Assembly: GCF_025753855.1 (NCBI RefSeq)
Contig: NZ_JAOWPT010000003.1
Coordinates: forward strand, 62,001 to 126,000
Source of the DNA: Mesorhizobium sp. ZC-5
GTDB lineage: Bacteria; Pseudomonadota; Alphaproteobacteria; Rhizobiales; Rhizobiaceae
Direction: 5' to 3'
DNA length: 64,000 bases
Made by a program: the position numbers and the translations under genes. Position 1 is the first letter of the stretch; the number at the start of each line of letters is the position of its first letter. A model generated the notes under the pieces. The model was not told where the DNA came from. It ran no database searches and worked only from the letters and a program-made list of their open reading frames with translations. Below, one piece after another: positions 1-64,000 of this stretch.

Positions 1-475
1 GCATGGCGCGGAAAAGGCCGAGGAAATCGATGCCGAAATGCGTGAAGAAGCGCCGGTCCTCGGTGGCGAGCACGGCCTGGATCACGTGGTCGGGCATCTC
101 GTCGACGGGAACCGAATCGCGCTGGATGATGCCGCGCTGGCCGATCTCGTTGCCGTAGCGGTCCATGAAGGTCACCGCGAAATCGTCCTGGGTCCGCCAG
201 TCTCCGGCGGTTTCCTCGAAGGCAGGCAGGGCGAGCGCCAGCATGAGCACCGACCCCACGGTGCCCATTGTGAAGCCTTCGCTCAGCACCTCGGCGATTG
301 CCCGGCGCCAGCCGGTGAAGCGAAAACGCCGGAAGAAGATGGTGAGATTTTCCCAGGCCTGACTGGCCAGGAAACCGGCTTCGTAGAGGGACGAATCGAT
401 CCAGGCGTCGATAGCCAGCAGCTTGCCGGCCTTCGGCGCTCTCGGTTTTCTGCCACCTGCGGACCGGTTGTCCAT
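1..475 (-). CDS. Class A penicillin-binding protein (PBP1A-type), N-terminal part, cut by window edge
   Basis: Reading the reverse strand from the ATG at 475 gives 158 residues that run off the left edge. The order is a basic cytosolic head, an amphipathic stretch, one hydrophobic segment at about residues 66-86 that would anchor the protein in the inner membrane, and then the start of a GT51 peptidoglycan glycosyltransferase domain. The signature ATEDRRFF followed by HFGID at residues 137-150 contains the expected catalytic Glu of motif I. Family members polymerise and cross-link peptidoglycan in the periplasm, but the transpeptidase half lies outside the window, so a monofunctional enzyme is not excluded. 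The start is inferred from the basic N-terminus. Confidence 0.85.
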   Translation of the reverse strand, partial: MDNRSAGGRKPRAPKAGKLLAIDAWIDSSLYEAGFLASQAWENLTIFFRRFRFTGWRRAIAEVLSEGFTMGTVGSVLMLALALPAFEETAGDWRTQDDFAVTFMDRYGNEIGQRGIIQRDSVPVDEMPDHVIQAVLATEDRRFFTHFGIDFLGLFRAM

Positions 476-881
476 TCTGTTTCCGGCGACGTCCCTGATG
501 AAGTTTCCGCTGCCAAACCGGCAATTTCAGGGCGAAAAGTCCCAGCGTCGCCCGCGCGGCTTCCTTTTCCCCGATTTGACGATGGCCAACAAGGAAAATC
601 ACCCCGGCGCCGCGCCGATATGGAGATTAGGGTAAAGGCTGGTGCGAAGCCGCAACAAGCGGGCAGGCGGTCGCGGTTGGGCTACAGGCCAGCTCTTCAT
701 CTTCCATCGGCGGATGCCAGGCTTGCGCCGAAAGCGGCCAGCAGGATGCGAGTGATATGATGACCGTGGTGGGGCCGACAGCTGACAGTCCGATCCCGGA
801 TCTTGCCCAGCAGATAGCTGCCGTTCGGCAACCGACCTCATAGCGGCCAGTTTCTTATTTTCACCGTCAGCGGACGCACAG
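476..881. other. Intergenic stretch with no supported gene
   Basis: This stretch separates the divergent-looking 5' region of the penicillin-binding protein gene from the 3' end of the EEP protein gene. The open frames here are low-complexity Arg/Pro/Ser-rich translations with no recognisable motif, and they extend from the antisense of the penicillin-binding protein. It presumably carries the promoter of that gene, but no convincing -35/-10 pair was identified. Confidence 0.5.
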
Positions 882-1682
882 TCAGATATCGAGAACCAGC
901 GGGCAGTGGTCCGACACTTCTGGTTCGGTGACCACCGTGAAATGCCGAATTGGGACGTGTTGATTCACAAGCATGTAGTCGGCGAACTTGCCTGGCTTGC
1001 GATAGTACGAGCTTCGCGTTCCCTCGAACCCTCTGTTCGTGACCAAGTCCGTCAACCCGATCTTGGCCAGCACGGCGAAAGTTTCGCTTTCAGGCTCGAC
1101 ATTGAAGTCCCCGCACACGATCAGGGGATCGTCCGGCTCCGCGACCTGCTTCACCAAGTCAGTGAGCCTTTCAGCCTGGGCACGTCTTTCGGGGGTGTCC
1201 ATTTTTCCGCCGAGATCGCGCAGCCCATGCATGTGTCCAATGCATATCGACCGTCCCCGTGCGTAGTTATAGACGCGGATCGCATGGGCGCACCGCGACC
1301 TTGGGTGATCGCCGTACCCGTGAGGAGAAAATGACTTATGCACGAACCCTTGTGCTTGCGCCGAGATCGGCAGGGAGCGGTGAACGAACGTAGCCAGCCC
1401 CCACTGCGAAGGGACCGCCTCGTCATCATCCCAGAGCACGCCTTGGGCGGCCGGGCAGAATAGAGCAGTATGACAGGGCAGAGCAGTTGCGACGTCTTGG
1501 AAGAAATTCGCGCGTTGAGGGAGAATGTGGTCGCCGTCCCGATAGGTCAGCCAATCTTTCGCGGTCTCCGGGCTATGAACCACCTCCTGTAAGCAAAGGA
1601 CGTCGGGCTGGTCGGATTGGAGATACGATATCAACGCCTCATGTAGCTTGCCTCCCCAGCCGTTTAGACTCATGATTCTCAT
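882..1682 (-). CDS. Endonuclease/exonuclease/phosphatase (EEP) family protein
   Basis: The 266-residue protein has the EEP fold signatures in order: an N-terminal LNGWGG with the conserved Asn, LQEV with the metal-binding Glu33, a GHMHG motif, GDFN near residue 190 and a C-terminal SDHCPL. These are the catalytic and Mg-binding elements of the DNase I/exonuclease III/inositol phosphatase superfamily. No signal peptide is seen, so it is probably cytoplasmic. The substrate cannot be told from sequence; DNA, nucleotides, sugar phosphates or lipids are all possible in this superfamily. It stands alone, with no operon partners on its strand. Confidence 0.85.
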   Translation of the reverse strand: MRIMSLNGWGGKLHEALISYLQSDQPDVLCLQEVVHSPETAKDWLTYRDGDHILPQRANFFQDVATALPCHTALFCPAAQGVLWDDDEAVPSQWGLATFVHRSLPISAQAQGFVHKSFSPHGYGDHPRSRCAHAIRVYNYARGRSICIGHMHGLRDLGGKMDTPERRAQAERLTDLVKQVAEPDDPLIVCGDFNVEPESETFAVLAKIGLTDLVTNRGFEGTRSSYYRKPGKFADYMLVNQHVPIRHFTVVTEPEVSDHCPLVLDI

Positions 1683-1971
1683 TTCAACGTATTCCCAGCA
1701 TAGACATGCCTAAAGGCACCCTGTGTCTAAGGACACGATCGCGACATTGAGCCCTATAGTCGAACGTCAGCTTACGCAAACTAGCTAGAAAAGCAGCCAT
1801 GCGCTTTCCACGCAGACGAAGCTGTTCATAGTACTACTGCACGGGGCAGCAAGGAGATCGGCAGCTTTCGGGTATCCAAGTGGTAAAAGCAGCCATCATT
1901 TCATGACCTCTTGCGGACCTTCGTCCGCGCTATCAGATTACGGTCCCCAACAGATCCAAGGAGCCGAAACC

Positions 1972-2220
1972 ATGTTGAAAAACCCAGGCGTAGGACCGGC
2001 GCTGTCGGACGCGAGAGACGGCTACAACGCTGAATTTTTCAAGGCGTGTAAGTTGATTGAGAGTAAAGCGCTGAGCGAAAACCAGGCATTGTGGAACCTG
2101 ATGGTCCAGGGTGAAATCAGTCGCCTTGACACAAAAGAGCGGCTAGACACCCTCATTGGACTGCAACAAGAGTTGCTGGCGACGCAGCGCGAAATATTGG
2201 CAGAACTGAAAAAGCGATAA
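1972..2220 (+). CDS. Small protein with C-terminal coiled coil, unknown function
   Basis: A frame opens at 1903, but an AAGGAG at 1958-1963 sits eight bases before the ATG at 1972, so the 82-residue form is preferred. The last 35 residues are charged and heptad-like (repeated Leu with Glu, Lys and Gln) and should form a coiled coil, suggesting oligomerisation or partner binding. No signal peptide or catalytic motif is visible and I do not recognise the family. The surrounding DNA (about 1690-2300) looks less GC-rich than the rest of the window, which fits an accessory gene. Confidence 0.5.
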   Translation: MLKNPGVGPALSDARDGYNAEFFKACKLIESKALSENQALWNLMVQGEISRLDTKERLDTLIGLQQELLATQREILAELKKR

Positions 2221-2381
2221 CAGTATGGGGGCCGCTTGCCGACTGTCCGCTGCCAGTTTATCCAACATGAAGGCGGACACACGACCACGGATGCCAAGGT
2301 CTGGAATTGGCCCGAAGCTGAACTAGCGGGCGCAGTCGCGGCTGCTACACTTGCACGCAAGTCGAGCGGGTGATGCTGCAC

Positions 2382-3212
2382 TCATAGGAAGGGGCCAGGT
2401 GCGCCCAGAAGGATGCGCGCCCCTTCGTGGAAGTGGTTTGATGGCGGGGCCTTCAATCGAAACCGACGCAGCACGCGTTCTTCTGGTTCCACTTCCAACC
2501 TGAAATTGCCGCTCTCCAGCAAGTCGGCGATCCAATGGAGGAACTGACCGAGAGATTGCGCGAGCACCGCCTTCATATCTTCGTCGCGACCATAGATAAT
2601 GACTTGGCCTAAGCGTCCGCCAGGCCAAGGATCGAAATCGAGACCTATATGATTGCCAGAGCCGTCTCCGGTTAGCGGTATCCAGCGCGGGTTGATGTAA
2701 GATGGGTCTACCGCTCCTTGCGGCCACCCTGCCCCCGGAATTTCGTAGCGATTGCCGCCAAAGCTGGCGAGCACTTCATTCCACGACGTCCATTGCAACC
2801 GGGCCTGGTGCAGCGACAACAGCGGAAGGCCATAAATGTGGCCCCACCGGTCATCCTCTTCACCATCATGCCATCGGTACAGCTGTCGGTAGGCCCGCGG
2901 CATCTTGAGGCCAATTAGTTGCTCGAACGCATCTAGTTGCGCGTCCGTGGCCGGCGGATTCAACACATAATCGTCTGGCGGCAGGTGGGCCGCATACCAG
3001 GCGTCGAGGCGCGCAAGCACCGGTGCAATATCTTCCTCCAGCAACGGCTTCGCCTCTCCCGGTGGCCGCTCGGGACGGCTGTTCTCGCCCATGGCGGATT
3101 GCCTCGTGATTTGCTGCCTGGCGCACCTGGCAGGAAGCAATCCCGCAAGGATCAGAACTCCGAGGAGGGAGCCACCGATCAGCAGCCTACGCCTGGTCGG
3201 ATCCACTACCAA
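2382..3212 (-). CDS. SMI1/KNR4 (SUKH)-like protein with N-terminal membrane anchor
   Basis: The 276-residue protein starts with a short basic stretch and a hydrophobic segment (about residues 10-28) ending near a Cys, so it is probably membrane-anchored or exported. The central part has SMI1/KNR4 hallmarks: a helix with LPxxYRQLYRWHDG character, then WIPLTGDGSGNHIGLDFDP and a VIIYGRD strand. SUKH proteins often act as immunity proteins against polymorphic toxins, but many are free-standing, and no toxin gene is adjacent. The first codon is TTG, with GTG six bases downstream as an alternative, so the exact start is uncertain. The C-terminal 50 residues have no assigned domain. Confidence 0.75.
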   Translation of the reverse strand: MVVDPTRRRLLIGGSLLGVLILAGLLPARCARQQITRQSAMGENSRPERPPGEAKPLLEEDIAPVLARLDAWYAAHLPPDDYVLNPPATDAQLDAFEQLIGLKMPRAYRQLYRWHDGEEDDRWGHIYGLPLLSLHQARLQWTSWNEVLASFGGNRYEIPGAGWPQGAVDPSYINPRWIPLTGDGSGNHIGLDFDPWPGGRLGQVIIYGRDEDMKAVLAQSLGQFLHWIADLLESGNFRLEVEPEERVLRRFRLKAPPSNHFHEGARILLGAPGPFL

Positions 3213-3745
3213 AGACCTAGGCGCAGCCGGTCAACGCTTCGCACGCTTCAATGGCGTGGTAGATCTCCGTGTGGATCCACGATTTGCCGCCTCGATCAGT
3301 CCTTTTCGTCATCGTCAGCCACCATCCAGATTAGTGAGATTTGTGCACGTGGGCTCATCCGTGGCAACCTCTAGCACACACTCACCAGTATCCGCTTCTG
3401 CCGCAAAGGAGCCACCTCGGCTAGCTGCAGGGATGTCCGCTTCTGGACGGCGGCCACAATAACTTCAACGACCGCCATGGGGCGCAAAGCGGTCGGTTGC
3501 GCCTCGACTGGCGTAGGTGAGCAAGGGTCAGGGTTGGCCGTCGGGAGTTTGGTCGCCGCTTGCCAAATACCCAGGGGGTCAAAAATTCTTTGCACGAAAT
3601 AGGAATTTATTCTTGACACCGTGACGGTGCTCTGGTAGGTTATCGCTATCGTCGGAAAAGTGTGGGTGGCGAAGCCCACGGCTTCCGAAGGCGATACCGG
3701 AATGCTCCGGGCAAAACTCTCCCGAACCAACCATACAGGACGAAA
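3213..3745. other. Intergenic region upstream of the GTA cluster
   Basis: No supported gene lies here; the open frames on either strand are Arg/Ser-rich and lack motifs. It contains the putative GTA promoter at 3613-3641 and an untranslated leader of about 95 nt before the TerS start. The region separates the minus-strand SUKH gene from the plus-strand GTA genes, so it is a divergent intergenic region. Confidence 0.55.
3613..3641 (+). promoter_or_regulatory. Putative GTA cluster promoter with dyad in the spacer
   Basis: A perfect -35 TTGACA at 3613-3618 is separated by 17 bp from a -10-like TAGGTT at 3636-3641. The spacer overlaps a dyad at 3617-3629, CACCG-TGA-CGGTG, with perfect 5-bp arms. 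It is the only strong promoter-like pair upstream of the co-directional GTA genes. A repressor or activator binding the dyad would occlude or remodel RNA polymerase; that role is inference. Confidence 0.55.
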
Positions 3746-4348
3746 ATGCCAGCACCGATCCCGCCGGAACGGTGGGCGGCCGTGCGCGCGATCGCCGAAG
3801 GCGCGCCGCCGACCCAGCAGACCATCGCCACTGTCATGGGTGTACACCTGACCACCGTCGCCAAACGTTATGCCGATGAGAACTGGCAGGTGCTCGATTT
3901 CCGCCGCGCCGACATCGCCGCTGCCTACAAGGAATTATGGGACCGGCTGATCGGCCGTTTCCTGACCGGCGCCGAGCCTGTGGCCTACGATCCCGCGCCG
4001 GAGGACCAGGCGGTGGAGACGGCACTTGCCGCCGTCGACGACGTGCCGGCGGGGGAGTTGGCGGCGCGCATGGTGGATCTTGCCGCCCGCAGCGCCGCCC
4101 GCATCCTGGTGCGGGCCGAGGCGCGCGGCGGCGTGTTGAGCAAGGGCGACGCGGATGCGTTGAGCTCGATCGCCAAACTCTCCGAACGGATGGAGACCGT
4201 TGCCGGCAAGCATGCGGCCAAGCAGGAAGAAAAGAGCGACAATGAACTCGCCACACTCCTCGGACGCATCGACGACCGGATCGTGGAACTCGCCCGAGCC
4301 TTTGCAGAGCGGCTGGTCGCGGGAGAACGTGCCGCCGAACTGGGCTGA
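3746..4348 (+). CDS. GTA small terminase subunit (RcGTA g1-like)
   Basis: The frame opens at 3662, but the ATG at 3746 has AGGA five bases upstream and begins the conserved part, giving 200 residues. An N-terminal helix-turn-helix (about residues 17-45, TQQTIATVMGVHLTTVAKRY) fits the DNA-recognition domain of small terminases, followed by Ala/Glu-rich helices expected to oligomerise. In Rhodobacter GTA the g1 product is the TerS that feeds DNA to TerL for headful packaging. Its 3' end overlaps the start of the large terminase by about 107 bp, implying translational coupling. It is the first gene after the putative promoter. Confidence 0.75.
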   Translation: MPAPIPPERWAAVRAIAEGAPPTQQTIATVMGVHLTTVAKRYADENWQVLDFRRADIAAAYKELWDRLIGRFLTGAEPVAYDPAPEDQAVETALAAVDDVPAGELAARMVDLAARSAARILVRAEARGGVLSKGDADALSSIAKLSERMETVAGKHAAKQEEKSDNELATLLGRIDDRIVELARAFAERLVAGERAAELG

Positions 4349-5591
4349 ACCGGTTTGCGGCGAATGGTTTGGAAGCGCGCGACCGCTGCAATATCCGTTG
4401 CTGTTCGAACGACCGGTGAGCTGGTTCGTCAGCGGCGGGCGCGGCGCCGGCAAGACCCGGCTCGGCGCCGAATGGGTGAACGGGCTGGTGCACGGATTCT
4501 CGCCCTTCACCGAGCCGCGCAGGAAATACGGCCACATCGCCCTGGTCGGCGAGACGCTGGGCGACGTGCGCGAAGTGATGGTGGAGGGCGTCTCGGGAAT
4601 CCTGGCGATCTCGCGGCGCGGACGGCCGTGCCTCCAGACGGGCCGGCGCAGGCTGGTGTGGGACAACGGCGCGGTGGCGCAGTTCTTCTCCTCCGAAGAT
4701 CCCGAGAGCCTGCGGGGACCGCAGTTCGATGCCGCCTGGTGTGACGAGGCAGCGAAGTGGAAGAACGCCGAAGCCTGCTTCGACATGCTGCAGTTTGGAC
4801 TGAGGCTCGGCGAAAGGCCGCGGCAGCTGGTCACCTCGACGCCGAAACCGACGCCGCTGATCAAGCGGCTGATGGCCGACCCGGATTTCGTCAAGACGCG
4901 GATGCGGACGGCCGACAATGCGGCGAACCTGGCACGCGGCTTCCTGAAGGCGGTTCGCAGCCGCTATGGCGGCACGCGGCTCGGCAGGCAGGAGCTTGAC
5001 GGCGAGCTGATCGAGGATCGCGAGGACGCCCTGTGGTCGCGGGACATGATCGAGGAGGTCCAGACGGCACGGCCTGCCGAACTGCGCAGGATCGTGGTGG
5101 CGGTCGACCCGCCGGCGAGTTCGCTGAAGACGTCGGACGCCTGCGGCATCGTCGCCGCCGGACTGGACCGGGACGGCACCGCGATCGTGCTGGCCGACGC
5201 GACCATCCGGGCCGCCCGACCGCAGGAATGGGCGAATGCGGCGGTCGGCCTGTTCCATCGGCTCGAGGCGGATTGCCTGGTCGTCGAAATCAACCAGGGC
5301 GGCGACATGGTGGGCGCGGTGATCGCCACCGTCGACCCAGAGGTGCCGGTCAAGCCGGTGCGGGCGCGGCGTGGGAAATGGCTGCGGGCCGAACCGGTCG
5401 CAGCGCTTTATGAGCAGCGAAAAGTCCGCCACGCGGCGCGGTTCCCCGAACTGGAAGACGAAATGTGCGATTTCGGGCCGAACGGCCTGTCCAACGGGCG
5501 CTCGCCGGACCGGGTCGACGCACTGGTGTGGGCGATTACGGAACTTTTGCCGAAGTCGGCGGCGAGGCCGAGAATACGGGATTTTGGGTGA
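4242..5591 (+). CDS. GTA large terminase (RcGTA g2-like)
   Basis: The 449-residue protein carries the packaging ATPase Walker A GGRGAGKT (Lys71 with this start), a Walker B-like AAWCDEA and a C-terminal RNase H-fold nuclease with VAVDPP, VVEINQGGDM and RSPDRVDALVWA. These acidic positions match the metal-binding sites of TerL nucleases. It translocates DNA into proheads and cuts it when full. The frame extends to 4200, but the ATG at 4242 lies behind a purine-rich stretch and gives the usual length. In this gene order the portal should follow immediately, yet the next gene is DUF6107; see findings. The protein itself appears complete. Confidence 0.93.
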   Translation: MNSPHSSDASTTGSWNSPEPLQSGWSRENVPPNWAEPVCGEWFGSARPLQYPLLFERPVSWFVSGGRGAGKTRLGAEWVNGLVHGFSPFTEPRRKYGHIALVGETLGDVREVMVEGVSGILAISRRGRPCLQTGRRRLVWDNGAVAQFFSSEDPESLRGPQFDAAWCDEAAKWKNAEACFDMLQFGLRLGERPRQLVTSTPKPTPLIKRLMADPDFVKTRMRTADNAANLARGFLKAVRSRYGGTRLGRQELDGELIEDREDALWSRDMIEEVQTARPAELRRIVVAVDPPASSLKTSDACGIVAAGLDRDGTAIVLADATIRAARPQEWANAAVGLFHRLEADCLVVEINQGGDMVGAVIATVDPEVPVKPVRARRGKWLRAEPVAALYEQRKVRHAARFPELEDEMCDFGPNGLSNGRSPDRVDALVWAITELLPKSAARPRIRDFG

Positions 5592-5593
5592 AG

Positions 5594-5716
5594 GAGCAGG
5601 GGAGTGGGCAGTAGGCAGTAGGCAATAGGGATTTCGGCTGTGGCCTCCTGCCCGGAACTCCGCGCTCCTGCCGCTCTATCTCCCCGACTGCCTACTGCCT
5701 ATTCCCTACTGCCTCC
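5594..5716. repeat. Inverted heptanucleotide repeat array (GGCAGTA type) in place of the portal gene
   Basis: The left arm (5594-5630) has about three to four units of GGCAGTA/GGCAATA, and the right arm (5682-5716) has the reverse-complement units CTGCCTA, TTCCCTA and CTGCCTC. The two arms can pair into an imperfect stem of roughly 25 bp around a 50-nt loop. The array begins three bases after the terminase stop codon. No portal coding sequence remains in the 145-bp gap. Confidence 0.85.
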
Positions 5717-5736
5717 CTTATCCGGGAACCAAACCC

Positions 5737-6081
5737 ATGACCGATTTCAACGAAGCCGCCTGGCTGTGGGCGGCGCGGGGTGCTGGCGCAGTTGCCGGTT
5801 CGGCGGTGTCGCTGGCCTACATCCTGCCCAGCGGGCGCCGCGAGGCAGCACTTCGCTTCGCCGCCGGCGTGGTCTGCGGCCTCGTCTTCGGCGGCACGGC
5901 CGGACTGAAGATCGCGACGGAACTCGGCATCGCCGAAACGATCGGCAGCTTCGAACTGATGCTGATGGGATCGGCCGCGGCCAGCCTGTGCACCTGGTGG
6001 GCGCTCGGTCTCCTGGCGCGGGCTTTTGAACGGGGACGGTGGGCATGGTCGAAGAGTCGAAGGAAAAGCGATGAACGCTGA
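5737..6081 (+). CDS. DUF6107-type small membrane protein of the GTA cluster (g3.5 position)
   Basis: This 114-residue protein has hydrophobic segments at about residues 13-31, 40-58 and 75-95 and a basic C-terminal tail (KSRRKSDER), so it should be an inner-membrane protein. It occupies the position of the small gene between portal and protease in Rhodobacter GTA and resembles the DUF6107 family found at this spot in rhizobia. Its role is unknown. Its last 11 bp overlap the prohead protease start. The upstream neighbour is a repeat array where the portal should be. Confidence 0.7.
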   Translation: MTDFNEAAWLWAARGAGAVAGSAVSLAYILPSGRREAALRFAAGVVCGLVFGGTAGLKIATELGIAETIGSFELMLMGSAAASLCTWWALGLLARAFERGRWAWSKSRRKSDER

Positions 6082-6769
6082 CTGGATCACCCGCCTGTGC
6101 GAGAGGAAATTCGTCGGGCTTGTCGTCGATGAACTGGAGCCCAACGGCTCCTTCTCGGGTTATGCGAGCCTTTTCGGTCGCGTCGACCTGGGACGCGACG
6201 TGGTCGAACGCGGCGCGTTCGCGAAATCGCTGAGGACGCGGGGTGCGGCCGGCGTGCGCATGCTGTTCCAGCACGACCCGCGCGAACCGATCGGCACCTG
6301 GACGGAACTGCGGGAAGACGCGCGCGGGCTGTTCGTGCGCGGCAGGCTGACCGAGGGCGTCAGCCGCTCGAAGGAAGTTTTGAACCTGATCCGCGGCGGC
6401 GCGCTCGACGGGCTGTCGATCGGCTTTCGCGCCATCAGGGCGAAGAACGACGGCGCCAGCGGCGTGCGTCGGATTCTCGAGGCGGATCTCTGGGAAATCT
6501 CGGTGGTGACGTTTCCAATGCTGCCGGACGCCCGCGTCGAGCGGATCAAGGGCTTCGGGCGCGGACGTCCGCTGCCGACGACACGCGAATTCGAACGCTG
6601 GCTCACGCGGGATGCTGGGCTGACACGCGGCGACGCCAGGGCGGTGATCGCCAAGGGGTTCGCCAACCTCGTCCGCGAGCGGGATGCCGCAAGGAATACG
6701 CCGGGCGGCATCGTCGAGATGATCCGCGCGGCGACACGCATGATCAACGGAAAGGATAGTCTTCGATGA
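6071..6769 (+). CDS. HK97-family prohead protease (RcGTA g4-like)
   Basis: A frame is open from 6026, but the ATG at 6071 has an AAGGA upstream and starts conserved sequence, giving 232 residues. Motifs of the herpesvirus-like assemblin protease are present: GYASLFGRVDLGRDVVERGAF near the N-terminus, the catalytic-type FQHDPREPIGTW (His) and GLSIGFRA (Ser in the SxGF element). It would cleave the scaffold part of the capsid protein during head maturation. The gene overlaps DUF6107 by 11 bp and the capsid gene by 4 bp (ATGA), so translation is probably coupled through the head genes. Confidence 0.9.
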   Translation: MNADWITRLCERKFVGLVVDELEPNGSFSGYASLFGRVDLGRDVVERGAFAKSLRTRGAAGVRMLFQHDPREPIGTWTELREDARGLFVRGRLTEGVSRSKEVLNLIRGGALDGLSIGFRAIRAKNDGASGVRRILEADLWEISVVTFPMLPDARVERIKGFGRGRPLPTTREFERWLTRDAGLTRGDARAVIAKGFANLVRERDAARNTPGGIVEMIRAATRMINGKDSLR

Positions 6770-8022
6770 CCAGTGACCTGCAGGCGCCGGCGCCTGAAAC
6801 CAAGGCGATCGGCAGTTTCGACCTGCCCGACGCCTTCGACGAATTCATGAACTCGTTCGAGGCGTTCAAGGACGCCAACAATGAGCGGCTGGCGCAGATC
6901 GAAAAGCGCATGACCGCCGACGTGGTGACCACCGACAAGGTCGAGCGCATCTCGCGCGTGCTCGACGAACAGAAGCGGGCGCTCGACACGATGGCGCTAA
7001 GCAAGGCCCGCCCGGTGCTCGGCCGCGAAACGCGTTCCGGCGTGCTCGACACCGAACACAAGCAGGCCTTCGACGCTTATGTGCGCAACGGCGACGACCG
7101 GCTGCTGCGTTCACTCGACACCAAGGCGATGTCGTACGGTTCGGGCCAGGACGGCGGTTATCTGGTGCCAGACGAAACCGAGGCCGAGATCGGCAAGCGG
7201 CTCGCCGCACTGTCGCCGATCCGCTCCATCGCGTCGGTGCGGCAGGTGTCCGCGGCGGTGCTGAAGAAGCCGTTCGCGATCACCGGGCCGGCGGTGGGCT
7301 GGGTAGGCGAAACGGCGGCGCGGCCGCAGACGGCGAGCTCGACGCTGGCCGAGCTGCAGTTTCCGACGATGGAACTCTACGCCATGCCGGCGGCGACGGC
7401 CTCGCTGCTGGAAGACAGCGTCGTCGATCTCGACCAGTGGATTTCGGGCGAGGTCGAGGCGGCGTTCGCCGAACAGGAGGGTGCTGCCTTCGTCAGTGGC
7501 GACGGCACCAACAAGCCGCACGGTTTCCTCGATTACACGATGGTGGCGGAAGCCAGCTGGAGCTGGGGCAATCTCGGTTATGTCGCGACCGGCGTTGCCG
7601 GCGCGCTGCCGGCGAGCAATCCGTCCGACGTGCTGATCGACACGGTCTACGCGCTGAAGGCGGGATACCGGCAGAACGCCAGCTGGGTGATGAACCGCAA
7701 GACGCAGGCCGCGATCCGCAAGCTCAAGGACGCCGACGGGAACTATCTGTGGCAGCCGCCGGCGGCAGCCGGCCAGCGGGCCATGCTGATGGGCTTTGCG
7801 CTGGTGGAGGCTGAGGACATGCCGGACGCGGCAACCGATGGGACGCCGATCGCATTCGGCGATTTCTCGCGCGGCTACCTGGTCGTCGACCGGACCGGGG
7901 TGCGCGTCTTGCGCGATCCGTATTCCGCCAAGCCCTACGTGCTGTTCTACACGACCAAGCGCGTCGGCGGCGGGGTGCAGGACTTCGACGCGATCAAGCT
8001 GTTGAAATACGGCGTGAGCTGA
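6766..8022 (+). CDS. HK97-fold major capsid protein (RcGTA g5-like)
   Basis: The 418-residue protein has a charged, coiled-coil N-terminal third (about residues 20-85), the usual cleaved scaffold domain, followed by the HK97 core. Core features include GGYLVPDETEAEI, a hydrophobic spine helix, an EQEGAAFVSGDGTNKPHGF element and a C-terminal VGGGVQDFDAIKLLKYG. It forms the GTA head shell. The start codon overlaps the protease stop. A 137-bp repeat element begins four bases after its stop, and a second class of hairpin repeat follows before the next gene. Confidence 0.95.
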   Translation: MTSDLQAPAPETKAIGSFDLPDAFDEFMNSFEAFKDANNERLAQIEKRMTADVVTTDKVERISRVLDEQKRALDTMALSKARPVLGRETRSGVLDTEHKQAFDAYVRNGDDRLLRSLDTKAMSYGSGQDGGYLVPDETEAEIGKRLAALSPIRSIASVRQVSAAVLKKPFAITGPAVGWVGETAARPQTASSTLAELQFPTMELYAMPAATASLLEDSVVDLDQWISGEVEAAFAEQEGAAFVSGDGTNKPHGFLDYTMVAEASWSWGNLGYVATGVAGALPASNPSDVLIDTVYALKAGYRQNASWVMNRKTQAAIRKLKDADGNYLWQPPAAAGQRAMLMGFALVEAEDMPDAATDGTPIAFGDFSRGYLVVDRTGVRVLRDPYSAKPYVLFYTTKRVGGGVQDFDAIKLLKYGVS

Positions 8023-8025
8023 CGG

Positions 8026-8161
8026 TTCGTCCGAAAGCCTACTCCGGCGGCCATCTGGCGCGGTTTTCTCCGCTTCCGGTGCTCACGGACTTGTATGTCC
8101 GCTGCGCTCCGGTTCTCGAAAACCACACCATATGACTCGCCGGAGCGGCTTTCGAAACGAA
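8026..8161. repeat. Palindromic intergenic element, copy A
   Basis: This 136-bp element is about 80% identical to the element at 11601-11739. Its ends form an imperfect inverted repeat: TTCGT near the left end pairs with ACGAA at the right, and CTCCGGCG pairs with CGCCGGAG. An inner hairpin is nucleated by GGAC/GTCC around a 6-nt loop near 8087-8100. It follows the capsid stop directly. The form recalls Rhizobium intergenic mosaic elements, but assignment to a named family would need a database comparison. Confidence 0.85.
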
Positions 8162-8192
8162 CCTTGGCTTTCTTCTGCGAGGTCAGCACCGC

Positions 8193-8260
8193 CCCTCATC
8201 TGCCTGCCGGCATCTTCTCCCCGTGAACGGGGAGAAGATGATGCTTCGCCGGCGAAGCAT
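8193..8260. repeat. Compound hairpin repeat (rhizobial intergenic type)
   Basis: Two adjacent perfect dyads lie here. At 8211-8240, a 14-bp stem CATCTTCTCCCCGT / ACGGGGAGAAGATG closes a 2-nt loop. Immediately after, 8241-8260 is a perfect 20-bp palindrome with half-site ATGCTTCGCC. The preceding CCCCTCATCTGCC is the kind of sequence that often opens such repeats in rhizobial genomes. It may act as an attenuator between the capsid and connector genes; no U-tract follows. Confidence 0.75.
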
Positions 8261-8293
8261 TTCCCTTGAAAATCAAACAATTCAGGACGTTTC

Positions 8294-8863
8294 ATGACTC
8301 TGTTTCGCACCGTGGAGCCCGGCGCCGAGCCGGTAACGCTGGTCGAGGTGAAGGAGCATCTGCGCCTCGGCCACGCCAGCGAGGACGGGCTGCTTACCGG
8401 CCTGATCCGGGCGGCACGCGAGGAGGTGGAGCGCGCCACCGGCATTGCGCTGATCGACCAGAGCTGGCGGCTGGCGCTCGATCGCTGGCCGCGCAGCGGC
8501 ACGATATATCTCGCCCGTCATCCGGTGCGGAGCGTGATTTCCGTCACTGCCTATGGTGCGGACGGCGGCGCGTCGCTGGTGCCGCCGTCGACTTACCAGG
8601 TCGACGTGCTGGCGCGTCCGGCGCGTCTTCATTTCGAGGATACGCCGGCGCCGCTGCGGCGGATGAACGGCATCGAGATCGACTTTCAGGCCGGCTACGG
8701 CGAGGCGGGGACGGACGTTCCCGACACGCTGAAGCGGGCCATCCTTGTGCTGACCGCGCATTGGTACGACCTGCGCGGTGCCTTCGGTCCGGAAAGCCAG
8801 CCGGCCTCCTATCCCGCCGGCTACGAGCGACTGATCGCGGGATACAAGGCAAGGAAGCTCTGA
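8294..8863 (+). CDS. Head-tail connector / adaptor protein (RcGTA g6-like)
   Basis: The 189-residue protein fits the phage gp6-like head-tail connector family: an N-terminal VTLVEVKEHLRL helix, AAREEVERATGIALIDQSW, a central HPVRSV strand with the variable loop, and a C-terminal LKRAILVLTAHWYDLRG helix. The ring formed by this protein would sit below the portal, which makes the missing portal notable. Its stop codon overlaps the start of the next gene by one base (TGATG), implying coupling. The gene appears intact. Confidence 0.88.
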   Translation: MTLFRTVEPGAEPVTLVEVKEHLRLGHASEDGLLTGLIRAAREEVERATGIALIDQSWRLALDRWPRSGTIYLARHPVRSVISVTAYGADGGASLVPPSTYQVDVLARPARLHFEDTPAPLRRMNGIEIDFQAGYGEAGTDVPDTLKRAILVLTAHWYDLRGAFGPESQPASYPAGYERLIAGYKARKL

Positions 8864-9195
8864 TGCGCTCGCTCATCCTCGATGCGGGATCGCTGCGGCA
8901 CGAACTCGTCCTGCAATCCGCAACGCCGCTGCCCGACGGGCTCGGCGGTCATGCGGAAAGCTGGAGCGAGGTCGGCTCACTGTTCGGCCTGATCGAGCCG
9001 CTGGCAGCCAACAGCGTCGTCAGCGCCGACCAGACACTGGAGACCATCACGCACCGCATCACCATCCGCAGGCGCGACGGGGTCCGCAGCGGTATGCGTT
9101 TCGTCAAGGGAACGCGGGTGTTCGCCATCGTAACCGTCCACGATCCGGACGAGACGGGCCGCTACCTGGTCTGTCGGGCGAAGGAAGAACAGTAG
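8863..9195 (+). CDS. Phage head closure / head-tail joining protein (RcGTA g7 position)
   Basis: The 110-residue protein starts at an ATG overlapping the previous stop by one base. It has the compact beta-rich pattern of head closure proteins: HELVLQSATPLPDGLGG near the N-terminus, WSEVGSLFGLIEP, ITHRITIRRRDGVRSGMRF and a C-terminal LVCRAKEEQ. Such proteins close the neck beneath the connector ring. The stop codon TAG (9193-9195) is itself the first part of a heptanucleotide repeat array, so the 3' end of the gene and the repeat are fused. Confidence 0.85.
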   Translation: MRSLILDAGSLRHELVLQSATPLPDGLGGHAESWSEVGSLFGLIEPLAANSVVSADQTLETITHRITIRRRDGVRSGMRFVKGTRVFAIVTVHDPDETGRYLVCRAKEEQ

Positions 9196-9246
9196 GGAGT
9201 AGGGAGTAGGGAGTAGGGAGTAGGGAGTAGGGAGTAGGGAGTAGGG
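9192..9246. repeat. Tandem heptanucleotide array (GTAGGGA)n
   Basis: Nearly eight consecutive units of GTAGGGA run from 9192 to 9246 with no mismatch until the end. The first unit includes the TAG stop codon of the head closure gene. No inverted partner arm is present in the gap, unlike the other three arrays. The rest of the gap (9247-9308) has no other feature except a GGAGG at about 9298-9302 for the next small gene. Confidence 0.95.
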
Positions 9247-9308
9247 GACTGGCCTCACCACCCGACATCTGAGGTACCCACTGCTACTGGCTCATTCCGG
9301 AGGATTGC

Positions 9309-9503
9309 ATGAATCTCGCTATGCGACTGACGCTCGACGGGCTTGTCAGGGCACTGAAATACAAGGCGGGCGATCTGGCGGAAACCGCGCAACGGCGATA
9401 CCCTTCGCAAGGGGATGATGCCGTCGCGATGGCTTCAATGCGGTTGGTTCGCGAGCGGCGGCAGGTATCTGGGGGAGATTGCTATGACAGCTGCGGCCGC
9501 TGA
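9309..9503 (+). CDS. Small protein of the GTA cluster, unknown function
   Basis: A 64-residue frame begins seven bases after a strong GGAGG ribosome binding site. The N-terminal half (MNLAMRLTLDGLVRALKYKA) is an amphipathic helix; the remainder is polar and basic. Its last 20 bp overlap the start of the tail terminator gene, the tight packing typical of this operon. I do not recognise the family. The ribosome binding site and overlap argue for translation, but the C-terminal half has weak protein character and could be degraded. Confidence 0.5.
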   Translation: MNLAMRLTLDGLVRALKYKAGDLAETAQRRYPSQGDDAVAMASMRLVRERRQVSGGDCYDSCGR

Positions 9504-9900
9504 ACTGCAGAAGGCGATCTTCTCGTCGCTGTCGAGCGACGCGGCGCTGGTGGCGATGCTGGGCGGCGCCCGCATCTTCGACCAGGCGCCGGCCAATGTC
9601 GCCTTTCCCTACATCACCTTCGGGCGCACCAGCATCTACGACTGGAGCACCGGCACCGAAAGCGGCACCGAACAGCTGTTCACCCTGCATGTCTGGTCGA
9701 AGATGAAGGGCAAGAAGGAAACGCTCGACATCATGGAGCTGGTGCGCAAGCGGCTCAACGATGTCGCGCTGCCGCTCGACGGCCACCACCTGGTCAACCT
9801 GCGTGTCGAATTCACCGAAGCGCGCCACGACGACAACCTTTCCGTCCATCACGGGCTGGTGAGGTTCCGGGCAGTGACGGAAGAAGAGAGTAGTGAGTAG
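9484..9900 (+). CDS. DUF3168 tail terminator / tail completion protein (RcGTA g8-like)
   Basis: The frame opens at 9415, but the ATG at 9484 preceded by GGGGGAG begins the conserved AAELQKAIFSSLSSDAAL helix, giving 138 residues. The DUF3168 pattern continues with IFDQAPANVAFPYITFGRT, HVWSK and a C-terminal VEFTEARHDD strand. Members cap the tail tube and join it to the head neck. The last residues (S-S-E) and the stop are encoded by the heptanucleotide repeat that follows, so the true C-terminus may have been replaced when the repeat arrived. Confidence 0.85.
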   Translation: MTAAAAELQKAIFSSLSSDAALVAMLGGARIFDQAPANVAFPYITFGRTSIYDWSTGTESGTEQLFTLHVWSKMKGKKETLDIMELVRKRLNDVALPLDGHHLVNLRVEFTEARHDDNLSVHHGLVRFRAVTEEESSE

Positions 9901-9978
9901 TGAACAGGGAGTAGGAAAAGCCGCAGTACGGAATTTCCGTTCACTACTCACTACTCACTACTCACTACTCACTACTTC
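9888..9978. repeat. Inverted heptanucleotide array (GTAGTGA type) with 18-bp perfect stem
   Basis: The left arm at 9888-9905 (GAGTAGTGAGTAGTGAAC) is perfectly complementary to 9939-9956, and the right arm continues as tandem CACTACT units to about 9978. A third heptamer variant, GGGAGTA, sits at 9907-9914. The left arm begins inside the DUF3168 coding sequence and supplies its stop codon. Confidence 0.95.
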
Positions 9979-10011
9979 ACTAATCCCATCCCTCATTTCA
10001 GGAGACGGCCA

Positions 10012-10428
10012 ATGGTCGCACAGAAGGGCAAGGACCTTCTGCTCAAGATCGATTCCAACGGTCTGGGCAGCTTCGTGACTGTCGCAGGGCTGCGGTCGAA
10101 GCGGATTGCGTTCAACAGCGAGACGGTCGACATCACCGACGCGGATTCGGCCGGGCGCTGGCGTGAACTGCTGGCCGGAAGCGGCGTGCAGCGCGCGGCG
10201 GTCGGCGGCTCGGGCATTTTCAAGGACGCCCAGTCGGACACGGCGATCCGTTCGCGCTTCTTCGCCGGCGAGATCGTCGACTGGCAGTTTGTGGTGCCGA
10301 GTTTCGGCGTCGTCGAAGGCGCGTTCCAGGTTACGGCGCTCGAATACACCGGCGCGCATGACGGCGAGGTGACGTTCGAGATCGCGCTGGAATCTGCGGG
10401 ACCGGTCAGCTTCGCGGTGGCGCCATGA
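10012..10428 (+). CDS. Major tail tube protein, TP901-1 type (RcGTA g9-like)
   Basis: This 138-residue protein has the tail tube profile: GKDLLLKIDSNGLGSFVTVAGL at the N-terminus, the conserved FNSETVDITDADSAGRWRELL loop and a beta-rich C-terminal half (VTFEIALESAGPVSF). It forms the hexameric tail tube rings. The gene ends in a 4-bp ATGA overlap with the first tail chaperone gene. It looks intact. Confidence 0.92.
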   Translation: MVAQKGKDLLLKIDSNGLGSFVTVAGLRSKRIAFNSETVDITDADSAGRWRELLAGSGVQRAAVGGSGIFKDAQSDTAIRSRFFAGEIVDWQFVVPSFGVVEGAFQVTALEYTGAHDGEVTFEIALESAGPVSFAVAP

Positions 10429-10769
10429 TCGCCAACCGCCGCCGCGGCGAGATCGCGGCCGAATTCGACGGCAAGCCGTACCGGCTCTGCCTGACGCTCG
10501 GGGCGTTGGCGGAACTGGAGGCGGTCTACGCCGCCGACGATCTCGGCGCGCTGGTCGAGCGCTTCTCGCGCGGCAGGCTGTCGGCGCTCGACATCATCCG
10601 GGTGATCGGCGCCGGCCTGCGCGGCGGCGGCAGCGCCATTTCCGATGACGAGGTGGGCGCGATGCAGTCGGCCAATGGGGCTGCCGGCTTCGCGGCCACC
10701 GTGGCGGAACTGCTGGCGGCCACGTTCGGCGCCGCTGAGCAGGCGGAGACGCCGCCAAAAAACCCTTGA
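10425..10769 (+). CDS. Tail assembly chaperone, GTA gp10-type
   Basis: The 114-residue protein matches the gene transfer agent gp10 family, with RRGEIAAEFDGKPYRLCLTLGALAELE at the N-terminus and SALDIIRVIGAGLRGGG in the middle. It is thought to chaperone the tape measure protein, like lambda gpG. Its final sense codons are CCA AAA AAC CCT before TGA, which places the slippery heptamer A AAA AAC (10757-10763) in the correct phase for a -1 shift into the next frame. See findings. Confidence 0.88.
   Translation: MIANRRRGEIAAEFDGKPYRLCLTLGALAELEAVYAADDLGALVERFSRGRLSALDIIRVIGAGLRGGGSAISDDEVGAMQSANGAAGFAATVAELLAATFGAAEQAETPPKNP
10757..10763 (+). promoter_or_regulatory. Candidate -1 programmed frameshift site (A AAA AAC)
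   Basis: The heptamer is phased X XXY YYZ relative to the gp10 frame, two codons before its stop. A -1 slip carries ribosomes into the gp10.1 frame without encountering a stop. A small hairpin (CGTTCC-CGT-GGAACG, 10794-10808) lies 30 nt downstream, farther than usual for a stimulator. Function is inferred by analogy to lambda G-GT. Confidence 0.5.
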
Positions 10770-10999
10770 AAGCCGCAGCAGGAGCAGCCCAAGCGTTCCC
10801 GTGGAACGATGTGATGGCGACGGGGCTCGGTCTGCTGCGGCTTTCGCCTGATACTTTCTGGTCGATGACGCCGCGCGAGTTCGAGCGTGCGGCAAGCACG
10901 TTGCCGTTTCGAGCCAGCATCCCGCCGGGGCGCGACGCACTTCTCGAGATGATGAAAACCTACCCGGACAGAGCACCCGAGGAACAACAGCATGGTTGA
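10766..10999 (+). CDS. Tail assembly chaperone, gp10.1-type (TAC)
   Basis: The frame gives 77 residues if begun at the TTG overlapping the gp10 stop (TTGA). The conserved part, PWNDVMATGLGLLRLSPDTFWSMTPREF, matches the GTA small chaperone family. It has no good independent start: TTG 10766 lacks a Shine-Dalgarno, and the first ATG (10814) falls inside the conserved block. This supports synthesis as a -1 frameshift fusion to gp10, as the GT domain of lambda. Its 3' end overlaps the tape measure start by 8 bp. Confidence 0.82.
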   Translation: MKAAAGAAQAFPWNDVMATGLGLLRLSPDTFWSMTPREFERAASTLPFRASIPPGRDALLEMMKTYPDRAPEEQQHG

Positions 11000-11600
11000 A
11001 GATCCGTGGCAGAGGATGGGGGACGTCGATCCCTGGGATGGATTGCGCAAGACGAAGTCGGATCTTCAGCCCCTGAGCGAAACGCTGAAATCGCTCGAGC
11101 AGCTCTCAAAATCCTTCGGTGCGCAGCTGACCTTTTCGCTGAAGAGCGCCGTGGTGCATGGGCGCGAGCTGGAAGACGTGCTGCGCAGCCTCGGCACCAA
11201 CCTCGCCGGCATGGCGCTGAGCCAAGGCCTGGCGCCGCTGCAGGCGCTGACCGGTTCGCTGTTTTCGAAGCTGTTCAGCGGGCTTTCCGGCATCCTGCCT
11301 TTCGCCAAGGGGGGCGTGCCGGGACATGTCGTGCCGTTTGCCAGCGGCGGCATCGTGTCGACGCCGAGCTTCTTTCCGATGGGGTGCAATATCGGCCTGA
11401 TGGGCGAGGCCGGCGCCGAGGCGATCCTTCCGCTCCAGCGGTCGGCCGACGGACGGCTTGGTGTCGCGGCCGCGGGCGGCGGATCGGTCAATGTCGTCTT
11501 CAACGTGACCGCCCAGGATGCGGGTTCATTCCGCAAGTCCGAAGCGCAGATCACAGGCATGCTGGCGCGGGCGGTCTCGCGCGGCACGCGGACTTTTTGA
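10992..11600 (+). CDS. Short tail tape measure protein (RcGTA g11-like)
   Basis: At 202 residues this is short for a tape measure but normal for GTAs, which have short tails. The N-terminal 80 residues are helical (LQPLSETLKSLEQLSKSFG and SLGTNLAGMALSQGL), followed by a hydrophobic GSLFSKLFSGLSGILPFAKGG stretch and a Gly-rich middle (GLMGEAGAEAILPLQRSADG) typical of tape measure C-termini. It sets tail length and is probably ejected with DNA. A second 137-bp palindromic element starts at the base after its stop codon. Confidence 0.88.
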   Translation: MVEDPWQRMGDVDPWDGLRKTKSDLQPLSETLKSLEQLSKSFGAQLTFSLKSAVVHGRELEDVLRSLGTNLAGMALSQGLAPLQALTGSLFSKLFSGLSGILPFAKGGVPGHVVPFASGGIVSTPSFFPMGCNIGLMGEAGAEAILPLQRSADGRLGVAAAGGGSVNVVFNVTAQDAGSFRKSEAQITGMLARAVSRGTRTF

Positions 11601-11739
11601 GGCCGTCGGGAAACTCTACTCCGGTGGCCATCTGACGCGGTTTTCTCCGCTTCCGGTGCTCACGGACCTCAATGTCCGCTCCGCTCCGGTTCTCGAAAAC
11701 CACGCCAGCTGACTCACCGGAGCGACTTTCGCAACGGCC
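11601..11739. repeat. Palindromic intergenic element, copy B
   Basis: This is the partner of copy A at 8026-8161. Its outer inverted repeat reads GGCCGT at the left and ACGGCC at the right, and CTCCGGTG pairs with CACCGGAG. Compared with copy A the paired positions differ on both sides (TTCGT/ACGAA, CCGGCG/CGCCGG), so base pairing is retained while sequence is not. The inner GGAC/GTCC hairpin is identical. Confidence 0.85.
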
Positions 11740-11756
11740 TCGAACAAGGCTCAACG

Positions 11757-12407
11757 ATGGCTGACTTTACAAGTTTTCACGACGTGCTTTTTCCCGCCGC
11801 GATCTCGTTCGGCGCGACCGGCGGATCGGAGCGGCGCAACGAAATCGTGCTGATGACGTCAGGGCGCGAGCGCCGCAACGCGCGGTTCTTCGATTCGCGC
11901 CGCCATTATGACGCCGGCACCGGGGTGCGCTCGCTGGAAGATCTCCATGACGTGCTTGCCTTCTTCGAGGCACGGCGCGGCTCGTTGCATGCGTTCCGTT
12001 TTCGAGACCCTTTCGACATGAAGTCGTGCAGGCCGAACCAGACGGTGTCGCCGCTTGACCAGGATATCGGTGTCGGCGACGGGGCGACCGCGCGCTTCGT
12101 CCTGACCAAGAACTACGGTTCCGGCAACGATACATACCGGCGGAGCATCCTGAAGCCGGTTGCGGCGACGGTGCGGGTCGCCGTCGACACGGTGGAACGA
12201 ACGAACCCGGCGGGTTTCACGATCGATCTGGAGACCGGCGAATTGGTTTTCCCGCCGGGCGGCGTGCCGGCGGCGGGCATGGCAATCACGGCGGGATTCG
12301 AGTTCGACGTTCCCGTGCGCTTCGACACCGAGCGCATCGAGGTCAGCCTGACCGGGTTCAAGGCCGGCCAGATCCCCTCGATCCCTCTCGTCGAGGTGCA
12401 GCCATGA
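11757..12407 (+). CDS. DUF2460 distal tail protein (RcGTA g12-like)
   Basis: The 216-residue protein matches the TIGR02217/DUF2460 family: FHDVLFPAAISFGATGG at the N-terminus, ERRNARFFDSRRHYDAG, FFEARRGSLHAFRFRDPFD and a C-terminal VPVRFDTERIEVSL. It forms the distal tail ring connecting tube to hub. Its stop overlaps the next start by 4 bp (ATGA). It appears complete. Confidence 0.92.
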   Translation: MADFTSFHDVLFPAAISFGATGGSERRNEIVLMTSGRERRNARFFDSRRHYDAGTGVRSLEDLHDVLAFFEARRGSLHAFRFRDPFDMKSCRPNQTVSPLDQDIGVGDGATARFVLTKNYGSGNDTYRRSILKPVAATVRVAVDTVERTNPAGFTIDLETGELVFPPGGVPAAGMAITAGFEFDVPVRFDTERIEVSLTGFKAGQIPSIPLVEVQP

Positions 12408-13294
12408 GCGTCTATCCCGAAGCGATGGCCGAACATCTCGCCGGCACCGTTACCACGCTTTGCCATTGCTGGCGGCTGATGCGGAAGGACGGCTTGGCCG
12501 CCGGCTACACCGATCATGACCGGCAGTTGGAAATCGACGGCGTCGTGTTCGAGCCGGAGTCGGGTTTCAGCGCCAGCGAGGCGCGCGACACGTTGGGACT
12601 GGCGACTGACACCGTCGATGTCGAGGGCGCCTTGTCGTCGCTCGACATCCGCGAAGAGGATATTGCCGCCGGCCACTACGACGGCGCAATGGTCGAGACG
12701 TTGTTGGTCAATTGGATGCAGCCGTCGCAATTCGCGCGGCTGAGGACAGCCACCATCGGCAAGATCACCCGCAGCGACCAGCGCTTCGTCGCCGAACTGG
12801 AGAGTCTGGCGCATTCACTGGATATAGTACGCGGCCGCCATGTGCGGCGCGGTTGCGATGCCGAACTCGGCGACCAGCGCTGCGGCTTCCTGCTTTCGCA
12901 GGCCGGTTTCTATGGGGCGGGGACGGTCGCATCGGTGCCGGGCGCTGGGGTGATTGCTGTTTCGGGTCTCGGCGGTTTCGACAGCGGCTGGTTCTCGCAT
13001 GGCGTGCTGACCTGGCAATCCGGGCCTGATGCAGGCCGGCAGGTGCGGATCGTCAGCCATCAGCGAAAGGGCGCTGAGGTGACCATTTCGTTCTGGCAGG
13101 AAAATGCGCTCGACCCGCAGACGGGCGATGCGTTTACTGTCGTCGCGGGCTGCGACAAGATTTTTGCGACATGCAAGGCGAAGTTTGCCAATGCTGCGAA
13201 TTTTCGCGGATTTCCGCATCTGCCGGGCAATGATGCAGGCTACGCCTACGTGACCGACGGCGGCCGGTTCGATGGCGGGGCGTTGGTGTCGTAA
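12404..13294 (+). CDS. DUF2163 hub protein (RcGTA g13-like)
   Basis: The 296-residue protein belongs to TIGR02218/DUF2163. Four cysteines occur as Cys151-x8-Cys160 and Cys250-x6-Cys257 ([14 protein letters not shown] and [13 protein letters not shown]), a pattern that fits an iron-sulfur or other metal site like those reported for tail tip hub proteins. The conserved [11 protein letters not shown] lies near the C-terminus. It forms the baseplate hub. A heptanucleotide array starts at the first base after its TAA stop. Confidence 0.9.
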
Positions 13295-13431
<137 letters not shown>

Positions 13432-13900
13432 TTACCGGCACGCGACGATCCGCATGACGAGACGGCGGCGCTGATCGTCACGGCGGCGAGAGAATGGATA
13501 GGCACGCCCTATCGCCATCAGGGCTCGAAGCAGGGCGTCGGCTGCGACTGCCTCGGCCTGGTGCGGGGGATCTGGCGGGCGGTCTATGGCGGCGAGGCGG
13601 AACGGCCGGCGGCCTACGCGGCGGACTGGGCGGAAGCCGGCGGCGAAGACCTGTTCCTCGCTGCCGCACGGCGCCATTGCCGCGAGAAGCCGATCGGCGA
13701 GCGGATACCCGGCGACCTGCTGCTGTTCCGGTGGCGTCCGCATCTGCCCGCCAAGCACGCCGGTATTCTCGTTGAGAACGGCTGCTTCATCCATGCCTAT
13801 CAGGGGCACTGCGTGACCGTCTCGTCGCTGGTGCCGCAATGGCGGCGGAGGATCGCGGCGGTCTTTTGCTTCCCCACCCCGAACAATTGAGGCGGCCCGC

Positions 13901-16900
13901 ATGGCAACCATCATCCTGCAGGCCGCCGGCGCGTTTCTTGGCGGCTTTCTCGGGCCGGTCGGCACCGCGGTCGGGACCGCCGCGGGCGCCATGGCCGGCT
14001 ATGCCATCGACCGGGCGCTGATCGACGGCACGCGGCGCCACGAAGGGCCGAGGCTCACCGGTGCGCGGCCGTTCACCGCGGAAGAGGGGACCGCGCTGCC
14101 GCGCGTCTACGGCACCGCGCGGATTGGCGGCACGCTGATCTGGGCGACACGCTTCGAGGAGGACAGGACCACCAAGCGCCAGGGCTCCAAGGGAGGGCCT
14201 AAGGTGACGGAATACAGCTACTTCGCCAACGCGGCGTTTGCGCTGTGCGAGGGAAGGATCGCCGGCATCCGCCGCATCTGGGCGGACGGCAAGGAACTCG
14301 ACCGCGAAACTGTGGAGATCCGCATTTATTACGGGTCGGAAGACCAGACTCCCGATCCTCTGATCGAGGCGAAGCAGGGTGCCGGCAACGCGCCGGCCTA
14401 TCGCGGCACCGCCTATGTCGTCTTCGACAGGCTGCCGATCGGCGACTACGGCAACCGTATCCCGCAGTTGCAGTTCGAAGTGCTGCGTCCGGTTGGCGAG
14501 GTGGCGCAAGGCATTCGGGCCGTGGCCCTCATCCCCGGCTCGACCGAATTCGGACTGTCTCCGCACCTCGTCACCCGCGAGATATCGGCGGGCGACACGC
14601 AGGCGCTGAACCGGCACGTGCTGCATGCGGCGACCGATCTCGCGGCGTCGCTCGACGAGCTTCAGGCGCTGTGCCCGAATCTCGAACATGTGGCGCTGGT
14701 CGTAGCGTGGTTTGGCAACGATCTGCGCGCCGGGCATTGCGCGATCCGGCCGGCGGTGACCGATCGTCTGGTTTCCGGGCTGTCGCAGGAATGGAAGGTT
14801 TCAGGGTTGACGCGGACGACGGCGCCGCTGGTTTCGAGCCATGGCGGCGGTGCTGCCTATGGCGGATCGCCATCGGATCGCTCGGTGATCGACGCGATCG
14901 CCGAGATCAAGTCACGCGGTCTCAAGGTGACGCTCTATCCCTTTGTCATGATGGATATTCCGGCGGGCAACGCGCTGCCCGACCCCTATGGCGGCCTGGC
15001 CCAGGCTGCCTATCCGTGGCGCGGACGGGTCACCTGCCACCCGGCGACATTGCAGCCAGGCTCAGCCGACAAGACAGCCGCTGCGCGGACGCAGGTCGCT
15101 AACTTCTGTGGCGCCGCGCAACCGGGCGATGTCGTGGCCGAGGCGGGCACGATCCCCTTCCATGGCGATCCCGACGATTGGGGCTATCGCCGTTTCGTGC
15201 TGCATTTCGCCAGGCTGGCGGCCGCCGCGGGCGGTGTCGACGCCTTCCTGGTAGGTTCCGAACTGCGCGGGCTGACGACCTTGCAGGACGAGGAGAATGC
15301 TTTCCCGTTCGTCGAGCAATTGTGCGGCTTGGCAGCGGACATACGCACGATCCTGGGGCCGGACACCAAGATCACCTACGGCGCCGACTGGAGCGAATAT
15401 TTCGGCCATCATCCCGCGGACGGCAGCGGTGACGTCTTCTTCCATCTCGACGCGTTCTGGTCGCATGCCGCGGTCGATGCGGTCGGCATCGACAATTACA
15501 TGCCGTTGTCGGACTGGCGCGACCAGGATTATGCCGGCGGCAACCCGGACAACTTTGCCGGGCCATATGATCCGGAAAGGTTGCGGTACTCGATCGCGAG
15601 CGGCGAGGGGTTCGACTGGTATTATCCGACAGACGCGGCGCGGATTGCGCGGGAGCGCGCGCCGATCACCGACGGCGCTTATGGCAAGCCGTGGATCTAC
15701 CGCTACAAGGACATCGCCGGCTGGTGGTCGAACCTGCATCATGACCGCATCGCGGGTGTCGAGGCGGCGGAGTCGACGGGTGCCGCGGTCGAAGCCGGTG
15801 TGGTTCACCGAACTCGGTTGCCCGGCCGTCGACAAGGGACCGAACCAGCCGAACGTCTTTCCCGATCCAAAATCGGCCGAGAGCGCCGTGCCTTATTTTT
15901 CCAACGGCGGACGCTCAGATCTCGCGGTGCAGCGGCTGCTGGCGGCGCACCGGCAGCATTGGGACCCGGCGAGCCCGCAATTCGTGCCGGACGCGAATCC
16001 GATCTCGCCGGTCTATGGCGGACGCATGGTGGACCGCAGCGGATCTATGCCTGGGCCTGGGATGCGCGGCCGTTTCCGGTATTTCCGGCGAGCGGCGGCA
16101 TCTGGCGGGACGGGGACAACTGGCGGCTGGGGCATTGGCTGAACGGCCGCCTGAGCGGCATCGGCTGCGGCGACCTGATCAACGCGGTGCTGGCCGATCA
16201 TGGCCTGCCGGTGGCCGAAATCGGCAACGTCGACGGCACCATGCATGGCTATGTCGTTTCCGATCCCGCGTCGGCGCGTGCAGCACTCGAGCCGGTGATC
16301 GATCTTTTCGGGATCGCCGTTTGCGAGATCGGCGGAGGACTGAGCTTCCGCCGCGAAATTGCGGGGAACATGCCGTCGGCCGCGGTCACCGAACTGGTGG
16401 TCGAAGGCAGGCAGCCGGTCATCGAAATCTCGCGCGTGCCCGATCACCAGTTGCCGACCGAAGCGATCCTGGGCTTCCGCGATCCATTCGCGGACTACCA
16501 GGCCGGGTCGGCACGCAAATTGAGGCAAGGAACATCTGCCCACCGGCAGGAGACGATCGGGTTTCCCGGCGTGCTGGAGGCTGGTGAGGCGGCCGCACTC
16601 CTGGACGACTGGATGCGGAGGACTTGGTCGCGGCGCGAAAGCGTTTCGTTTGCGGTGCCGGCGCCCGAAGCTGGCGTCGAGCCCGGGGCGATCATCCGTC
16701 TCCCGGCCATCGGCGCGTCGGAATTCCTCGTCACCGAAATCGAGGACGGGCTGACGCGAAAGGTTTCGGCGCGGCAGGTGTCGAGGTCGGCACCCGTACC
16801 CGCCGACGGCAGGCTGCCGGTAGTCAACCCGCCGCCCTTGACGATCGCCGGGCGGCCGCTGAGCCTGTTTCTCGATCTGCCGATGGCGCCTGGCGCAAGC

Positions 16901-17794
16901 CAGCCGCACCAGCAGTTTCGCGTTGCTGTGTGGAACCGAGCCTGGCGCAGCCAAATGGTATTCGCTTCGCCCGAGGATAGCGGGTTCGTCCAGCGGGCGT
17001 CGGTCGGCGTGGCGGCGACGATCGGCCGGCTCGTCGATCCGCTTGGAGCCGGTTTCGAAGGGCGCATCGACCGCACGGGAACCATCACCGTGAAGCTGTT
17101 CGACGGGGAACTGGCAAGCGTCAGCCAGCTGCAATTGCTCAACGGCGCCAATGTCGCGGCGATACGATCGGCGATCGGCGTCTGGGAGCTGGTCCAGTTC
17201 GAGACCGTCGAGGAATATGCGCCGGGTGAGTGGTCGCTGACCGGGCTGCTGCGACGGCAGCTCGGCACGACGGACGCGATGGCTGCGGGTGCCGCGGCCG
17301 GCGCCGATTTCGTGCTGATCGACGAGGCGGTGCGCGCCGCAGGCCTGCTGCCGGGGGAATGCGGGCTGGCGATGAACTGGCGGGTGGGGCGGGCCGGCCA
17401 TGATTTCTCGGCGGCCAATTTCGTGCAGCGAACGGAGACGGGCGGCATTCGCTCCAGCCTACCGCTGGCGCCGGCACATCTCAGGGGCAGGCTGTCGGCG
17501 GCCGGCGACCTTGCGATCGAATGGAAAAGGCGCGGCCGCATCGACGCCGACAGCTGGCAAGGCCTCGACATTCCGCTCGGCGAGGAAACCGAAACCTACC
17601 GGATCGAGATCGCGACCGTTGACGGCATCCCAGTCAGGACGGCGACGGCGGCGACGCCGCACTGGATCTATGCCGCAGCGCAGATCGCCGCCGATCTTTC
17701 ACCCATTCCGCCCGAGATCGACGTCGCCGTTTCGCAGCTGAGCGCAACCGCCGGCTGGGGCCTGCCCGCAAGGCGGCGGCTCTCGCTCGTCTGA
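13901..17794 (+). CDS. GTA baseplate / host-specificity protein with TIM-barrel-like domain (RcGTA g15-like), double frameshift
   Basis: The 1297-residue frame begins with a hydrophobic AAGAFLGGFLGPVGTAVG segment, then a glycoside-hydrolase-like TIM barrel domain (about residues 440-720) and C-terminal tail-protein domains. Between about 15776 and 16034 the conserved sequence (WFTELGCPAVDKG, NQPNVFPDPKSAESAV, SPVYGGRMVD) is found in the +1-shifted frame, while the open frame reads Arg-rich nonsense. A shift equivalent to a 5-base deletion near 15780 and a 1-base deletion near 16034 compensate each other. About 84 residues, including the WFTELG strand of the barrel, are therefore scrambled. 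The protein is probably made but defective, unless these are sequencing errors. Confidence 0.85.
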   Translation: MATIILQAAGAFLGGFLGPVGTAVGTAAGAMAGYAIDRALIDGTRRHEGPRLTGARPFTAEEGTALPRVYGTARIGGTLIWATRFEEDRTTKRQGSKGGPKVTEYSYFANAAFALCEGRIAGIRRIWADGKELDRETVEIRIYYGSEDQTPDPLIEAKQGAGNAPAYRGTAYVVFDRLPIGDYGNRIPQLQFEVLRPVGEVAQGIRAVALIPGSTEFGLSPHLVTREISAGDTQALNRHVLHAATDLAASLDELQALCPNLEHVALVVAWFGNDLRAGHCAIRPAVTDRLVSGLSQEWKVSGLTRTTAPLVSSHGGGAAYGGSPSDRSVIDAIAEIKSRGLKVTLYPFVMMDIPAGNALPDPYGGLAQAAYPWRGRVTCHPATLQPGSADKTAAARTQVANFCGAAQPGDVVAEAGTIPFHGDPDDWGYRRFVLHFARLAAAAGGVDAFLVGSELRGLTTLQDEENAFPFVEQLCGLAADIRTILGPDTKITYGADWSEYFGHHPADGSGDVFFHLDAFWSHAAVDAVGIDNYMPLSDWRDQDYAGGNPDNFAGPYDPERLRYSIASGEGFDWYYPTDAARIARERAPITDGAYGKPWIYRYKDIAGWWSNLHHDRIAGVEAAESTGAAVEAGVVHRTRLPGRRQGTEPAERLSRSKIGRERRALFFQRRTLRSRGAAAAGGAPAALGPGEPAIRAGRESDLAGLWRTHGGPQRIYAWAWDARPFPVFPASGGIWRDGDNWRLGHWLNGRLSGIGCGDLINAVLADHGLPVAEIGNVDGTMHGYVVSDPASARAALEPVIDLFGIAVCEIGGGLSFRREIAGNMPSAAVTELVVEGRQPVIEISRVPDHQLPTEAILGFRDPFADYQAGSARKLRQGTSAHRQETIGFPGVLEAGEAAALLDDWMRRTWSRRESVSFAVPAPEAGVEPGAIIRLPAIGASEFLVTEIEDGLTRKVSARQVSRSAPVPADGRLPVVNPPPLTIAGRPLSLFLDLPMAPGASQPHQQFRVAVWNRAWRSQMVFASPEDSGFVQRASVGVAATIGRLVDPLGAGFEGRIDRTGTITVKLFDGELASVSQLQLLNGANVAAIRSAIGVWELVQFETVEEYAPGEWSLTGLLRRQLGTTDAMAAGAAAGADFVLIDEAVRAAGLLPGECGLAMNWRVGRAGHDFSAANFVQRTETGGIRSSLPLAPAHLRGRLSAAGDLAIEWKRRGRIDADSWQGLDIPLGEETETYRIEIATVDGIPVRTATAATPHWIYAAAQIAADLSPIPPEIDVAVSQLSATAGWGLPARRRLSLV

Positions 17795-17823
17795 CCGTTT
17801 CAACTCCAACAAGGTAGACAAAA

Positions 17824-18039
17824 ATGACGGAAACAAAACCCTGGTATCTTTCGCGCACCATCTGGGCATCGCTGATCACCGTCGCGACGGCGTTGGCCGG
17901 TATCCTGGGATTGCCGGTCGAAGGGCTGGACAATTCCGCTTTGACCGATACGCTGCTGCAGGCGGTCGCGGCGGTCGCGGCGGTTGCCGGGCTGGTGGCC
18001 ATTCTCGGCAGGCTTTCGGCCAAAAACCGCATCGGCTGA
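17824..18039 (+). CDS. Small two-helix membrane protein at the end of the GTA cluster, holin-like
   Basis: The 71-residue protein has hydrophobic segments at about residues 12-30 and 43-62, and a basic C-terminus (GRLSAKNRIG). This size and topology resemble small holin-like proteins in rhizobial phages and GTA regions, but no lysin partner is adjacent and the role is inferred. It follows the baseplate gene by 29 bp with an AAGG upstream of the ATG, so it may be the last gene of the GTA transcript. Confidence 0.6.
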   Translation: MTETKPWYLSRTIWASLITVATALAGILGLPVEGLDNSALTDTLLQAVAAVAAVAGLVAILGRLSAKNRIG

Positions 18040-18136
18040 GCAGGGGATTTTTTGCGATGTTCCGCGACCCTTTTTTGGACTTTGTTGAAGCGGCGGGAGC
18101 CCAAAGTTTGACTGTATGCCGTCCCGCTAATCTACT

Positions 18137-18152
18137 GTTCATTTAACGTTCA
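18137..18152 (+). promoter_or_regulatory. Direct repeat GTTCA-N6-GTTCA upstream of the feuN-like gene
   Basis: Two GTTCA pentamers begin 11 bp apart, one helical turn, the arrangement bound by OmpR/PhoB-type dimers. A TTGACT-like -35 lies at about 18110 with TCTACT 17 bp later. The next operon encodes an OmpR-type regulator, so autoregulation is plausible but inferred. Confidence 0.35.
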
Positions 18153-18176
18153 GAAGCGATCCGCTAGAAGATCGCC

Positions 18177-18476
18177 ATGAAAGGATTTCGCTCAGTGCTT
18201 CGATCTTCGCTCATCGCCCTCTCCGGATTGGCCTTGCTAGCCTCGCAAGCCGGCGCGGTGCCTGCCGTCCGCGTGGAGGCCGAAAGCCCGGTCATTCCGG
18301 TGCAGAGCGACTGCTATGCGATCGGTGAGCAGGTCGCGGCGCAAAATGGCGGCACGCTGGCCAGGGCGTCGCCGTCCACCCAGGGCGGCCAGCCGGTCTG
18401 CGTCATCGTCGTGCTGGTTCCCGGCAAGGACGGCGAGCGGCCGCGCCGCGTGCAGATGGTCGTGCCGCAGGGGTGA
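18177..18476 (+). CDS. feuN: Small exported protein upstream of FeuPQ, FeuN-like
   Basis: The 99-residue product has a clear signal peptide (basic head, hydrophobic core, cleavage after about residue 27 at SQAGA-VPA), leaving a mature domain of about 70 residues with two cysteines and a strand-rich VCVIVVLVPGKDG end. In Sinorhizobium meliloti a small periplasmic protein, FeuN, encoded just upstream of feuP, inhibits the sensor FeuQ. Position, size and export match, so FeuN is the best candidate. Sequence homology could not be checked and the gene does not overlap feuP here, so the symbol is tentative. Confidence 0.55.
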   Translation: MKGFRSVLRSSLIALSGLALLASQAGAVPAVRVEAESPVIPVQSDCYAIGEQVAAQNGGTLARASPSTQGGQPVCVIVVLVPGKDGERPRRVQMVVPQG

Positions 18477-18548
18477 TGATGCGGTTTTCCATCGCGCCGG
18501 TTTTCGCCTATATCTCCGATCAATCTTTGCCAGCTTGAATGTGATTCC

Positions 18549-19214
18549 ATGCGGATACTCGTCGTCGAGGATGACAAGGACCTGAACCGTCAGATCTCGG
18601 ATTCGCTCGCCGATGCCGGTTATGTCGTCGACCGTGCCCATGATGGCGAGGAGGGGCACTTTCTCGGCGATACTGAACCGTACGACGCGGTGGTGCTCGA
18701 CATCGGCCTGCCGCAGATGGACGGCATCAGCGTGGTCGAGCGGTGGCGGCGCGCCGGCCGCAAGATGCCGGTGCTGATCCTGACCGCGCGCGACCGCTGG
18801 AGCGACAAGGTGTCGGGCATCGACGCCGGTGCCGACGACTATGTGACAAAGCCGTTCCACATCGAGGAAGTTCTGGCGCGGGTGCGGGCGCTGATCCGCC
18901 GCGCCGCCGGTCACGCGTCCTCCGAACTCTCCTGCGGGCCGCTGCGCCTCGATACGAAGGCGTCGAAAGCCGACGTCAACGGCGTGCCGCTGAAGCTCAC
19001 CTCGCATGAATTTCGCCTGCTTGCCTATCTGATGCATCACATGGGCGAGGTGGTGTCGCGCACCGAACTGGTCGAACATCTCTACGATCAGGACTTCGAC
19101 CGCGATTCCAACACCATCGAGGTGTTCGTTGGCCGGCTGCGCAAGAAGATGGGCATCGACATGATCGAGACCGTGCGCGGCATGGGCTATCGCATGCGCG
19201 AGCCGGCGGCGTGA
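18549..19214 (+). CDS. feuP: OmpR-family response regulator, FeuP-like
   Basis: The 221-residue protein has a receiver domain (acidic pair in VVEDDKD, phosphoacceptor Asp51 in VVLDIGLPQMDG, Lys in DDYVTKPFH) and a C-terminal winged helix (LTSHEFRLLAYLMHH, RLRKKMGIDMIETVRGMGY). FeuP in rhizobia controls genes linked to iron uptake or cyclic glucan export depending on species. The conserved wording of the linker and the upstream small exported protein support FeuP over a generic OmpR. The partner kinase follows after 43 bp. Confidence 0.75.
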   Translation: MRILVVEDDKDLNRQISDSLADAGYVVDRAHDGEEGHFLGDTEPYDAVVLDIGLPQMDGISVVERWRRAGRKMPVLILTARDRWSDKVSGIDAGADDYVTKPFHIEEVLARVRALIRRAAGHASSELSCGPLRLDTKASKADVNGVPLKLTSHEFRLLAYLMHHMGEVVSRTELVEHLYDQDFDRDSNTIEVFVGRLRKKMGIDMIETVRGMGYRMREPAA

Positions 19215-19257
19215 GGCGGGAGCCCGCGCCAAACGATCTTTTTCGCCAGGCGCCGGC

Positions 19258-20634
19258 GTGACACTTGTTCCGCGCTCGCTGGCTCTGCGCATCATTGCGC
19301 TGTCGACGATCTGGGCGATCATCACGCTCATCATCATCACCCTCATCATCAGCACGGTCTACCGGCAAGCCAGCGAACGCGGCTTCAACAGCCTGCTTTC
19401 GGCGCATCTTTTCAACCTGATCAGCTCCGTCGGCGTCTCCGACAACGGCGCCCTGACAGGCAGCGTCGACCTCGGCGACCTGCGCTTCTCCGAACCTGAT
19501 TCCGGCTGGTACTGGTCGGTGGAGCCTGTTTCAGGCGGGCTGACCGGCCAGTTGCGCTCGCTGTCGATGACCGAAGCGCTGCCGTCGCCGACGGCCGCCG
19601 AGGCGCCGTTCGATTTCGAATTCCAGCGCAGCTACAGGATGGACGGCATTGCGGGCGAGGAATTGCAGGTGTTCGAGAGCGAGTTCGTTCTCGACGCGCA
19701 AAACCGTGTTGCCCGTTTCCGGGTGATGGGCAACAGGACCGAACTGGAGAACGAGATCGGGGCGTTCCAGGGGCGGCTTTTCACCTATCTCTCGATCTTC
19801 GGCGTCGGTATGGTTGCGATTAACGCCATCGCCATCATGCTCGGCCTGCGTCCGCTGGGCAGAGTGCGGGAGGCCCTGTCGAAGGTGCGCGAAGGCACGG
19901 CGAAGCGGCTTGACGGCACGTTCCCCGCCGAGATCGAGCCGCTCGCCAACGAGACCAATGCGCTGATCGAGAACAACAAGCGCATCGTCGAACGGTCACG
20001 CACCCAGGTCGGCAATCTGGCGCACTCGCTGAAAACGCCGCTCGCCGTGCTGCTCAACGAGGCCCGCATCATCGGCGGCGATAAGGGCAGGCTGATCGAG
20101 ACGCAGGCCTCGGCCATGCAGCAGCAGCTCGAACATTATCTGCAGCGCGCCCGCATCGCCGCGCAGCGCGACAGCGTCGTTTACCGCACGCCGCTTTCGC
20201 CATCGCTGAAGCGCATGGTGCGGGTGATGGAGAAGCTGAACCCGAACACGAAGGTGACGCTCGACCTGCCGGCGGAGGAAATATTGTTCGCCGGCGAGCG
20301 CGAAGATTTCGAGGAAATCGTCGGCAATCTTCTCGAAAACGCCATGAAATGGGGGCGCAGCGGGGTTCTCGTCTCGGCGAGAGCGATCGAAGGACCAGAC
20401 CCCGGTTCCGGTATGTTCGAACTGGCGATCGAGGACGACGGACCCGGGATTCCGGCCGACAAGGCTCGCGACGCGCTTCAGCGCGGCAAGCGGCTGGACG
20501 AGACGAAGCCGGGAACCGGCCTCGGCCTGGCGATCGTTTCCGACCTCGTCAACGAATATGGTGGAAAATTGGGACTGGAACGCTCGACTCTCGGCGGATT
20601 GAAAGCGACTGTCCAACTCAGCACGGCGCATTGA
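19258..20634 (+). CDS. feuQ: Sensor histidine kinase, FeuQ-like
   Basis: The 458-residue protein starts at GTG. Transmembrane segments at about residues 11-33 and 175-195 bracket a periplasmic sensor domain of about 140 residues. A HAMP-like linker leads to the phosphoacceptor box LAHSLKTPL (His256), then the ATPase boxes NLLENAMKWG, DDGPGIP and GTGLGLAI. The histidine box with Ser after His is typical of the PhoQ/FeuQ-like branch. It would sense an envelope signal and phosphorylate the adjacent regulator; the small exported protein upstream could bind its periplasmic domain. Confidence 0.75.
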   Translation: MTLVPRSLALRIIALSTIWAIITLIIITLIISTVYRQASERGFNSLLSAHLFNLISSVGVSDNGALTGSVDLGDLRFSEPDSGWYWSVEPVSGGLTGQLRSLSMTEALPSPTAAEAPFDFEFQRSYRMDGIAGEELQVFESEFVLDAQNRVARFRVMGNRTELENEIGAFQGRLFTYLSIFGVGMVAINAIAIMLGLRPLGRVREALSKVREGTAKRLDGTFPAEIEPLANETNALIENNKRIVERSRTQVGNLAHSLKTPLAVLLNEARIIGGDKGRLIETQASAMQQQLEHYLQRARIAAQRDSVVYRTPLSPSLKRMVRVMEKLNPNTKVTLDLPAEEILFAGEREDFEEIVGNLLENAMKWGRSGVLVSARAIEGPDPGSGMFELAIEDDGPGIPADKARDALQRGKRLDETKPGTGLGLAIVSDLVNEYGGKLGLERSTLGGLKATVQLSTAH

Positions 20635-20745
20635 TGCTTTCGCCGAAAGAACGGGTGTGACAGAGGTCAAATTTCGGCCAAATATGAACCTTATGCGGAC
20701 GCCAACCATTGATTTGGCTGATTGCGCCAACACCCCGGGGACAAG

Positions 20746-21186
20746 ATGAAGAATTATTTGGCTTTTTTGGCCTGCATGCTGGCGCTGGCCGGGTGCGCGT
20801 CGAAAGGCGAGAAGCCCGCGATCGGCACGGCGGCGGGGACCGCCGCCAGCAGTCAACCCAGTTCCGGTGAAGTGGCAGCCGCGATCATCAGCGCCATGGA
20901 CGGGGGCCTTGTCGGCGGCGACATAGGCGCCGACCTCAGCAGGGGTGAGCGCCGCATCGCGCTTGAAGCTGAATACAAGGCGCTGGAATATACTCCCGGC
21001 GGCCAGAAGGTGACCTGGGGCGACAAATCTGGCCGCTACGGCGAAGTCGTTGCCGCCTCGCCCTATCGCGTCGGCTCGCAGGATTGCCGCCAGTACGCGC
21101 ATACAGTCTATGCCGGCGGACAACCCAAAAGGGCGCGCGGAACCGCCTGCCGCAACGCCAATGGCAGCTGGACGCTTCTGACGTAG
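20746..21186 (+). CDS. Lipoprotein, RT0821/Lpp0805-type surface protein
   Basis: The open frame extends to 20722, but the ATG at 20746 begins a lipoprotein signal MKNYLAFLACMLALAGC with a LALAGC lipobox, giving 146 residues. The mature part contains Gly-rich segments (GGLVGGDIGADLS) and a C-terminal beta domain with CRQYAHTVYAGGQ and a second Cys, as in the 17-kDa antigen-like outer membrane family. It should be lipidated and face the periplasm or surface. Function is unknown. It lies between feuQ and the ccm operon on the same strand. Confidence 0.75.
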   Translation: MKNYLAFLACMLALAGCASKGEKPAIGTAAGTAASSQPSSGEVAAAIISAMDGGLVGGDIGADLSRGERRIALEAEYKALEYTPGGQKVTWGDKSGRYGEVVAASPYRVGSQDCRQYAHTVYAGGQPKRARGTACRNANGSWTLLT

Positions 21187-21271
21187 CGTACCGCATGATG
21201 CCGGAAAGGTTACCGGTTCTCGTCAATTGGCCGCATTGGCATGGCTATGCTCCGGCGGCTAATGAGGTTCC

Positions 21272-22399
21272 ATGCTGTTCTGGGTCGTTGCCGCGCTTCT
21301 GACTTTGGCCGCCTGCCTGGCGGTGCTGCTGCCGCTGGTGCGCCGCCCATCGGTCGCGGATTCCGGCGGGAGTCACGATCTTGAAGTCTATCGCGACCAA
21401 CTCGGCGAGGTCGAACGGGACGCTTCGCGCGGACTGATCGGCGCCGTCGAGGCCGAGCAGGCGCGCGCCGAGATAGGCCGCCGCATCCTGCGGGTGGGAA
21501 CTCCCGAAGTAGTGCCAGCGTCGCCGCCGCCGGCGATGCGCGCCGCCGGCATGGCCGCGGTGCTGGCCGTGCCATTGGTCGCCTGGGGCCTTTACGCCTT
21601 CCTCGGCTCGCCCGACCTGCCGTCGCAGCCGCTGCAGGAGCGGCTGGCGAAAAATCCGGCCGACAGCAGCGTCGATGAGCTGGTGGCGCGGGCCGAGGCC
21701 TTCCTTTCCGCCAATCCGAAGGACGGCCGCGGCTGGGATGTGCTGGCGCCGATCTATCTCAGGATCGGCCGCGCGGGGGACGCTGTCATCGCCTACCGCA
21801 ATACGATCGCGATCAATGGCGCGACGGCGGCACGCGAAAGCGGGCTTGGCGAGGCAATCGCCGTGGCCGCGGGCGGCATGGTTTCGGCGGAGGCGGAAGC
21901 TGCTTTCAAGCGGGCGCTGGCCCTCGAGGCCGGCAATGCCAAGGCGCACTTCTACCTGGCGAGTGCGCTGGTGCAGGAAGGCAAGCTCGACGAGGCGGCC
22001 AATGCCTGGCGGGCGATGCTTGGCGCGCTGCCGGCGGATTCGCCGTGGCGGTCGCCGACCGAGCAGGCGATAGCCGAAGCCGAACGCCGCATGACGGTTG
22101 CCGCTGGCGAGCCGAAAGGCCCGAGCCAGGACGAGATCGACGCGGCGGCGAACATGTCGGCGCAAGACCGTGCCGCGATGATCGAGACGATGGTCGCGCA
22201 GCTCGACGAAAGATTGCGGGCAAATCCGCAAGACGCGGAAGGATGGCGCAGGCTTGTGCGTTCACATCAGGTGCTCGGCAATGCCGATGCGGCGCGCGAC
22301 GCGCTGCAGCGGGGTGTCGCGGCACTGGGAACCGAGAGTGAAGAAGCCAGGGGACTGCAGGCGTTCGGCGCCTCGCTCGGGCTAGCGAAAACGGAGTAG
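21272..22399 (+). CDS. ccmI: Cytochrome c biogenesis protein CcmI (CycH)
   Basis: The 375-residue protein has an N-terminal membrane segment (MLFWVVAALLTLAACLAVLLPL), a cytosolic loop with DLEVYRDQLGEVERD, a second membrane segment at about residues 90-110, and a periplasmic TPR-rich C-terminal half. CcmI binds apocytochrome c and delivers it to the CcmF/CcmH heme ligation complex. It opens the ccmIEFH operon, with ccmE starting three bases after its stop. The start is supported by a GAGG upstream. Confidence 0.93.
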   Translation: MLFWVVAALLTLAACLAVLLPLVRRPSVADSGGSHDLEVYRDQLGEVERDASRGLIGAVEAEQARAEIGRRILRVGTPEVVPASPPPAMRAAGMAAVLAVPLVAWGLYAFLGSPDLPSQPLQERLAKNPADSSVDELVARAEAFLSANPKDGRGWDVLAPIYLRIGRAGDAVIAYRNTIAINGATAARESGLGEAIAVAAGGMVSAEAEAAFKRALALEAGNAKAHFYLASALVQEGKLDEAANAWRAMLGALPADSPWRSPTEQAIAEAERRMTVAAGEPKGPSQDEIDAAANMSAQDRAAMIETMVAQLDERLRANPQDAEGWRRLVRSHQVLGNADAARDALQRGVAALGTESEEARGLQAFGASLGLAKTE

Positions 22400-22402
22400 C
22401 CG

Positions 22403-22843
22403 GTGACGCGCAAACAGAAACGGCTGACGGTGATCGGTGGAGCGCTTGGCTTCCTCGGGCTGGCGACGGCGCTGACTTTTTATGCGCTCGGCCAGAAGGC
22501 CTCGTATTTCTACATGCCCGCCGACCTGCAGCAGGCGACGCTGCCGCCTGGCGAGCGCATCCGGCTTGGCGGACTGGTCGAGGAGGGCACGATCGTGCGC
22601 GGGCAGGGCACCGAAGTGGCGTTTTCGGTGACCGACAAGGAAAAATCGGTCAAGGTGGTGTTCAATGGCCTTCTGCCCGACCTTTTTCGCGAGGAGCAGG
22701 GCGTCATCACCGAAGGCACGTTCAGGCCGGACGGGGTTTTCGTCGCCGACAGCGTGCTGGCCAAGCACGACGAGACCTACATGCCGAAGGAAGTCGCAGA
22801 CAGCCTGAAGGCCAAGGGCGTCTGGCAGGAGAGTACGCAATGA
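22403..22843 (+). CDS. ccmE: Heme chaperone CcmE (CycJ)
   Basis: This 146-residue protein starts at GTG. It has one N-terminal transmembrane segment (about residues 8-28) and the OB-fold of CcmE, with the heme-binding His122 in VLAKHDETYMP. It carries heme covalently in the periplasm between CcmC and CcmF. The gene overlaps ccmF by 4 bp (ATGA). Confidence 0.95.
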   Translation: MTRKQKRLTVIGGALGFLGLATALTFYALGQKASYFYMPADLQQATLPPGERIRLGGLVEEGTIVRGQGTEVAFSVTDKEKSVKVVFNGLLPDLFREEQGVITEGTFRPDGVFVADSVLAKHDETYMPKEVADSLKAKGVWQESTQ

Positions 22844-24819
22844 TCGTCGAGACCGGCCATTTCGCGCTTGTGCTGGCTTTCGCGCTGGCGCTGGTCCAGT
22901 CGAGCGTACCGCTGGTCGGCGCACGTTTCGGCAACGAGCGCATGATGGCGGTCGGCGGCCCGGTCGCGATCACCGGCTTTGCCATGATCGCGCTGTCCTT
23001 CGCCGCGCTGACGATCGCCTATGTGCAGTCGGACTTTTCCGTCGCGAACGTCTGGGAGAACTCGCATTCCCTGAAGCCGATGCTGTTCAAGATCACCGGC
23101 ACCTGGGGCAACCATGAAGGATCGATGCTGCTGTGGGTGCTGATCCTTACCTTCTTCGGCGCGCAGGTGGCCGCGTTCGGCGGCAACCTGCCGGCCTCGC
23201 TGCGCGCCAATGTGCTGGCGGTCCAGGGCTGGATCGGCGCCGCATTCATGCTGTTCATCCTGGCGACCTCCAATCCGTTCGCTCGATTGACGCCGGCGCC
23301 TTTCGAGGGTCGCGACCTCAATCCGATCCTGCAGGATATCGGCCTCGCCATCCATCCGCCGATGCTCTACCTCGGCTATGTCGGCTTTTCGGTCTGCTTC
23401 TCGTTTGCAGTCGCAGCGCTCATAGACGGACGCATCGACGCGGCATGGGCGCGCTGGGTGCGGCCATGGACGCTCGCCGCCTGGACATGCCTGACCGGCG
23501 GCATCGCCATGGGATCCTACTGGGCCTATTACGAACTCGGCTGGGGCGGCTTCTGGTTCTGGGATCCGGTCGAGAACGCCTCGTTCATGCCGTGGCTCGC
23601 CGGAACGGCGCTGCTGCACTCGGCTCTGGTGATGGAAAAACGCTCGGCGCTGAAGATCTGGACGTTGCTGCTTGCCATCCTGACCTTCTCGTTGTCGCTG
23701 CTCGGCACCTTCCTGGTTCGCTCGGGCGTGCTGACCTCGGTTCATGCCTTCGCCACCGATCCTAGTCGCGGCGTCTTCATCCTGGCGATCCTGACGGTCT
23801 TCATCGGCGGCTCGCTGGCGTTGTTTGCTTTCCGCGCCTCGTCGCTGAGCGCCGGCGGCATCTTCCAGCCGATTTCGCGCGAGGGCGCACTGGTCCTCAA
23901 CAATCTGTTCCTGACCACGGCTGCCGCGACGGTGTTGATCGGCACGCTCTATCCACTGTTCATCGAGGCGGTGAGCGGCGACAAGATCTCGGTTGGTGCG
24001 CCGTTCTTCAACCTCACCTTCGGCCTGCTGATGATTCCACTGCTGGCGGTCGTGCCGTTCGGGCCGATGCTTGCCTGGAAGCGCGGCGATCTGCCGGGTG
24101 CCGCGCAGCGGCTGATGTTCGCCTTCGGCGGCGCCTTGCTGGCGGTGCTGGTCGTTCTGCTCTTCGTCGACGGGGCGACGGTGTTCGCGGCACTTGGGGC
24201 AGGGCTGGCCTTCTGGCTGATCCTTGGCGCCTTGACCGACATCGTGCTGAAGGCGGGTATTGCCTCGGTAAAACCGGCGGTGGCCCTGCGCCGTCTGGTC
24301 GGCCTGCCGCGTTCCGTTTTCGGAACGGCGCTGGCGCATCTCGGCCTCGGCCTGACGGTGCTCGGCATCGTCGGCGTCGTCTCGCTGGAGACGGAGAATA
24401 TCGTCACCATGCGGCCCGGCGAGACGCTGCAGGTTTCCGGCTACACGCTGCGTTTCGAGGGCATCCAGCCTTTCAAGGGACCGAACTACACCGAGGATCA
24501 GGGCCGTTTTGTCCTTTCCGGAAGTGGCGGCCGGGCGCTCGGCGAGATCGTTTCGGCCAAGCGGTTCTATCCGGTGCGCCAGATGCCGACCACCGAGGCC
24601 GGCATAAAGACGCTGGGCCTCAGCCAGCTTTACATCGCGCTGGGCGACGCCACCGCCGATGGCGGCGTGGTCGTCCGCGTCTGGTGGAAGCCGATGGTCA
24701 CGCTGATCTGGCTGGGCGGGCTGGTGATGATGATTGCCGGCGTAACGTCGCTCATGGACCGGCGGCTACGTGTCGGCGCGCCGGCCAAGCGAGCCAGACC
24801 AGGTTTGAGCGCGTCGTGA
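22840..24819 (+). CDS. ccmF: Heme lyase subunit CcmF (CycK)
   Basis: The 659-residue polytopic membrane protein has the tryptophan-rich [18 protein letters not shown] motif of heme-handling proteins and conserved His-containing segments such as [10 protein letters not shown] and [12 protein letters not shown]. CcmF, with CcmH and CcmI, attaches heme to CxxCH motifs of apocytochromes. It overlaps ccmE at its start and ccmH at its end (GTGA), so the operon is translationally coupled. Confidence 0.96.
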
Positions 24820-25289
24820 ACGGGAAACGTTTCGCCATCCGCTTTGCCGCGATGCTTTTCGCCATCGTCGCGGCTGGCGTCGCCCATGCCGTGCAGCCGG
24901 ACGAGGTGCTGGCCGATCCGGCGCTGGAGGCGCGTGCTCGCTCTCTTTCGGCGGAACTGCGCTGCATGGTCTGCCAGAACCAGTCGATCGACGATTCTGA
25001 TGCCGAACTGGCGCGCGACCTCAGGGTGCTGGTGCGCGAACGGCTGACGGCGGGCGATACCGATGCACAAGTGATGGACTTTGTCGTCGCGCGCTACGGC
25101 GAGTTCGTGCTTTTGAAACCGCGGTTCAACACCCGCAACGCGCTGCTATGGGGCACGCCGATCATCCTGCTACTGGCCGGGGGCATTTTTGCCGTGGTTG
25201 CGGTGCGTTCGAGGAGGCGGACGGAGGCAAAACTGTCGGACGAGGAGAAGGCGGCGGTGGAGCGCATTTTGAGCGAAGCTCAAAAATAA
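24816..25289 (+). CDS. ccmH: Thioredoxin-like heme ligation protein CcmH (CycL)
   Basis: A longer frame exists, but the GTG at 24816 overlapping the ccmF stop gives the normal 157 residues. A signal peptide precedes the redox motif [10 protein letters not shown] with Cys50 and Cys53. A C-terminal membrane segment (about residues 105-125) anchors it. It reduces apocytochrome cysteines before heme attachment. It ends the ccm operon and converges with a cyclase gene 19 bp away. Confidence 0.94.
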
Positions 25290-25308
25290 GTCCGGACGCG
25301 CTATCTCC

Positions 25309-26478
25309 TTACCCTGTACCCGCAACCTTCAACTCGAACACGCTCTGCGCCTCGGCAAGTCCCTTGAACGCGTGTGCGCCGAGATCGGAGACCATTTCCG
25401 CCGGCAGTGCGGCGGCGACGTCTTTCGAGCACACTGCCTTTTTCCCAAGCTGCTTGGCGGCCATTTCGAGGCGGCTGACATAGTTCACCGTCGGGCCGAC
25501 GACCGTGAAATCGAGCCGGTCGAGGCTGCCGATATTGCCGTAGACGAGGGGTCCGGCATGCAGTGCGGCGACGAACGGCTTGTCGGAGACGGTGGCTTGC
25601 CCGAACGCCCGGACGACACTGCGGGCGGCGCGCATGCAGGCGTCCTGCCGTCCATGCTCTTCGGCCGGGAAGACCGAGAGCACGCCATCGCCGATGAATT
25701 TGAGCACGTCACCGCCTTCCGACCGTACGGCGTCGACCACGGCCTCGAAATATATCCCCAAGCTGTCGAGTAGCGCTTCCGGCGGCAACCGCTCCGACAG
25801 GCCGGTGAAATCGCGCAGGTCGGTGACCAGTACGGCGGCTTCGATCGCGGTTGTCTGTCCGCGCCGGAAAGCGCCCTTGCCGATACGGCCGGCAGGGCCG
25901 GCGCCGAGATAGACTTCGAGCAGGCTCGCCATCGAATGGCGCATCGCGGCGGGCTCGAGCGCGGCCGCGATTGCCGGCGCCAATGTTTCGATGAACGCCA
26001 ATTCATTGTCGGCAAATCCACCGGGGCGGTCCGTGGTGAAGGCGCCGACCTGAACCGACCCGTCGCCATATTCGATGGGCAAGGCGAGGTAGCCGGTGCT
26101 GCCCCCGGCGGCGACTTCGAACAGCACGGGATGATCGACGCCCTCCACAAGATGTTCCAGCGAATGCTGGAAGCTCGTCCTGGTGACGATGACGTGCTCG
26201 AAAGGGCTGCCCTTGTAGGAATCCGTCGCCAGCATGCCGCGCGGCACGCTGTAGAGTTCCGGCCCTGCCTCGCGGGTCCAGATAACACCCCAGGCGGCGG
26301 TCAGCGGGTTGGCGACCGTCTGGCCGATGCGAACGCGCCGCAGCGGAATGCCGGCGCCGATCAGCCGTTGCGCCAAGCCTGCGACGATTTCTTCCGGAGT
26401 TGCGTGCTGACGGGCGGGGCCGATCAGCCAGGTGGCGATGTTCGCCTGAACCGCGGCGGATTGATCTGTTTTAGCCAC
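25309..26478 (-). CDS. Class III adenylate/guanylate cyclase with N-terminal sensory domain
   Basis: This 389-residue soluble protein begins at GTG behind a GAGGGG. The first ~190 residues resemble a GAF-like sensory domain (EEIVAGLAQRLIGAGIPL, VQVGAFTTDRPGGF). The C-terminal cyclase domain has both metal-binding aspartates (VTDLRDFTGLS and KFIGDGVLSVFP) and HAGPLVYGNIGS with VVGPTVNYVSRLE. It makes cAMP or cGMP; substrate specificity is not certain. It lies opposite to and between ccmH and degP, genes otherwise co-directional, so it looks like an insertion into that block. Confidence 0.88.
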   Translation of the reverse strand: MAKTDQSAAVQANIATWLIGPARQHATPEEIVAGLAQRLIGAGIPLRRVRIGQTVANPLTAAWGVIWTREAGPELYSVPRGMLATDSYKGSPFEHVIVTRTSFQHSLEHLVEGVDHPVLFEVAAGGSTGYLALPIEYGDGSVQVGAFTTDRPGGFADNELAFIETLAPAIAAALEPAAMRHSMASLLEVYLGAGPAGRIGKGAFRRGQTTAIEAAVLVTDLRDFTGLSERLPPEALLDSLGIYFEAVVDAVRSEGGDVLKFIGDGVLSVFPAEEHGRQDACMRAARSVVRAFGQATVSDKPFVAALHAGPLVYGNIGSLDRLDFTVVGPTVNYVSRLEMAAKQLGKKAVCSKDVAAALPAEMVSDLGAHAFKGLAEAQSVFELKVAGTG

Positions 26479-26618
26479 GGCAGGCGCCCCTCAACATTAC
26501 GAAAGTTTCATCAACCGGAAATGGCGCCGTAATGTGACGGCTTCTATCTCTTGTCCCAGAGATGCGGTCCCCGCGCATCCGTTTTGGAATTTCTTCCAGC
26601 GAAGAGGACAACGAGAAT

Positions 26619-28157
26619 ATGTCTACCTCCCCCAATTCCCCGTTCAAGTCCCGCAGCCGCATGATGGCTGCTGCGGCATCCGTCGCGATAGCCGGCGCCA
26701 TCGGCCTCGGCGCTGTCACCACGGGCACGCTTCCCGTATTCGCCGAAGCGGTGCGTGTCGACGGCCCGCAGGCGCCTGGTTTCGCCGACGTCGTGCAGCG
26801 TGTCTCGCCGGCCGTCGTCAGCGTCCGCGTCAAGGCCAAGGTGGAACCTGCGTCCGACGACGGCGCGCAGATGTTCGACTTCCGCGGTCCCGGTTTCGAC
26901 CAGCTCCCCGACGATCACCCGATGAAGCGTTTCTTCCGCGAGTTCCGCGGCGAGGGTGACCAGCGAGGCGACCGTCACGGCCAGTTCAACCGCCGCGAGC
27001 GCGGTCCGCGTCCGGTTTCCCAGGGTTCTGGCTTCTTCATCTCCGAGGACGGCTATCTCGTCACCAACAACCACGTCGTCGAGGGCGGCTCCGAGTTCAC
27101 CGTCGTCATGGATGGTGGTGATGAACTCGACGCCAAGCTGATCGGCACCGATCCGCGTACCGACCTTGCCGTGCTGAAGGTCGATGACAGTCGCAAATTC
27201 ACCTATGTCGACTTCGCCGATGATGCCAAGGTCCGTGTCGGCGACTGGGTCGTCGCCGTCGGCAACCCGTTCGGTCTCGGCGGCACCGTGACCGCCGGCA
27301 TCGTTTCGGCGCGGGGCCGTGATATCGGCGCAGGTCCGTACGACGATTTCATCCAGATCGACGCGGCGGTGAACCGAGGCAATTCGGGTGGCCCGGCCTT
27401 CAACCTCAACGGCGAAGTGGTCGGCATCAACACCGCGATCTTCTCGCCGTCGGGCGGCAATGTCGGCATCGCCTTCGCCATCCCTTCGTCGACCGCCAAG
27501 CAGGTCGTCGGCGATCTGATGAAGGACGGCAGCGTGCAGCGCGGCTTCCTCGGCGTGCAGATCCAGCCCGTCAACACCGATATCGCCGAGTCGCTCGGCC
27601 TGACCGGGACCAAGGGCGCGCTCGTGTCGCAGGCGGAAGCCGACAGCCCGGCCCAGAAAGCCGGCATCGTCGCCGGTGATGTCATTACTGCCGTCGACGG
27701 CAAGGATGTTGCCTCGCCCAAGGAGCTTTCGCGCCTGATCGGCAACATGGCACCCGGCAAGCCGGTCGACATCACGGTGTGGCGCAACGGCAAGGCCGAG
27801 ACCTTCAAGGTGGATCTGGGTGAACTGCCGGGTTCCGACAAGCAGGCCAGCCTCGACCAGAAGGACAGCAGCGCACCTGCCACGGAATCGCTCGAAAGCC
27901 TCGGCCTGACGATCTCGCCGGCCGATGACGGCAAGGGCCTTGTCGTGACCGACGTCGACCCGGACAGCGACGCGGCCGATCGCGGCATCCAGGCGGGCGA
28001 CGTCATCGTGGCGGTGAATTCCAAGGAAGTCTCCGGCTCCGCCGACGTGACCGCAGCCATGGCCGACGCCGCCAAGGCAGGCCGCAAGGCGGTCCTGGTG
28101 CAGGTCACCCGCGACGACACCAGCCGCTTCGTGGCGCTGCCTGTCTCGAAGGGTTGA
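26619..28157 (+). CDS. degP: Periplasmic serine protease DegP/HtrA
   Basis: The ATG at 26619 gives 512 residues, starting with a signal peptide (SRMMAAAASVAIAGAIGLGAV). The catalytic triad is His152 (NNHVVEGG), Asp182 (DPRTDLAVLKV) and Ser256 (RGNSGGPAF), with spacing like E. coli DegP. Two PDZ domains follow, at about residues 290-380 and 410-505. It degrades and refolds misfolded envelope proteins. Its neighbours are the ccm operon and a two-component system, a common rhizobial arrangement. A hairpin follows its stop. Confidence 0.95.
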   Translation: MSTSPNSPFKSRSRMMAAAASVAIAGAIGLGAVTTGTLPVFAEAVRVDGPQAPGFADVVQRVSPAVVSVRVKAKVEPASDDGAQMFDFRGPGFDQLPDDHPMKRFFREFRGEGDQRGDRHGQFNRRERGPRPVSQGSGFFISEDGYLVTNNHVVEGGSEFTVVMDGGDELDAKLIGTDPRTDLAVLKVDDSRKFTYVDFADDAKVRVGDWVVAVGNPFGLGGTVTAGIVSARGRDIGAGPYDDFIQIDAAVNRGNSGGPAFNLNGEVVGINTAIFSPSGGNVGIAFAIPSSTAKQVVGDLMKDGSVQRGFLGVQIQPVNTDIAESLGLTGTKGALVSQAEADSPAQKAGIVAGDVITAVDGKDVASPKELSRLIGNMAPGKPVDITVWRNGKAETFKVDLGELPGSDKQASLDQKDSSAPATESLESLGLTISPADDGKGLVVTDVDPDSDAADRGIQAGDVIVAVNSKEVSGSADVTAAMADAAKAGRKAVLVQVTRDDTSRFVALPVSKG

Positions 28158-28167
28158 GTACTTCTCT

Positions 28168-28206
28168 CGGGCCGACGGTGTAAACACCCCCAATTCCGTC
28201 GGCCCG
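28168..28206 (+). terminator. Hairpin downstream of degP
   Basis: A perfect 11-bp stem, CGGGCCGACGG at 28168-28178 with CCGTCGGCCCG at 28196-28206, encloses a 17-nt loop. It starts eleven bases after the degP stop. There is no U-tract, so it may be a partial terminator or mRNA-stabilising structure between degP and the two-component genes. Confidence 0.6.
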
Positions 28207-28385
28207 GAGGAGGCAGGAGCCGGAGCGTAAAGTAATCCGGTTCCGGCGGCAGCGGGCTCCCATCGCCTGCTGCCGTATTTTTGTTCCGCTGCGCCGCACG
28301 TCCCGACGGATGCAAGATCGCCGCAACGACTTTGAAAACGCGCATGATGCTTCCGATTTCGGACAATGCGCCAGGAGGGCAGTTC

Positions 28386-29102
28386 ATGGACTCCGCACCA
28401 GGAAAAGATTTCGCGTATAAGACAGCCATGAAGATTCTGGTCATCGAAGACGACCGCGAGGCGGCGGACTATCTGCAGAAGGCCTTGTCCGAGGCCGGTC
28501 ATACGGCCCATCTCGCCGCCGATGGCGAGACCGGTTTCGCGATTGCCGATTCCAGCGACTATGATGTGCTGGTGGTCGATCGCATGCTGCCGCGCCGCGA
28601 TGGCCTTTCGGTCATCGCCGAGTTGCGTTCTCACGGCAACAAGACGCCCGTGCTGATCCTTTCGGCGCTTGGTGAAGTGGATGACCGGGTCACCGGCCTG
28701 CGCGCCGGCGGCGATGACTACCTCACCAAGCCCTACGCATTTTCCGAACTTCTGGCGCGCGTCGAAGTGCTCAACCGGCGCGCCGGTACCAAGGAGGTGG
28801 AGACGGTCTATCGCAGCGGCGATCTCGAACTCGACCGGCTGTCCCACACCGTTCGCCGGGCCGGCAAGGAGATCACGCTGCAGCCACGCGAGTTCCGCTT
28901 GCTCGAATATCTGATGCGGCACGCCGGCCAGGTCGTCACCCGCACGATGCTGCTCGAAAACGTCTGGGACTACCATTTCGACCCGCAGACCAATGTCATC
29001 GACGTCCACGTCTCGCGCCTGCGCGGCAAGATCGAGAAAGGCTTCGACAGCCCCGTCCTGCATACGGTGAGAGGTGCCGGTTACATGCTGAAAGCCGGCT
29101 GA
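28386..29102 (+). CDS. OmpR-family response regulator downstream of degP
   Basis: The frame opens at 28281. The ATG at 28386 is preferred because AGGAGG lies seven bases upstream, giving 238 residues; the ATG at 28428 would give the usual 224-residue core but has no ribosome binding site. The receiver has VIEDDRE, the phosphoacceptor in VVDRMLPRRDG (Asp65 with this start) and LTKPYAFSELLARV. The C-terminus is an OmpR winged helix (LQPREFRLLEYLMRHAG, VHVSRLRGKIEKGF). The partner kinase overlaps by one base. The link to degP suggests envelope stress sensing, which is inference. Confidence 0.88.
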   Translation: MDSAPGKDFAYKTAMKILVIEDDREAADYLQKALSEAGHTAHLAADGETGFAIADSSDYDVLVVDRMLPRRDGLSVIAELRSHGNKTPVLILSALGEVDDRVTGLRAGGDDYLTKPYAFSELLARVEVLNRRAGTKEVETVYRSGDLELDRLSHTVRRAGKEITLQPREFRLLEYLMRHAGQVVTRTMLLENVWDYHFDPQTNVIDVHVSRLRGKIEKGFDSPVLHTVRGAGYMLKAG

Positions 29103-30550
29103 TGCTCGCCAGGCTGACCGCGATGATGCGAACGACGGCGGCGCGGCTTTCCGCACTTTATCTGCTGTTGTTCGCCGTCTGCGCGGTGGTGCTGGTTTTT
29201 TACATGACCTCGTTGTCGGCGCGCATGCTGACCGGCCAGACGATGGAAACGATCAATGAAGAGGTGCAGGGACTGGGGTTGGCCTATCAGCGCGGCGGCC
29301 TGCCGCTGCTGGTGCGGACCATCGAGCGCCGGGCGCGGCAGCCTGGCGCCAACCTTTATCTGATAGCCGATCCCAACGGCCGTATCCTTTCCGGCAATGT
29401 CGAGAGCCTCGATGCCGGCGTGCTCGAAATCGATGGCTGGACCGAGCGGCCCTTTGCCTATCAGCGGTTCGGCGAGGGCAGTGGCGAGCGCAACCGGGCT
29501 GCGCTGGAGCCGGGTGCACGGCCGCTCGACGCCCGCCACAACGCGATCGCCGTGGTTCTACGCCTGCCCAACCAGATGATCATGCTCGTTGGCCGCGATC
29601 TCGGCGAGCCGGAGCGGTTCAAGGTCGTCGTGCAGCGCGCTCTGATGTTTGCGCTCGGCATGATGTGCCTTGGTGCGCTGCTGATCTGGTTTTTCGTCGG
29701 CCGCCGCGCCCTGAAACGGATCGACAGCGTGTCGGAAGCCAGCGCCCGCATCATGGAAGGCGACCTGACGCGCCGCCTGCCGGTCACCGGGGCGGGCGAT
29801 GAATTCGACCGCCTGTCGGAAAACCTCAACGCCATGCTGGGCCGCATCGGTACCCTGAACGAGGGACTGCGGCAGGTTTCCGACAACATCGCGCATGATT
29901 TGAAAACGCCGCTTACCAGGTTGCGCAACCGCGCCGAGGCTGCACTGGCGGGTAAACGCAAGCCGGTGGAATATCGCGAGGCGCTGGAGGCGACGATTGC
30001 CGAATCCGACCAACTCATCCGCACCTTCAACGCCATCCTGATGATTTCGCGGCTCGAGGCCGGCTATTCGGCCGAGTCGGTGACCAAGGTCGATCTGGCC
30101 GATGCCGTGCGCGACGTCGTGGAACTTTACGAGCCGGCCGCCGAAGACGTCGGCGTCGCCCTCGAGGCTTCAGTCGACGGTTCGTTCGTCGTCGACGGCA
30201 ATCGCGAGCTGATCGGCCAGGCGCTCTCCAACGTCGTCGACAACGCGATAAAATATTCGGCCGGCGCGTCGGAAAACCCGCGCGTGATCGTATCGCTCGA
30301 AAAAACGGGAAACGAGATCCGGCTCCAGATCTCGGACAACGGGCCGGGCATCCCGGATGAGGCCGACCGCCAGCGCGCCACCGAACGGTTCGTGCGGCTG
30401 GAGGAAAGCCGCTCGCAGCCGGGGTCGGGCCTTGGCCTGAGCCTCGCCAAGGCAATCGTGCGTTTCCATGGCGGGCAGCTTGATCTTTCCGCCAATGATC
30501 CGGGATTATCCGTCACCATGGTGTTTCCCGACATGAAAGGCGGCGGATGA
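29102..30550 (+). CDS. Sensor histidine kinase paired with the degP-linked regulator
   Basis: The 482-residue kinase has transmembrane segments at about residues 17-37 and 180-200, a periplasmic domain between them, a HAMP domain, the phosphoacceptor box DNIAHDLKTPLTRLRNR (His265) and ATPase boxes NVVDNAIKYS, DNGPGIPDEAD and GSGLGLSLAKAIV. The start overlaps the regulator stop by one base (TGATG), and the end overlaps glnE by four bases, so the three genes form a coupled unit. The signal sensed is unknown. Confidence 0.9.
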   Translation: MLARLTAMMRTTAARLSALYLLLFAVCAVVLVFYMTSLSARMLTGQTMETINEEVQGLGLAYQRGGLPLLVRTIERRARQPGANLYLIADPNGRILSGNVESLDAGVLEIDGWTERPFAYQRFGEGSGERNRAALEPGARPLDARHNAIAVVLRLPNQMIMLVGRDLGEPERFKVVVQRALMFALGMMCLGALLIWFFVGRRALKRIDSVSEASARIMEGDLTRRLPVTGAGDEFDRLSENLNAMLGRIGTLNEGLRQVSDNIAHDLKTPLTRLRNRAEAALAGKRKPVEYREALEATIAESDQLIRTFNAILMISRLEAGYSAESVTKVDLADAVRDVVELYEPAAEDVGVALEASVDGSFVVDGNRELIGQALSNVVDNAIKYSAGASENPRVIVSLEKTGNEIRLQISDNGPGIPDEADRQRATERFVRLEESRSQPGSGLGLSLAKAIVRFHGGQLDLSANDPGLSVTMVFPDMKGGG

Positions 30551-33519
30551 CGGCGGCTTCGGCGAAGGTGAAGAAAAAACAGTCGAGCGGCGGCTGGTTC
30601 GATACGCCGCCGCGAAAACTCGTCCCGCTCGATGCCGACGACGCCCGTCAGGAACTGGCCGATCTGGCGGAAGCCGCAAGAGACGGGGGGCTGCCGCGTC
30701 TGGCAAAACTTCTGGCCGGAAAAAGCGCGGCGGCCAACTTCCTTGGAGCGGTCTTTGATCTGTCGCCGTTCATGCGTGATTGCGCGCGCCGCCAGCCCGA
30801 GATTCTCGACCGGCTGCTCGATCTTTCCATCGATGACCGCCTGGCGACGATACTTCAGGCGATCAGGAAATGCTGTGTCGGGGCCGAGGTCTCCGAAGCG
30901 AGCCTGATGAAGGATCTGCGTACCCTGAAGACCGAGGCGCATTTTCTGATCGCGCTTGCCGATCTCGCGGGCGAGGCGACCACCGAGAGGACGGTCAGGC
31001 GGTTGTCGGACCTGGCAGATGCCTGTGTCGGCGCTGCCGTCGATTTCCTGCTCGGCGACGCGGATAGCCAAGGCAAGCTGAAACTGCCGGACCCGAAGCG
31101 CCCGGCTACAGGCTCCGGCTGGATCATTCTCGGCATGGGCAAGCTCGGCGCGCATGAACTCAATTTTTCGTCGGACATCGACCTGATCGTCTTTGTCGAT
31201 CCGCATGCACCGGCGATCCCCGATCCGTTCGAATCCGTCGATCTGTTCGCCAAGTTGACGCGCCGCCTCGTGCGCATCCTGCAGGATCGCACCGAGCACG
31301 GTTATGTCTTCCGCACCGATTTGCGTCTGCGCCCCGATCCCGGTTCGACGCCGCTGGCGATCCCGGTCGAGGCGGCGCTGAACTACTACGAGGGCCGCGG
31401 CCAGAACTGGGAACGCGCCGCGATGATCAAGGCGCGCCCGGTCGCCGGCGACATCAAGGCGGGCGAAGCATTCCTCAAGGAATTGCAGCCTTATGTCTGG
31501 CGCAAATACATGGACTACGCGGCGATCGCGGACGTGCATTCGATCAAGCGACAGATCCACGCCCACAGGGGGCACGGCGAAATCGCCGTCAAGGGCCACA
31601 ATGTGAAGCTCGGCCGCGGCGGCATCCGCGAGATCGAGTTCTTCGTGCAGACGCAGCAGCTGATCGCCGGCGGCCGCTTTCGGGAATTGCGGGGACGCGA
31701 GACGGTGCCGATGCTTGGCGAACTGGCGTCGCACGGCTGGATCACAGCCGATGCGCGCGACGCGCTGGCCGCCCAGTACTGGTTCCTGCGCAGCGTCGAG
31801 CACGCGATCCAGATGGTGGCCGACGAGCAGACACACACACTGCCGGAAGACGACGAGGGCATCGAGCGCATCGCCAGGATCCTGGGCTTCGCCAGCGGCG
31901 AGGAATTTGCCACCGCGTTCCGCAAGTCGCTGCAACTGGTCGAACGTCACTATGCCGCGCTGTTCGAGACCGCCCCGCAGCTTTCCGGCGATGTCGGCAA
32001 TCTCGTGTTCACAGGCGATGTCGACGATCCCGACACGTTGCAGACGCTTGCCAATCTCGGCTTCCAGCGGCCGAGCGACATCTGCCGCGTCATTCGTGGC
32101 TGGCATTTCGGCCGCTATCGCGCCACGCAATCGGCCGAGGCGCGCGAGCGGCTGACCGAACTGACGCCGGCGCTGCTTGGCGCTTTCGGGCAGACGAAAC
32201 GGGCCGACGAGGCGCTGCTGCGCTTCGACGAATTCCTTGCCGGGCTGCCGGCGGGCATCCAGCTTTTCTCGCTGCTGCAATCCAACCCGGCACTTTTGAA
32301 GCTGCTGGCGACGATCATGGGTACCGCACCGAGGCTGGCCGCCATCATCACCCGGCGGCCGCATGTCTTCGACGGGCTGCTCGATCCGCTGCTTTTGTCG
32401 GAATTGCCGGACCGGGCCTATCTTGCGGGGCGGCTTTCGGCGTTTCTCGACAGCGCCGTGCTCTACGAGGATATCCTCGACCGGCTGCGCATCTTTGCCG
32501 CGGAGCAGAAATTCCTGATCGGCGTGCGGCTGCTTACCGGATCGATCGACGCGGCGCGCGCCGGCACGGCGTTCTCGGACCTCGCCGACCTGACGATCGG
32601 TTCGGCGCTCGACGCGGTTTCAGCGGAATTCGCCGTCAGGCACGGCAAGGTGCCGGGGGGCAGGGCGGTCATCCTCGGGATGGGCAAGCTTGGCAGCCGC
32701 GAGCTGACGGCCGGCTCCGACGTCGACCTGATCCTGCTCTACGATCACGACGAGGATGCCGACGAGTCCGACGGCGAAAAGCCGATGGCGCCCTCCCATT
32801 ACTACTCGCGGCTGACGCAGCGCCTGATCGCCGCGGTATCCGCGCCGACCGCGGAAGGGGTACTCTACGAACTGGACCTCAGGCTGCGGCCTTCCGGAAA
32901 CAAGGGGCCGGTGGCGACGCATTTCTCGGCCTTCAGCAAATACCAGCGCAACGACGCGTGGACCTGGGAACACATGGCGCTGACGCGGGCGCGGCCGGTC
33001 GCGGGAGACCCAGGCCTTGTCGACGTCCTGGAGGAGGAGATCGAGGCTATCCTGGCGCTGCCGCGAGACCGAGTGAAGCTCGCCAGGGAAGCGGCGGACA
33101 TGCGCGCGCTGATCGAGAAAGAAAAGCCGCCGCATGACAAATGGGACCTGAAACTCATCCCAGGCGGACTGATCGATCTCGAGTTCATCGCGCAGTGTGC
33201 CGTCCTGGCCGGGCAGGTTTCGGGCAAGCAGCGGACGACCTCGACACAAGAAATTCTGGCGCGGCTTGCGCCCGAGATTGCCGATGCCCATGTGAGGCAG
33301 GAGCTTGTCGAAGCCCATGCGCTTTTTTCGGCGCTGACGCAGATGATCAGGCTGTGCCTGACGGGCGCGTTCGAACCGGATGACGTTCCGCCAGGTCTTT
33401 CCGACCTGCTTCTGGGGACGACGGACCTTCCTGATTTTCGCGTGCTGGAGGCACATGTTCAGGAGACGGCGCGGAAGGTGCGAAGCGATTTCGACCTTCT
33501 GCTACGTGGGAAGCAGTAA
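30547..33519 (+). CDS. glnE: Glutamine synthetase adenylyltransferase/deadenylase GlnE
   Basis: The 990-residue protein contains two nucleotidyltransferase domains, each with the GMGKLG signature and acidic metal sites: GMGKLGAHELNFSSDIDLIVF near residue 200 and GMGKLGSRELTAGSDVDLILL near residue 720. The N-terminal domain removes AMP from, and the C-terminal domain adds AMP to, glutamine synthetase in response to PII proteins. Length and architecture are normal. Its ATG overlaps the upstream kinase stop, an unusual coupling of nitrogen control to a sensor kinase operon. Confidence 0.96.
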   Translation: MTAASAKVKKKQSSGGWFDTPPRKLVPLDADDARQELADLAEAARDGGLPRLAKLLAGKSAAANFLGAVFDLSPFMRDCARRQPEILDRLLDLSIDDRLATILQAIRKCCVGAEVSEASLMKDLRTLKTEAHFLIALADLAGEATTERTVRRLSDLADACVGAAVDFLLGDADSQGKLKLPDPKRPATGSGWIILGMGKLGAHELNFSSDIDLIVFVDPHAPAIPDPFESVDLFAKLTRRLVRILQDRTEHGYVFRTDLRLRPDPGSTPLAIPVEAALNYYEGRGQNWERAAMIKARPVAGDIKAGEAFLKELQPYVWRKYMDYAAIADVHSIKRQIHAHRGHGEIAVKGHNVKLGRGGIREIEFFVQTQQLIAGGRFRELRGRETVPMLGELASHGWITADARDALAAQYWFLRSVEHAIQMVADEQTHTLPEDDEGIERIARILGFASGEEFATAFRKSLQLVERHYAALFETAPQLSGDVGNLVFTGDVDDPDTLQTLANLGFQRPSDICRVIRGWHFGRYRATQSAEARERLTELTPALLGAFGQTKRADEALLRFDEFLAGLPAGIQLFSLLQSNPALLKLLATIMGTAPRLAAIITRRPHVFDGLLDPLLLSELPDRAYLAGRLSAFLDSAVLYEDILDRLRIFAAEQKFLIGVRLLTGSIDAARAGTAFSDLADLTIGSALDAVSAEFAVRHGKVPGGRAVILGMGKLGSRELTAGSDVDLILLYDHDEDADESDGEKPMAPSHYYSRLTQRLIAAVSAPTAEGVLYELDLRLRPSGNKGPVATHFSAFSKYQRNDAWTWEHMALTRARPVAGDPGLVDVLEEEIEAILALPRDRVKLAREAADMRALIEKEKPPHDKWDLKLIPGGLIDLEFIAQCAVLAGQVSGKQRTTSTQEILARLAPEIADAHVRQELVEAHALFSALTQMIRLCLTGAFEPDDVPPGLSDLLLGTTDLPDFRVLEAHVQETARKVRSDFDLLLRGKQ

Positions 33520-33588
33520 TGCCGGCGATGGGAAGCCGGGTTGGTGTTTCCAATTGCATCGGGGGTACGGTGCAACGAGGAGAAGACA

Positions 33589-34029
33589 ATGAAGAAGTCG
33601 ACCAAGATCGCCCTTACCTTTCTCGCCATTGCAGGTGCCGCGGGATCCACGGCCTTTGCCGCGGATCGCGACGGCCGGCGTGATGGACGCCAGGGTATGC
33701 GCTTCGAGCGGGCGGACGCCGATTCAAGCGGCGACGTCACGTTCGAGGAGTTCGCCGCGGCGATGAAAAATCGCATCGGCAACGCCGACGCCGACAAGGA
33801 CGGCAAGATGACCGTCGGCGAGATCGCGTCGGAAATCGAACGCATGCGCGCCGAACGGATGGCGCGTCGGATCGTCCAGCGTTTCGATACGGACGGCGAC
33901 GGCGCGCTGACGACTGCCGAGATCGAATCGCGGCAGAAAAAGAGGTTCGCGCTGTTGGACCGCAACGACGACGGCAAGATCGTCAAGGAAGAGATGCCCC
34001 GCCGCTGGCAAGGGCGTCAGGGCAAGTAA
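33589..34029 (+). CDS. Exported EF-hand protein
   Basis: The ATG at 33589 is preceded by GAGGAG and begins a signal peptide (MKKSTKIALTFLAIAGAAGSTAFAA), giving 146 residues. Four EF-hand loops are visible: DADSSGDVTFEE, DADKDGKMTVGE, DTDGDGALTTAE and DRNDDGKIVKEE. It should bind Ca2+ in the periplasm, as calmodulin-like proteins of rhizobia do. No partner is evident. A hairpin separates it from the convergent PleC-like gene. Confidence 0.88.
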   Translation: MKKSTKIALTFLAIAGAAGSTAFAADRDGRRDGRQGMRFERADADSSGDVTFEEFAAAMKNRIGNADADKDGKMTVGEIASEIERMRAERMARRIVQRFDTDGDGALTTAEIESRQKKRFALLDRNDDGKIVKEEMPRRWQGRQGK

Positions 34030-34044
34030 CAGCCCCGAAACGGC

Positions 34045-34074
34045 TTCTCCCGTCTTTTGATGGAGACGGGAGAA
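34045..34074. terminator. Bidirectional hairpin between convergent genes
   Basis: A perfect 10-bp stem TTCTCCCGTC / GACGGGAGAA with a 10-nt loop lies between the stop of the EF-hand gene and the 3' end of the PleC-like gene. There is no long U-tract on either side. Its position between convergent genes makes a two-way terminator likely. Confidence 0.65.
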
Positions 34075-34112
34075 CGCGCACTGCCCAGCGAGCAAGGCGG
34101 CCAAACCTTGGG

Positions 34113-36449
34113 CTAGGCCGCCTTCTTCATGGCCCTGGCGGATAGCTTCCGCACCGGGATGCGCACCGAGACGATGGTGCCGACGCCTTCCGTCGAGCGG
34201 ATCTTCAGCGCGCCGCCGTGCAGTTCGGCAAGCGAGCGGGAAATCGCCAGGCCGAGGCCCGAACCGGTGTGGTTTTTCGAGAACTGGTTCTGCACCTGCT
34301 CGAATGGCCGCCCCAGCTTCGTCAGCGCCTCGCGCGGGATGCCGCAGCCATTGTCCTCGATCGTCAGCATCATGGCGCCCGACACGTTGCGGGCGCGAAC
34401 CAGGATGTGGCCGCCCTGGCCGGTGAATTTCACCGCGTTCGACAGGAGGTTCAGGGCGATTTGCTTCACCGCCCGCCGGTCGGCGACCAGCCGCATCGTA
34501 TCGGCGATCTTGGTTTCGACGGTGATCGATTTCTGCGCCGCCTGCAGCGAGACGACGCGGACCGTCTCGCGGATCAGCGGGCAAAGATCGATCTCCTCGC
34601 GGTCCATCGAAAACTGACCTGCCTCGATCTTCGACATGTCGAGGATGTCGTTGATGACGCCAAGCAGATAATTGCCGCTCGAATGGATGTCGCCGACATA
34701 TTCCTTGTAGCGGTCCGATCCGAGCGGTCCGAAAAGCGCGGATTGCATGAGTTCCGAAAAGCCGATGATTGCATTAAGCGGCGTGCGCAATTCGTGCGAC
34801 ATGTTGGCGAGGAATTCCGACTTCGCCCGGTTTGCCGCCTCGGCGCGTTCGGTTTCCTTCATGTATTTCCGGTTGAGGTCGACCAGTTCGCGGGCGCGCT
34901 CCTGTTCGGCCTTCCGCGCTAGGCTGAGGTCGTGGATCGTCGCCATAAGCCGCCGCTCGCTGTCGACGAGTTTCTCCTGGTGCTGCTTCATCTGGGTGAT
35001 GTCGGAGCCCACCGAAACGGTGCCGCCGTCGCGGGTTCTCAACTCGTTGACCTGCAGCCAGCGGCCGTCGGCCAGCTGGCGTTCATAGGTTGCCGCGCCG
35101 CGCGGCCCGTTGGCGCTGGCCAGTCGCCGCTCCGATGCCAGCGGTACCATCCTGCCTTCCAGCATCTCCCGATTTACGCCCGGCACCACGTCGCGCTCGG
35201 ACAGCCCGCTGTCCTGCTGGTATTTGGTGTTGCACATGACCAGGCGGTTGGTGGCGTCCCAGAGCACGAAGGATTCGGTGATGTTTTCGATGGCGGTGCG
35301 CAGTCGCAGATCCGCCACCTCCGAACGCTGCACCAGGTTGCGCTGTTCGGTAACGTCAACGGCGATGCCGATCAACTGGATTTCCGAAGCGTCGGGATCG
35401 ACCACCTGGGCACGGGCGCGCACCCAGACCCACTGACCGTTGGCGTGTTTCATGCGGAAAATCTGGTCGATATGGTCGACTTCCCGCGAAACGATGCGGT
35501 TGGCGAGGTGGAAAAGGTCGCCGTCTTCCGCGTGAATGATCTCCGCCACATCGCCGAACGACAGCATCGTGTCGCAGTGCTCATAGCCGAGCATGTCGTA
35601 CATCGAGCGCGACCAGTACATCTTGCCGCGCACCATGTCCCAGTCCCACAGGCCGCAGCGGCCGCGCACCAGCGCGAGGTCGATCCGCTGATGCGCTTCG
35701 AGGTAGATGCGGTCGGCGGCCTGCGCGCGCGCCGCCTGGCTGAAATAGGCGTAGAGGATGATGATGAGGATGCCCGAGGTCAGCACGAACAGCGAGACGT
35801 TCAGCGACACGGTCTTGCGCCACTCCGTGAACACGGCGTCCTGGGAAATCAGCGCGACCGCAGCGCCGTCGCGGTTGTCGGTCAGCCCGACGGATGCGAA
35901 CCATTCCGCACCGTCGATCGTCACCTCCATCACGCCGGCGCGTTCGCCGAACATAAAGAGAGGCTGCCCGCCGCTGATCAGCGTCGGCAGAGACTTGCCC
36001 TCCAGTTGAGCCGATTCAGGCGTCGCGGCGAGCACCGTGAACGTCTTGTCCGTGACCGCCAGGATGTACCGGTTTCCCATTGAGCCATGCTGGCCGGTGC
36101 GCTCGAGCAGGTCCTGATGGATGCGGGGCAGGGGGTCGCCGTCGGCCTTCGCCAGCATCAGCGCATTGACGAGTTCGCCCGACGCGAGGCCGAGCACCGC
36201 CTTCGCGTTGCGCTCGACATCGTCGTGCCAGGCCATCAGCGACATGAAACGCGCGGCAGCGACAACAGTCAGGAAGATGACGATCAGGGTTGGGATGGAT
36301 CGGCGCAGGACCGGTTCTGCTGCAAGCAGCCTTCTATAGGCGGGTTCTGCGATGATGCGGGCGTTGCCCGCAAGACTGCTTTCGCGCGTACTCTTGCGTT
36401 TGGAAAAAATCCGCCCTCCGGCCGCGAGCCACGCGTCCGCCTTTGCCAT
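34113..36449 (-). CDS. pleC: PAS-domain sensor histidine kinase, PleC/PdhS-like
   Basis: The frame could begin at GTG 36494, but the ATG at 36449 has GGGGAG upstream and gives 778 residues. Two transmembrane segments (near residues 50-70 and 225-250) flank a periplasmic domain, followed by PAS domains (GLWDWDMVRGKMYWS and SFVLWDATNRLVMCN), then MSHELRTPLNAIIGFSELM with His552 and the ATPase end FSKNHTGSGLGLAISRSLAELHGG cut here into its motifs NHTGSG and LGLAIS. This kinase end is typical of the PleC/DivJ/PdhS group that controls the DivK-CtrA cell cycle pathway. The symbol is by similarity and other PdhS members remain possible. Confidence 0.7.
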   Translation of the reverse strand: MAKADAWLAAGGRIFSKRKSTRESSLAGNARIIAEPAYRRLLAAEPVLRRSIPTLIVIFLTVVAAARFMSLMAWHDDVERNAKAVLGLASGELVNALMLAKADGDPLPRIHQDLLERTGQHGSMGNRYILAVTDKTFTVLAATPESAQLEGKSLPTLISGGQPLFMFGERAGVMEVTIDGAEWFASVGLTDNRDGAAVALISQDAVFTEWRKTVSLNVSLFVLTSGILIIILYAYFSQAARAQAADRIYLEAHQRIDLALVRGRCGLWDWDMVRGKMYWSRSMYDMLGYEHCDTMLSFGDVAEIIHAEDGDLFHLANRIVSREVDHIDQIFRMKHANGQWVWVRARAQVVDPDASEIQLIGIAVDVTEQRNLVQRSEVADLRLRTAIENITESFVLWDATNRLVMCNTKYQQDSGLSERDVVPGVNREMLEGRMVPLASERRLASANGPRGAATYERQLADGRWLQVNELRTRDGGTVSVGSDITQMKQHQEKLVDSERRLMATIHDLSLARKAEQERARELVDLNRKYMKETERAEAANRAKSEFLANMSHELRTPLNAIIGFSELMQSALFGPLGSDRYKEYVGDIHSSGNYLLGVINDILDMSKIEAGQFSMDREEIDLCPLIRETVRVVSLQAAQKSITVETKIADTMRLVADRRAVKQIALNLLSNAVKFTGQGGHILVRARNVSGAMMLTIEDNGCGIPREALTKLGRPFEQVQNQFSKNHTGSGLGLAISRSLAELHGGALKIRSTEGVGTIVSVRIPVRKLSARAMKKAA

Positions 36450-36616
36450 AACCCGGCTCCCCAACCTTGGTTTGCTGTTGACGATCCGGAACACCGCACA
36501 TCCGAATCTTCAGTAAAGAATCAAAGGTGATTCGCCTTGTCCATAGGCTGGAGCGAAAAAACATCGATTGACGCGATTTTTATTGCGCCGGGCAAGCTTC
36601 AACCGTCGTTGCAGCC

Positions 36617-39262
36617 TCAGGCGAGCGTGCGCTCGACGATATCGCGCAGGTCAGCCGACAGCCCTTCCGTCGCGGCGATCGCGAGCAGCGTCTGCCGGGC
36701 CTTGCCCTGCCGGGTCGGCTCCAGCGAGCGCCATGACCGCAAGGCGGTGGCCAATCTGGCCGCCACTTGCGGGTTGCGCTTCTCGACCGCCAGGACCGTA
36801 TCTGCAAAGAGCTTGTAGCCGGCGCCGTCGGCGCGATGGAACCCGGTCTGGTTGGCTGTTGCAAAAGTGCCTACGAGTGAGCGCACGCGGTTCGGATTGG
36901 CGAGCGAGAAGGTGGGATGCTTCATCAGTGCGGCGACCGTGTCGACGGAAGCCGGTCCAGGCGCCGCGGCCTGGATCTGGAACCATTTGTCGAGCACCAG
37001 CGCATCGGAATGAAAGCGCTGCTCGAATGCAGCGAGCGCCGCAACGGTCTGCGGCGATCCGGCAAAGCGATGCGCGAGAACGGTGAGCGCTGCGGCACGG
37101 TCAGTCATGTTGGTGGCGTCGATGAATTCCCGTTCGGCGAGCGCCGGATCGCCCGAGGCAACCGACAGATAATCGAGAAGCACGTTTTTGAGCGCCCTGC
37201 GGCCGGCGCTCGCGGCGTCGGGACTGAATTCGCCCTTGTTGCGCAGCCTGCCCAGGAGGCTGGCAAAACGGTCCGCATTGGTCTTGGCGATCGAAAGCGC
37301 CAGTGCGTCGCGAGCCTCGAATACGCAATCCGGATCGATATTGGTGCCGATCTCGCGGGCGATATCCGCTTCGCCGGGCAAGGTCAGCGCCAGCGCGCGA
37401 TAGGCGGGCTCAAGATCGTCGTCCGCCGCGATATCGCCCACGAGCGCCGCCAGTTCGGCCGGATAGTCGAGGGCTTTGCCGCCGCGCCGTTTCCGGAAAC
37501 CCGAAATCAAGGCATCCGTGAACAGCGTATTCAGCGACTGCCAGCGCGAGAACAGGTCGCTGTCATACCGTGCCAGGAAATGATGGCCTTCCGGCTTTTG
37601 CTCGATGGCGAGCGTGACCGGTGCCGAGAAACCCCGATTGAGCGAGACTGCGGGGCGTGCCTTCACCCCTGAGAAGCGAACCGTGTGGCGGCGCTTCCTG
37701 AGATGGATCACGCCATTGTCCACCGTGGCGCCCTCGACGCTTTCGTAGGCGATATCCTCGCCGTCCGAACCGACGAGGCCGAAGACGACCGGGATGTGCA
37801 TGAGCCGCTTGCGGCTCTCGGACGGCGTCGGCGGCACCGACTGCTCGATCTCGAGCGTGAACTCGGCGGTTGTCGGGTTGTGCGATGACGTGACGCTGAG
37901 GTTCGGCGTTCCTGCCTGGTGATACCAGAGCGCGAACTGCGAAAGGTCGCGTCCCGAAACGTCTTCGAAGACCTTGAGGAAGTCCTCGATCGTGGCGGCG
38001 TCGCCGTCGTGTCGCTCGAAATAGAGGTCCATGCCGGCGCGGAATAGTTCCGCCCCCAGTATGGTCCGGATCATGCGGACGACCTCGGAACCCTTCTCGT
38101 AGACGGTCGCCGTATAGAAATTGTTGATCTCGCGGTAGCGCCGCGGCCGCACCGGATGCGCCAGCGGCCCCTGGTCCTCGGGGAACTGATGCGCCCGCAA
38201 GGTGCGGACCTCGGCGATACGCTTGACGGCCCGCGAGCGTTGGTCGGCCGAGAATTCGTGATCGCGGAATACGGTCAGTCCTTCCTTCAGGCAGAGCTGG
38301 AACCAGTCGCGGCAAGTGATTCTGTTGCCTGTCCAATTATGAAAATATTCGTGCGCGATGATCGCCTCGATATTGGCGAAGTCCGCGTCGGTGGCCGTCT
38401 CTTCGTCGGCAAGCACGTACTTGTCGTTGAACAGGTTAAGGCCCTTGTTCTCCATTGCGCCCATGTTGAAATCGGACACAGCGACGATGTTGAAGACGTC
38501 GAGGTCGTATTCGCGGCCGAACGCCTCCTCGTCCCATCTCATCGAGCGCTTCAATGCGTCCATGGCGTAGGCGGCGCGCGCCTCCTTGCCGTGTTCGACA
38601 TAGATGCCGAGTTCGACATTGCGGCCGGATGCGGTGACGAATGTATCGCCAACGCGACCGAGATCGCCTGCGACGAGCGCGAAGAGATAGGATGGTTTCG
38701 GAAACGGATCTTCCCAGACCGCGTAGTGCCGTCCGTCCGGCAACGTACCTTTCTCGCCGGGATTGCCATTGGCAAGCAGCAGTGGCGCCTCGCCGCGATC
38801 GGCCTCGACGCGTACCGTGTAGACCGAGAGGATGTCCGGACGGTCGAGGAAATAGGTAATGCGGCGAAAGCCTTCGGCCTCGCACTGCGTGCAATAGACA
38901 TTGCTGGAGCGGTAAAGGCCCATCAGCTTTTCGTTTTTCGCTGGATTGAGCGATGTCTCGATGGAAACGACGAATTTTTTGCCGGCTGGCGGCTTTTTGA
39001 TGATGAGTTGGTCCGGTGTTGCCTTGTAGGCCGAATTGTCGAGCGCCTTACCGTCGATCCTGACGGATTTCAGCATCAGTTCGTCGCCGTCGAGCACCAG
39101 CGGCGCATTCCTGGCGACGCCGTCGCGTCGCTCGATCGTCAGTTCTGCTGTGACAAGCGTGTTTTCCGGCGACAGCCGAAAGGCGAGATGTGTGCGCGGG
39201 ATGAGATAGTCGCTTGGGCGATAGTCTTCGAGGCGGAAGACCTGACCGGTATCTGAACGCAT
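36617..39262 (-). CDS. pepN: Aminopeptidase N (PepN, M1 family)
   Basis: The 881-residue protein has the M1 exopeptidase motif GAMENKG and the zinc site HEYFHNW (His304, Glu305, His308) with the downstream Glu. The N-terminal beta domain and long helical C-terminal domain match E. coli PepN in length. It removes N-terminal residues from peptides in the cytoplasm and no signal peptide is present. It lies behind pleC on the same strand with a 167-bp gap, so it is probably separately transcribed. Confidence 0.95.
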   Translation of the reverse strand: MRSDTGQVFRLEDYRPSDYLIPRTHLAFRLSPENTLVTAELTIERRDGVARNAPLVLDGDELMLKSVRIDGKALDNSAYKATPDQLIIKKPPAGKKFVVSIETSLNPAKNEKLMGLYRSSNVYCTQCEAEGFRRITYFLDRPDILSVYTVRVEADRGEAPLLLANGNPGEKGTLPDGRHYAVWEDPFPKPSYLFALVAGDLGRVGDTFVTASGRNVELGIYVEHGKEARAAYAMDALKRSMRWDEEAFGREYDLDVFNIVAVSDFNMGAMENKGLNLFNDKYVLADEETATDADFANIEAIIAHEYFHNWTGNRITCRDWFQLCLKEGLTVFRDHEFSADQRSRAVKRIAEVRTLRAHQFPEDQGPLAHPVRPRRYREINNFYTATVYEKGSEVVRMIRTILGAELFRAGMDLYFERHDGDAATIEDFLKVFEDVSGRDLSQFALWYHQAGTPNLSVTSSHNPTTAEFTLEIEQSVPPTPSESRKRLMHIPVVFGLVGSDGEDIAYESVEGATVDNGVIHLRKRRHTVRFSGVKARPAVSLNRGFSAPVTLAIEQKPEGHHFLARYDSDLFSRWQSLNTLFTDALISGFRKRRGGKALDYPAELAALVGDIAADDDLEPAYRALALTLPGEADIAREIGTNIDPDCVFEARDALALSIAKTNADRFASLLGRLRNKGEFSPDAASAGRRALKNVLLDYLSVASGDPALAEREFIDATNMTDRAAALTVLAHRFAGSPQTVAALAAFEQRFHSDALVLDKWFQIQAAAPGPASVDTVAALMKHPTFSLANPNRVRSLVGTFATANQTGFHRADGAGYKLFADTVLAVEKRNPQVAARLATALRSWRSLEPTRQGKARQTLLAIAATEGLSADLRDIVERTLA

Positions 39263-39512
39263 TTAGAACGCTTTCCTGTCGTCGCCTTGGCAGGTTGCCG
39301 GACAATCCGTCCACCTGCCAATCTTTGTTTACGCCTGATCCGTTTCCAGGACCTGCAATTTCGAGGACCATGCGGAGGCTGTGGCGGTTTAGCTGTCATT
39401 CCGGGCTGGTACAACAAAAACGGGAAAATGCCCTTTACATGCCAAGCCCCCTCGACAAAACTGAAACAGGGCATATTTCTGTCTCGCCCTCAAATCATCC
39501 CTCGGAGCAGTC

Positions 39513-41822
39513 ATGACCGTCGTCACGCCGAAATTCGGGATGGGCGCTTCCGTCCTGCGCCTTGAAGACGAAGCTTTCATCCTCGGCAAGGGCCGCTACA
39601 CCGACGACATTTCGCCGGCAAGGGCACTGCACGGATATGTGCTGCGCTCGCCGACGGCCAAGGCGACGTTCTCGATCGGCTCAGTCGAGGCGGCGAAGGC
39701 TGCGCCGGGCGTGCATCTGGTGCTGACCGGCAAGGATCTCGCCCATATCGGCGACCTGAAGTCCGACGTGATGCAGCCGCAGCCCGACGGCACGCTCGCG
39801 CCCACCCGGGACATCCCGATCCTTTGCCGCGACCGGGTTCAATATGTCGGCGACGCCGTCGCATTCGTCGTCGCCGACAGCCGGCAACTGGCGCAGGATG
39901 CCGCGGAGCTGATCGAGATCGAATACGATGCCGAGGCGGCCGCCTCGGGCACGGCAACGGCGCTCGATGCGGATACGCCGCTGGTCTGGCCGGAACTCGG
40001 CTCCAACCGCGCGTTCAATTACCACATCGGCAACAAATCAAAGACAGACCGGGCCTTCGCCAAGGCCGACAACGTCACCCGCATCGAATTCGTCAACAAC
40101 CGGCTGGTCTGCAATTACATGGAGGCGCGTTCGGCGATCGGCGAGTGGAATGCCAATGAAGACCGTTTCGTGCTGACGACCGGTTCGCAGGGCGTGCACT
40201 CCATGCGAAAAATCCTGGCCGATCTGTTCGGGATAAAAAAGGACAAGATGCGCGTCGTCACGCCGGATGTCGGCGGCGGCTTCGGTCCGAAGACCTTCGT
40301 CTACCGCGAATACGCACTGGTTCTGGAGGCGGCCAAGCGCCTGGGCCGGCCGGTCAAGTGGGCGGGCGACCGTACCGAGCACTTCCTCACCGACGCGCAA
40401 GGCCGCGACAATGTCGTCGCGGCGGAAATGGCCATGGACAAGACGGGCCGCTTCCTCGGTTTGAAGGTCGAGCTTCTCGCGAACCTCGGCGCTTATGTCT
40501 CGCAGTATGGCCCGTTCATCCCCGTTGTCGGCGTTTCCATGTCGACCGGCGTCTACGACATCGAGGCGATCGACGTTTCGGCGACGGGCGTCTACACGAA
40601 CACCTGTCCGGTCGACGCCTATCGCGGCGCCGGCCGTCCCGAGGCGGCTTTCCTGCTTGAAAAGCTGGTCGATGCCTGCGCACGCGACATGGACCTGCCG
40701 CGCGACGAAATCAGGCGCCGTAATTTCATCCGTCCCGAGCAGTTCCCCTATCGCACCCAGACCGACCGTCTCTACGACAATGGCGAGTTCGAGGGCCACA
40801 TGAACCTCGCCATGCAACGCGCAGGATGGACTCAGTTTCCCGAACGGCTGAAGCAATCGAACGCGGCCGGGAAAATCCGCGGCATCGGCATGGCCACCTA
40901 TGTCGAGGCATGCGCATTTTCGGGTTCGGAACCAGCGCATGTCGAACTGAACGGCGACGGCTCGGTGACGCTACTGATCGGCACGCAGTCGAACGGGCAG
41001 GGGCATGCGACGGCCTATGCACAATTCATCGCCGAGAAGCTCAACATCGACATTTCACGCGTCCGCCTGCATCAGGGCGACACCGACCGCCTGGCCGATG
41101 GTGGCGGCACCGGCGGTTCGCGCTCGATTCCGCTCGGCGGCGTTTCAGCGGCGCGCGCCGGCGAGGATCTGGCCGAAAAGATAAAGAAGATCGCCGCTGA
41201 CGAACTCGAGGCATCGGCAGCCGACATCGAACTGGTCGACGGCATTGCCCGCATCGTTGGCACTGATCGGTCGATGGATTTCGCCGGCATCGCCAAAGCG
41301 GCAAAGAAACCCGAGGACATCAGGGGCTTCGGCGAATTCGTGCAGCAGGAAAATACCTATCCGAACGGCACCCATATCTGCGAAGTCGAGATCGATCCTG
41401 AGACGGGCCACACGGAGATCGTCGCCTACACGATCGTTGACGATTTCGGTGTGACGGTGAATCCGATTCTGCTGGCCGGGCAGATCCATGGCGGCGTCGT
41501 CCAGGGCATCGGCCAGGCGCTCACCGAAAACACCGTCTATTCGGATGACGGCCAGTTGCTGACGGCAAGCTTCATGGACTACGGCATGCCGCGCGCCGAC
41601 ACCGTTCCCTCATTCAATTTCGAAACGCGCAACGTGCCTTCGACCACCAATGCGCTTGGCATCAAGGGTGCCGGCGAAGCCGGTACGATCGGTGCGACGC
41701 CATCGACATTGAACGCAGTCACCGACGCGCTCTATCGCGCCTACGGAATCCGGCATATCGATATGCCGGCAACACCCGACCGAATCTGGAACGCCATCCA
41801 GGCCGCGAAAACCTCGGATTGA
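39513..41822 (+). CDS. Xanthine dehydrogenase/CoxL-family molybdopterin-binding subunit (orphan)
   Basis: The 769-residue protein is a large Mo-cofactor subunit: GKGRYTDDI at the N-terminus, GGGFGPK, AYRGAGRPEA, GQGHATAYAQ, GGTGGSRS and the catalytic GAGEAGTIGA with Glu722. It lacks the CO dehydrogenase motif AYRCSFR, so it oxidises some other aldehyde, purine or aromatic substrate. The usual FAD and [2Fe-2S] subunits are not encoded next to it; the neighbour is a transporter. It may use subunits encoded elsewhere. Confidence 0.9.
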   Translation: MTVVTPKFGMGASVLRLEDEAFILGKGRYTDDISPARALHGYVLRSPTAKATFSIGSVEAAKAAPGVHLVLTGKDLAHIGDLKSDVMQPQPDGTLAPTRDIPILCRDRVQYVGDAVAFVVADSRQLAQDAAELIEIEYDAEAAASGTATALDADTPLVWPELGSNRAFNYHIGNKSKTDRAFAKADNVTRIEFVNNRLVCNYMEARSAIGEWNANEDRFVLTTGSQGVHSMRKILADLFGIKKDKMRVVTPDVGGGFGPKTFVYREYALVLEAAKRLGRPVKWAGDRTEHFLTDAQGRDNVVAAEMAMDKTGRFLGLKVELLANLGAYVSQYGPFIPVVGVSMSTGVYDIEAIDVSATGVYTNTCPVDAYRGAGRPEAAFLLEKLVDACARDMDLPRDEIRRRNFIRPEQFPYRTQTDRLYDNGEFEGHMNLAMQRAGWTQFPERLKQSNAAGKIRGIGMATYVEACAFSGSEPAHVELNGDGSVTLLIGTQSNGQGHATAYAQFIAEKLNIDISRVRLHQGDTDRLADGGGTGGSRSIPLGGVSAARAGEDLAEKIKKIAADELEASAADIELVDGIARIVGTDRSMDFAGIAKAAKKPEDIRGFGEFVQQENTYPNGTHICEVEIDPETGHTEIVAYTIVDDFGVTVNPILLAGQIHGGVVQGIGQALTENTVYSDDGQLLTASFMDYGMPRADTVPSFNFETRNVPSTTNALGIKGAGEAGTIGATPSTLNAVTDALYRAYGIRHIDMPATPDRIWNAIQAAKTSD

Positions 41823-41886
41823 GGCCTTGCGGGTTTCTCCCCTCATCCTCCGCCGGCCGGCGGAGACGATCCACGGCTCGCCGAGA

Positions 41887-42858
41887 ATGCATGATCACAA
41901 AGACGAGCCTTCGGCAGCCGAGGAAATAGACACCGGAAACCCGCTGAAGGGGATCGCGCTGAAGGTGATCTCGGTCGCGATCTTCGTTGGCATGTCCTCC
42001 TTCATCAAGGCGTCAGGCCAGCTGCCGGCTGGCCAGATCGTTTTCTTCCGTTCGTTTTTCGCGATCTTCCCGATCCTGATCTTCCTGGCCTACCAGAAGG
42101 AATTGCGCACCGCGCTGGTCACGGCAAGGCCGCTCAACCACATTCTTCGCGGTGGCGTCGGGGTCACGTCGATGGCGCTGGGTTTCTTTGCGTTGACCCG
42201 ACTGCCGCTGCCGGAGGCGATCACGCTCAACTACGCGCAGCCGCTGCTCGTCGTCGTCTTCAGTGCGCTGTTCATCGGTGAAAAAATCTGGGTCTACCGC
42301 TGGAGTGCCGTTTTCGTCGGCATGATCGGGGTCTTCATCGTCTCGTGGCCGAACCTCACCTTGCTGGATTCGCCCGGCGGGATGAGCAACCAGCAGGCCG
42401 TCGGCGTTGCCGCGGCGCTTGTCGCCGCCGGCATTTCGGCGGTCGCGCTGCTGCTTGTCCGCAACCTCGTCAAAACCGAAAGGACGGCGACGATCGTGCT
42501 GTGGTTTTCCTTGACCGCAAGCGTGGTCGGGCTGTTGACGCTGCCGTTCGGCTGGCAGGCCCTGACCACGCAGCAGGCCCTGTTCCTGATCGCCGCCGGC
42601 TTTTGCGGCGGCATTGCCCAGATCCTGATGACGGAGGCCTATCGCCACGCCGAGGCCTCGACGGTCGCGCCCTTCGAGTACACCTCGATGATCCTCGGCA
42701 TCATCATCGGCTACCTGGCGTTCGGCGACGTGCCGACGATCCACATGCTGGTGGGCGGCGCGATCGTCGTGGCTGCCGGCATCTTCATCATCTGGCGAGA
42801 ACGTCAGCTTGGCCTCAAGCGCGGCGCGGCCCGCAAGGTCACGCCCCCTCAGGGTTAA
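41887..42858 (+). CDS. DMT-family (EamA) transporter
   Basis: A TTG at 41827 is in frame, but the ATG at 41887 gives a normal 323-residue protein. About ten hydrophobic segments and two EamA repeats are visible, with FFRSFFAIFPILIFLAY in the first and GGIAQILMTEAYRHAEAS in the second. Substrate is unknown; family members export metabolites or amino acids. It follows the molybdopterin subunit by 64 bp on the same strand and could be co-transcribed. Confidence 0.88.
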   Translation: MHDHKDEPSAAEEIDTGNPLKGIALKVISVAIFVGMSSFIKASGQLPAGQIVFFRSFFAIFPILIFLAYQKELRTALVTARPLNHILRGGVGVTSMALGFFALTRLPLPEAITLNYAQPLLVVVFSALFIGEKIWVYRWSAVFVGMIGVFIVSWPNLTLLDSPGGMSNQQAVGVAAALVAAGISAVALLLVRNLVKTERTATIVLWFSLTASVVGLLTLPFGWQALTTQQALFLIAAGFCGGIAQILMTEAYRHAEASTVAPFEYTSMILGIIIGYLAFGDVPTIHMLVGGAIVVAAGIFIIWRERQLGLKRGAARKVTPPQG

Positions 42859-42938
42859 CCGTATCGGCGGAAAAACCGTTGCAATTCCATCACAGGTCGA
42901 AAGGCTTGGGAATAAGCAATTTGCAAATAATCAAATTG

Positions 42939-42956
42939 TGTTACTCTCTTGTAACA
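42939..42956. promoter_or_regulatory. Perfect dyad TGTTAC-N6-GTAACA upstream of the BacA-type transporter
   Basis: The two 6-bp arms are perfect inverted repeats separated by TCTCTT, in an AT-rich stretch of about 50 bp that contrasts with the surrounding GC-rich DNA. It ends seven bases before the first ATG of the ABC gene. This is the form of a dimeric repressor operator; which regulator binds it is unknown. Confidence 0.5.
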
Positions 42957-42963
42957 AAAAAAT

Positions 42964-44997
42964 ATGAGGGTGGGATTCGTTGTGATTCGGGTACTGGCCG
43001 CAAGGCCGCTACCAGCTCTGGTCGACAAATGGTGGAATGGCGGTTCGCGGCCTCCTCCGGCGACACCAGTTTCTTCGATGCGCGGCTTCTGGGGCCTTAT
43101 GCGGGCCTACTGGTTTTCGGACCGCTGGAAGGAAGCCTGGGCGCTAACGACGGTTATTGTCCTTCTAACCGCCATATCCAGCAAAGCCGGCGTCTGGATC
43201 GCCGAAGCCTCGGGCGAGTTGGTCAATTCGATCGCCTTTTTCCACAACCCCCTCAATCTCTCTCCGCTCGAGACCTTGCTCAGCAGCGCCGGCATGCTCG
43301 TCACACTGGTGGTGTTCAAGGAAATCGCGTTCGTTGGCATCCGACACTATTTTTCAACGACCCTGCATCGGAAATGGCGCGGCTGGCTGAACGATCGTTT
43401 CAATCAGGCACTGCTTGACGCCAACCACACCCATTTCCACCTGCAGCACGCGGCAAAGGATCGCGAGGGACTGTCGCCCGACGCTCCCGACAATATCGAC
43501 CAGCGCGTGCAGGACTCCATCAAGCAGATGACTGGTGGCGCGATCGGCCTGGCGATGGGCGTGATCGCAGTCGCCACCTCGTTGTTCTTCGTTGGACAGA
43601 AGCTGCTCGAGACCTCGACGGAGATCCGGGGCCTGGAATTCCTCGGCGAATACGGCGGCGCGGTGCTGGCATTGACCGTGGTGGCGGTCTACGTACCGGT
43701 GAATACCCTGATCGCCTTGAAGCTTGGAGGCGTGCTGCAGCGGCTGACCATCGCCATCCAGCAGGTGGAAGGCAGCTATCGCGCTGAACTGACGACCTTT
43801 CTGCGCCGCAGTTTCCATGTCGCGGCCTCGCGTGGCGAGAATGTTCAGAAGGAAATAAACGACCGGCTCTACACCGACGTTGACCGCACCTGGGCACGCC
43901 TCAACTGGATCAACGCGGGATACATGTCGTTCGAGAACATCTACAGCTTCGTGGCGGCAAGGATCGTCGCCTACGCCCCTGGACTGGCGCCCTACGCCAA
44001 CGACCAGATCAACCTCAAGAGCTACATAACCGGTTCCGAACTGGTGCATTCGCTGATCTTCCAATGCTCCTGGCTCATCAAGGAGATGCCGGCGATCGCC
44101 ACGCTGAAGGCAAACGTCAAGCGTGTCACCGACCTCGCCAAGGCGATCGAAAACGTGCAGCAGCCGCAGGATTTTTATCGTCAGACCGGCGAGGCCGATT
44201 TCCGCTACGCCACGCAGCATCCGGTCTTCGGCCTGACCGTCAAGCAGCTCGAACTGAAGCATCAGGGCGATGGGGTTGCTCCGTTCGTCGCGGCGAGCAA
44301 CCTTCGGTTCCGCCGTGGCGAGTGGACCCTCATCAAGGGCGAGTCGGGCTGCGGCAAGACCAGCCTGATCAAGGCGATCAACGGATTGTGGCCCTATGGC
44401 CATGGCGAGATCGTGTTCCCGGAGGGCTTCCGCTCCTATTATGCCGCCCAGGACGTGAAGCTGCCGCAGATTTCGCTGAAGCGGCTGGTCTGCCTACCTG
44501 ACGGCGAGGATGCCTACTCGGATGCGCGTGCCGCGGCGGCGCTTCACAAGGCTGGCCTCGGGGAATTCATCGAATACCTGACCGAAGAGTCCCGCGAGGG
44601 CAAGGTGTGGGATCAGGTCCTGTCCGGCGGCCAGAAGCAGAAGCTGATGCTTGCCCGCATCCTGCTGCTGCAGCCCGGCATTCTCTTCCTCGACGAGGCG
44701 ACCGGCGCGCTCGATCCGGAAGCCAGGATTGCCTTCCACCAGACCATCAAGGACAATTGCTCCGGCATCACCGTCATCAGCATCATGCATGAACCGGAGC
44801 CGCCAAGAGCCGCAAATGGCGCCTCGTTCTACGACAGCATCCTGCAGATCGAGGATGGCATCGCCGTCAAGGCACCGATCGTGCCGGATCATCCCGTGGA
44901 CGTTCCGGCTGTCGTGCAGGCTTTCGCCGGCGAGGGAAGCCGTATGCGGCTTGCCCGTATAATCCGCACCAAGGGACGCCGTCCGAATCTGCGCTGA
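42964..44997 (+). CDS. SbmA/BacA-like ABC transporter (fused membrane and ATPase domains)
   Basis: The 677-residue protein joins an ABC_membrane_2 domain (six hydrophobic segments, about residues 50-400) with a C-terminal ATPase: Walker A GESGCGKTS, signature LSGGQKQKL, Walker B ILFLDEATGALD and IMHEPEP. This is the YddA/BacA-related half-transporter family, which acts as a dimer and in rhizobia takes up peptides or exports very-long-chain fatty acids. The ATG at 42964 has no Shine-Dalgarno; the ATG at 43078 would shorten it by 38 residues. A palindromic operator lies just upstream. Confidence 0.85.
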   Translation: MRVGFVVIRVLAARPLPALVDKWWNGGSRPPPATPVSSMRGFWGLMRAYWFSDRWKEAWALTTVIVLLTAISSKAGVWIAEASGELVNSIAFFHNPLNLSPLETLLSSAGMLVTLVVFKEIAFVGIRHYFSTTLHRKWRGWLNDRFNQALLDANHTHFHLQHAAKDREGLSPDAPDNIDQRVQDSIKQMTGGAIGLAMGVIAVATSLFFVGQKLLETSTEIRGLEFLGEYGGAVLALTVVAVYVPVNTLIALKLGGVLQRLTIAIQQVEGSYRAELTTFLRRSFHVAASRGENVQKEINDRLYTDVDRTWARLNWINAGYMSFENIYSFVAARIVAYAPGLAPYANDQINLKSYITGSELVHSLIFQCSWLIKEMPAIATLKANVKRVTDLAKAIENVQQPQDFYRQTGEADFRYATQHPVFGLTVKQLELKHQGDGVAPFVAASNLRFRRGEWTLIKGESGCGKTSLIKAINGLWPYGHGEIVFPEGFRSYYAAQDVKLPQISLKRLVCLPDGEDAYSDARAAAALHKAGLGEFIEYLTEESREGKVWDQVLSGGQKQKLMLARILLLQPGILFLDEATGALDPEARIAFHQTIKDNCSGITVISIMHEPEPPRAANGASFYDSILQIEDGIAVKAPIVPDHPVDVPAVVQAFAGEGSRMRLARIIRTKGRRPNLR

Positions 44998-44999
44998 CG

Positions 45000-45824
45000 T
45001 CAGGAGGGCTGGCGTGTCGGGCTGGCCGCCGCCATGGCGCGCAGCAGTTCGGCAGTGCGCTGATCGGCCGGAAAAAAAGATTCCACCGCCAGTTCCGACA
45101 GCGTGACGTCGAGCGGTGTCCCGAACACGGTGATTGTCGAGATGAACGACAGAACATCGCCGCCCATCTTCAGCCGCAACGGTACGGCAATGGCTGCCTG
45201 ATCCTTGTGGATAACGGCCGGTCCGCCGCGCGCAGCGCCAGGATAGGCCGATACTTCCTTTTCGAGCTCGATGAGCACCGGGTCGGCGACGGCGTCGTTT
45301 TGCCGTCGAAGCCTGTCGATCAGGTGCGACCGCCACTCGTTCAGATTGACGATGAAAGGCGCCAGGCCTTTCGGATGCAGGCTGAGGCGGTAGACATTGA
45401 CCGGCGGCGTCAGCAAGGAAGCTTCGCTCACCGCGGCGAGGAAGGGACCGATCGCATTGTTGGCGGAGATCATGTTCCAGTGCCGATCGACGGCAATCGC
45501 CGGATTGGGTTCGTGCCCCCGAAGCACCAGATTGACCGCGTCGAGCGCCGGCGAGAGTGTCGGGTCGGTGATCGGACGCTCGCCGAAGGCCGGCGCAAAG
45601 CCGGCGGCGAGCAGCATGTGGTTGCGCTCGCGCAAGGGTATCTCCAGCATCTCCGCCAGATGCATCACCATTTCGCGCGAAGGGGCGGAGCGCCCGCTTT
45701 CCACGAAACTCAGATGCCGCTGCGAAATCTCCGCCTCGCTGGCGAGGTCGAGTTGGCTCATGCGGCGCTTGGTGCGCCACTCGCGGATGAGGTTGCCGAT
45801 CGGCATGTCGTGTGTCGTGTTCAT
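45000..45824 (-). CDS. XRE-family transcriptional regulator with MmyB-like ligand domain
   Basis: The 274-residue protein has an N-terminal helix-turn-helix (IGNLIREWRTKRRMSQLDLA, SEAEISQRHLSFVESGR) and a C-terminal MmyB-like domain often involved in ligand sensing. It is transcribed divergently from a small membrane protein gene, and the shared 132-bp region has a dyad (45859-45875). Autoregulation and control of the divergent gene are the simplest inference. Confidence 0.85.
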   Translation of the reverse strand: MNTTHDMPIGNLIREWRTKRRMSQLDLASEAEISQRHLSFVESGRSAPSREMVMHLAEMLEIPLRERNHMLLAAGFAPAFGERPITDPTLSPALDAVNLVLRGHEPNPAIAVDRHWNMISANNAIGPFLAAVSEASLLTPPVNVYRLSLHPKGLAPFIVNLNEWRSHLIDRLRRQNDAVADPVLIELEKEVSAYPGAARGGPAVIHKDQAAIAVPLRLKMGGDVLSFISTITVFGTPLDVTLSELAVESFFPADQRTAELLRAMAAASPTRQPS

Positions 45825-45858
45825 GACCGGAACCTAACCCAAACCGAATATCGATCCT

Positions 45859-45875
45859 ATTACCTCATGCGTAAT
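45859..45875. promoter_or_regulatory. Dyad ATTAC-N7-GTAAT in the divergent regulator/membrane protein promoter region
   Basis: The arms ATTAC (45859-45863) and GTAAT (45871-45875) are perfect inverted repeats around a 7-bp spacer. The site lies 34 bp before the regulator start and about 80 bp before the divergent gene, a typical location for an operator serving both. Confidence 0.45.
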
Positions 45876-45956
45876 CGTCAGGCCGAAAGGCGGCTGGCAT
45901 GTTGCCGTCATCGAAACCGCCGGACCAAGCGAACAGCAACACCAAAGGAGACGATC

Positions 45957-46352
45957 ATGTCCGTGACGATTACCCCTTTCCTCCGCAACGCACTCAACGC
46001 CGACGCGCTGATCAGCGGTGCCGCCGGCCTCCTGATGATGGGCGGCGCGAACTTCCTTTCGCCGTTTCTCGAACTGCCGGCGCCGCTGCTCTTCGGAGCC
46101 GGGCTGGCGCTGGTTCCCTTCGTGGCGATGCTGGTCGTCGTTGCCCGTCGGCAAACCGTTTCGCGGCTGGTGCTGGTCGACATCATCGCGATCAACGCAT
46201 TGTGGGTCGTCGGCAGCGTCGCGTTGCTGGTCAGCGGTGCGGTGGCGCCGAACCTGCTCGGCATCCTGTTCGTCGCGGCGCAGGCGGTTGCCGTCGCCCT
46301 GTTCGCGGAATTGCAGTTCGTCGGCATGCGGCGTGCCGCGGCGGCAGCCTGA
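45957..46352 (+). CDS. Small four-helix membrane protein, unknown function
   Basis: An AAAGGAG seven bases before the ATG at 45957 supports this start, giving 131 residues. Four hydrophobic segments are visible (about residues 15-32, 42-62, 72-94 and 98-122) with very few charges. I do not recognise a named domain. It is transcribed divergently from an XRE regulator and is followed by a thioesterase gene 25 bp later, so it probably belongs to a small regulated operon. Confidence 0.75.
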   Translation: MSVTITPFLRNALNADALISGAAGLLMMGGANFLSPFLELPAPLLFGAGLALVPFVAMLVVVARRQTVSRLVLVDIIAINALWVVGSVALLVSGAVAPNLLGILFVAAQAVAVALFAELQFVGMRRAAAAA

Positions 46353-46377
46353 TCCCATTGGATCGAAGGAGCGGCAG

Positions 46378-46812
46378 ATGCAGACGAGCGCTCGCTACTG
46401 GATCGACGAGGTCCTGATCAAGTCTCCCTTCGCCGCGCCGCTTGGCCTCGAAGTGGTGGCGGCAGAGATGGACAGGGTCATTCTCCGGCTGCCGTTCCGC
46501 AGTGACCTCGCGACCGTGGGCAGCATCGTCCATGGCGGTGCGGTCGCCACGCTGATCGATGTCGCGGGCGCCGCGGCGTCGGCTTCGGGGGTCACCGGAG
46601 ATGATGTCACCGGCGGCGCCACTTCGCACCTGAGCATTGCCTATCTGGCGCCCGCCGACGGGCGCGATATCGAAGCGGAGGCTGTGATCGTCCATCGTAC
46701 GCGCAGCCAGACAGTCAGCGACGTGTCGGTGCGCAATGCCGATGGTAAACTGGTCGCCAAGGGAACGGTGATCAGCCGCATCTTCCGGCAGGCTGATGGG
46801 GCAAAAGCTTAG
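46378..46812 (+). CDS. PaaI-family hotdog-fold thioesterase
   Basis: The ATG at 46378 has GAAGGAG upstream, giving 144 residues. The hotdog signature IVHGGAVATLIDVAGAAA is present, with the conserved His-Gly-Gly and Asp, followed by the TSHLSIAYLAPA strand. Members hydrolyse aryl- or acyl-CoA thioesters. Its last four bases overlap the convergent uracil-DNA glycosylase gene. Substrate is unknown. Confidence 0.88.
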   Translation: MQTSARYWIDEVLIKSPFAAPLGLEVVAAEMDRVILRLPFRSDLATVGSIVHGGAVATLIDVAGAAASASGVTGDDVTGGATSHLSIAYLAPADGRDIEAEAVIVHRTRSQTVSDVSVRNADGKLVAKGTVISRIFRQADGAKA

Positions 46813-47690
46813 GCAAGATTGCGAAGCTTCGCCTTCACCTCCAGGAAATCCCGCCATGCAAGTTTCTTGTGGGCGGGATTTCTCAGGAGATAGGCCGGGT
46901 GGAAGGTCGGCATGGTCGCGATCTCCTGGCCTGCAGGCGTGCGATGGATGCCCCAGTTTCCGCGCAGCCGCATGATGCCGGTCTGCGTTTTCAGCAACAG
47001 TTTCGATGACGGATTGCCGAGCGTCATCATGACTTTCGGGTTGGCGAGTTCGATCTGCCGTTCGATGAACGGCCGGCATATTTCCGTCTCCATGGGGGAG
47101 GGGTCACGGTTACCCGGCGGCCGCCACGGAATCACATTGGCGATGTAGACCGAACTCCGGTCACGGCCGATCGCTGCGAGGATGCGGTCGAGCAACTGGC
47201 CGGAGCGTCCGACGAACGGCAGGCCCTCAAGATCCTCGTCGCGCCCCGGCGCTTCGCCGACCAGCATCAGGTCGGCATCCGGATTGCCATCGGCAAACAC
47301 CAGGTTTTTCGCGGTGAATTTCAGGTTGCAGCCATCGAAAGCGGCCATGATCTCCCTGAGTTCCGCAAGCGAACCGGCCTTGCTTGCGGCTTCACGGGCG
47401 AGGGCGGCCTGTGCGCCGTCGGGAACCGCGGCTGTTTGCGGCCTGGCCGGCGGAGCGTCCGGTGCGTTCCGGAGTTCGGTTCGAGGTGTTTCTTCCTGCG
47501 GCTGCGAAGGCTGGCGCCCGCCCTGGCTGGTTTCCGGCGCCGCAGTCTGCCCCGCAGCAGGTGCTTTTCTGGCCGCGCCCTGCTCGAATCGGTTCGGCGC
47601 GACATCGTCCAGTGCCTCGTCGACACCCGCCTCGGCGTAGAAGCGCAGGAGGTCGCCTATGTCCGGCAGTGGTTCCTTGGGCTCGGTCAA
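46809..47690 (-). CDS. Uracil-DNA glycosylase, family 4-like without Fe-S cysteines
   Basis: The 293-residue protein begins at TTG with GGAGAGG upstream. After a disordered Pro/Ala/Gln-rich extension of about 100 residues comes the glycosylase domain: GEAPGRDEDLEG, PFVGRSGQLLDRIL, ANVIPWRPPGNRDPS and FHPAYLLRNP. It excises uracil from DNA. Family 4 enzymes normally ligate a [4Fe-4S] cluster with four cysteines; only two cysteines exist here (FDGCNLK and ICRPF), so the cluster is absent. This variant is expected in some alphaproteobacteria. Confidence 0.88.
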   Translation of the reverse strand: MTEPKEPLPDIGDLLRFYAEAGVDEALDDVAPNRFEQGAARKAPAAGQTAAPETSQGGRQPSQPQEETPRTELRNAPDAPPARPQTAAVPDGAQAALAREAASKAGSLAELREIMAAFDGCNLKFTAKNLVFADGNPDADLMLVGEAPGRDEDLEGLPFVGRSGQLLDRILAAIGRDRSSVYIANVIPWRPPGNRDPSPMETEICRPFIERQIELANPKVMMTLGNPSSKLLLKTQTGIMRLRGNWGIHRTPAGQEIATMPTFHPAYLLRNPAHKKLAWRDFLEVKAKLRNLA

Positions 47691-47741
47691 TGTTCTGCCT
47701 CTCCGCCAACCGGTTCGCAGATTGCCGCCTCGAACGCAAGT

Positions 47742-48368
47742 TCAGGAAGACGGAATGCGCGGATCCAGCACCAGGTAGAACTGCGTGCGCGGCGTGAAAT
47801 CGGTCACCAGAAACGAAAACGTCGCCGCCTTCAGCGGATCCACCCGACCGTTGCGCAGAAGCAGCCGGTCATAGGGCTCGAAGTCACGGCTGAATTCGGC
47901 AAAACTGTCGGACGAGATGTGGTCGTCGCTGGATTGCCGCTGGTCGAAGGACAGGCCGTCGCCGAAGACGCTTGCTTTTCCGAGTATCTCCTGAAGCTCG
48001 AATTCGAACTCCACCCAAGCCTGGCCGCTGTTGTTGATGACGACGGCGCGCATGTAGAGAAATCCGCTGGCCGCATCCTCCGACGAACTGAATGGCTGGA
48101 GCGGCCCGATCGTCCGGATCACGAGCGTCACGGGACTGGACGATTCCAGCTCCTGCGTGATGACGATCGGATCCCTCCTGCTGCCTTTTCCCGTGGCGGA
48201 AATGATATGGAAGCCGCCAAGTTCGTCGGAAAAGGAATAAGGCCCGGCTTCCAAGGGGCCTCGTACAGCATTGCTTTCCTCGGCGCGAAGCCCGGAAGCC
48301 GCCAGCAGGAGCGAGAGAGCTCCGACGACGCTGATTGCCGATACTCGACCCGGGAGGCGGTGCCGCAT
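47742..48368 (-). CDS. Exported protein of unknown function
   Basis: The frame opens at 48455, but the ATG at 48368 begins a signal peptide (MRHRLPGRVSAISVVGALSL), giving 208 residues. The mature protein is beta-rich and acidic (ITQELESSSPVTLVIRTIG, VVINNSGQAWVEFEFEL) with an immunoglobulin-like look, which would fit a periplasmic binding or structural role. I do not recognise the family. It is divergent from the ETF-QO gene. Confidence 0.7.
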   Translation of the reverse strand: MRHRLPGRVSAISVVGALSLLLAASGLRAEESNAVRGPLEAGPYSFSDELGGFHIISATGKGSRRDPIVITQELESSSPVTLVIRTIGPLQPFSSSEDAASGFLYMRAVVINNSGQAWVEFEFELQEILGKASVFGDGLSFDQRQSSDDHISSDSFAEFSRDFEPYDRLLLRNGRVDPLKAATFSFLVTDFTPRTQFYLVLDPRIPSS

Positions 48369-48454
48369 GCGGCGAATATGACCGAGAACCGGGATTTCGC
48401 AAACTGGAAAAGGTGGCAGGTCATCTCGCTCGGACGCAAACTGCCGTATACACA

Positions 48455-48483
48455 TTGACGCTTACGTTAACGGAATTTATCTT
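48455..48483 (+). promoter_or_regulatory. Putative promoter of ETF-QO with ACGT-centred near-palindrome
   Basis: A -35 TTGACG at 48455-48460 and -10 TATCTT at 48478-48483 are 17 bp apart. The spacer starts with CTTACGTTAACGGAA, a near-palindrome resembling operators of LiuR-type MerR regulators of branched-chain amino acid and fatty acid catabolism. ETF-QO is a plausible member of such a regulon. The regulator assignment is inferred. Confidence 0.5.
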
Positions 48484-48605
48484 GGTGCTATGCTGCGGCT
48501 GAACGCCCCGCCGTTTGTGTAATGGTTTCACGCCGCTGATGGATGCGCTATGAGCGACGAGTACGGGGTAAGCGCCTGCGGCAGCGCGAAGATGCGGAGG
48601 ACCTG

Positions 48606-50288
48606 ATGAGCGAGATCGAACGCGAGAGCATGGAATTCGACGTGGTGATCGTCGGCGCAGGCCCTGCGGGACTGTCGGCGGCGATCCGGCTCAAGCAGAT
48701 CAATCCGGAACTCTCGGTCGTCGTGCTCGAAAAGGGTGGCGAGGTCGGCGCCCACATCCTGTCCGGCGCGGTGGTCGATCCCATCGGCATCGACCGGTTG
48801 CTGCCGGAATGGCGTACGGAAGAGGACCATCCCTTCAAGACCCCGGTAACCGACGACCGCTTCCTGGTGCTGACGAAATCCGGCAGCTTCCGCCTGCCCA
48901 ATTTCATGATGCCGCCGCTGATGAACAACCACGGCAACTACATCGTCTCGTTGAGCAATGTCTGCAAATGGCTGGCGGCGAAGGCGGAGGCGCTGGGCGT
49001 CGAGATCTATCCGGGCTTCGCTGCCGCCGGTTTGCTTTACGACGACAAGGGTGCGGTGAACGGCGTCTATACCGGCGACATGGGTGTCGAGCGGGACGGG
49101 ACGCACGGGCCGTCCTACGCCCCCGGCATGGCGCTGATGGGCAAATATGTGCTGATCGGCGAGGGCGCACGCGGCTCGCTCGCCAAGCAGCTGATCGCCA
49201 AGTTCAACCTTTCCGACGGCCGCGATCCGGGCAAGTACGGCATCGGCCTGAAGGAGCTCTGGCAGGTGAAGCCGGAAAACCACAAGCCGGGCCTCGTCCA
49301 GCACTCGTTCGGCTGGCCGCTGGACATGAAGACCGGCGGCGGTTCGTTCCTCTATCACCTCGAGGACAACATGGTTGCGGTTGGATATGTCCTCCACCTC
49401 AACTACAAGAACCCCTATCTGGCGCCATTCGAGGAATTCCAGCGCTTCAAGACGCATCCTTCGATCCGCGGCACCTTCGAGGGAGGCAAGCGCCTCTCCT
49501 ATGGCGCGCGTGCCATCACCGAGGGCGGCTGGCAGTCGGTGCCGAAGATGTCCTTTCCGGGCGGCGTGCTGCTCGGCTGCGCCGCCGGCCTGGTCAACGT
49601 CCCGCGTATCAAGGGTTCGCACAACGCCGTGCTCTCCGGTATGCAGGCCGCCGAACATGTGGCTGCCGCCATCGCCGCCGGCCGCGCCAATGACGAACTC
49701 GACGGCTATGAAAGCGGATGGCGCGACAGCGACATCGGCAAAGATCTCAAGAAGGTCCGCAACGTCAAGCCGCTGTGGTCGCGCTTCGGCACCATCGTCG
49801 GCGTCGGGCTCGGCGGCTTCGACATGTGGACCAACACGCTGTTCGGCTTCTCGCTGTTCGGCACCATGAAGCACGGCAAGCCGGACTACGCCTCGCTGGA
49901 GCCGGCGGAAAAGCACCAGAAGATTGCCTATCCCAAGCCGGACGGCGTGCTGACCTTCGATCGCCTTTCATCGGTCTTCCTCTCCAACACCAATCACGAG
50001 GAAGACCAGCCGATCCATCTCCAGGTGAAGGACATGGAGCTGCAGAAGCGTTCGGAATACGGAGTCTTCGCCGGGCCGTCGTCGCGCTACTGCCCGGCCG
50101 GCGTCTATGAGTGGGTCGACAAGGACGGCAACTCGATCGCCAACGATCCGGGGCACGAGGACGCGAAGTTCGTCATCAACGCGCAGAACTGCGTCCACTG
50201 CAAAACCTGCGACATCAAGGATCCCAACCAGAACATCAATTGGGTGCCGCCCCAGGGTGGCGAAGGGCCGGTCTATACCAACATGTAG
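48606..50288 (+). CDS. Electron transfer flavoprotein-ubiquinone oxidoreductase (ETF-QO)
   Basis: The ATG at 48606 has GGAGG upstream and gives 560 residues. The FAD site VVIVGAGPAGLSAAIRLK is at the N-terminus, followed by ELSVVVLEKG and the ETF-QO signature GVVSHIL-like HILSGAVVDP. The C-terminus carries the [4Fe-4S] ferredoxin domain with CPAGVYEW and CVHCKTCDIKDP. It transfers electrons from reduced ETF (fed by acyl-CoA and amino acid dehydrogenases) to ubiquinone at the inner membrane. Confidence 0.96.
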   Translation: MSEIERESMEFDVVIVGAGPAGLSAAIRLKQINPELSVVVLEKGGEVGAHILSGAVVDPIGIDRLLPEWRTEEDHPFKTPVTDDRFLVLTKSGSFRLPNFMMPPLMNNHGNYIVSLSNVCKWLAAKAEALGVEIYPGFAAAGLLYDDKGAVNGVYTGDMGVERDGTHGPSYAPGMALMGKYVLIGEGARGSLAKQLIAKFNLSDGRDPGKYGIGLKELWQVKPENHKPGLVQHSFGWPLDMKTGGGSFLYHLEDNMVAVGYVLHLNYKNPYLAPFEEFQRFKTHPSIRGTFEGGKRLSYGARAITEGGWQSVPKMSFPGGVLLGCAAGLVNVPRIKGSHNAVLSGMQAAEHVAAAIAAGRANDELDGYESGWRDSDIGKDLKKVRNVKPLWSRFGTIVGVGLGGFDMWTNTLFGFSLFGTMKHGKPDYASLEPAEKHQKIAYPKPDGVLTFDRLSSVFLSNTNHEEDQPIHLQVKDMELQKRSEYGVFAGPSSRYCPAGVYEWVDKDGNSIANDPGHEDAKFVINAQNCVHCKTCDIKDPNQNINWVPPQGGEGPVYTNM

Positions 50289-50392
50289 ACGAACCAACAT
50301 GTAGGCGAGCCTCTCCGCGCGGCGTGGATTGCGTCTCGATATTGAAACACGGCATCGGATATGCTGTGTTCCAGTCGAGCGGAGATCCGATC

Positions 50393-50989
50393 ATGCGTTC
50401 CATCGCCTGGGCCGGGATACTAGCAGTAGCTTTGTGTGCCGGTTTTGCTGGCGCTGCCTCTGCGGGCGTCAAGATCACCGTCAAGAAAGCCAGCTACGAG
50501 ATCAACGGCAAGACCGGAGAGGCGTTGATCGAGGCCATGGATCGCCGCGGTCCAAAGCATGGCTTTCTGACGCGGGCGATCGCCCAGACCAGATATTCGG
50601 TGGGATGGAACATCACCTGGGCGGAGAGAAACGGCTCCTGCCGGCTGAAGAAAGCCGATGCCCTCCTCTCACTGACCTACACCTATCCGCAGGTGAGGGA
50701 TTCGCTCTCACCGCAATTGCGCAAGCGCTGGGCGCGCTTCATGAGCGGCGTCAGGAAACACGAGGAAACGCACGGGACGATCGCGCGCCAGATGGTCACG
50801 ACCGCGGAGCGCTCGATATCGGGGCTTGTCGTCGCCGACGACCGGGGCTGCCGCAAGGCTCAGGCCATGGTCAAGAAGCGCGTCAATGCGATCTACAGCC
50901 AATATGAGAAGCGGCAGATACTCTTCGACAAGAAGGAGCATGGCGACGGCGGCAATGTCGAAAACCTGCTCCTGTTTCTGAAGAAGTAG
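50393..50989 (+). CDS. DUF922 putative secreted zinc protease, copy 1
   Basis: The ATG at 50393 begins a signal peptide (MRSIAWAGILAVALCAGFAG), giving 198 residues. The DUF922 domain has a likely metal motif HEETHGTIA (HExxH) and ends with a conserved GDGGNVENLL. It is expected to be a periplasmic metalloprotease, but activity is not shown. A related copy lies at 52245-52844, separated by an oppositely oriented EEP gene. Confidence 0.8.
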   Translation: MRSIAWAGILAVALCAGFAGAASAGVKITVKKASYEINGKTGEALIEAMDRRGPKHGFLTRAIAQTRYSVGWNITWAERNGSCRLKKADALLSLTYTYPQVRDSLSPQLRKRWARFMSGVRKHEETHGTIARQMVTTAERSISGLVVADDRGCRKAQAMVKKRVNAIYSQYEKRQILFDKKEHGDGGNVENLLLFLKK

Positions 50990-51019
50990 CCTTCGACCGT
51001 CGCAATATCATGTACGGCA

Positions 51020-52045
51020 CTAGCCGTGCGGACCTCTTGGGGGCGAAAGGTCCACCGTCACCGTCGGCGCTTCGCTGTCGGGAGCCGGCGGGCCGGCCAG
51101 CAGCGAGAATTCCACCAGCACCGGCAGATGGTCGGATCCCGCATCGTCCTGCGTCTTCGCCGAATGGACGACCACGTTGCCCTTGGCGAGCACCTGGTCG
51201 ATGGGCAAACCGATGAAGGGGCGCAGCGGTTTCGGCAGTTTGCGGTGCAGCCAGGTCGGCCCGATCGACTCCACCAGCGTCAAGCCACCTGCTTCGGCGA
51301 CGCGCCTCGCTGAAACGCTCCAGCCGGTCGCGTTGAAATCGCCGGCCAGGATCGCGGTATCGCCGAGCGTGCCGAGAACGCCGGCCAGATCGTCGACCTG
51401 CGCCCATTGATGATAAGGCCAGGGCCAGCCGAGGTGCAGTGCGGCGACCTTCACCATCTGCCCGCCGAAGTCGATGGATGCGATCGCGATCGAACCATTG
51501 CCGAAGCAATTTGCCGGCACTCCGGCTTCGAACGGCCGCCGCGACAGGATCGCCACGCCGCCGACGCGTGTCGTGCCCTTGCAGATCACGCGATGCGGAT
51601 ATGCGGCGGATAGACGCTCGAGCGGGGCAATCCATTTCGTCGAGACTTCGTTGAAGGTGATAACGTCCGGCTGCGTCCTCCCGATCAGCGACAGCACCTT
51701 TTCCGGTGTCTGGTTGTCGAAGCGCAGATTCATCTGCAGCAGCCGATAGACGGCACGCGCATCATCCTTGGGAGCGAAGGCCGCATGCACGCTGGTCAGG
51801 CCGGGAAAAGAGAAAGAGGCGGAAACCGAGGAAAACGCGGCGGCGGCAAACAGCAGCCCGACGACACCCTCTTTCCAGAATCCGATCAGCAGGAGCGCGA
51901 TCGCCACGAGGCCGAGCAGCACTGCAAGATGGCCGCGGAAATGCGCTACCGAATCCAAAGCCGGATGAAGCCGGCCAAGGAACGACAGCGACAACAGGGC
52001 GGCGATCGCCAATGCTGTCAACGGAAGAAGGATTCGAAAAATCAT
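51020..52045 (-). CDS. Membrane-anchored EEP-family (endonuclease/exonuclease/phosphatase) protein
   Basis: A TTG-initiated frame starts at 52078, but ATG 52045 gives 341 residues. Three hydrophobic segments fill the first 85 residues (IFRILLPLTALAIAALLSL, LAVLLGLVAIALLLIGF, VVGLLFAAAAFS). The EEP domain outside the membrane has LLQMNLRFDN, ITFNEVSTKW (Glu), LAGDFNATGWS and GSDHLPVLVEF. It is likely a membrane-bound phosphatase or nuclease facing the periplasm. The gene lies between two DUF922 genes. Confidence 0.85.
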   Translation of the reverse strand: MIFRILLPLTALAIAALLSLSFLGRLHPALDSVAHFRGHLAVLLGLVAIALLLIGFWKEGVVGLLFAAAAFSSVSASFSFPGLTSVHAAFAPKDDARAVYRLLQMNLRFDNQTPEKVLSLIGRTQPDVITFNEVSTKWIAPLERLSAAYPHRVICKGTTRVGGVAILSRRPFEAGVPANCFGNGSIAIASIDFGGQMVKVAALHLGWPWPYHQWAQVDDLAGVLGTLGDTAILAGDFNATGWSVSARRVAEAGGLTLVESIGPTWLHRKLPKPLRPFIGLPIDQVLAKGNVVVHSAKTQDDAGSDHLPVLVEFSLLAGPPAPDSEAPTVTVDLSPPRGPHG

Positions 52046-52244
52046 TGGCCTGTTATGTCTCAAAAAGCCGGGCGACAAAACATGGCGATTTTGGCCGATT
52101 TCAGCCCAAGGCTAAAATCATTCCTTGAACCAGGAAGGCACCCGAGAAGCGGACGTTCTCGCTGCACGGCAACGCACATCATTGATGCCGGAGCGCGTCG
52201 CCCGTAGTGTCGACGCGAAGATGCAGGTGATTGCGGGGATTCGC

Positions 52245-52844
52245 ATGAAGATTGTTGGCCGACTTTGGCTGCTGGCAGCGGCGGCCTGTTCCGCCGCGTC
52301 GCCGGCGGCTGGCGCTGAATGGCAGGCGGTCGAGCAGGTCAAGAGCTACGCGATCTCCGGCACGACCGGTATCGAGCTCTACACCTCGATCGGCGAGCGC
52401 GGACCGCTCATCGGCGGCAAGGTCCGCACCGTCGCACACACCGACTTCAAACTGACCTGGAACAGAAATTATGTCCCGCAAGGCGACCTCTGCACGCTGG
52501 TTTCGGCAAAACCCAAGCTGATCATCACCTATACGCTGCCCAAGCCTTCCAAGCGTCTGCCCGAAGCCATGCGCAAGAAATGGGATACGTTCTACGCGGG
52601 TATTCGCGACCACGAGAAGGTGCATGGCGAACAGATCAAGGAAATGGTGGACACGATCCTGAAGACCACGGTCGGGGTCTCCGTCCCCGGAGACCCGAAC
52701 TGCAAGAAAATCAGGGAAGAAATCAAAAAACCGCTTTCAGCGGCGTCTCTCGCCCAACGGCAGAAAAGCCGGGAATTCGACCGTGTCGAAATGGGCGATG
52801 GCGGCAATATCCAGCAACTCATCCTGCGGCTGGTGAATCCCTAG
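52245..52844 (+). CDS. DUF922 putative secreted zinc protease, copy 2
   Basis: The frame extends to 52125, but ATG 52245 begins a signal peptide (MKIVGRLWLLAAAACSAAS), giving 199 residues. It shares with copy 1 the HExxH motif (HEKVHGEQI) and the GDGGNIQQLIL end; overall identity is low. Paralogous duplication with divergence is likely. It converges with the AMP nucleosidase gene 26 bp away. Confidence 0.8.
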   Translation: MKIVGRLWLLAAAACSAASPAAGAEWQAVEQVKSYAISGTTGIELYTSIGERGPLIGGKVRTVAHTDFKLTWNRNYVPQGDLCTLVSAKPKLIITYTLPKPSKRLPEAMRKKWDTFYAGIRDHEKVHGEQIKEMVDTILKTTVGVSVPGDPNCKKIREEIKKPLSAASLAQRQKSREFDRVEMGDGGNIQQLILRLVNP

Positions 52845-52870
52845 CTCAGTTCAATCCGGCGCGCATGTCG

Positions 52871-54373
52871 CTATTGGAACGCGGTCTCGGAGAAACTTCT
52901 GAGCTTGCGCGAATGCAGCCGCTCCAGCGGCATTTCGGCGAGCTTTTCGACGGCGCGGATACCGATCGTCAGATGCTGGGCCACCTGCCGCTTGTAGAAT
53001 TCCGTCGCCATGCCCGGCAGCTTCAGTTCGCCGTGCAGCGGCTTGTCGGACACGCACAGCAAGGTGCCGTACGGTACCCTGAACCGAAAGCCGTTGGCGG
53101 CGATCGTCGCCGATTCCATATCGAGCGCGATGGCCCTGCTTTGCGACAGCCGCTGCACCGGGCCGCGCTGTTCGCGCAGTTCCCAGTTGCGGTTGTCGAT
53201 GGTGGCGACGGTGCCGGTGCGCATGATGCGCTTCAGGTCGTAGCCGGCAAGCCCGGTGACCTCGGCCACGGCCTGCTCCAGCGCCACTTGCACCTCAGCC
53301 AGCGGCGGCACCGGCACCCAGACCGGCAGATCGTCGTCGAGCACATGGTCCTCGCGGACATAGGCGTGTGCCAGCACGTAGTCGCCGAGTGCCTGCGTGT
53401 TGCGCAAGCCGGCGCAATGGCCAAGCATCAGCCAGGCATGCGGCCGCAGCACCGCGATGTGATCGGTGATCGTCTTGGCGTTCGACGGGCCGACGCCGAT
53501 ATTGACCATGGTTATGCCGCCATGCCCGGGTTTGACCAGGTGATAGGCCGGCATCTGCGGCATGCGCAGCGGCGAAGCGCCTTCCTGAGGCGATCCTTCC
53601 CCGACCTCGGTGACGACGTTGCCGGGTTCGATAAAGGCTGAATAGCCGCCCCCGCCGCTGGCCATGAGGTTGCGCGCGTGGACGCAGAATTCGTCGATGT
53701 AGAACTGGTAGTTGGTGAACAGGATGAAATTCTGGAAATGCTGCGGGCTGGTTGCCGTGTAGTGCGACAGCCGGTGCAGCGAATAATCGATGCGCTGCGC
53801 GGTGAACGGCGCCAGCGGCAGTGGCTCCCCGGGGATCGGTTCGAAGGTGCCGTTGGCGATGTGGTCGTCGGTCGCGTTGAGGTCGGGCACATCGAATATG
53901 TCGCGCAGCGGCCGCTTGATGCGGTCGGCCGACGATGCGTCGACATGGGTGCCTTCGAGGAACGCGAAATGCACGGGTATCGGCGTTTCCGATTCCGAAA
54001 TTGTGATCGGCACGCCGTGATTGCGCATGATCACCCGCAACTGGTCGACAAGATAGGTTTCAAACAGATCGGGCCGCGTCACAGTCGTGGAGTAATGCCC
54101 GGGTGAGGGCATGTGCCCGTAGGCAAGCCGTGAATCGATCTGCGCGTAGGACGACGTGGTGATGCTGATTTCGGGATAGAAGGCGCGGTAGCGCCGCTGG
54201 TTCTCGCCGCCTTCGGCGAGTTTCCTGAAGGAGTCGCGCAGGAACGCTGTGTTGCGCTCGTAGAGCGCCCTCAGGGCGGCGACGGCTTCGTGCGCGTCGG
54301 TGAAGCTTTGCCGGGCGAAAGGCTCCGGGCTGGCGATCGATTCGATGGGTTCCGGGTAGATTCGCTTTTCCAT
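52871..54373 (-). CDS. amn: AMP nucleosidase
   Basis: The 500-residue protein has the Amn architecture: an N-terminal AMN domain and a C-terminal phosphorylase-like domain with GGITMVNIGVGPSNAKTI, LMLGHCAGLRNTQALGDYVL and AIALDMESATIAANGF (catalytic-type Glu). It splits AMP into adenine and ribose 5-phosphate, adjusting adenylate pools. Cytoplasmic, length normal. Confidence 0.95.
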   Translation of the reverse strand: MEKRIYPEPIESIASPEPFARQSFTDAHEAVAALRALYERNTAFLRDSFRKLAEGGENQRRYRAFYPEISITTSSYAQIDSRLAYGHMPSPGHYSTTVTRPDLFETYLVDQLRVIMRNHGVPITISESETPIPVHFAFLEGTHVDASSADRIKRPLRDIFDVPDLNATDDHIANGTFEPIPGEPLPLAPFTAQRIDYSLHRLSHYTATSPQHFQNFILFTNYQFYIDEFCVHARNLMASGGGGYSAFIEPGNVVTEVGEGSPQEGASPLRMPQMPAYHLVKPGHGGITMVNIGVGPSNAKTITDHIAVLRPHAWLMLGHCAGLRNTQALGDYVLAHAYVREDHVLDDDLPVWVPVPPLAEVQVALEQAVAEVTGLAGYDLKRIMRTGTVATIDNRNWELREQRGPVQRLSQSRAIALDMESATIAANGFRFRVPYGTLLCVSDKPLHGELKLPGMATEFYKRQVAQHLTIGIRAVEKLAEMPLERLHSRKLRSFSETAFQ

Positions 54374-54477
54374 GACCCACTATAGAGACTTGGATAGGCC
54401 TGCGGGAGGGGGCTCCCCCGGAATTCGGCGGGGTCGATGCCACGGGCTACGATCCGAAAAACTTTCTCAGGAAAGCA

Positions 54478-54672
54478 TCAACCGCGCTGCAAGCTGACCA
54501 GCAGCACGAAGCCCATGCCGTTTTTCTTGTGGGCCGGCGCTTCGATGGTTGCGCCGGTATCGGCCCGGACGCTTTGCATGGCAACCAGCGGGCTCCACAG
54601 CACCAGCAAGATTGCCGCCGCACGGGGCAGGTGCCGGAGCACCTTGAAAGCGGAAGTTAGCGAGCGGGTCAT
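54478..54672 (-). CDS. Small exported or membrane protein, unknown function (64 aa)
   Basis: The frame starts with a basic head and a hydrophobic segment (AAAILLVLWSPLVAMQSV, about residues 18-36) that could be a signal peptide or anchor, followed by a short mature part with KKNGMGFVLLVSLQRG. A weak AAAGG precedes the ATG. I do not recognise it. A second tiny membrane protein is encoded just upstream on the same strand, so the two may be co-transcribed. Confidence 0.5.
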   Translation of the reverse strand: MTRSLTSAFKVLRHLPRAAAILLVLWSPLVAMQSVRADTGATIEAPAHKKNGMGFVLLVSLQRG

Positions 54673-54717
54673 GGACGTTGGGCCTTTGGGTTGAACGGTT
54701 GAGGTTGCGAGAGTTGG

Positions 54718-54855
54718 TTATCGGATGCGCAACGGCACGGCGGTGCCGACATCGCGCGAATGAGTGGAACGGCCTGCTTCGGCGACAAGGTGGGCAAACA
54801 GCACCCCAAACAGCGCGGTCAGCAGGCAGACGATGGTGAAGCGACGGGCGAGCAT
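54718..54855 (-). CDS. Tiny membrane protein, unknown function (45 aa)
   Basis: Read on the reverse strand from ATG 54855, preceded by GAGGG, this frame encodes 45 residues: a basic MLARRF start, one hydrophobic segment (TIVCLLTALFGVLFAHLVAEA) split by two small residues, and a polar tail ending VPLRIR. It is too short for ordinary gene finders. The paired arrangement with the 64-residue gene 45 bp downstream suggests both are real, but codon evidence is limited. Confidence 0.45.
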   Translation of the reverse strand: MLARRFTIVCLLTALFGVLFAHLVAEAGRSTHSRDVGTAVPLRIR

Positions 54856-55010
54856 TGGTGTATCCCTCGATTTGTGGGGACACTTTGCCTCGGGCGCGCT
54901 GAACCGGCCCTGAGATCGCCATTCATCCTGCGTTCAAAAACATTGACGTGACGCGCGCTGCCCGGGCGGGCATTTTTGCGGCAACATCAAATCGAGCGGA
55001 GATATGCCGG

Positions 55011-55721
55011 ATGGCCACCCAGACGAAACCGATCGACCTGCATTACTGGCCGACACCGAATGGCTGGAAGATCACCATCGCGCTGGAGGAACTCGGCATC
55101 CCTTACACGGTGAAATACGTGAACATCGGCCGCGGCGAGCAGTTCGAGCCTTCGTTCCTGAAGATCGCGCCCAACAACCGCATGCCGGCGATCGTCGATC
55201 CCGAAGGTCCGGGCGGCGAGCCGATCTCGATCTTCGAGTCCGGTGCGATCCTTCAATATCTCGGCCGGAAATTCGCAAAATTCTATCCGGCTGACGAACG
55301 CGGCCGCGTGGAGGTCGATCAGTGGCTGTTCTGGCAGATGGGCGGACTGGGCCCGATGGCCGGCCAGGCGCATCATTTCCGCCAATACGCCCCGGAGAAG
55401 ATCGCCTATGCGATCGACCGCTACACCAACGAATGTAACCGGCTCTATGGAGTCATGAACAAACGCCTTGTCGATCGCGAATTCCTTGCCGGCGATTATT
55501 CGATCGCCGACATGGCCTGTGTCGGCTGGGTGAGGCCCTACAAGAACCAGGGCCAGGATCTGGAGGATTTTCCCAACCTGAAACGCTGGTTCGAGACGAT
55601 CATGGCTCGTCCTGCGGTCGAGCGGGCAATGGCGGTCGGCAAGGAAGAGCGCGAGAAATCAAATCTCGCCAACGACAAGGAAGCTCAGAAGATCCTGTTC
55701 GGCCAGAAAGCCAGGGCCTGA
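55011..55721 (+). CDS. Glutathione S-transferase, nu-class / disulfide-bond oxidoreductase type
   Basis: The ATG at 55011 gives 236 residues. The N-terminal thioredoxin-like domain has the TPNGWKITIALEELG motif of YfcG/YghU-type enzymes, in which Thr and Asn replace the usual Ser/Tyr, followed by IAPNNRMPAIVDPEG and ESGAILQYLGRK. The C-terminal helical domain ends LEDFPNLKRWFETI. Such enzymes reduce disulfides with glutathione. Cytoplasmic; neighbours give no pathway hint. Confidence 0.88.
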   Translation: MATQTKPIDLHYWPTPNGWKITIALEELGIPYTVKYVNIGRGEQFEPSFLKIAPNNRMPAIVDPEGPGGEPISIFESGAILQYLGRKFAKFYPADERGRVEVDQWLFWQMGGLGPMAGQAHHFRQYAPEKIAYAIDRYTNECNRLYGVMNKRLVDREFLAGDYSIADMACVGWVRPYKNQGQDLEDFPNLKRWFETIMARPAVERAMAVGKEEREKSNLANDKEAQKILFGQKARA

Positions 55722-55729
55722 AAACGGAA

Positions 55730-55749
55730 GCGGGGGCCGAAGCCCCCGC
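55730..55749 (-). terminator. Rho-independent-type terminator between convergent genes
   Basis: An 8-bp GC stem, GCGGGGGC / GCCCCCGC, closes a 4-nt loop (CGAA on the plus strand, the stable UUCG on the minus strand). On the minus strand it is followed by TTCCGTTTT, so it best serves the DUF2147 gene, and may also stop transcription of the GST gene. Confidence 0.75.
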
Positions 55750-55773
55750 AAAACCAGATATTTTAGCCGGCGC

Positions 55774-56115
55774 TCAGAGCTTGGACCATTTCTGGCTCTT
55801 GCAGATCAGGCCGCCGAGCACGCAACCGCTCATCGAAAGCGAACTGCCCGAAAGCGACGCCTTGCCCGAATAGGTCTTGTCGGTTTCCGGATCTGTGATC
55901 TTGCCGGTGTATTTGCCGCCGCCGCTGGCGTTGAATGAACCGATACGCTTGCCGGAATGCTTGCCGGATTTCAAGGTGATCGTGAAAGGGCCGCCGCCGG
56001 TGATCGCGGCCGTGGCGCCGGATTGCGTCTTCCAGTTGCCTTCGATCGGGTCGGCGTAGGCCGCACCCGCCATCAGAATCGTGGCCGCAACGGCCATGCT
56101 CATTTTGCGAAACAT
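55774..56115 (-). CDS. DUF2147 small exported protein
   Basis: The 113-residue protein starts after a strong GGAGGAGG-type site. A signal peptide (MFRKMSMAVAATILMAGAAYA) precedes a compact domain beginning IEGNWKT and containing YTGKITDPETDKTYSG and a conserved CVLGGLICKSQKW end with two cysteines. DUF2147 proteins are periplasmic and of unknown function. A terminator follows. Confidence 0.85.
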   Translation of the reverse strand: MFRKMSMAVAATILMAGAAYADPIEGNWKTQSGATAAITGGGPFTITLKSGKHSGKRIGSFNASGGGKYTGKITDPETDKTYSGKASLSGSSLSMSGCVLGGLICKSQKWSKL

Positions 56116-56563
56116 CGGTTTCCTCCTCCGAGGGTCCTCCGCCGGCCAGGATATTTGTAAAACCCGCCGCTTTGTCCCTTACGCAAACGTAAGCTAATCC
56201 AGTCCGCGGGAAAACAAAAGCGTGCCGCAGCGTGAGGTTGCCGGGATTTTCGCGACCCTTTCCGGCTGCCGATTTTTACGGGCGAAGGCTGATTGTTGCG
56301 TTCGGTTCCGGTTTCGTGGTTATCAAACCGTTCTCCCCGACGTCCCGAATTTTCGACGAATTTTTCCGAAATCCCCGCAGCGGCGGCGACTCTATCCTTA
56401 ACGAAATCCGAGGTTTACCTCCTGTTTTATTTTTGTTTGCGGCAAATTAAGCACGCCATTTAACGACGGATTCAAGCCTCGCCGTCATTCTCGGAAGCAT
56501 CGAAAGGGCAGCTCGCAGGGACGAAAGAAGCGGCTCTCGGGAGACAGACAGGGGACGACGGAA
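56116..56563. other. Intergenic region with a perfect ACG-centred palindrome and no supported gene
   Basis: This 448-bp gap holds the promoter side of DUF2147 and the upstream region of the Sel1-like gene. One 72-residue frame (56232-56450) has no motif or ribosome binding site and was not called. A palindrome lies at 56178-56193. The 3' half is AT-richer than its surroundings. Confidence 0.5.
56178..56193. promoter_or_regulatory. Perfect palindrome CTTACG-CAAA-CGTAAG
   Basis: Six-base arms are perfectly inverted around CAAA. It resembles the element upstream of ETF-QO (CTTACGTTAACG). On the plus strand it sits between TTTGTC (56171-56176) and CTAATC (56194-56199) with 17-bp spacing, as in the ETF-QO promoter. 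The nearest genes are DUF2147 (minus) and the Sel1-like gene (plus). Confidence 0.45.
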
Positions 56564-56830
56564 ATGGCACGTTTTGAAATGCTTGAAGCCGGCTTCGGCG
56601 GCATGGGAACCTCGGCACAGGCCGACATTCTTTTCGAACTCGGCATGATGTATGCGACCGGTCGCGACTGCGATGCAGACATCGTCGCCGCCCACAAATG
56701 GTTCAACATCGCGGCGATCAAGGGCTCGGACCGGGCAGCGGAGGTCCGCGCGGAACTCTCCGCCTCGATGTCCAAGCAGGAAATCGCCAAGGCGCTGCGC
56801 GAAGCGCGCGAATGGATGACGACGCATTAG
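56564..56830 (+). CDS. Sel1-like repeat protein (88 aa)
   Basis: The small protein contains one Sel1-type repeat (QADILFELGMMYATG, DIVAAHKWFNIAAIKG) and a C-terminal helix (SKQEIAKALREAREWM). Such helical repeats mediate protein-protein contacts. No signal peptide is present, so it is probably cytoplasmic. It is followed about 110 bp later by a strong terminator. Confidence 0.75.
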   Translation: MARFEMLEAGFGGMGTSAQADILFELGMMYATGRDCDADIVAAHKWFNIAAIKGSDRAAEVRAELSASMSKQEIAKALREAREWMTTH

Positions 56831-56942
56831 GAATTGCAGGTTCTGACAGGGAGTTCCTGGCGAAAGAGCGGCATCAATGCCGCCACCCGGGAAGAATGGC
56901 ACGAAACAGGCGCGGGGATGCTTGGGGCGTAGCCTGAACAGG

Positions 56943-56990
56943 AAAGCCGCGACCGGTGGGGACAAAACCGGCGCGGCTTTTCCATTTTTA
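56943..56990 (+). terminator. Strong terminator downstream of the Sel1-like gene
   Basis: A 14-bp stem, AAAGCCGCG(A)CCGGT with ACCGGCGCGGCTTT, has one bulged A and a 9-nt loop, and is followed by TTCCATTTTT. It lies before the 3' end of the convergent carboxylase gene and would end transcription from the left. Confidence 0.8.
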
Positions 56991-57020
56991 GCACTGCCCC
57001 AATAGGCAGCCGATTACACT

Positions 57021-58988
57021 TCAGGCGGCTTCGGCCTCCACGAACCGCACCAGCACCGTACCGTCGGTGACCTGCGCGCCCTCCGCCACGATGTCGGCGA
57101 CGATGCCGTCATGAGATGCGGCGATGGTGTGCTCCATTTTCATCGCTTCCAGCACCAAGAGCGGCTGACCCTTCAGCACGGCGTCGCCGGCGGTGACGCG
57201 GACCAGCTTGACCAGGCCCGGCATCGGTGCCCGCATCGAGTCACCGCCGGCCGCGTCGGCGGCCTGCGCCAGCGGATCGGAAATGGCGAAATTGTAGGCC
57301 TGGCCACCCTCGAACAGCGTCGCATGGCCCGGCCACAAAGCGACGCCGATGCCATCGGCCGCGCCCCCGGCGGCAGGGACAGCAAGGACATAGGTCCGGC
57401 CGTTTTCACCGAGCGAGACCTCGAAACGGCCGTCCGCCCGCGGCGCGACGTGAGCCATGATCGCCGCTTCGCCCGATTTGAGCCGGGCACGGCGGGCCAG
57501 CGCGTGAAAATGCGCGTAGCCGGAAATGGCGTCCCAGGGATCGGCACCTGCGCTTCTGGCGCGCGCGCCAGAAGCGACAAGGGCGGCAAGCGCGACGATC
57601 TTTTCGCTGGGCTCCGCGCTGACGGTCAGGCAGTCCTGCTTGCGGCCGATCAACCCGGTGTCGACGTCGCCCGCCGCGAAATCCGCGTCGCGGGCGAGGG
57701 CGGCGAGGAAGGAGATGTTGGTCACCGAGCCGGCGATCTGCGTGCCGGCAAGCGCGGCGTCCATCGCCTGCAGCGCCGCCGTGCGGTCGCCGGCATGGAC
57801 GACCAGCTTGGCGATCATCGGATCGTAGAAGGGGGATATGACATCGCCGGCGCGCACGCCGGTTTCCACCCGCAATTCGGTATCCTGCGGCGGAAATTGC
57901 AGGTGGTGCAGCGTGCCGGTCGCCGGCAGGAAACCTTTCGCCGGATCCTCTGCGTAGATGCGCGCCTCGAAGGCGTGGCCGTCGAGCGCGATCTGGTTCT
58001 GCGATTTCGGCAACGCCTCGCCGGCGGCGACCCGGAGCTGCCATTCGACGAGGTCGACGCCGGTCACCATCTCGGTCACCGGATGCTCGACCTGCAGGCG
58101 GGTGTTCATCTCCATGAACCAGAAACGGTCGGGCTTCAGCCCGTCGGAGGCATCGACGATGAACTCGATGGTGCCGGCGCCGGAATATTTGATCGCCTTG
58201 GCGGCCTTCACCGCCGCGGCCGTCATCGCCGCGCGCATCTCGCGCGTCATTCCGGGGGCGGGGGCCTCCTCGATCACCTTCTGGTGACGGCGCTGCGCCG
58301 AGCAGTCGCGCTCGAAAAGGTGGACGGCGTTGCCGTGATTGTCGCCGAAGACCTGCACTTCGATGTGGCGCGGCTTGTCGACGTATTTTTCCACCAGCAC
58401 GCTGTCGTCGCCAAAGGCGGCCTTGGCTTCGCGCCGCGCGCCGGCCATCGCTTCGGCGAATTCTTCCGCCGTCTCGACGCGGCGCATGCCCTTGCCGCCG
58501 CCGCCGGCCCGCGCCTTGATCAGCACGGGATAGCCGATCTCCTTGGCCTTGCCGGCAAGCAGCACCAGGCCCTGATCCTCGCCGTGGTAGCCCGGCACCA
58601 CCGGCACGCCGGCCTTTTCCATCAGCCGCTTGGCGGCATCCTTCAGGCCCATGGCGCGGATCGAGGCGCCCGACGGGCCGATGAAGGTCAGCCCAGCTGC
58701 CTCGACCGCGTCGACGAAATCCGGGTTTTCGGACAGGAAGCCATAACCGGGATGGATCGCCTGCGCGCCGGTCTCGAGCGCGGCGGCGATGATTTTGTCG
58801 CCGCGCAGATAACTTTCGCCGACAGGCGAGGGGCCGATATGCACCGCCTCGTCGGCCTGCTGCACGTGCAGCGCGCGCGTGTCGGCATCCGAATAGACGG
58901 CAACCGTCTTTATGCCCATCTTGCGTGCCGTGCGGATGACCCTGCAGGCGATTTCACCGCGATTGGCGATCAGGATTTTAGAGAACAT
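57021..58988 (-). CDS. mccA: Biotin-dependent acyl-CoA carboxylase alpha subunit, 3-methylcrotonyl-CoA carboxylase type
   Basis: The ATG at 58988 has GGAGG upstream and gives 655 residues; an in-frame ATG 18 bp earlier is less likely. The biotin carboxylase domain has ILIANRGEIACRVI, the ATP-grasp loop ARAGGGGKGMRRV and EMNTRLQVEHPVTEM. The C-terminal biotinyl domain has the lysine motif EAMKMEHTI. The SYLRGDKIIAAAL segment fits MccA/LiuD better than PccA. It would act in leucine catabolism with a beta subunit that is not encoded nearby. Confidence 0.85.
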   Translation of the reverse strand: MFSKILIANRGEIACRVIRTARKMGIKTVAVYSDADTRALHVQQADEAVHIGPSPVGESYLRGDKIIAAALETGAQAIHPGYGFLSENPDFVDAVEAAGLTFIGPSGASIRAMGLKDAAKRLMEKAGVPVVPGYHGEDQGLVLLAGKAKEIGYPVLIKARAGGGGKGMRRVETAEEFAEAMAGARREAKAAFGDDSVLVEKYVDKPRHIEVQVFGDNHGNAVHLFERDCSAQRRHQKVIEEAPAPGMTREMRAAMTAAAVKAAKAIKYSGAGTIEFIVDASDGLKPDRFWFMEMNTRLQVEHPVTEMVTGVDLVEWQLRVAAGEALPKSQNQIALDGHAFEARIYAEDPAKGFLPATGTLHHLQFPPQDTELRVETGVRAGDVISPFYDPMIAKLVVHAGDRTAALQAMDAALAGTQIAGSVTNISFLAALARDADFAAGDVDTGLIGRKQDCLTVSAEPSEKIVALAALVASGARARSAGADPWDAISGYAHFHALARRARLKSGEAAIMAHVAPRADGRFEVSLGENGRTYVLAVPAAGGAADGIGVALWPGHATLFEGGQAYNFAISDPLAQAADAAGGDSMRAPMPGLVKLVRVTAGDAVLKGQPLLVLEAMKMEHTIAASHDGIVADIVAEGAQVTDGTVLVRFVEAEAA

Positions 58989-59807
58989 GGAACCTCCATC
59001 TGCCACTCGTTCATAGCCGGGCGCCCGTCACTTTGCACCCCCCGGCGTTTGGCGGGGCGGCGGTTTTCCCTTCCCTTTGAGGGAAGTCACCGGCGCGCTT
59101 CTCCGTTGCCACGCTCCGGTTTTGCCGGCCTGGCCATTGGGAGGCTGTGGTGCCTCCCGTGTAAAAAGTGTGGGGGAGGCGGTGCGCGCCTGCCGGACGG
59201 ACCGACAGCGCTGTTTTCAGTAACGATGCCCGAAAGACGCGCACCGCCGGCGTTGCTGCCCCGCCCGGCTCGCCCTGTGCCCGAAGGCCGTAGGCTCACC
59301 GTACGTCGAGGGCCGGGACCTTGGAGGCATTACCGCCCCCAGCCTCGCACCCGGAGCGAGGCCAGTCCCGACGCCGCTGTTCTCCCTGGTCAACCCGGTG
59401 GCCACCCAGACCCCCACAGAGAACAACACGGTCATTATGCGGGAGGCGGCGAAGGGTGTGGACAGACGAATTTTGCAGAAATCGTACAAGTGGTTGAAAT
59501 CGTGGAGAAGAATCTTCGAACGAAGACGAAAATCGCCCGAAACGGGCGGATTCTATTCACCTCTGGCCATCTCCCTCACAGTCGCGTCGCCGTCGTCGCC
59601 AAACGCCGCTTTGTGAAGGCATATGACCAGGGCGGAGAGGTGCTTCGGCAATTTGTGCGCCCCTCCAGCTTCACATCGGATGAACCAGTGAAAGGCGATG
59701 TTTTGCAAATTCCATCCGCTTGACGGCCGGCTTTTGAAATTATCTCGCTCTCTTAAGTCTATAAAATCCGTAGAGTTAATGCACAAATTGGCTGCGAGGA
59801 GTTCGGG
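58989..59807. other. 819-bp non-coding region with several stable hairpins
   Basis: No supported gene lies between the carboxylase start and the flavin reductase. Three GC-rich dyads are present: CTTCCCT-TTG-AGGGAAG at 59070-59086, GGGAGGC with GCCTCCC at 59139-59158, and GCCTCGC with GCGAGGC at 59342-59362. The last ~80 bp (59730-59807) are AT-richer and presumably hold the promoter of the flavin reductase operon. Frames on either strand lack motifs. Confidence 0.6.
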
Positions 59808-60365
59808 ATGTCAGCAAAGCTTGTGGTGGGAATTTCGGGCAATCTGACGCGTCCGTCGAAGACCAGGGCATTTGTCGAGCACATCGCCGGCCATGTGGCC
59901 AAGGGCATAAGCGGTTCTTCGGCCACGTACGACATCGAGGATCTCGGACCGTCCTTCGCAAGCGCAAGACGTCTCGGCGATCTCGACCCGTCGACCCGAA
60001 ACATCGTCGAGCAACTGTCCGACGCCGCTGTCCTGGTGGTGGGGTCGCCGACCTTCAAGGGCAGTTACACCGGCCTTTTCAAGCACTTCTTCGACCTGCT
60101 CGACCCATCGTCGCTGAAAGGAAAGCCGGTCATTCTCGCAGCGACCGGCGGCGGCGAGCGTCATTCCCTCATCGTGGAGCACCAGCTTCGCCCGCTGTTC
60201 GGCTTCTTCGAGGCGCTGACGATGCCGACCGCGATCTACGCGTCGGATCGCGACTTCGCCAACGGGGTTCTCGTGTCCGAAGCCATCCGCGCCCGCTCGC
60301 AGCAGGCGGTGGCAGAAGCGTGCCGGGTGGTTGGCGTGCCCAGCAAAGTAAGCCTCGCCGCCTGA
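59808..60365 (+). CDS. NAD(P)H-dependent FMN reductase (MsuE/SsuE type)
   Basis: A GAGGAG seven bases before the ATG supports this start; the protein has 185 residues. The flavodoxin-like fold is shown by VVGISGNLTRPSKT, the FMN-binding VVGSPTFKGSYTGLFKHFFDL and ILAATGGGERHSL. It supplies reduced FMN to the monooxygenase encoded next, 91 bp downstream. In MsuE/SsuE systems such pairs desulfonate organosulfur compounds when sulfate is scarce. Confidence 0.88.
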   Translation: MSAKLVVGISGNLTRPSKTRAFVEHIAGHVAKGISGSSATYDIEDLGPSFASARRLGDLDPSTRNIVEQLSDAAVLVVGSPTFKGSYTGLFKHFFDLLDPSSLKGKPVILAATGGGERHSLIVEHQLRPLFGFFEALTMPTAIYASDRDFANGVLVSEAIRARSQQAVAEACRVVGVPSKVSLAA

Positions 60366-60456
60366 CAACCGCGGCGCGGACGCAGCAAATTTGGCATTCG
60401 AATGCCGCCGCGGGCTCGCGGCCGGCGTCGCCTGCCCGAAACTCCAGGAGATCGCA

Positions 60457-61806
60457 ATGACCAGACAGATCAAACTCGGCGCCTTCCTGCCCGGCGGCGG
60501 GCAACATATCGCGGCCTGGCGCCACCCCGACGCGCCCGCCGACGGCGCGACGAGTTTCGAATTCCACAAGCAGCTTGCCCAGACCGCCGAGCGCGGGCTG
60601 TTCGATGCCTATTTCCTTGCCGACAATTTGTCGGTCGGGCTGGGCGGCCGGGAAGGCGGCAACGGCAAGATCACCGGCTTCGAGCCGGTCACGCTGTTCG
60701 CCGCACTCGCACCGCTGACCACCCATCTCGGTTTCATCGCGACCGCCTCGACCACCTACGAGGAGCCGTATACGCTCGCCCGCAAGTTCGCCTCGCTCGA
60801 TCTCCTGACCAATGGCCGGGCCGGCTGGAACGTGGTGACGTCGGCGGGAGACGACACGGCGCGTAACTTCAACCGCGACACGCAGCCCGACCATGCCGAC
60901 CGCTACGCCCGTGCGCATGAGCATGTCGAGACGGTCAAGGCGCTGTGGGACAGCTGGGAAGACGACGCCTTCATCCGCGACAAGAAGACGGGCCGGTTCT
61001 ACGACACCGCCAAGCTTCACGACATCGACCACAAGGGCGCGCATTTCAGCGTGAAGGGACCGCTCAACGTGCCGCGCCCGGTGCAGGGCCATCCGGTGGT
61101 GGTCCAGGCCGGCCAGTCCGAGGACGGCCGCAAACTCGCCGCACATTCTGCTGAGGTCATCTTCACCGCCCATCAGAACCTGGCTTCGGCGCAGGAATTC
61201 TACCGGGACATCAAGGCGCGTGTGAGGGCCGCGGGCCGCGATCCCGACCAGGTGCTGATCATGCCGGGCGTTGCGCCCTTCGTCGGCCGCACCGAGGAGG
61301 AAGCCCGCGCCAAATACCAGAAGCTGAACGAACTCATCCTGCCAGAGGACGGCGTCGCGCTGCTCAACGGGCTGGCCGGCGGAACGCTCGACATCAGGGG
61401 ATATCCGCTCGACGGACCGCTGCCTCCGAGCAAGGAAACCGAAGGTATGAAGAGCCGCCAGGCGCTGATCCGCCAGATCGCCGACGAGCACGGCTTCACC
61501 ATCCGGCAGCTCTACCAGTGGGTGGCGACCGCGCGCGGGCACTACACGATCGTCGGCAGCGTGGAACAGGTCGCAGACCAGCTGGAGACGTGGTTCCGCA
61601 ATGAAGCCGCCGACGGCTTCAACATCCTGCCGCCTTGGCTGCCGGGCGCGCTCGACGACTTCGTCGACCTGGTCATACCGGAACTTCAGCGGCGCGGGCT
61701 GTTCCGCACCGAATACGAAGGCCGCACGCTTCGCGAGAATCTCGGCCTGGCGCGCCCCACTAACCCTTGGACCGCCGCGCGCACCTCCGTGCTTGCCGCC
61801 GAATGA
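60457..61806 (+). CDS. Flavin-dependent monooxygenase, NtaA/SnaA/DszA-type (LLM class)
   Basis: The ATG at 60457 with CAGGAG upstream gives 449 residues. Signatures of the nitrilotriacetate/DszA branch of luciferase-like monooxygenases are present: LGAFLPGGGQHIAAWRHP, FDAYFLADNLSV, ASLDLLTNGRAGWNVVTS and HSAEVIFTAHQNLASA. It uses FMNH2 from the upstream reductase and oxygen. Substrates in this family are N- or S-containing organics such as aminopolycarboxylates, sulfones or sulfonates; the actual one is unknown. Confidence 0.9.
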   Translation: MTRQIKLGAFLPGGGQHIAAWRHPDAPADGATSFEFHKQLAQTAERGLFDAYFLADNLSVGLGGREGGNGKITGFEPVTLFAALAPLTTHLGFIATASTTYEEPYTLARKFASLDLLTNGRAGWNVVTSAGDDTARNFNRDTQPDHADRYARAHEHVETVKALWDSWEDDAFIRDKKTGRFYDTAKLHDIDHKGAHFSVKGPLNVPRPVQGHPVVVQAGQSEDGRKLAAHSAEVIFTAHQNLASAQEFYRDIKARVRAAGRDPDQVLIMPGVAPFVGRTEEEARAKYQKLNELILPEDGVALLNGLAGGTLDIRGYPLDGPLPPSKETEGMKSRQALIRQIADEHGFTIRQLYQWVATARGHYTIVGSVEQVADQLETWFRNEAADGFNILPPWLPGALDDFVDLVIPELQRRGLFRTEYEGRTLRENLGLARPTNPWTAARTSVLAAE

Positions 61807-61831
61807 TCCTCGATCCGAAGGAACCAAGACG

Positions 61832-62677
61832 ATGAGTTTGCAGCAGATAGAGCGGCCGGTTGTCTTCGGCGCGGGAGGCGGCCCCAATCTCGGCACCGAG
61901 ACGGCGCGCCGGGGCGGGCAGGCGGCGGGGCGGTTCCTGTCGCGCTACGGCGTGCTGCTCGGCTTCCTGGCGTTCTGGCAGGTGTCGAGCCGCGCCGGGT
62001 GGATCAATCCGGCGGTCTTCCCGCCGATCGACATGATCGTTGCGGCTTTGTGGAAGGGCATTGCCGGGGGAGCGCTGCTCGACGACATCGCCATCAGCCT
62101 GCAGCGCTCGGGTACCGCGTTCGTGGCGGCGGTGCTGGTGGCCATTCCGCTCGGCCTCTTCATGGGGCAGGTGAGGGCGGTGGAAACCGCGCTCGACCCG
62201 ATCCTGCAGCTCTTCCGGCAGACATCCGCACTCGCGCTCTACCCGGTGTTCATCTTGCTGCTCGGGCTCGGCGAGACCTCGAAGATTTTCGTGATCTTCT
62301 GGGCGACGCTGTTTCCGCTGCTCTTGAACACCATCAGCGGGGTCAAGGAGGTCGATCCGAAGTTGATCGAGATGGCGCGGGTCTACGGCGCATCGCGGCT
62401 GACCGTATTCCGCCGCGTCGTGCTGCCCGGAGCGGTGCCCTCGATCTTCGTCGGCCTGAGGCTCTCCGCGACCACGGCGCTGCTGCTTCTCATCGCCTCA
62501 GAAATGATCGGCGCCAACAAGGGCGTCGGCTTCCAGGTGATGAACGCGCAGTACAATTTCCAGATACCGCTGATGTTCGCGGCGATCATGCTGCTCGCCG
62601 GCCTCGGCCTCATCTCCAACTATCTGCTGGTCACGCTGCAGCGGCGGCTGTGCCGCTGGAGCGACGCGGCCATCTGA
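61832..62677 (+). CDS. ABC transporter permease, SsuC/TauC-type
   Basis: The ATG at 61832 gives 281 residues with six hydrophobic segments and the permease EAA-like loop (VYGASRLTVFRRVVLPGAVPSIF, cut to its core YGASRLTVFRRVVLPGA). It follows the monooxygenase by 25 bp and should import the monooxygenase substrate or a sulfonate/nitrogen source. The N-terminal ~45 residues are Gly-rich and cytosolic. Confidence 0.9.
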   Translation: MSLQQIERPVVFGAGGGPNLGTETARRGGQAAGRFLSRYGVLLGFLAFWQVSSRAGWINPAVFPPIDMIVAALWKGIAGGALLDDIAISLQRSGTAFVAAVLVAIPLGLFMGQVRAVETALDPILQLFRQTSALALYPVFILLLGLGETSKIFVIFWATLFPLLLNTISGVKEVDPKLIEMARVYGASRLTVFRRVVLPGAVPSIFVGLRLSATTALLLLIASEMIGANKGVGFQVMNAQYNFQIPLMFAAIMLLAGLGLISNYLLVTLQRRLCRWSDAAI

Positions 62678-62725
62678 CATGCAAGCCTTAGCCTCAACGA
62701 TCCTCTCAACGCGAAAGATCCGACC

Positions 62726-63730
62726 ATGACACTCACACGCCGTTCCCTGGGCCTGCACGCCCTTCTGGTTGCCGGCCTGTCCGCCGCCGGCCTGCCCAGC
62801 TTCGCCCTCGCGCAATCGGCAGAACCGGTGACGTTCCGCTATCTTTCCAGCCAGGGCGGCGTCTCCCCGCACGAACTGGCCGAGGAACTCGGCTACTATG
62901 AGGGGCTCGGCGTGAAGCTGGAGAACCTCGGCTATGCCCAGGGCGGGCCGGCTTCGCTCTTCGCCCTTGCCTCGGGCAGCGCCGATGTCGGTTCGGCCGC
63001 CACGGCAGCCGTCATCAATTCCATCGCCGGCGGCAATGATTTTGTCGCGGCCTATCCGTCGAACGGCATCGACGATCAGGTGCAGAGCATCTTCTACGTG
63101 CTGGAGGACAGCCCGATCAAATCGATCGCCGACATCGCCGGCAAGTCGATCGCGGTGAACACGCTCGGCGCGCATCTCGACTACACGGTTCGCGAGGCCC
63201 TGCACCAGGCGGGCCTGCCGCAAAACGCCGCGAACCTGATCGTCGTGCCCGGACCGCAGCTCGAACAGACGCTGCGCTCCAACCAGGTCGACATCGCCGC
63301 CGTCGGCTATTGGCAGTCGACGTTCAACGGCGCCCTGCTCGCCAATGGCGGGGTGCGCGCGGTGTTCGACGACACCGACGTGCTGGGCGAGATCGCCGGC
63401 GGTTTCATCGTGCTGCGGCGCGACTTCGTCGAGGCGCATCCGGAAGCGGTGCGCAATTTCGTCGAGCAGGCGGCGCGCGCCGCCGACTGGGCGCGCGAAA
63501 ACCCGGACGAGATGCGCAAGGTGCTCGCCGGCATCCTGGAGAAGCGCGACGAAAACGCCGAACTGGCGAAATACTGGACAGGCTTCGGCGTGCGTCCCGG
63601 AGCGCAGGCGACCGAGCGCGATCTCGGCTTCTGGATCGACGTGCTGGAGCGCGACGGCAGCCTGCCCAAGGGCAAGCTGAAGGCCGCCGACCTTTTGTAC
63701 CAGCCCGCCGGCGCGACGAAAACGAATTGA
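62726..63730 (+). CDS. ABC transporter substrate-binding protein, SsuA/TauA-type
   Basis: The 334-residue protein has a signal peptide (RRSLGLHALLVAGLSAAGL, cleavage after LPSFALA). The mature part fits the SsuA/TauA/NMT1 family: YYEGLGVKLENLG, ASGSADVGSAATAAVINSI and LIVVPGPQLEQTLRS. The twin-arginine-like RR near the start is not followed by a full Tat motif. It captures substrate in the periplasm for the permease upstream. Confidence 0.9.
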   Translation: MTLTRRSLGLHALLVAGLSAAGLPSFALAQSAEPVTFRYLSSQGGVSPHELAEELGYYEGLGVKLENLGYAQGGPASLFALASGSADVGSAATAAVINSIAGGNDFVAAYPSNGIDDQVQSIFYVLEDSPIKSIADIAGKSIAVNTLGAHLDYTVREALHQAGLPQNAANLIVVPGPQLEQTLRSNQVDIAAVGYWQSTFNGALLANGGVRAVFDDTDVLGEIAGGFIVLRRDFVEAHPEAVRNFVEQAARAADWARENPDEMRKVLAGILEKRDENAELAKYWTGFGVRPGAQATERDLGFWIDVLERDGSLPKGKLKAADLLYQPAGATKTN

Positions 63731-63738
63731 GCGCGACG

Positions 63739-64000
63739 ATGGCCCTGGCAGAACACACCATACGCCGCGGAGAGGTCTCGATACGCGACCTCTCGAAATC
63801 CTACACCATCGCGGGACGGCGGCTTTCCGTCCTGAAGGGGCTCAACCTCGACATCCGCCCGGGCGAGTGCCTGGTGATCGCCGGCGCCAGCGGCTCCGGC
63901 AAGACGACGCTGCTGCGGGTGCTGGCGGGGCTGGAGACTGCCGATGGCGGCGGCGTCGAGATCGACGGCCGGCTGGTGTCGGGCGTCGGCACCGACCGCG
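63739..64000 (+). CDS. ABC transporter ATP-binding protein, SsuB/TauB-type, cut by window edge
   Basis: The first 87 residues are inside the window, starting at ATG 63739; a TTG at 63727 overlapping the previous stop (TTGA) is an alternative. Walker A is intact (AGASGSGKTTLLRVL). The ATPase follows the permease and binding protein in the same direction with overlaps or short gaps, completing an importer. The rest lies beyond 64000. Confidence 0.9.
   Translation, partial: MALAEHTIRRGEVSIRDLSKSYTIAGRRLSVLKGLNLDIRPGECLVIAGASGSGKTTLLRVLAGLETADGGGVEIDGRLVSGVGTDR

What the first reader, a model, noticed from the sequence alone, without database searches (positions are those of the whole stretch)
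5592..5736. Portal protein gene missing from an otherwise complete GTA head operon
In Rhodobacter-type GTAs the portal (g3) lies between the large terminase and the small g3.5 gene. Here the terminase stop (5591) and the DUF6107 start (5737) are separated by only 145 bp, all of it accounted for by an inverted heptanucleotide array and a ribosome binding region. No other frame in the window looks like a portal. Terminase, protease, capsid and connector look intact. Either the portal was deleted and the particle cannot assemble, or a portal is supplied from elsewhere in the genome.
Basis: partly seen in the sequence, partly recalled or inferred. Interest (0 to 1): 0.8.

Follow-up and report, generated by a model that had tools for sequence, protein, structure and literature searches.

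The report
Gene transfer agent missing its portal
This bacterium keeps almost all genes for a virus-like DNA-transfer particle but has lost the one that makes its DNA gate, most likely by recombination between short repeats, so it probably can no longer make working particles.

Summary
Confirmed. Terminase (stop 5591) and DUF6107 (start 5737) are 145 bp apart. In all 70 of 81 related loci where both genes lie on the fetched stretch, the portal gene sits between them. The window's own draft genome (68 contigs) has no HK97/GTA-type portal by Pfam model, sister protein or family profile; the profile finds the portal in both congeners. Contigs as small as 506 bp were kept, so a dropped portal contig is unlikely. 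Of 134 family genomes with DUF6107, 3 lack any PF04860 portal; the other two show only decayed remnants.

The 145 bp looks like a scar. In the sister G002 (apparently Mesorhizobium albiziae) two inverted heptamer elements bracket the portal. The window keeps the first element's left arm and spacer, then the second's DUF6107-side flank, as if recombination in the heptamers deleted the portal. G002's GTA carries a different lesion. GTA decay is already published, so the case is a new member of a known kind. Less expected: period-7 arrays concentrate at the portal's two flanks across relatives, 29 of 37 arrays.

The parts
5592..5736 (.). probable portal-deletion scar between TerL and DUF6107
   Evidence: left part and spacer align best to the sister's TerL-portal element, right flank and gene to its portal-DUF6107 element
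5600..5630 (+). left arm, GGCAGTA-type heptamers
5631..5682 (+). spacer homologous to the spacer of the sister's element in front of the portal (score 53 against 16 for the other element)
5683..5713 (+). right arm (TACTGCC-type heptamers); inferred crossover region
   Evidence: matches both sister elements (46 and 38)
5714..5736 (+). DUF6107-proximal flank with ribosome-binding region; best match is the sister's DUF6107 flank (18 against 12)
3662..4348 (+). probable small terminase (gp1-like), fast-evolving; HTH_29 below cut-off
   Evidence: 34-39% to three relatives; no match found in G001 or G002
4242..5591 (+). large terminase (gp2)
   Evidence: PF03237 and PF17289
5737..6081 (+). DUF6107 (g3.5)
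   Evidence: PF19602
6071..6769 (+). prohead protease (gp4)
6766..8022 (+). major capsid protein (gp5)
8294..8863 (+). head-tail connector/adaptor (gp6)
   Evidence: PF05135
8863..9195 (+). head completion protein (gp7)
   Evidence: PF05521
9189..9248 (+). GGGAGTA heptamer array between gp7 and gp8
9484..9900 (+). tail completion (gp8)
   Evidence: PF11367
9939..9978 (+). heptamer array between gp8 and gp9
10012..10428 (+). major tail protein (gp9)
10425..10769 (+). gp10, GTA tail assembly protein
   Evidence: PF11836
10766..10999 (+). gp10.1, tail assembly chaperone
   Evidence: PF09550
10992..11600 (+). gp11 (tape-measure position; identity by synteny, recalled order)
   Evidence: 67-78% to relatives; no Pfam hit
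11757..12407 (+). gp12, distal tail protein (Rcc01695 family)
12404..13294 (+). gp13, baseplate hub
13294..13433 (+). inverted heptamer element between gp13 and gp14 (arms 13294-13351 and 13401-13433)
13363..13890 (+). gp14, NlpC/P60 peptidase; start uncertain
13901..17794 (+). gp15, baseplate megatron, 1297 aa open frame
   Evidence: NF048004, 1503 bits

Best explanation
This is an RcGTA-type gene cluster from which the portal gene (g3) was cleanly deleted. In the ancestor it shared with its sister species, the portal lay between TerL and DUF6107, with an inverted heptamer element on each side (shown for the sister; inferred for the ancestor). Arms of the two elements that point the same way are direct repeats of each other. 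Recombination or replication slippage between them, with the crossover in or next to the right arm at 5683-5713, removed the portal and left one hybrid element (inferred from the alignment). Without a portal dodecamer the large terminase has no docking site and the adaptor (gp6) and tail have no vertex to join. The cell should therefore at most make portal-less shells and separate tails, and transfer no DNA (inferred from the RcGTA structure). The strain would be a GTA non-producer in early decay: the remaining genes are still open, and no tested head gene evolves significantly faster than in the sister.
For: Portal between the same genes in 70 of 70 loci that hold TerL and DUF6107 (81 examined), both congeners included. 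No portal in the own genome by three queries, with a positive control in the congeners for the profile. Hybrid alignment of the scar. Identical 26-bp direct repeat in the left arms flanking the sister's portal. Contigs of 506-831 bp kept (9 of the 19 lengths looked up), and none of the six other heptamer places of this genome lies at a contig end, the nearest 2.5 kb away. Other GTA genes open; dN/dS 0.11-0.24 for correctly framed head genes and gp9 against the sister and 0.14-0.24 for gp10-gp15 against G001. The RcGTA portal is a dodecamer that replaces a capsid pentamer, and the adaptor binds it (PMC7296036, passages).
Against: One draft genome and no reads, so an assembly fault is not excluded. 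The right-flank match is weak (18 against 12), and the scar is compared with one sister species. In today's sister the right arms share only a 10-bp identical stretch, against 26 bp in the left arms, yet the kept spacer places the crossover to the right; the ancestral arms may have been more alike, or the event was not simple recombination. Two Chelativorans loci (L060, L064) have 2.4 and 2.0 kb behind TerL without a portal before their contigs end, and in L074 a portal match begins only 7.5 kb behind TerL. Loss of particle production was not measured. Low dN/dS mostly reflects the time before the deletion.
Confidence: 0.8

Rival explanations
1. Assembly artefact: the two similar heptamer elements were collapsed and the portal segment fell out of the assembly.
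For: The sister shows two such elements with 26 bp in common around the portal, a structure that short-read assemblers can collapse. The genome is a 68-contig draft.
Against: A portal segment left out would be a contig of over 1 kb. Contigs of 506-831 bp were kept, yet no contig carries a portal. The elements are shorter than usual read lengths (general knowledge), and the six other heptamer places of this genome are assembled through.
Confidence: 0.11
2. The portal is supplied in trans from a prophage or a relocated gene.
For: Several portal families (SPP1, P22, T7, T4, Mu types) were not searched.
Against: No PF04860 match and no PF05136 match over its cut-off in the whole genome; the 22-row portal profile is empty here while finding both congeners; the TerL query has only one match in this genome.
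Confidence: 0.03
3. The head genes are kept for a portal-free purpose, such as a closed protein shell, and are under selection for it.
For: Capsid and protease of the window have 0 residues departing from columns invariant in all other sequences, while TerL has 2 (rank 3 of 82). HK97-type shells can form without portals (recalled, no call).
Against: Tail genes are equally open and have no use in such a role; the median sequence also has 0 such residues; relative-rate tests are not significant in any of six genes, TerL p 0.085, capsid p 0.27. A recent deletion explains everything.
Confidence: 0.04

Closest known systems
RcGTA-type gene transfer agent head-tail cluster (Rhodobacter capsulatus)
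   Same: Gene order and families from terminase to baseplate megatron, including GTA-gp10, GTA TIM barrel, Rcc01695 and Rcc01698 families
   Different: Portal (g3) absent; heptamer elements in several gaps
GTA cluster of G002 (Mesorhizobium albiziae DSM 21822, inferred from equal contig length and coordinates)
   Same: Sister in the TerL, capsid, protease and DUF6107 trees (support 0.70, 0.89, 0.985, 0.914); similar element after TerL
   Different: Has the portal plus a PIN-toxin gene behind it, but lacks the 3' end of gp9 to the middle of gp15 and has a frame change in the rest of gp15
Pseudogenised GTA clusters described in Alphaproteobacteria (PMC10883770, passages seen)
   Same: Clusters that have lost production capacity, suggested there to mark recent cheater lineages
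   Different: Here a single clean gene deletion with a readable scar; the main text of that paper holds the word portal 0 times

Membership tests
RcGTA-type GTA cluster | syntenic head-tail genes terminase to megatron | tested here: met
RcGTA-type GTA cluster | portal gene g3 between terminase and g3.5 | tested here: not met
   present in 70 of 70 loci that hold TerL and DUF6107 (81 examined)
RcGTA-type GTA cluster | inheritance with the host lineage | tested here: met
   window and G002 are sisters in four gene trees; G001 is next in TerL, capsid and DUF6107 but not in protease
RcGTA-type GTA cluster | produces particles that transfer host DNA | not testable with these tools
   needs the strain
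Decayed GTA cluster | loss of an essential structural gene with relatives intact | tested here: met
   that the portal is essential is taken from structure and phage knowledge
Decayed GTA cluster | relaxed selection on the remaining genes | tested here: inconclusive
   six head genes tested, none significant; TerL lowest p 0.085

The most novel reading that the evidence does not exclude
In several Mesorhizobium-like lineages the GTA portal is a bracketed, deletion-prone unit: period-7 inverted elements sit on both sides and mostly share the same heptamer within a genome although the heptamer differs between genomes. They would drop the portal at appreciable frequency and so generate GTA-non-producing but still receptive cells, which kin particles could later restore by homologous transfer. 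The window would be a lineage in which the deleted state became fixed.
Probability: 0.1. Interest if true: 0.75.

Novelty: new member of a known kind. Interest (0 to 1): 0.42.

Why it matters
It gives a natural single-gene, apparently recent knock-out of a gene transfer agent with a readable scar, which makes the cheater hypothesis for GTA loss testable at strain level. It also points to repeat arrays at the two edges of the portal gene as a possible route by which GTA production is lost.

Tried and rejected
TerL replacement by transfer: suspected because TerL is 75% identical to the sister while capsid and protease are 90%. Rejected: the TerL tree groups window, G002 and G001 (support 0.925), and the TerL/capsid distance ratio is similar for G002 (3.9) and G001 (3.4); TerL simply evolves faster.

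Relaxed selection after the loss: relative-rate tests against G001 or majority residues gave no significant result in six head genes. The singleton test covered the same six; its script stopped with an error at gp8, so gp8 to gp12 were not tested.

Portal-like frame elsewhere in the window: none. PF05136 hint on contig C16: an ATPase-like ORF by eye, rejected. Rfam on the window: no match. tRNA scan of the window: none. A strict inverted pattern was too narrow (of 21 genomes only G002 had it, at one place, not the GTA). Two paper searches for the heptamers: one search listed one paper on oligonucleotide composition, not opened; one search listed none. Other listings were seen as listings only, except three papers of which I saw passages.

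Faulty rows not used: the query named portalG001 was translated in the wrong frame; the gp8 entry started in the wrong frame (4 stops). Shuffles were single-base shuffles despite the function name. The strict array finder did not flag the scar itself; the looser finder does.

Mended: L064 has 2.0 kb behind TerL without a portal (I had called all five portal-less loci close to a contig border), and the right arms of the sister share only 10 bp. Confidence went from 0.82 to 0.80 and the assembly rival from 0.10 to 0.11 for that reason.

Full report
Observation. TerL ends at 5591 and DUF6107 starts at 5737; the 145 bp between hold a pair of inverted heptamer arms with a 52-nt spacer. The RNA would form a strong hairpin (-70.1 kcal/mol, z -4.2, 0 of 200 shuffles as good). 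The surrounding genes are a GTA cluster by curated models: terminase, DUF6107, prohead protease, HK97 capsid, connector, head and tail completion, tail tube, GTA-gp10, tail assembly chaperone, distal tail, baseplate hub, NlpC/P60 peptidase and megatron. A portal model built from 71 relatives finds no portal in the window.

Whole genome. G000 is 6.34 Mb in 68 contigs, completeness 100. PF04860 gives no match in it, while the same search matches in 52 of 61 genomes, G000 counted among the 61. The sister's portal protein finds nothing (best E 4.2). A 22-sequence profile finds nothing at E<=10; as a positive control it finds the full-length portal in both congeners, plus a weaker second match in G001 and a 29-residue remnant in G165. 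PF05136 gives one match below cut-off in an ATPase-like ORF. Other portal families were not searched.

Base rate. In the same 199 genomes of the family, DUF6107 is found in 134 and PF04860 in 162. Comparing the printed lists, 3 of the 134 lack PF04860: the window's genome, G073 and G165, the last two of one genus. In the 18-kb stretch of G165 I found only part of TerL, portal pieces, DUF6107, parts of gp7, gp8 and gp9, and no capsid or protease; in the 16.8-kb stretch of G073, which ends at its contig border, DUF6107 and a 38% terminase. So the window is the only one of the 134 with an otherwise complete cluster and no PF04860 portal anywhere. Genomes whose GTA portal is lost but which hold a prophage portal would be missed by this count.

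Synteny. Of 80 named loci found with TerL (the best 80 of 435 relatives), 75 hold a portal ORF or part of one on the stretch. Of the other five, L039, L050 and L082 end 232, 201 and 76 bases behind TerL, the first two showing the start of a portal; L060 and L064, both Chelativorans, have 2.4 and 2.0 kb without a portal before the contig ends. In a third Chelativorans, L074, a partial portal match begins 7.5 kb behind TerL. With G001 added (81 loci), 70 hold both TerL and DUF6107, and all 70 have the portal between them. L071 holds a truncated portal and L059 a split one.

The scar. The window's spacer matches the first element (score 53 against 16), its right arm matches both (46, 38), its right flank matches the second best (18 against 12), and DUF6107 follows (78 against 20). 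This is what a crossover between the right arms would leave. In today's G002 the left arms share 26 identical bases and the right arms 10, so the arms that should have recombined are the less similar pair there; the crossover point is therefore an inference.

Repeat arrays around the portal in relatives. A period-7 array finder over 81 loci (1.28 Mb) gives 37 arrays, some of them weak: 14 in the TerL-portal gap (7 loci), 15 in the portal-DUF6107 gap (10 loci), 4 upstream of TerL and 4 downstream of DUF6107. In 66 loci with all six reference genes in order, the two portal gaps hold 26 arrays in 35.6 kb, the three next gaps (DUF6107-protease, protease-capsid, capsid-gp6) 0 in 18.2 kb, and the TerL, portal and capsid coding regions 1 in 245 kb, where single-base shuffles gave 2.3. 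Most loci have none: 55 of 66 have no array on either side. Five have arrays on both sides; Fisher p = 0.00026 for co-occurrence, not corrected for relatedness. In four of the five the same heptamer is used on both sides (identical stretches of 34, 26, 21 and 18 bp) although the heptamer differs between loci; in the fifth, L095, it differs. By record title three of these five are metagenome-assembled genomes. The window itself has further arrays between gp7-gp8, gp8-gp9 and gp13-gp14; with the scar's two arms all six arrays of its 64 kb lie in the GTA cluster. In its genome the GGNAGTN pattern falls in 9 places by my grouping of 34 hits (control pattern 0), 3 of them in the roughly 17-kb GTA cluster. 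The arrays are not GTA-specific: G002, G223 and above all G224 carry them in other places too, G225 carries this heptamer at one other place, and G001 has none by this pattern. G224 is the genome of L093, G225 that of L087.

State of the rest. dN/dS between window and G002 is 0.11-0.18 for DUF6107, protease, capsid, gp6, gp7 and gp9, and 0.24 for TerL; against G001 gp10 to gp15 give 0.14-0.24. No tested head gene evolves significantly faster than in G002. TerL has 2 residues at otherwise invariant columns (E to Q and T to S; rank 3 of 82). G002 itself has lost everything from the last residues of gp9 to about residue 666 of gp15 and has a frame change later in gp15. Two members of one genus thus carry different lesions, while G001 has TerL to gp15, the last cut at residue 817 by the end of the stretch fetched.

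Mechanism and consequence. In RcGTA a portal dodecamer (g3) replaces a capsid pentamer and binds the adaptor gp6 (PMC7296036, passages). That terminase docks on portals is established phage knowledge (recalled). I therefore infer that this strain cannot fill heads or join tails. Published work reports pseudogenised and lost GTAs in multiple alphaproteobacterial lineages and proposes that pseudogenised clusters may mark recent cheaters (PMC10883770, passages). The window fits that idea but does not test it.

Verdict. The main rival is an assembly fault (0.11), weakened by the retained small contigs. The kind of event is known. I did not see the concentration of heptamer arrays at the portal's edges described, but only two paper searches looked for such repeats.

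Noticed in passing
L024 10723-12234, L052 4882-5673, L092 10636-14661, L057 9368-10241, L043 10545-12262: The gaps beside the portal carry over 400 bp in 22 of 70 loci. Of 28 cargo ORFs scanned with Pfam 7 had a match: PIN-domain toxins (L024, L052), HipA (L092), a HicB-like antitoxin (L057), SecY just above cut-off (L046) and, below cut-off, a CdiA-CT RNase A domain (L043) and YagK_YfjJ_C (L062); 21 had none.
   Followed up: partly
L104:1475-2537 (G001): About 1 kb of unrelated sequence between TerL and portal in G001. It looks like a HicAB-type pair by eye, but the one ORF scanned had no Pfam hit.
   Followed up: partly
L105:2220-2310: In-frame tandem copies of a unit of about 24 bases (CCTTCGACAGGCTCAGGA-type) inside the G002 portal gene, not seen in the G001 portal.
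   Followed up: no
window 13294-13460: An inverted heptamer element sits at the start of gp14; the ATG at 13453 is out of frame with the gp14 body and the in-frame ATGs lie upstream, so the frame runs through the right arm of the element. gp14 may be impaired.
   Followed up: partly
window 760-3660: About 2.9 kb lies between the upstream gene and the small terminase, more than in L025, L027 and L031; it holds an Exo_endo_phos gene (882-1682) and a SUKH-family (SMI1/KNR4) immunity-like gene (2382-3212).
   Followed up: partly
L074 9341-16887; also L060 and L064 behind TerL: Three Chelativorans loci have 2.0 to 7.5 kb of other sequence behind TerL before a portal or the contig end; not identified.
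   Followed up: no
L071 9306-10118: A MAG with a truncated portal and no DUF6107 within the 8 kb behind TerL, perhaps another broken GTA or a misassembly.
   Followed up: no
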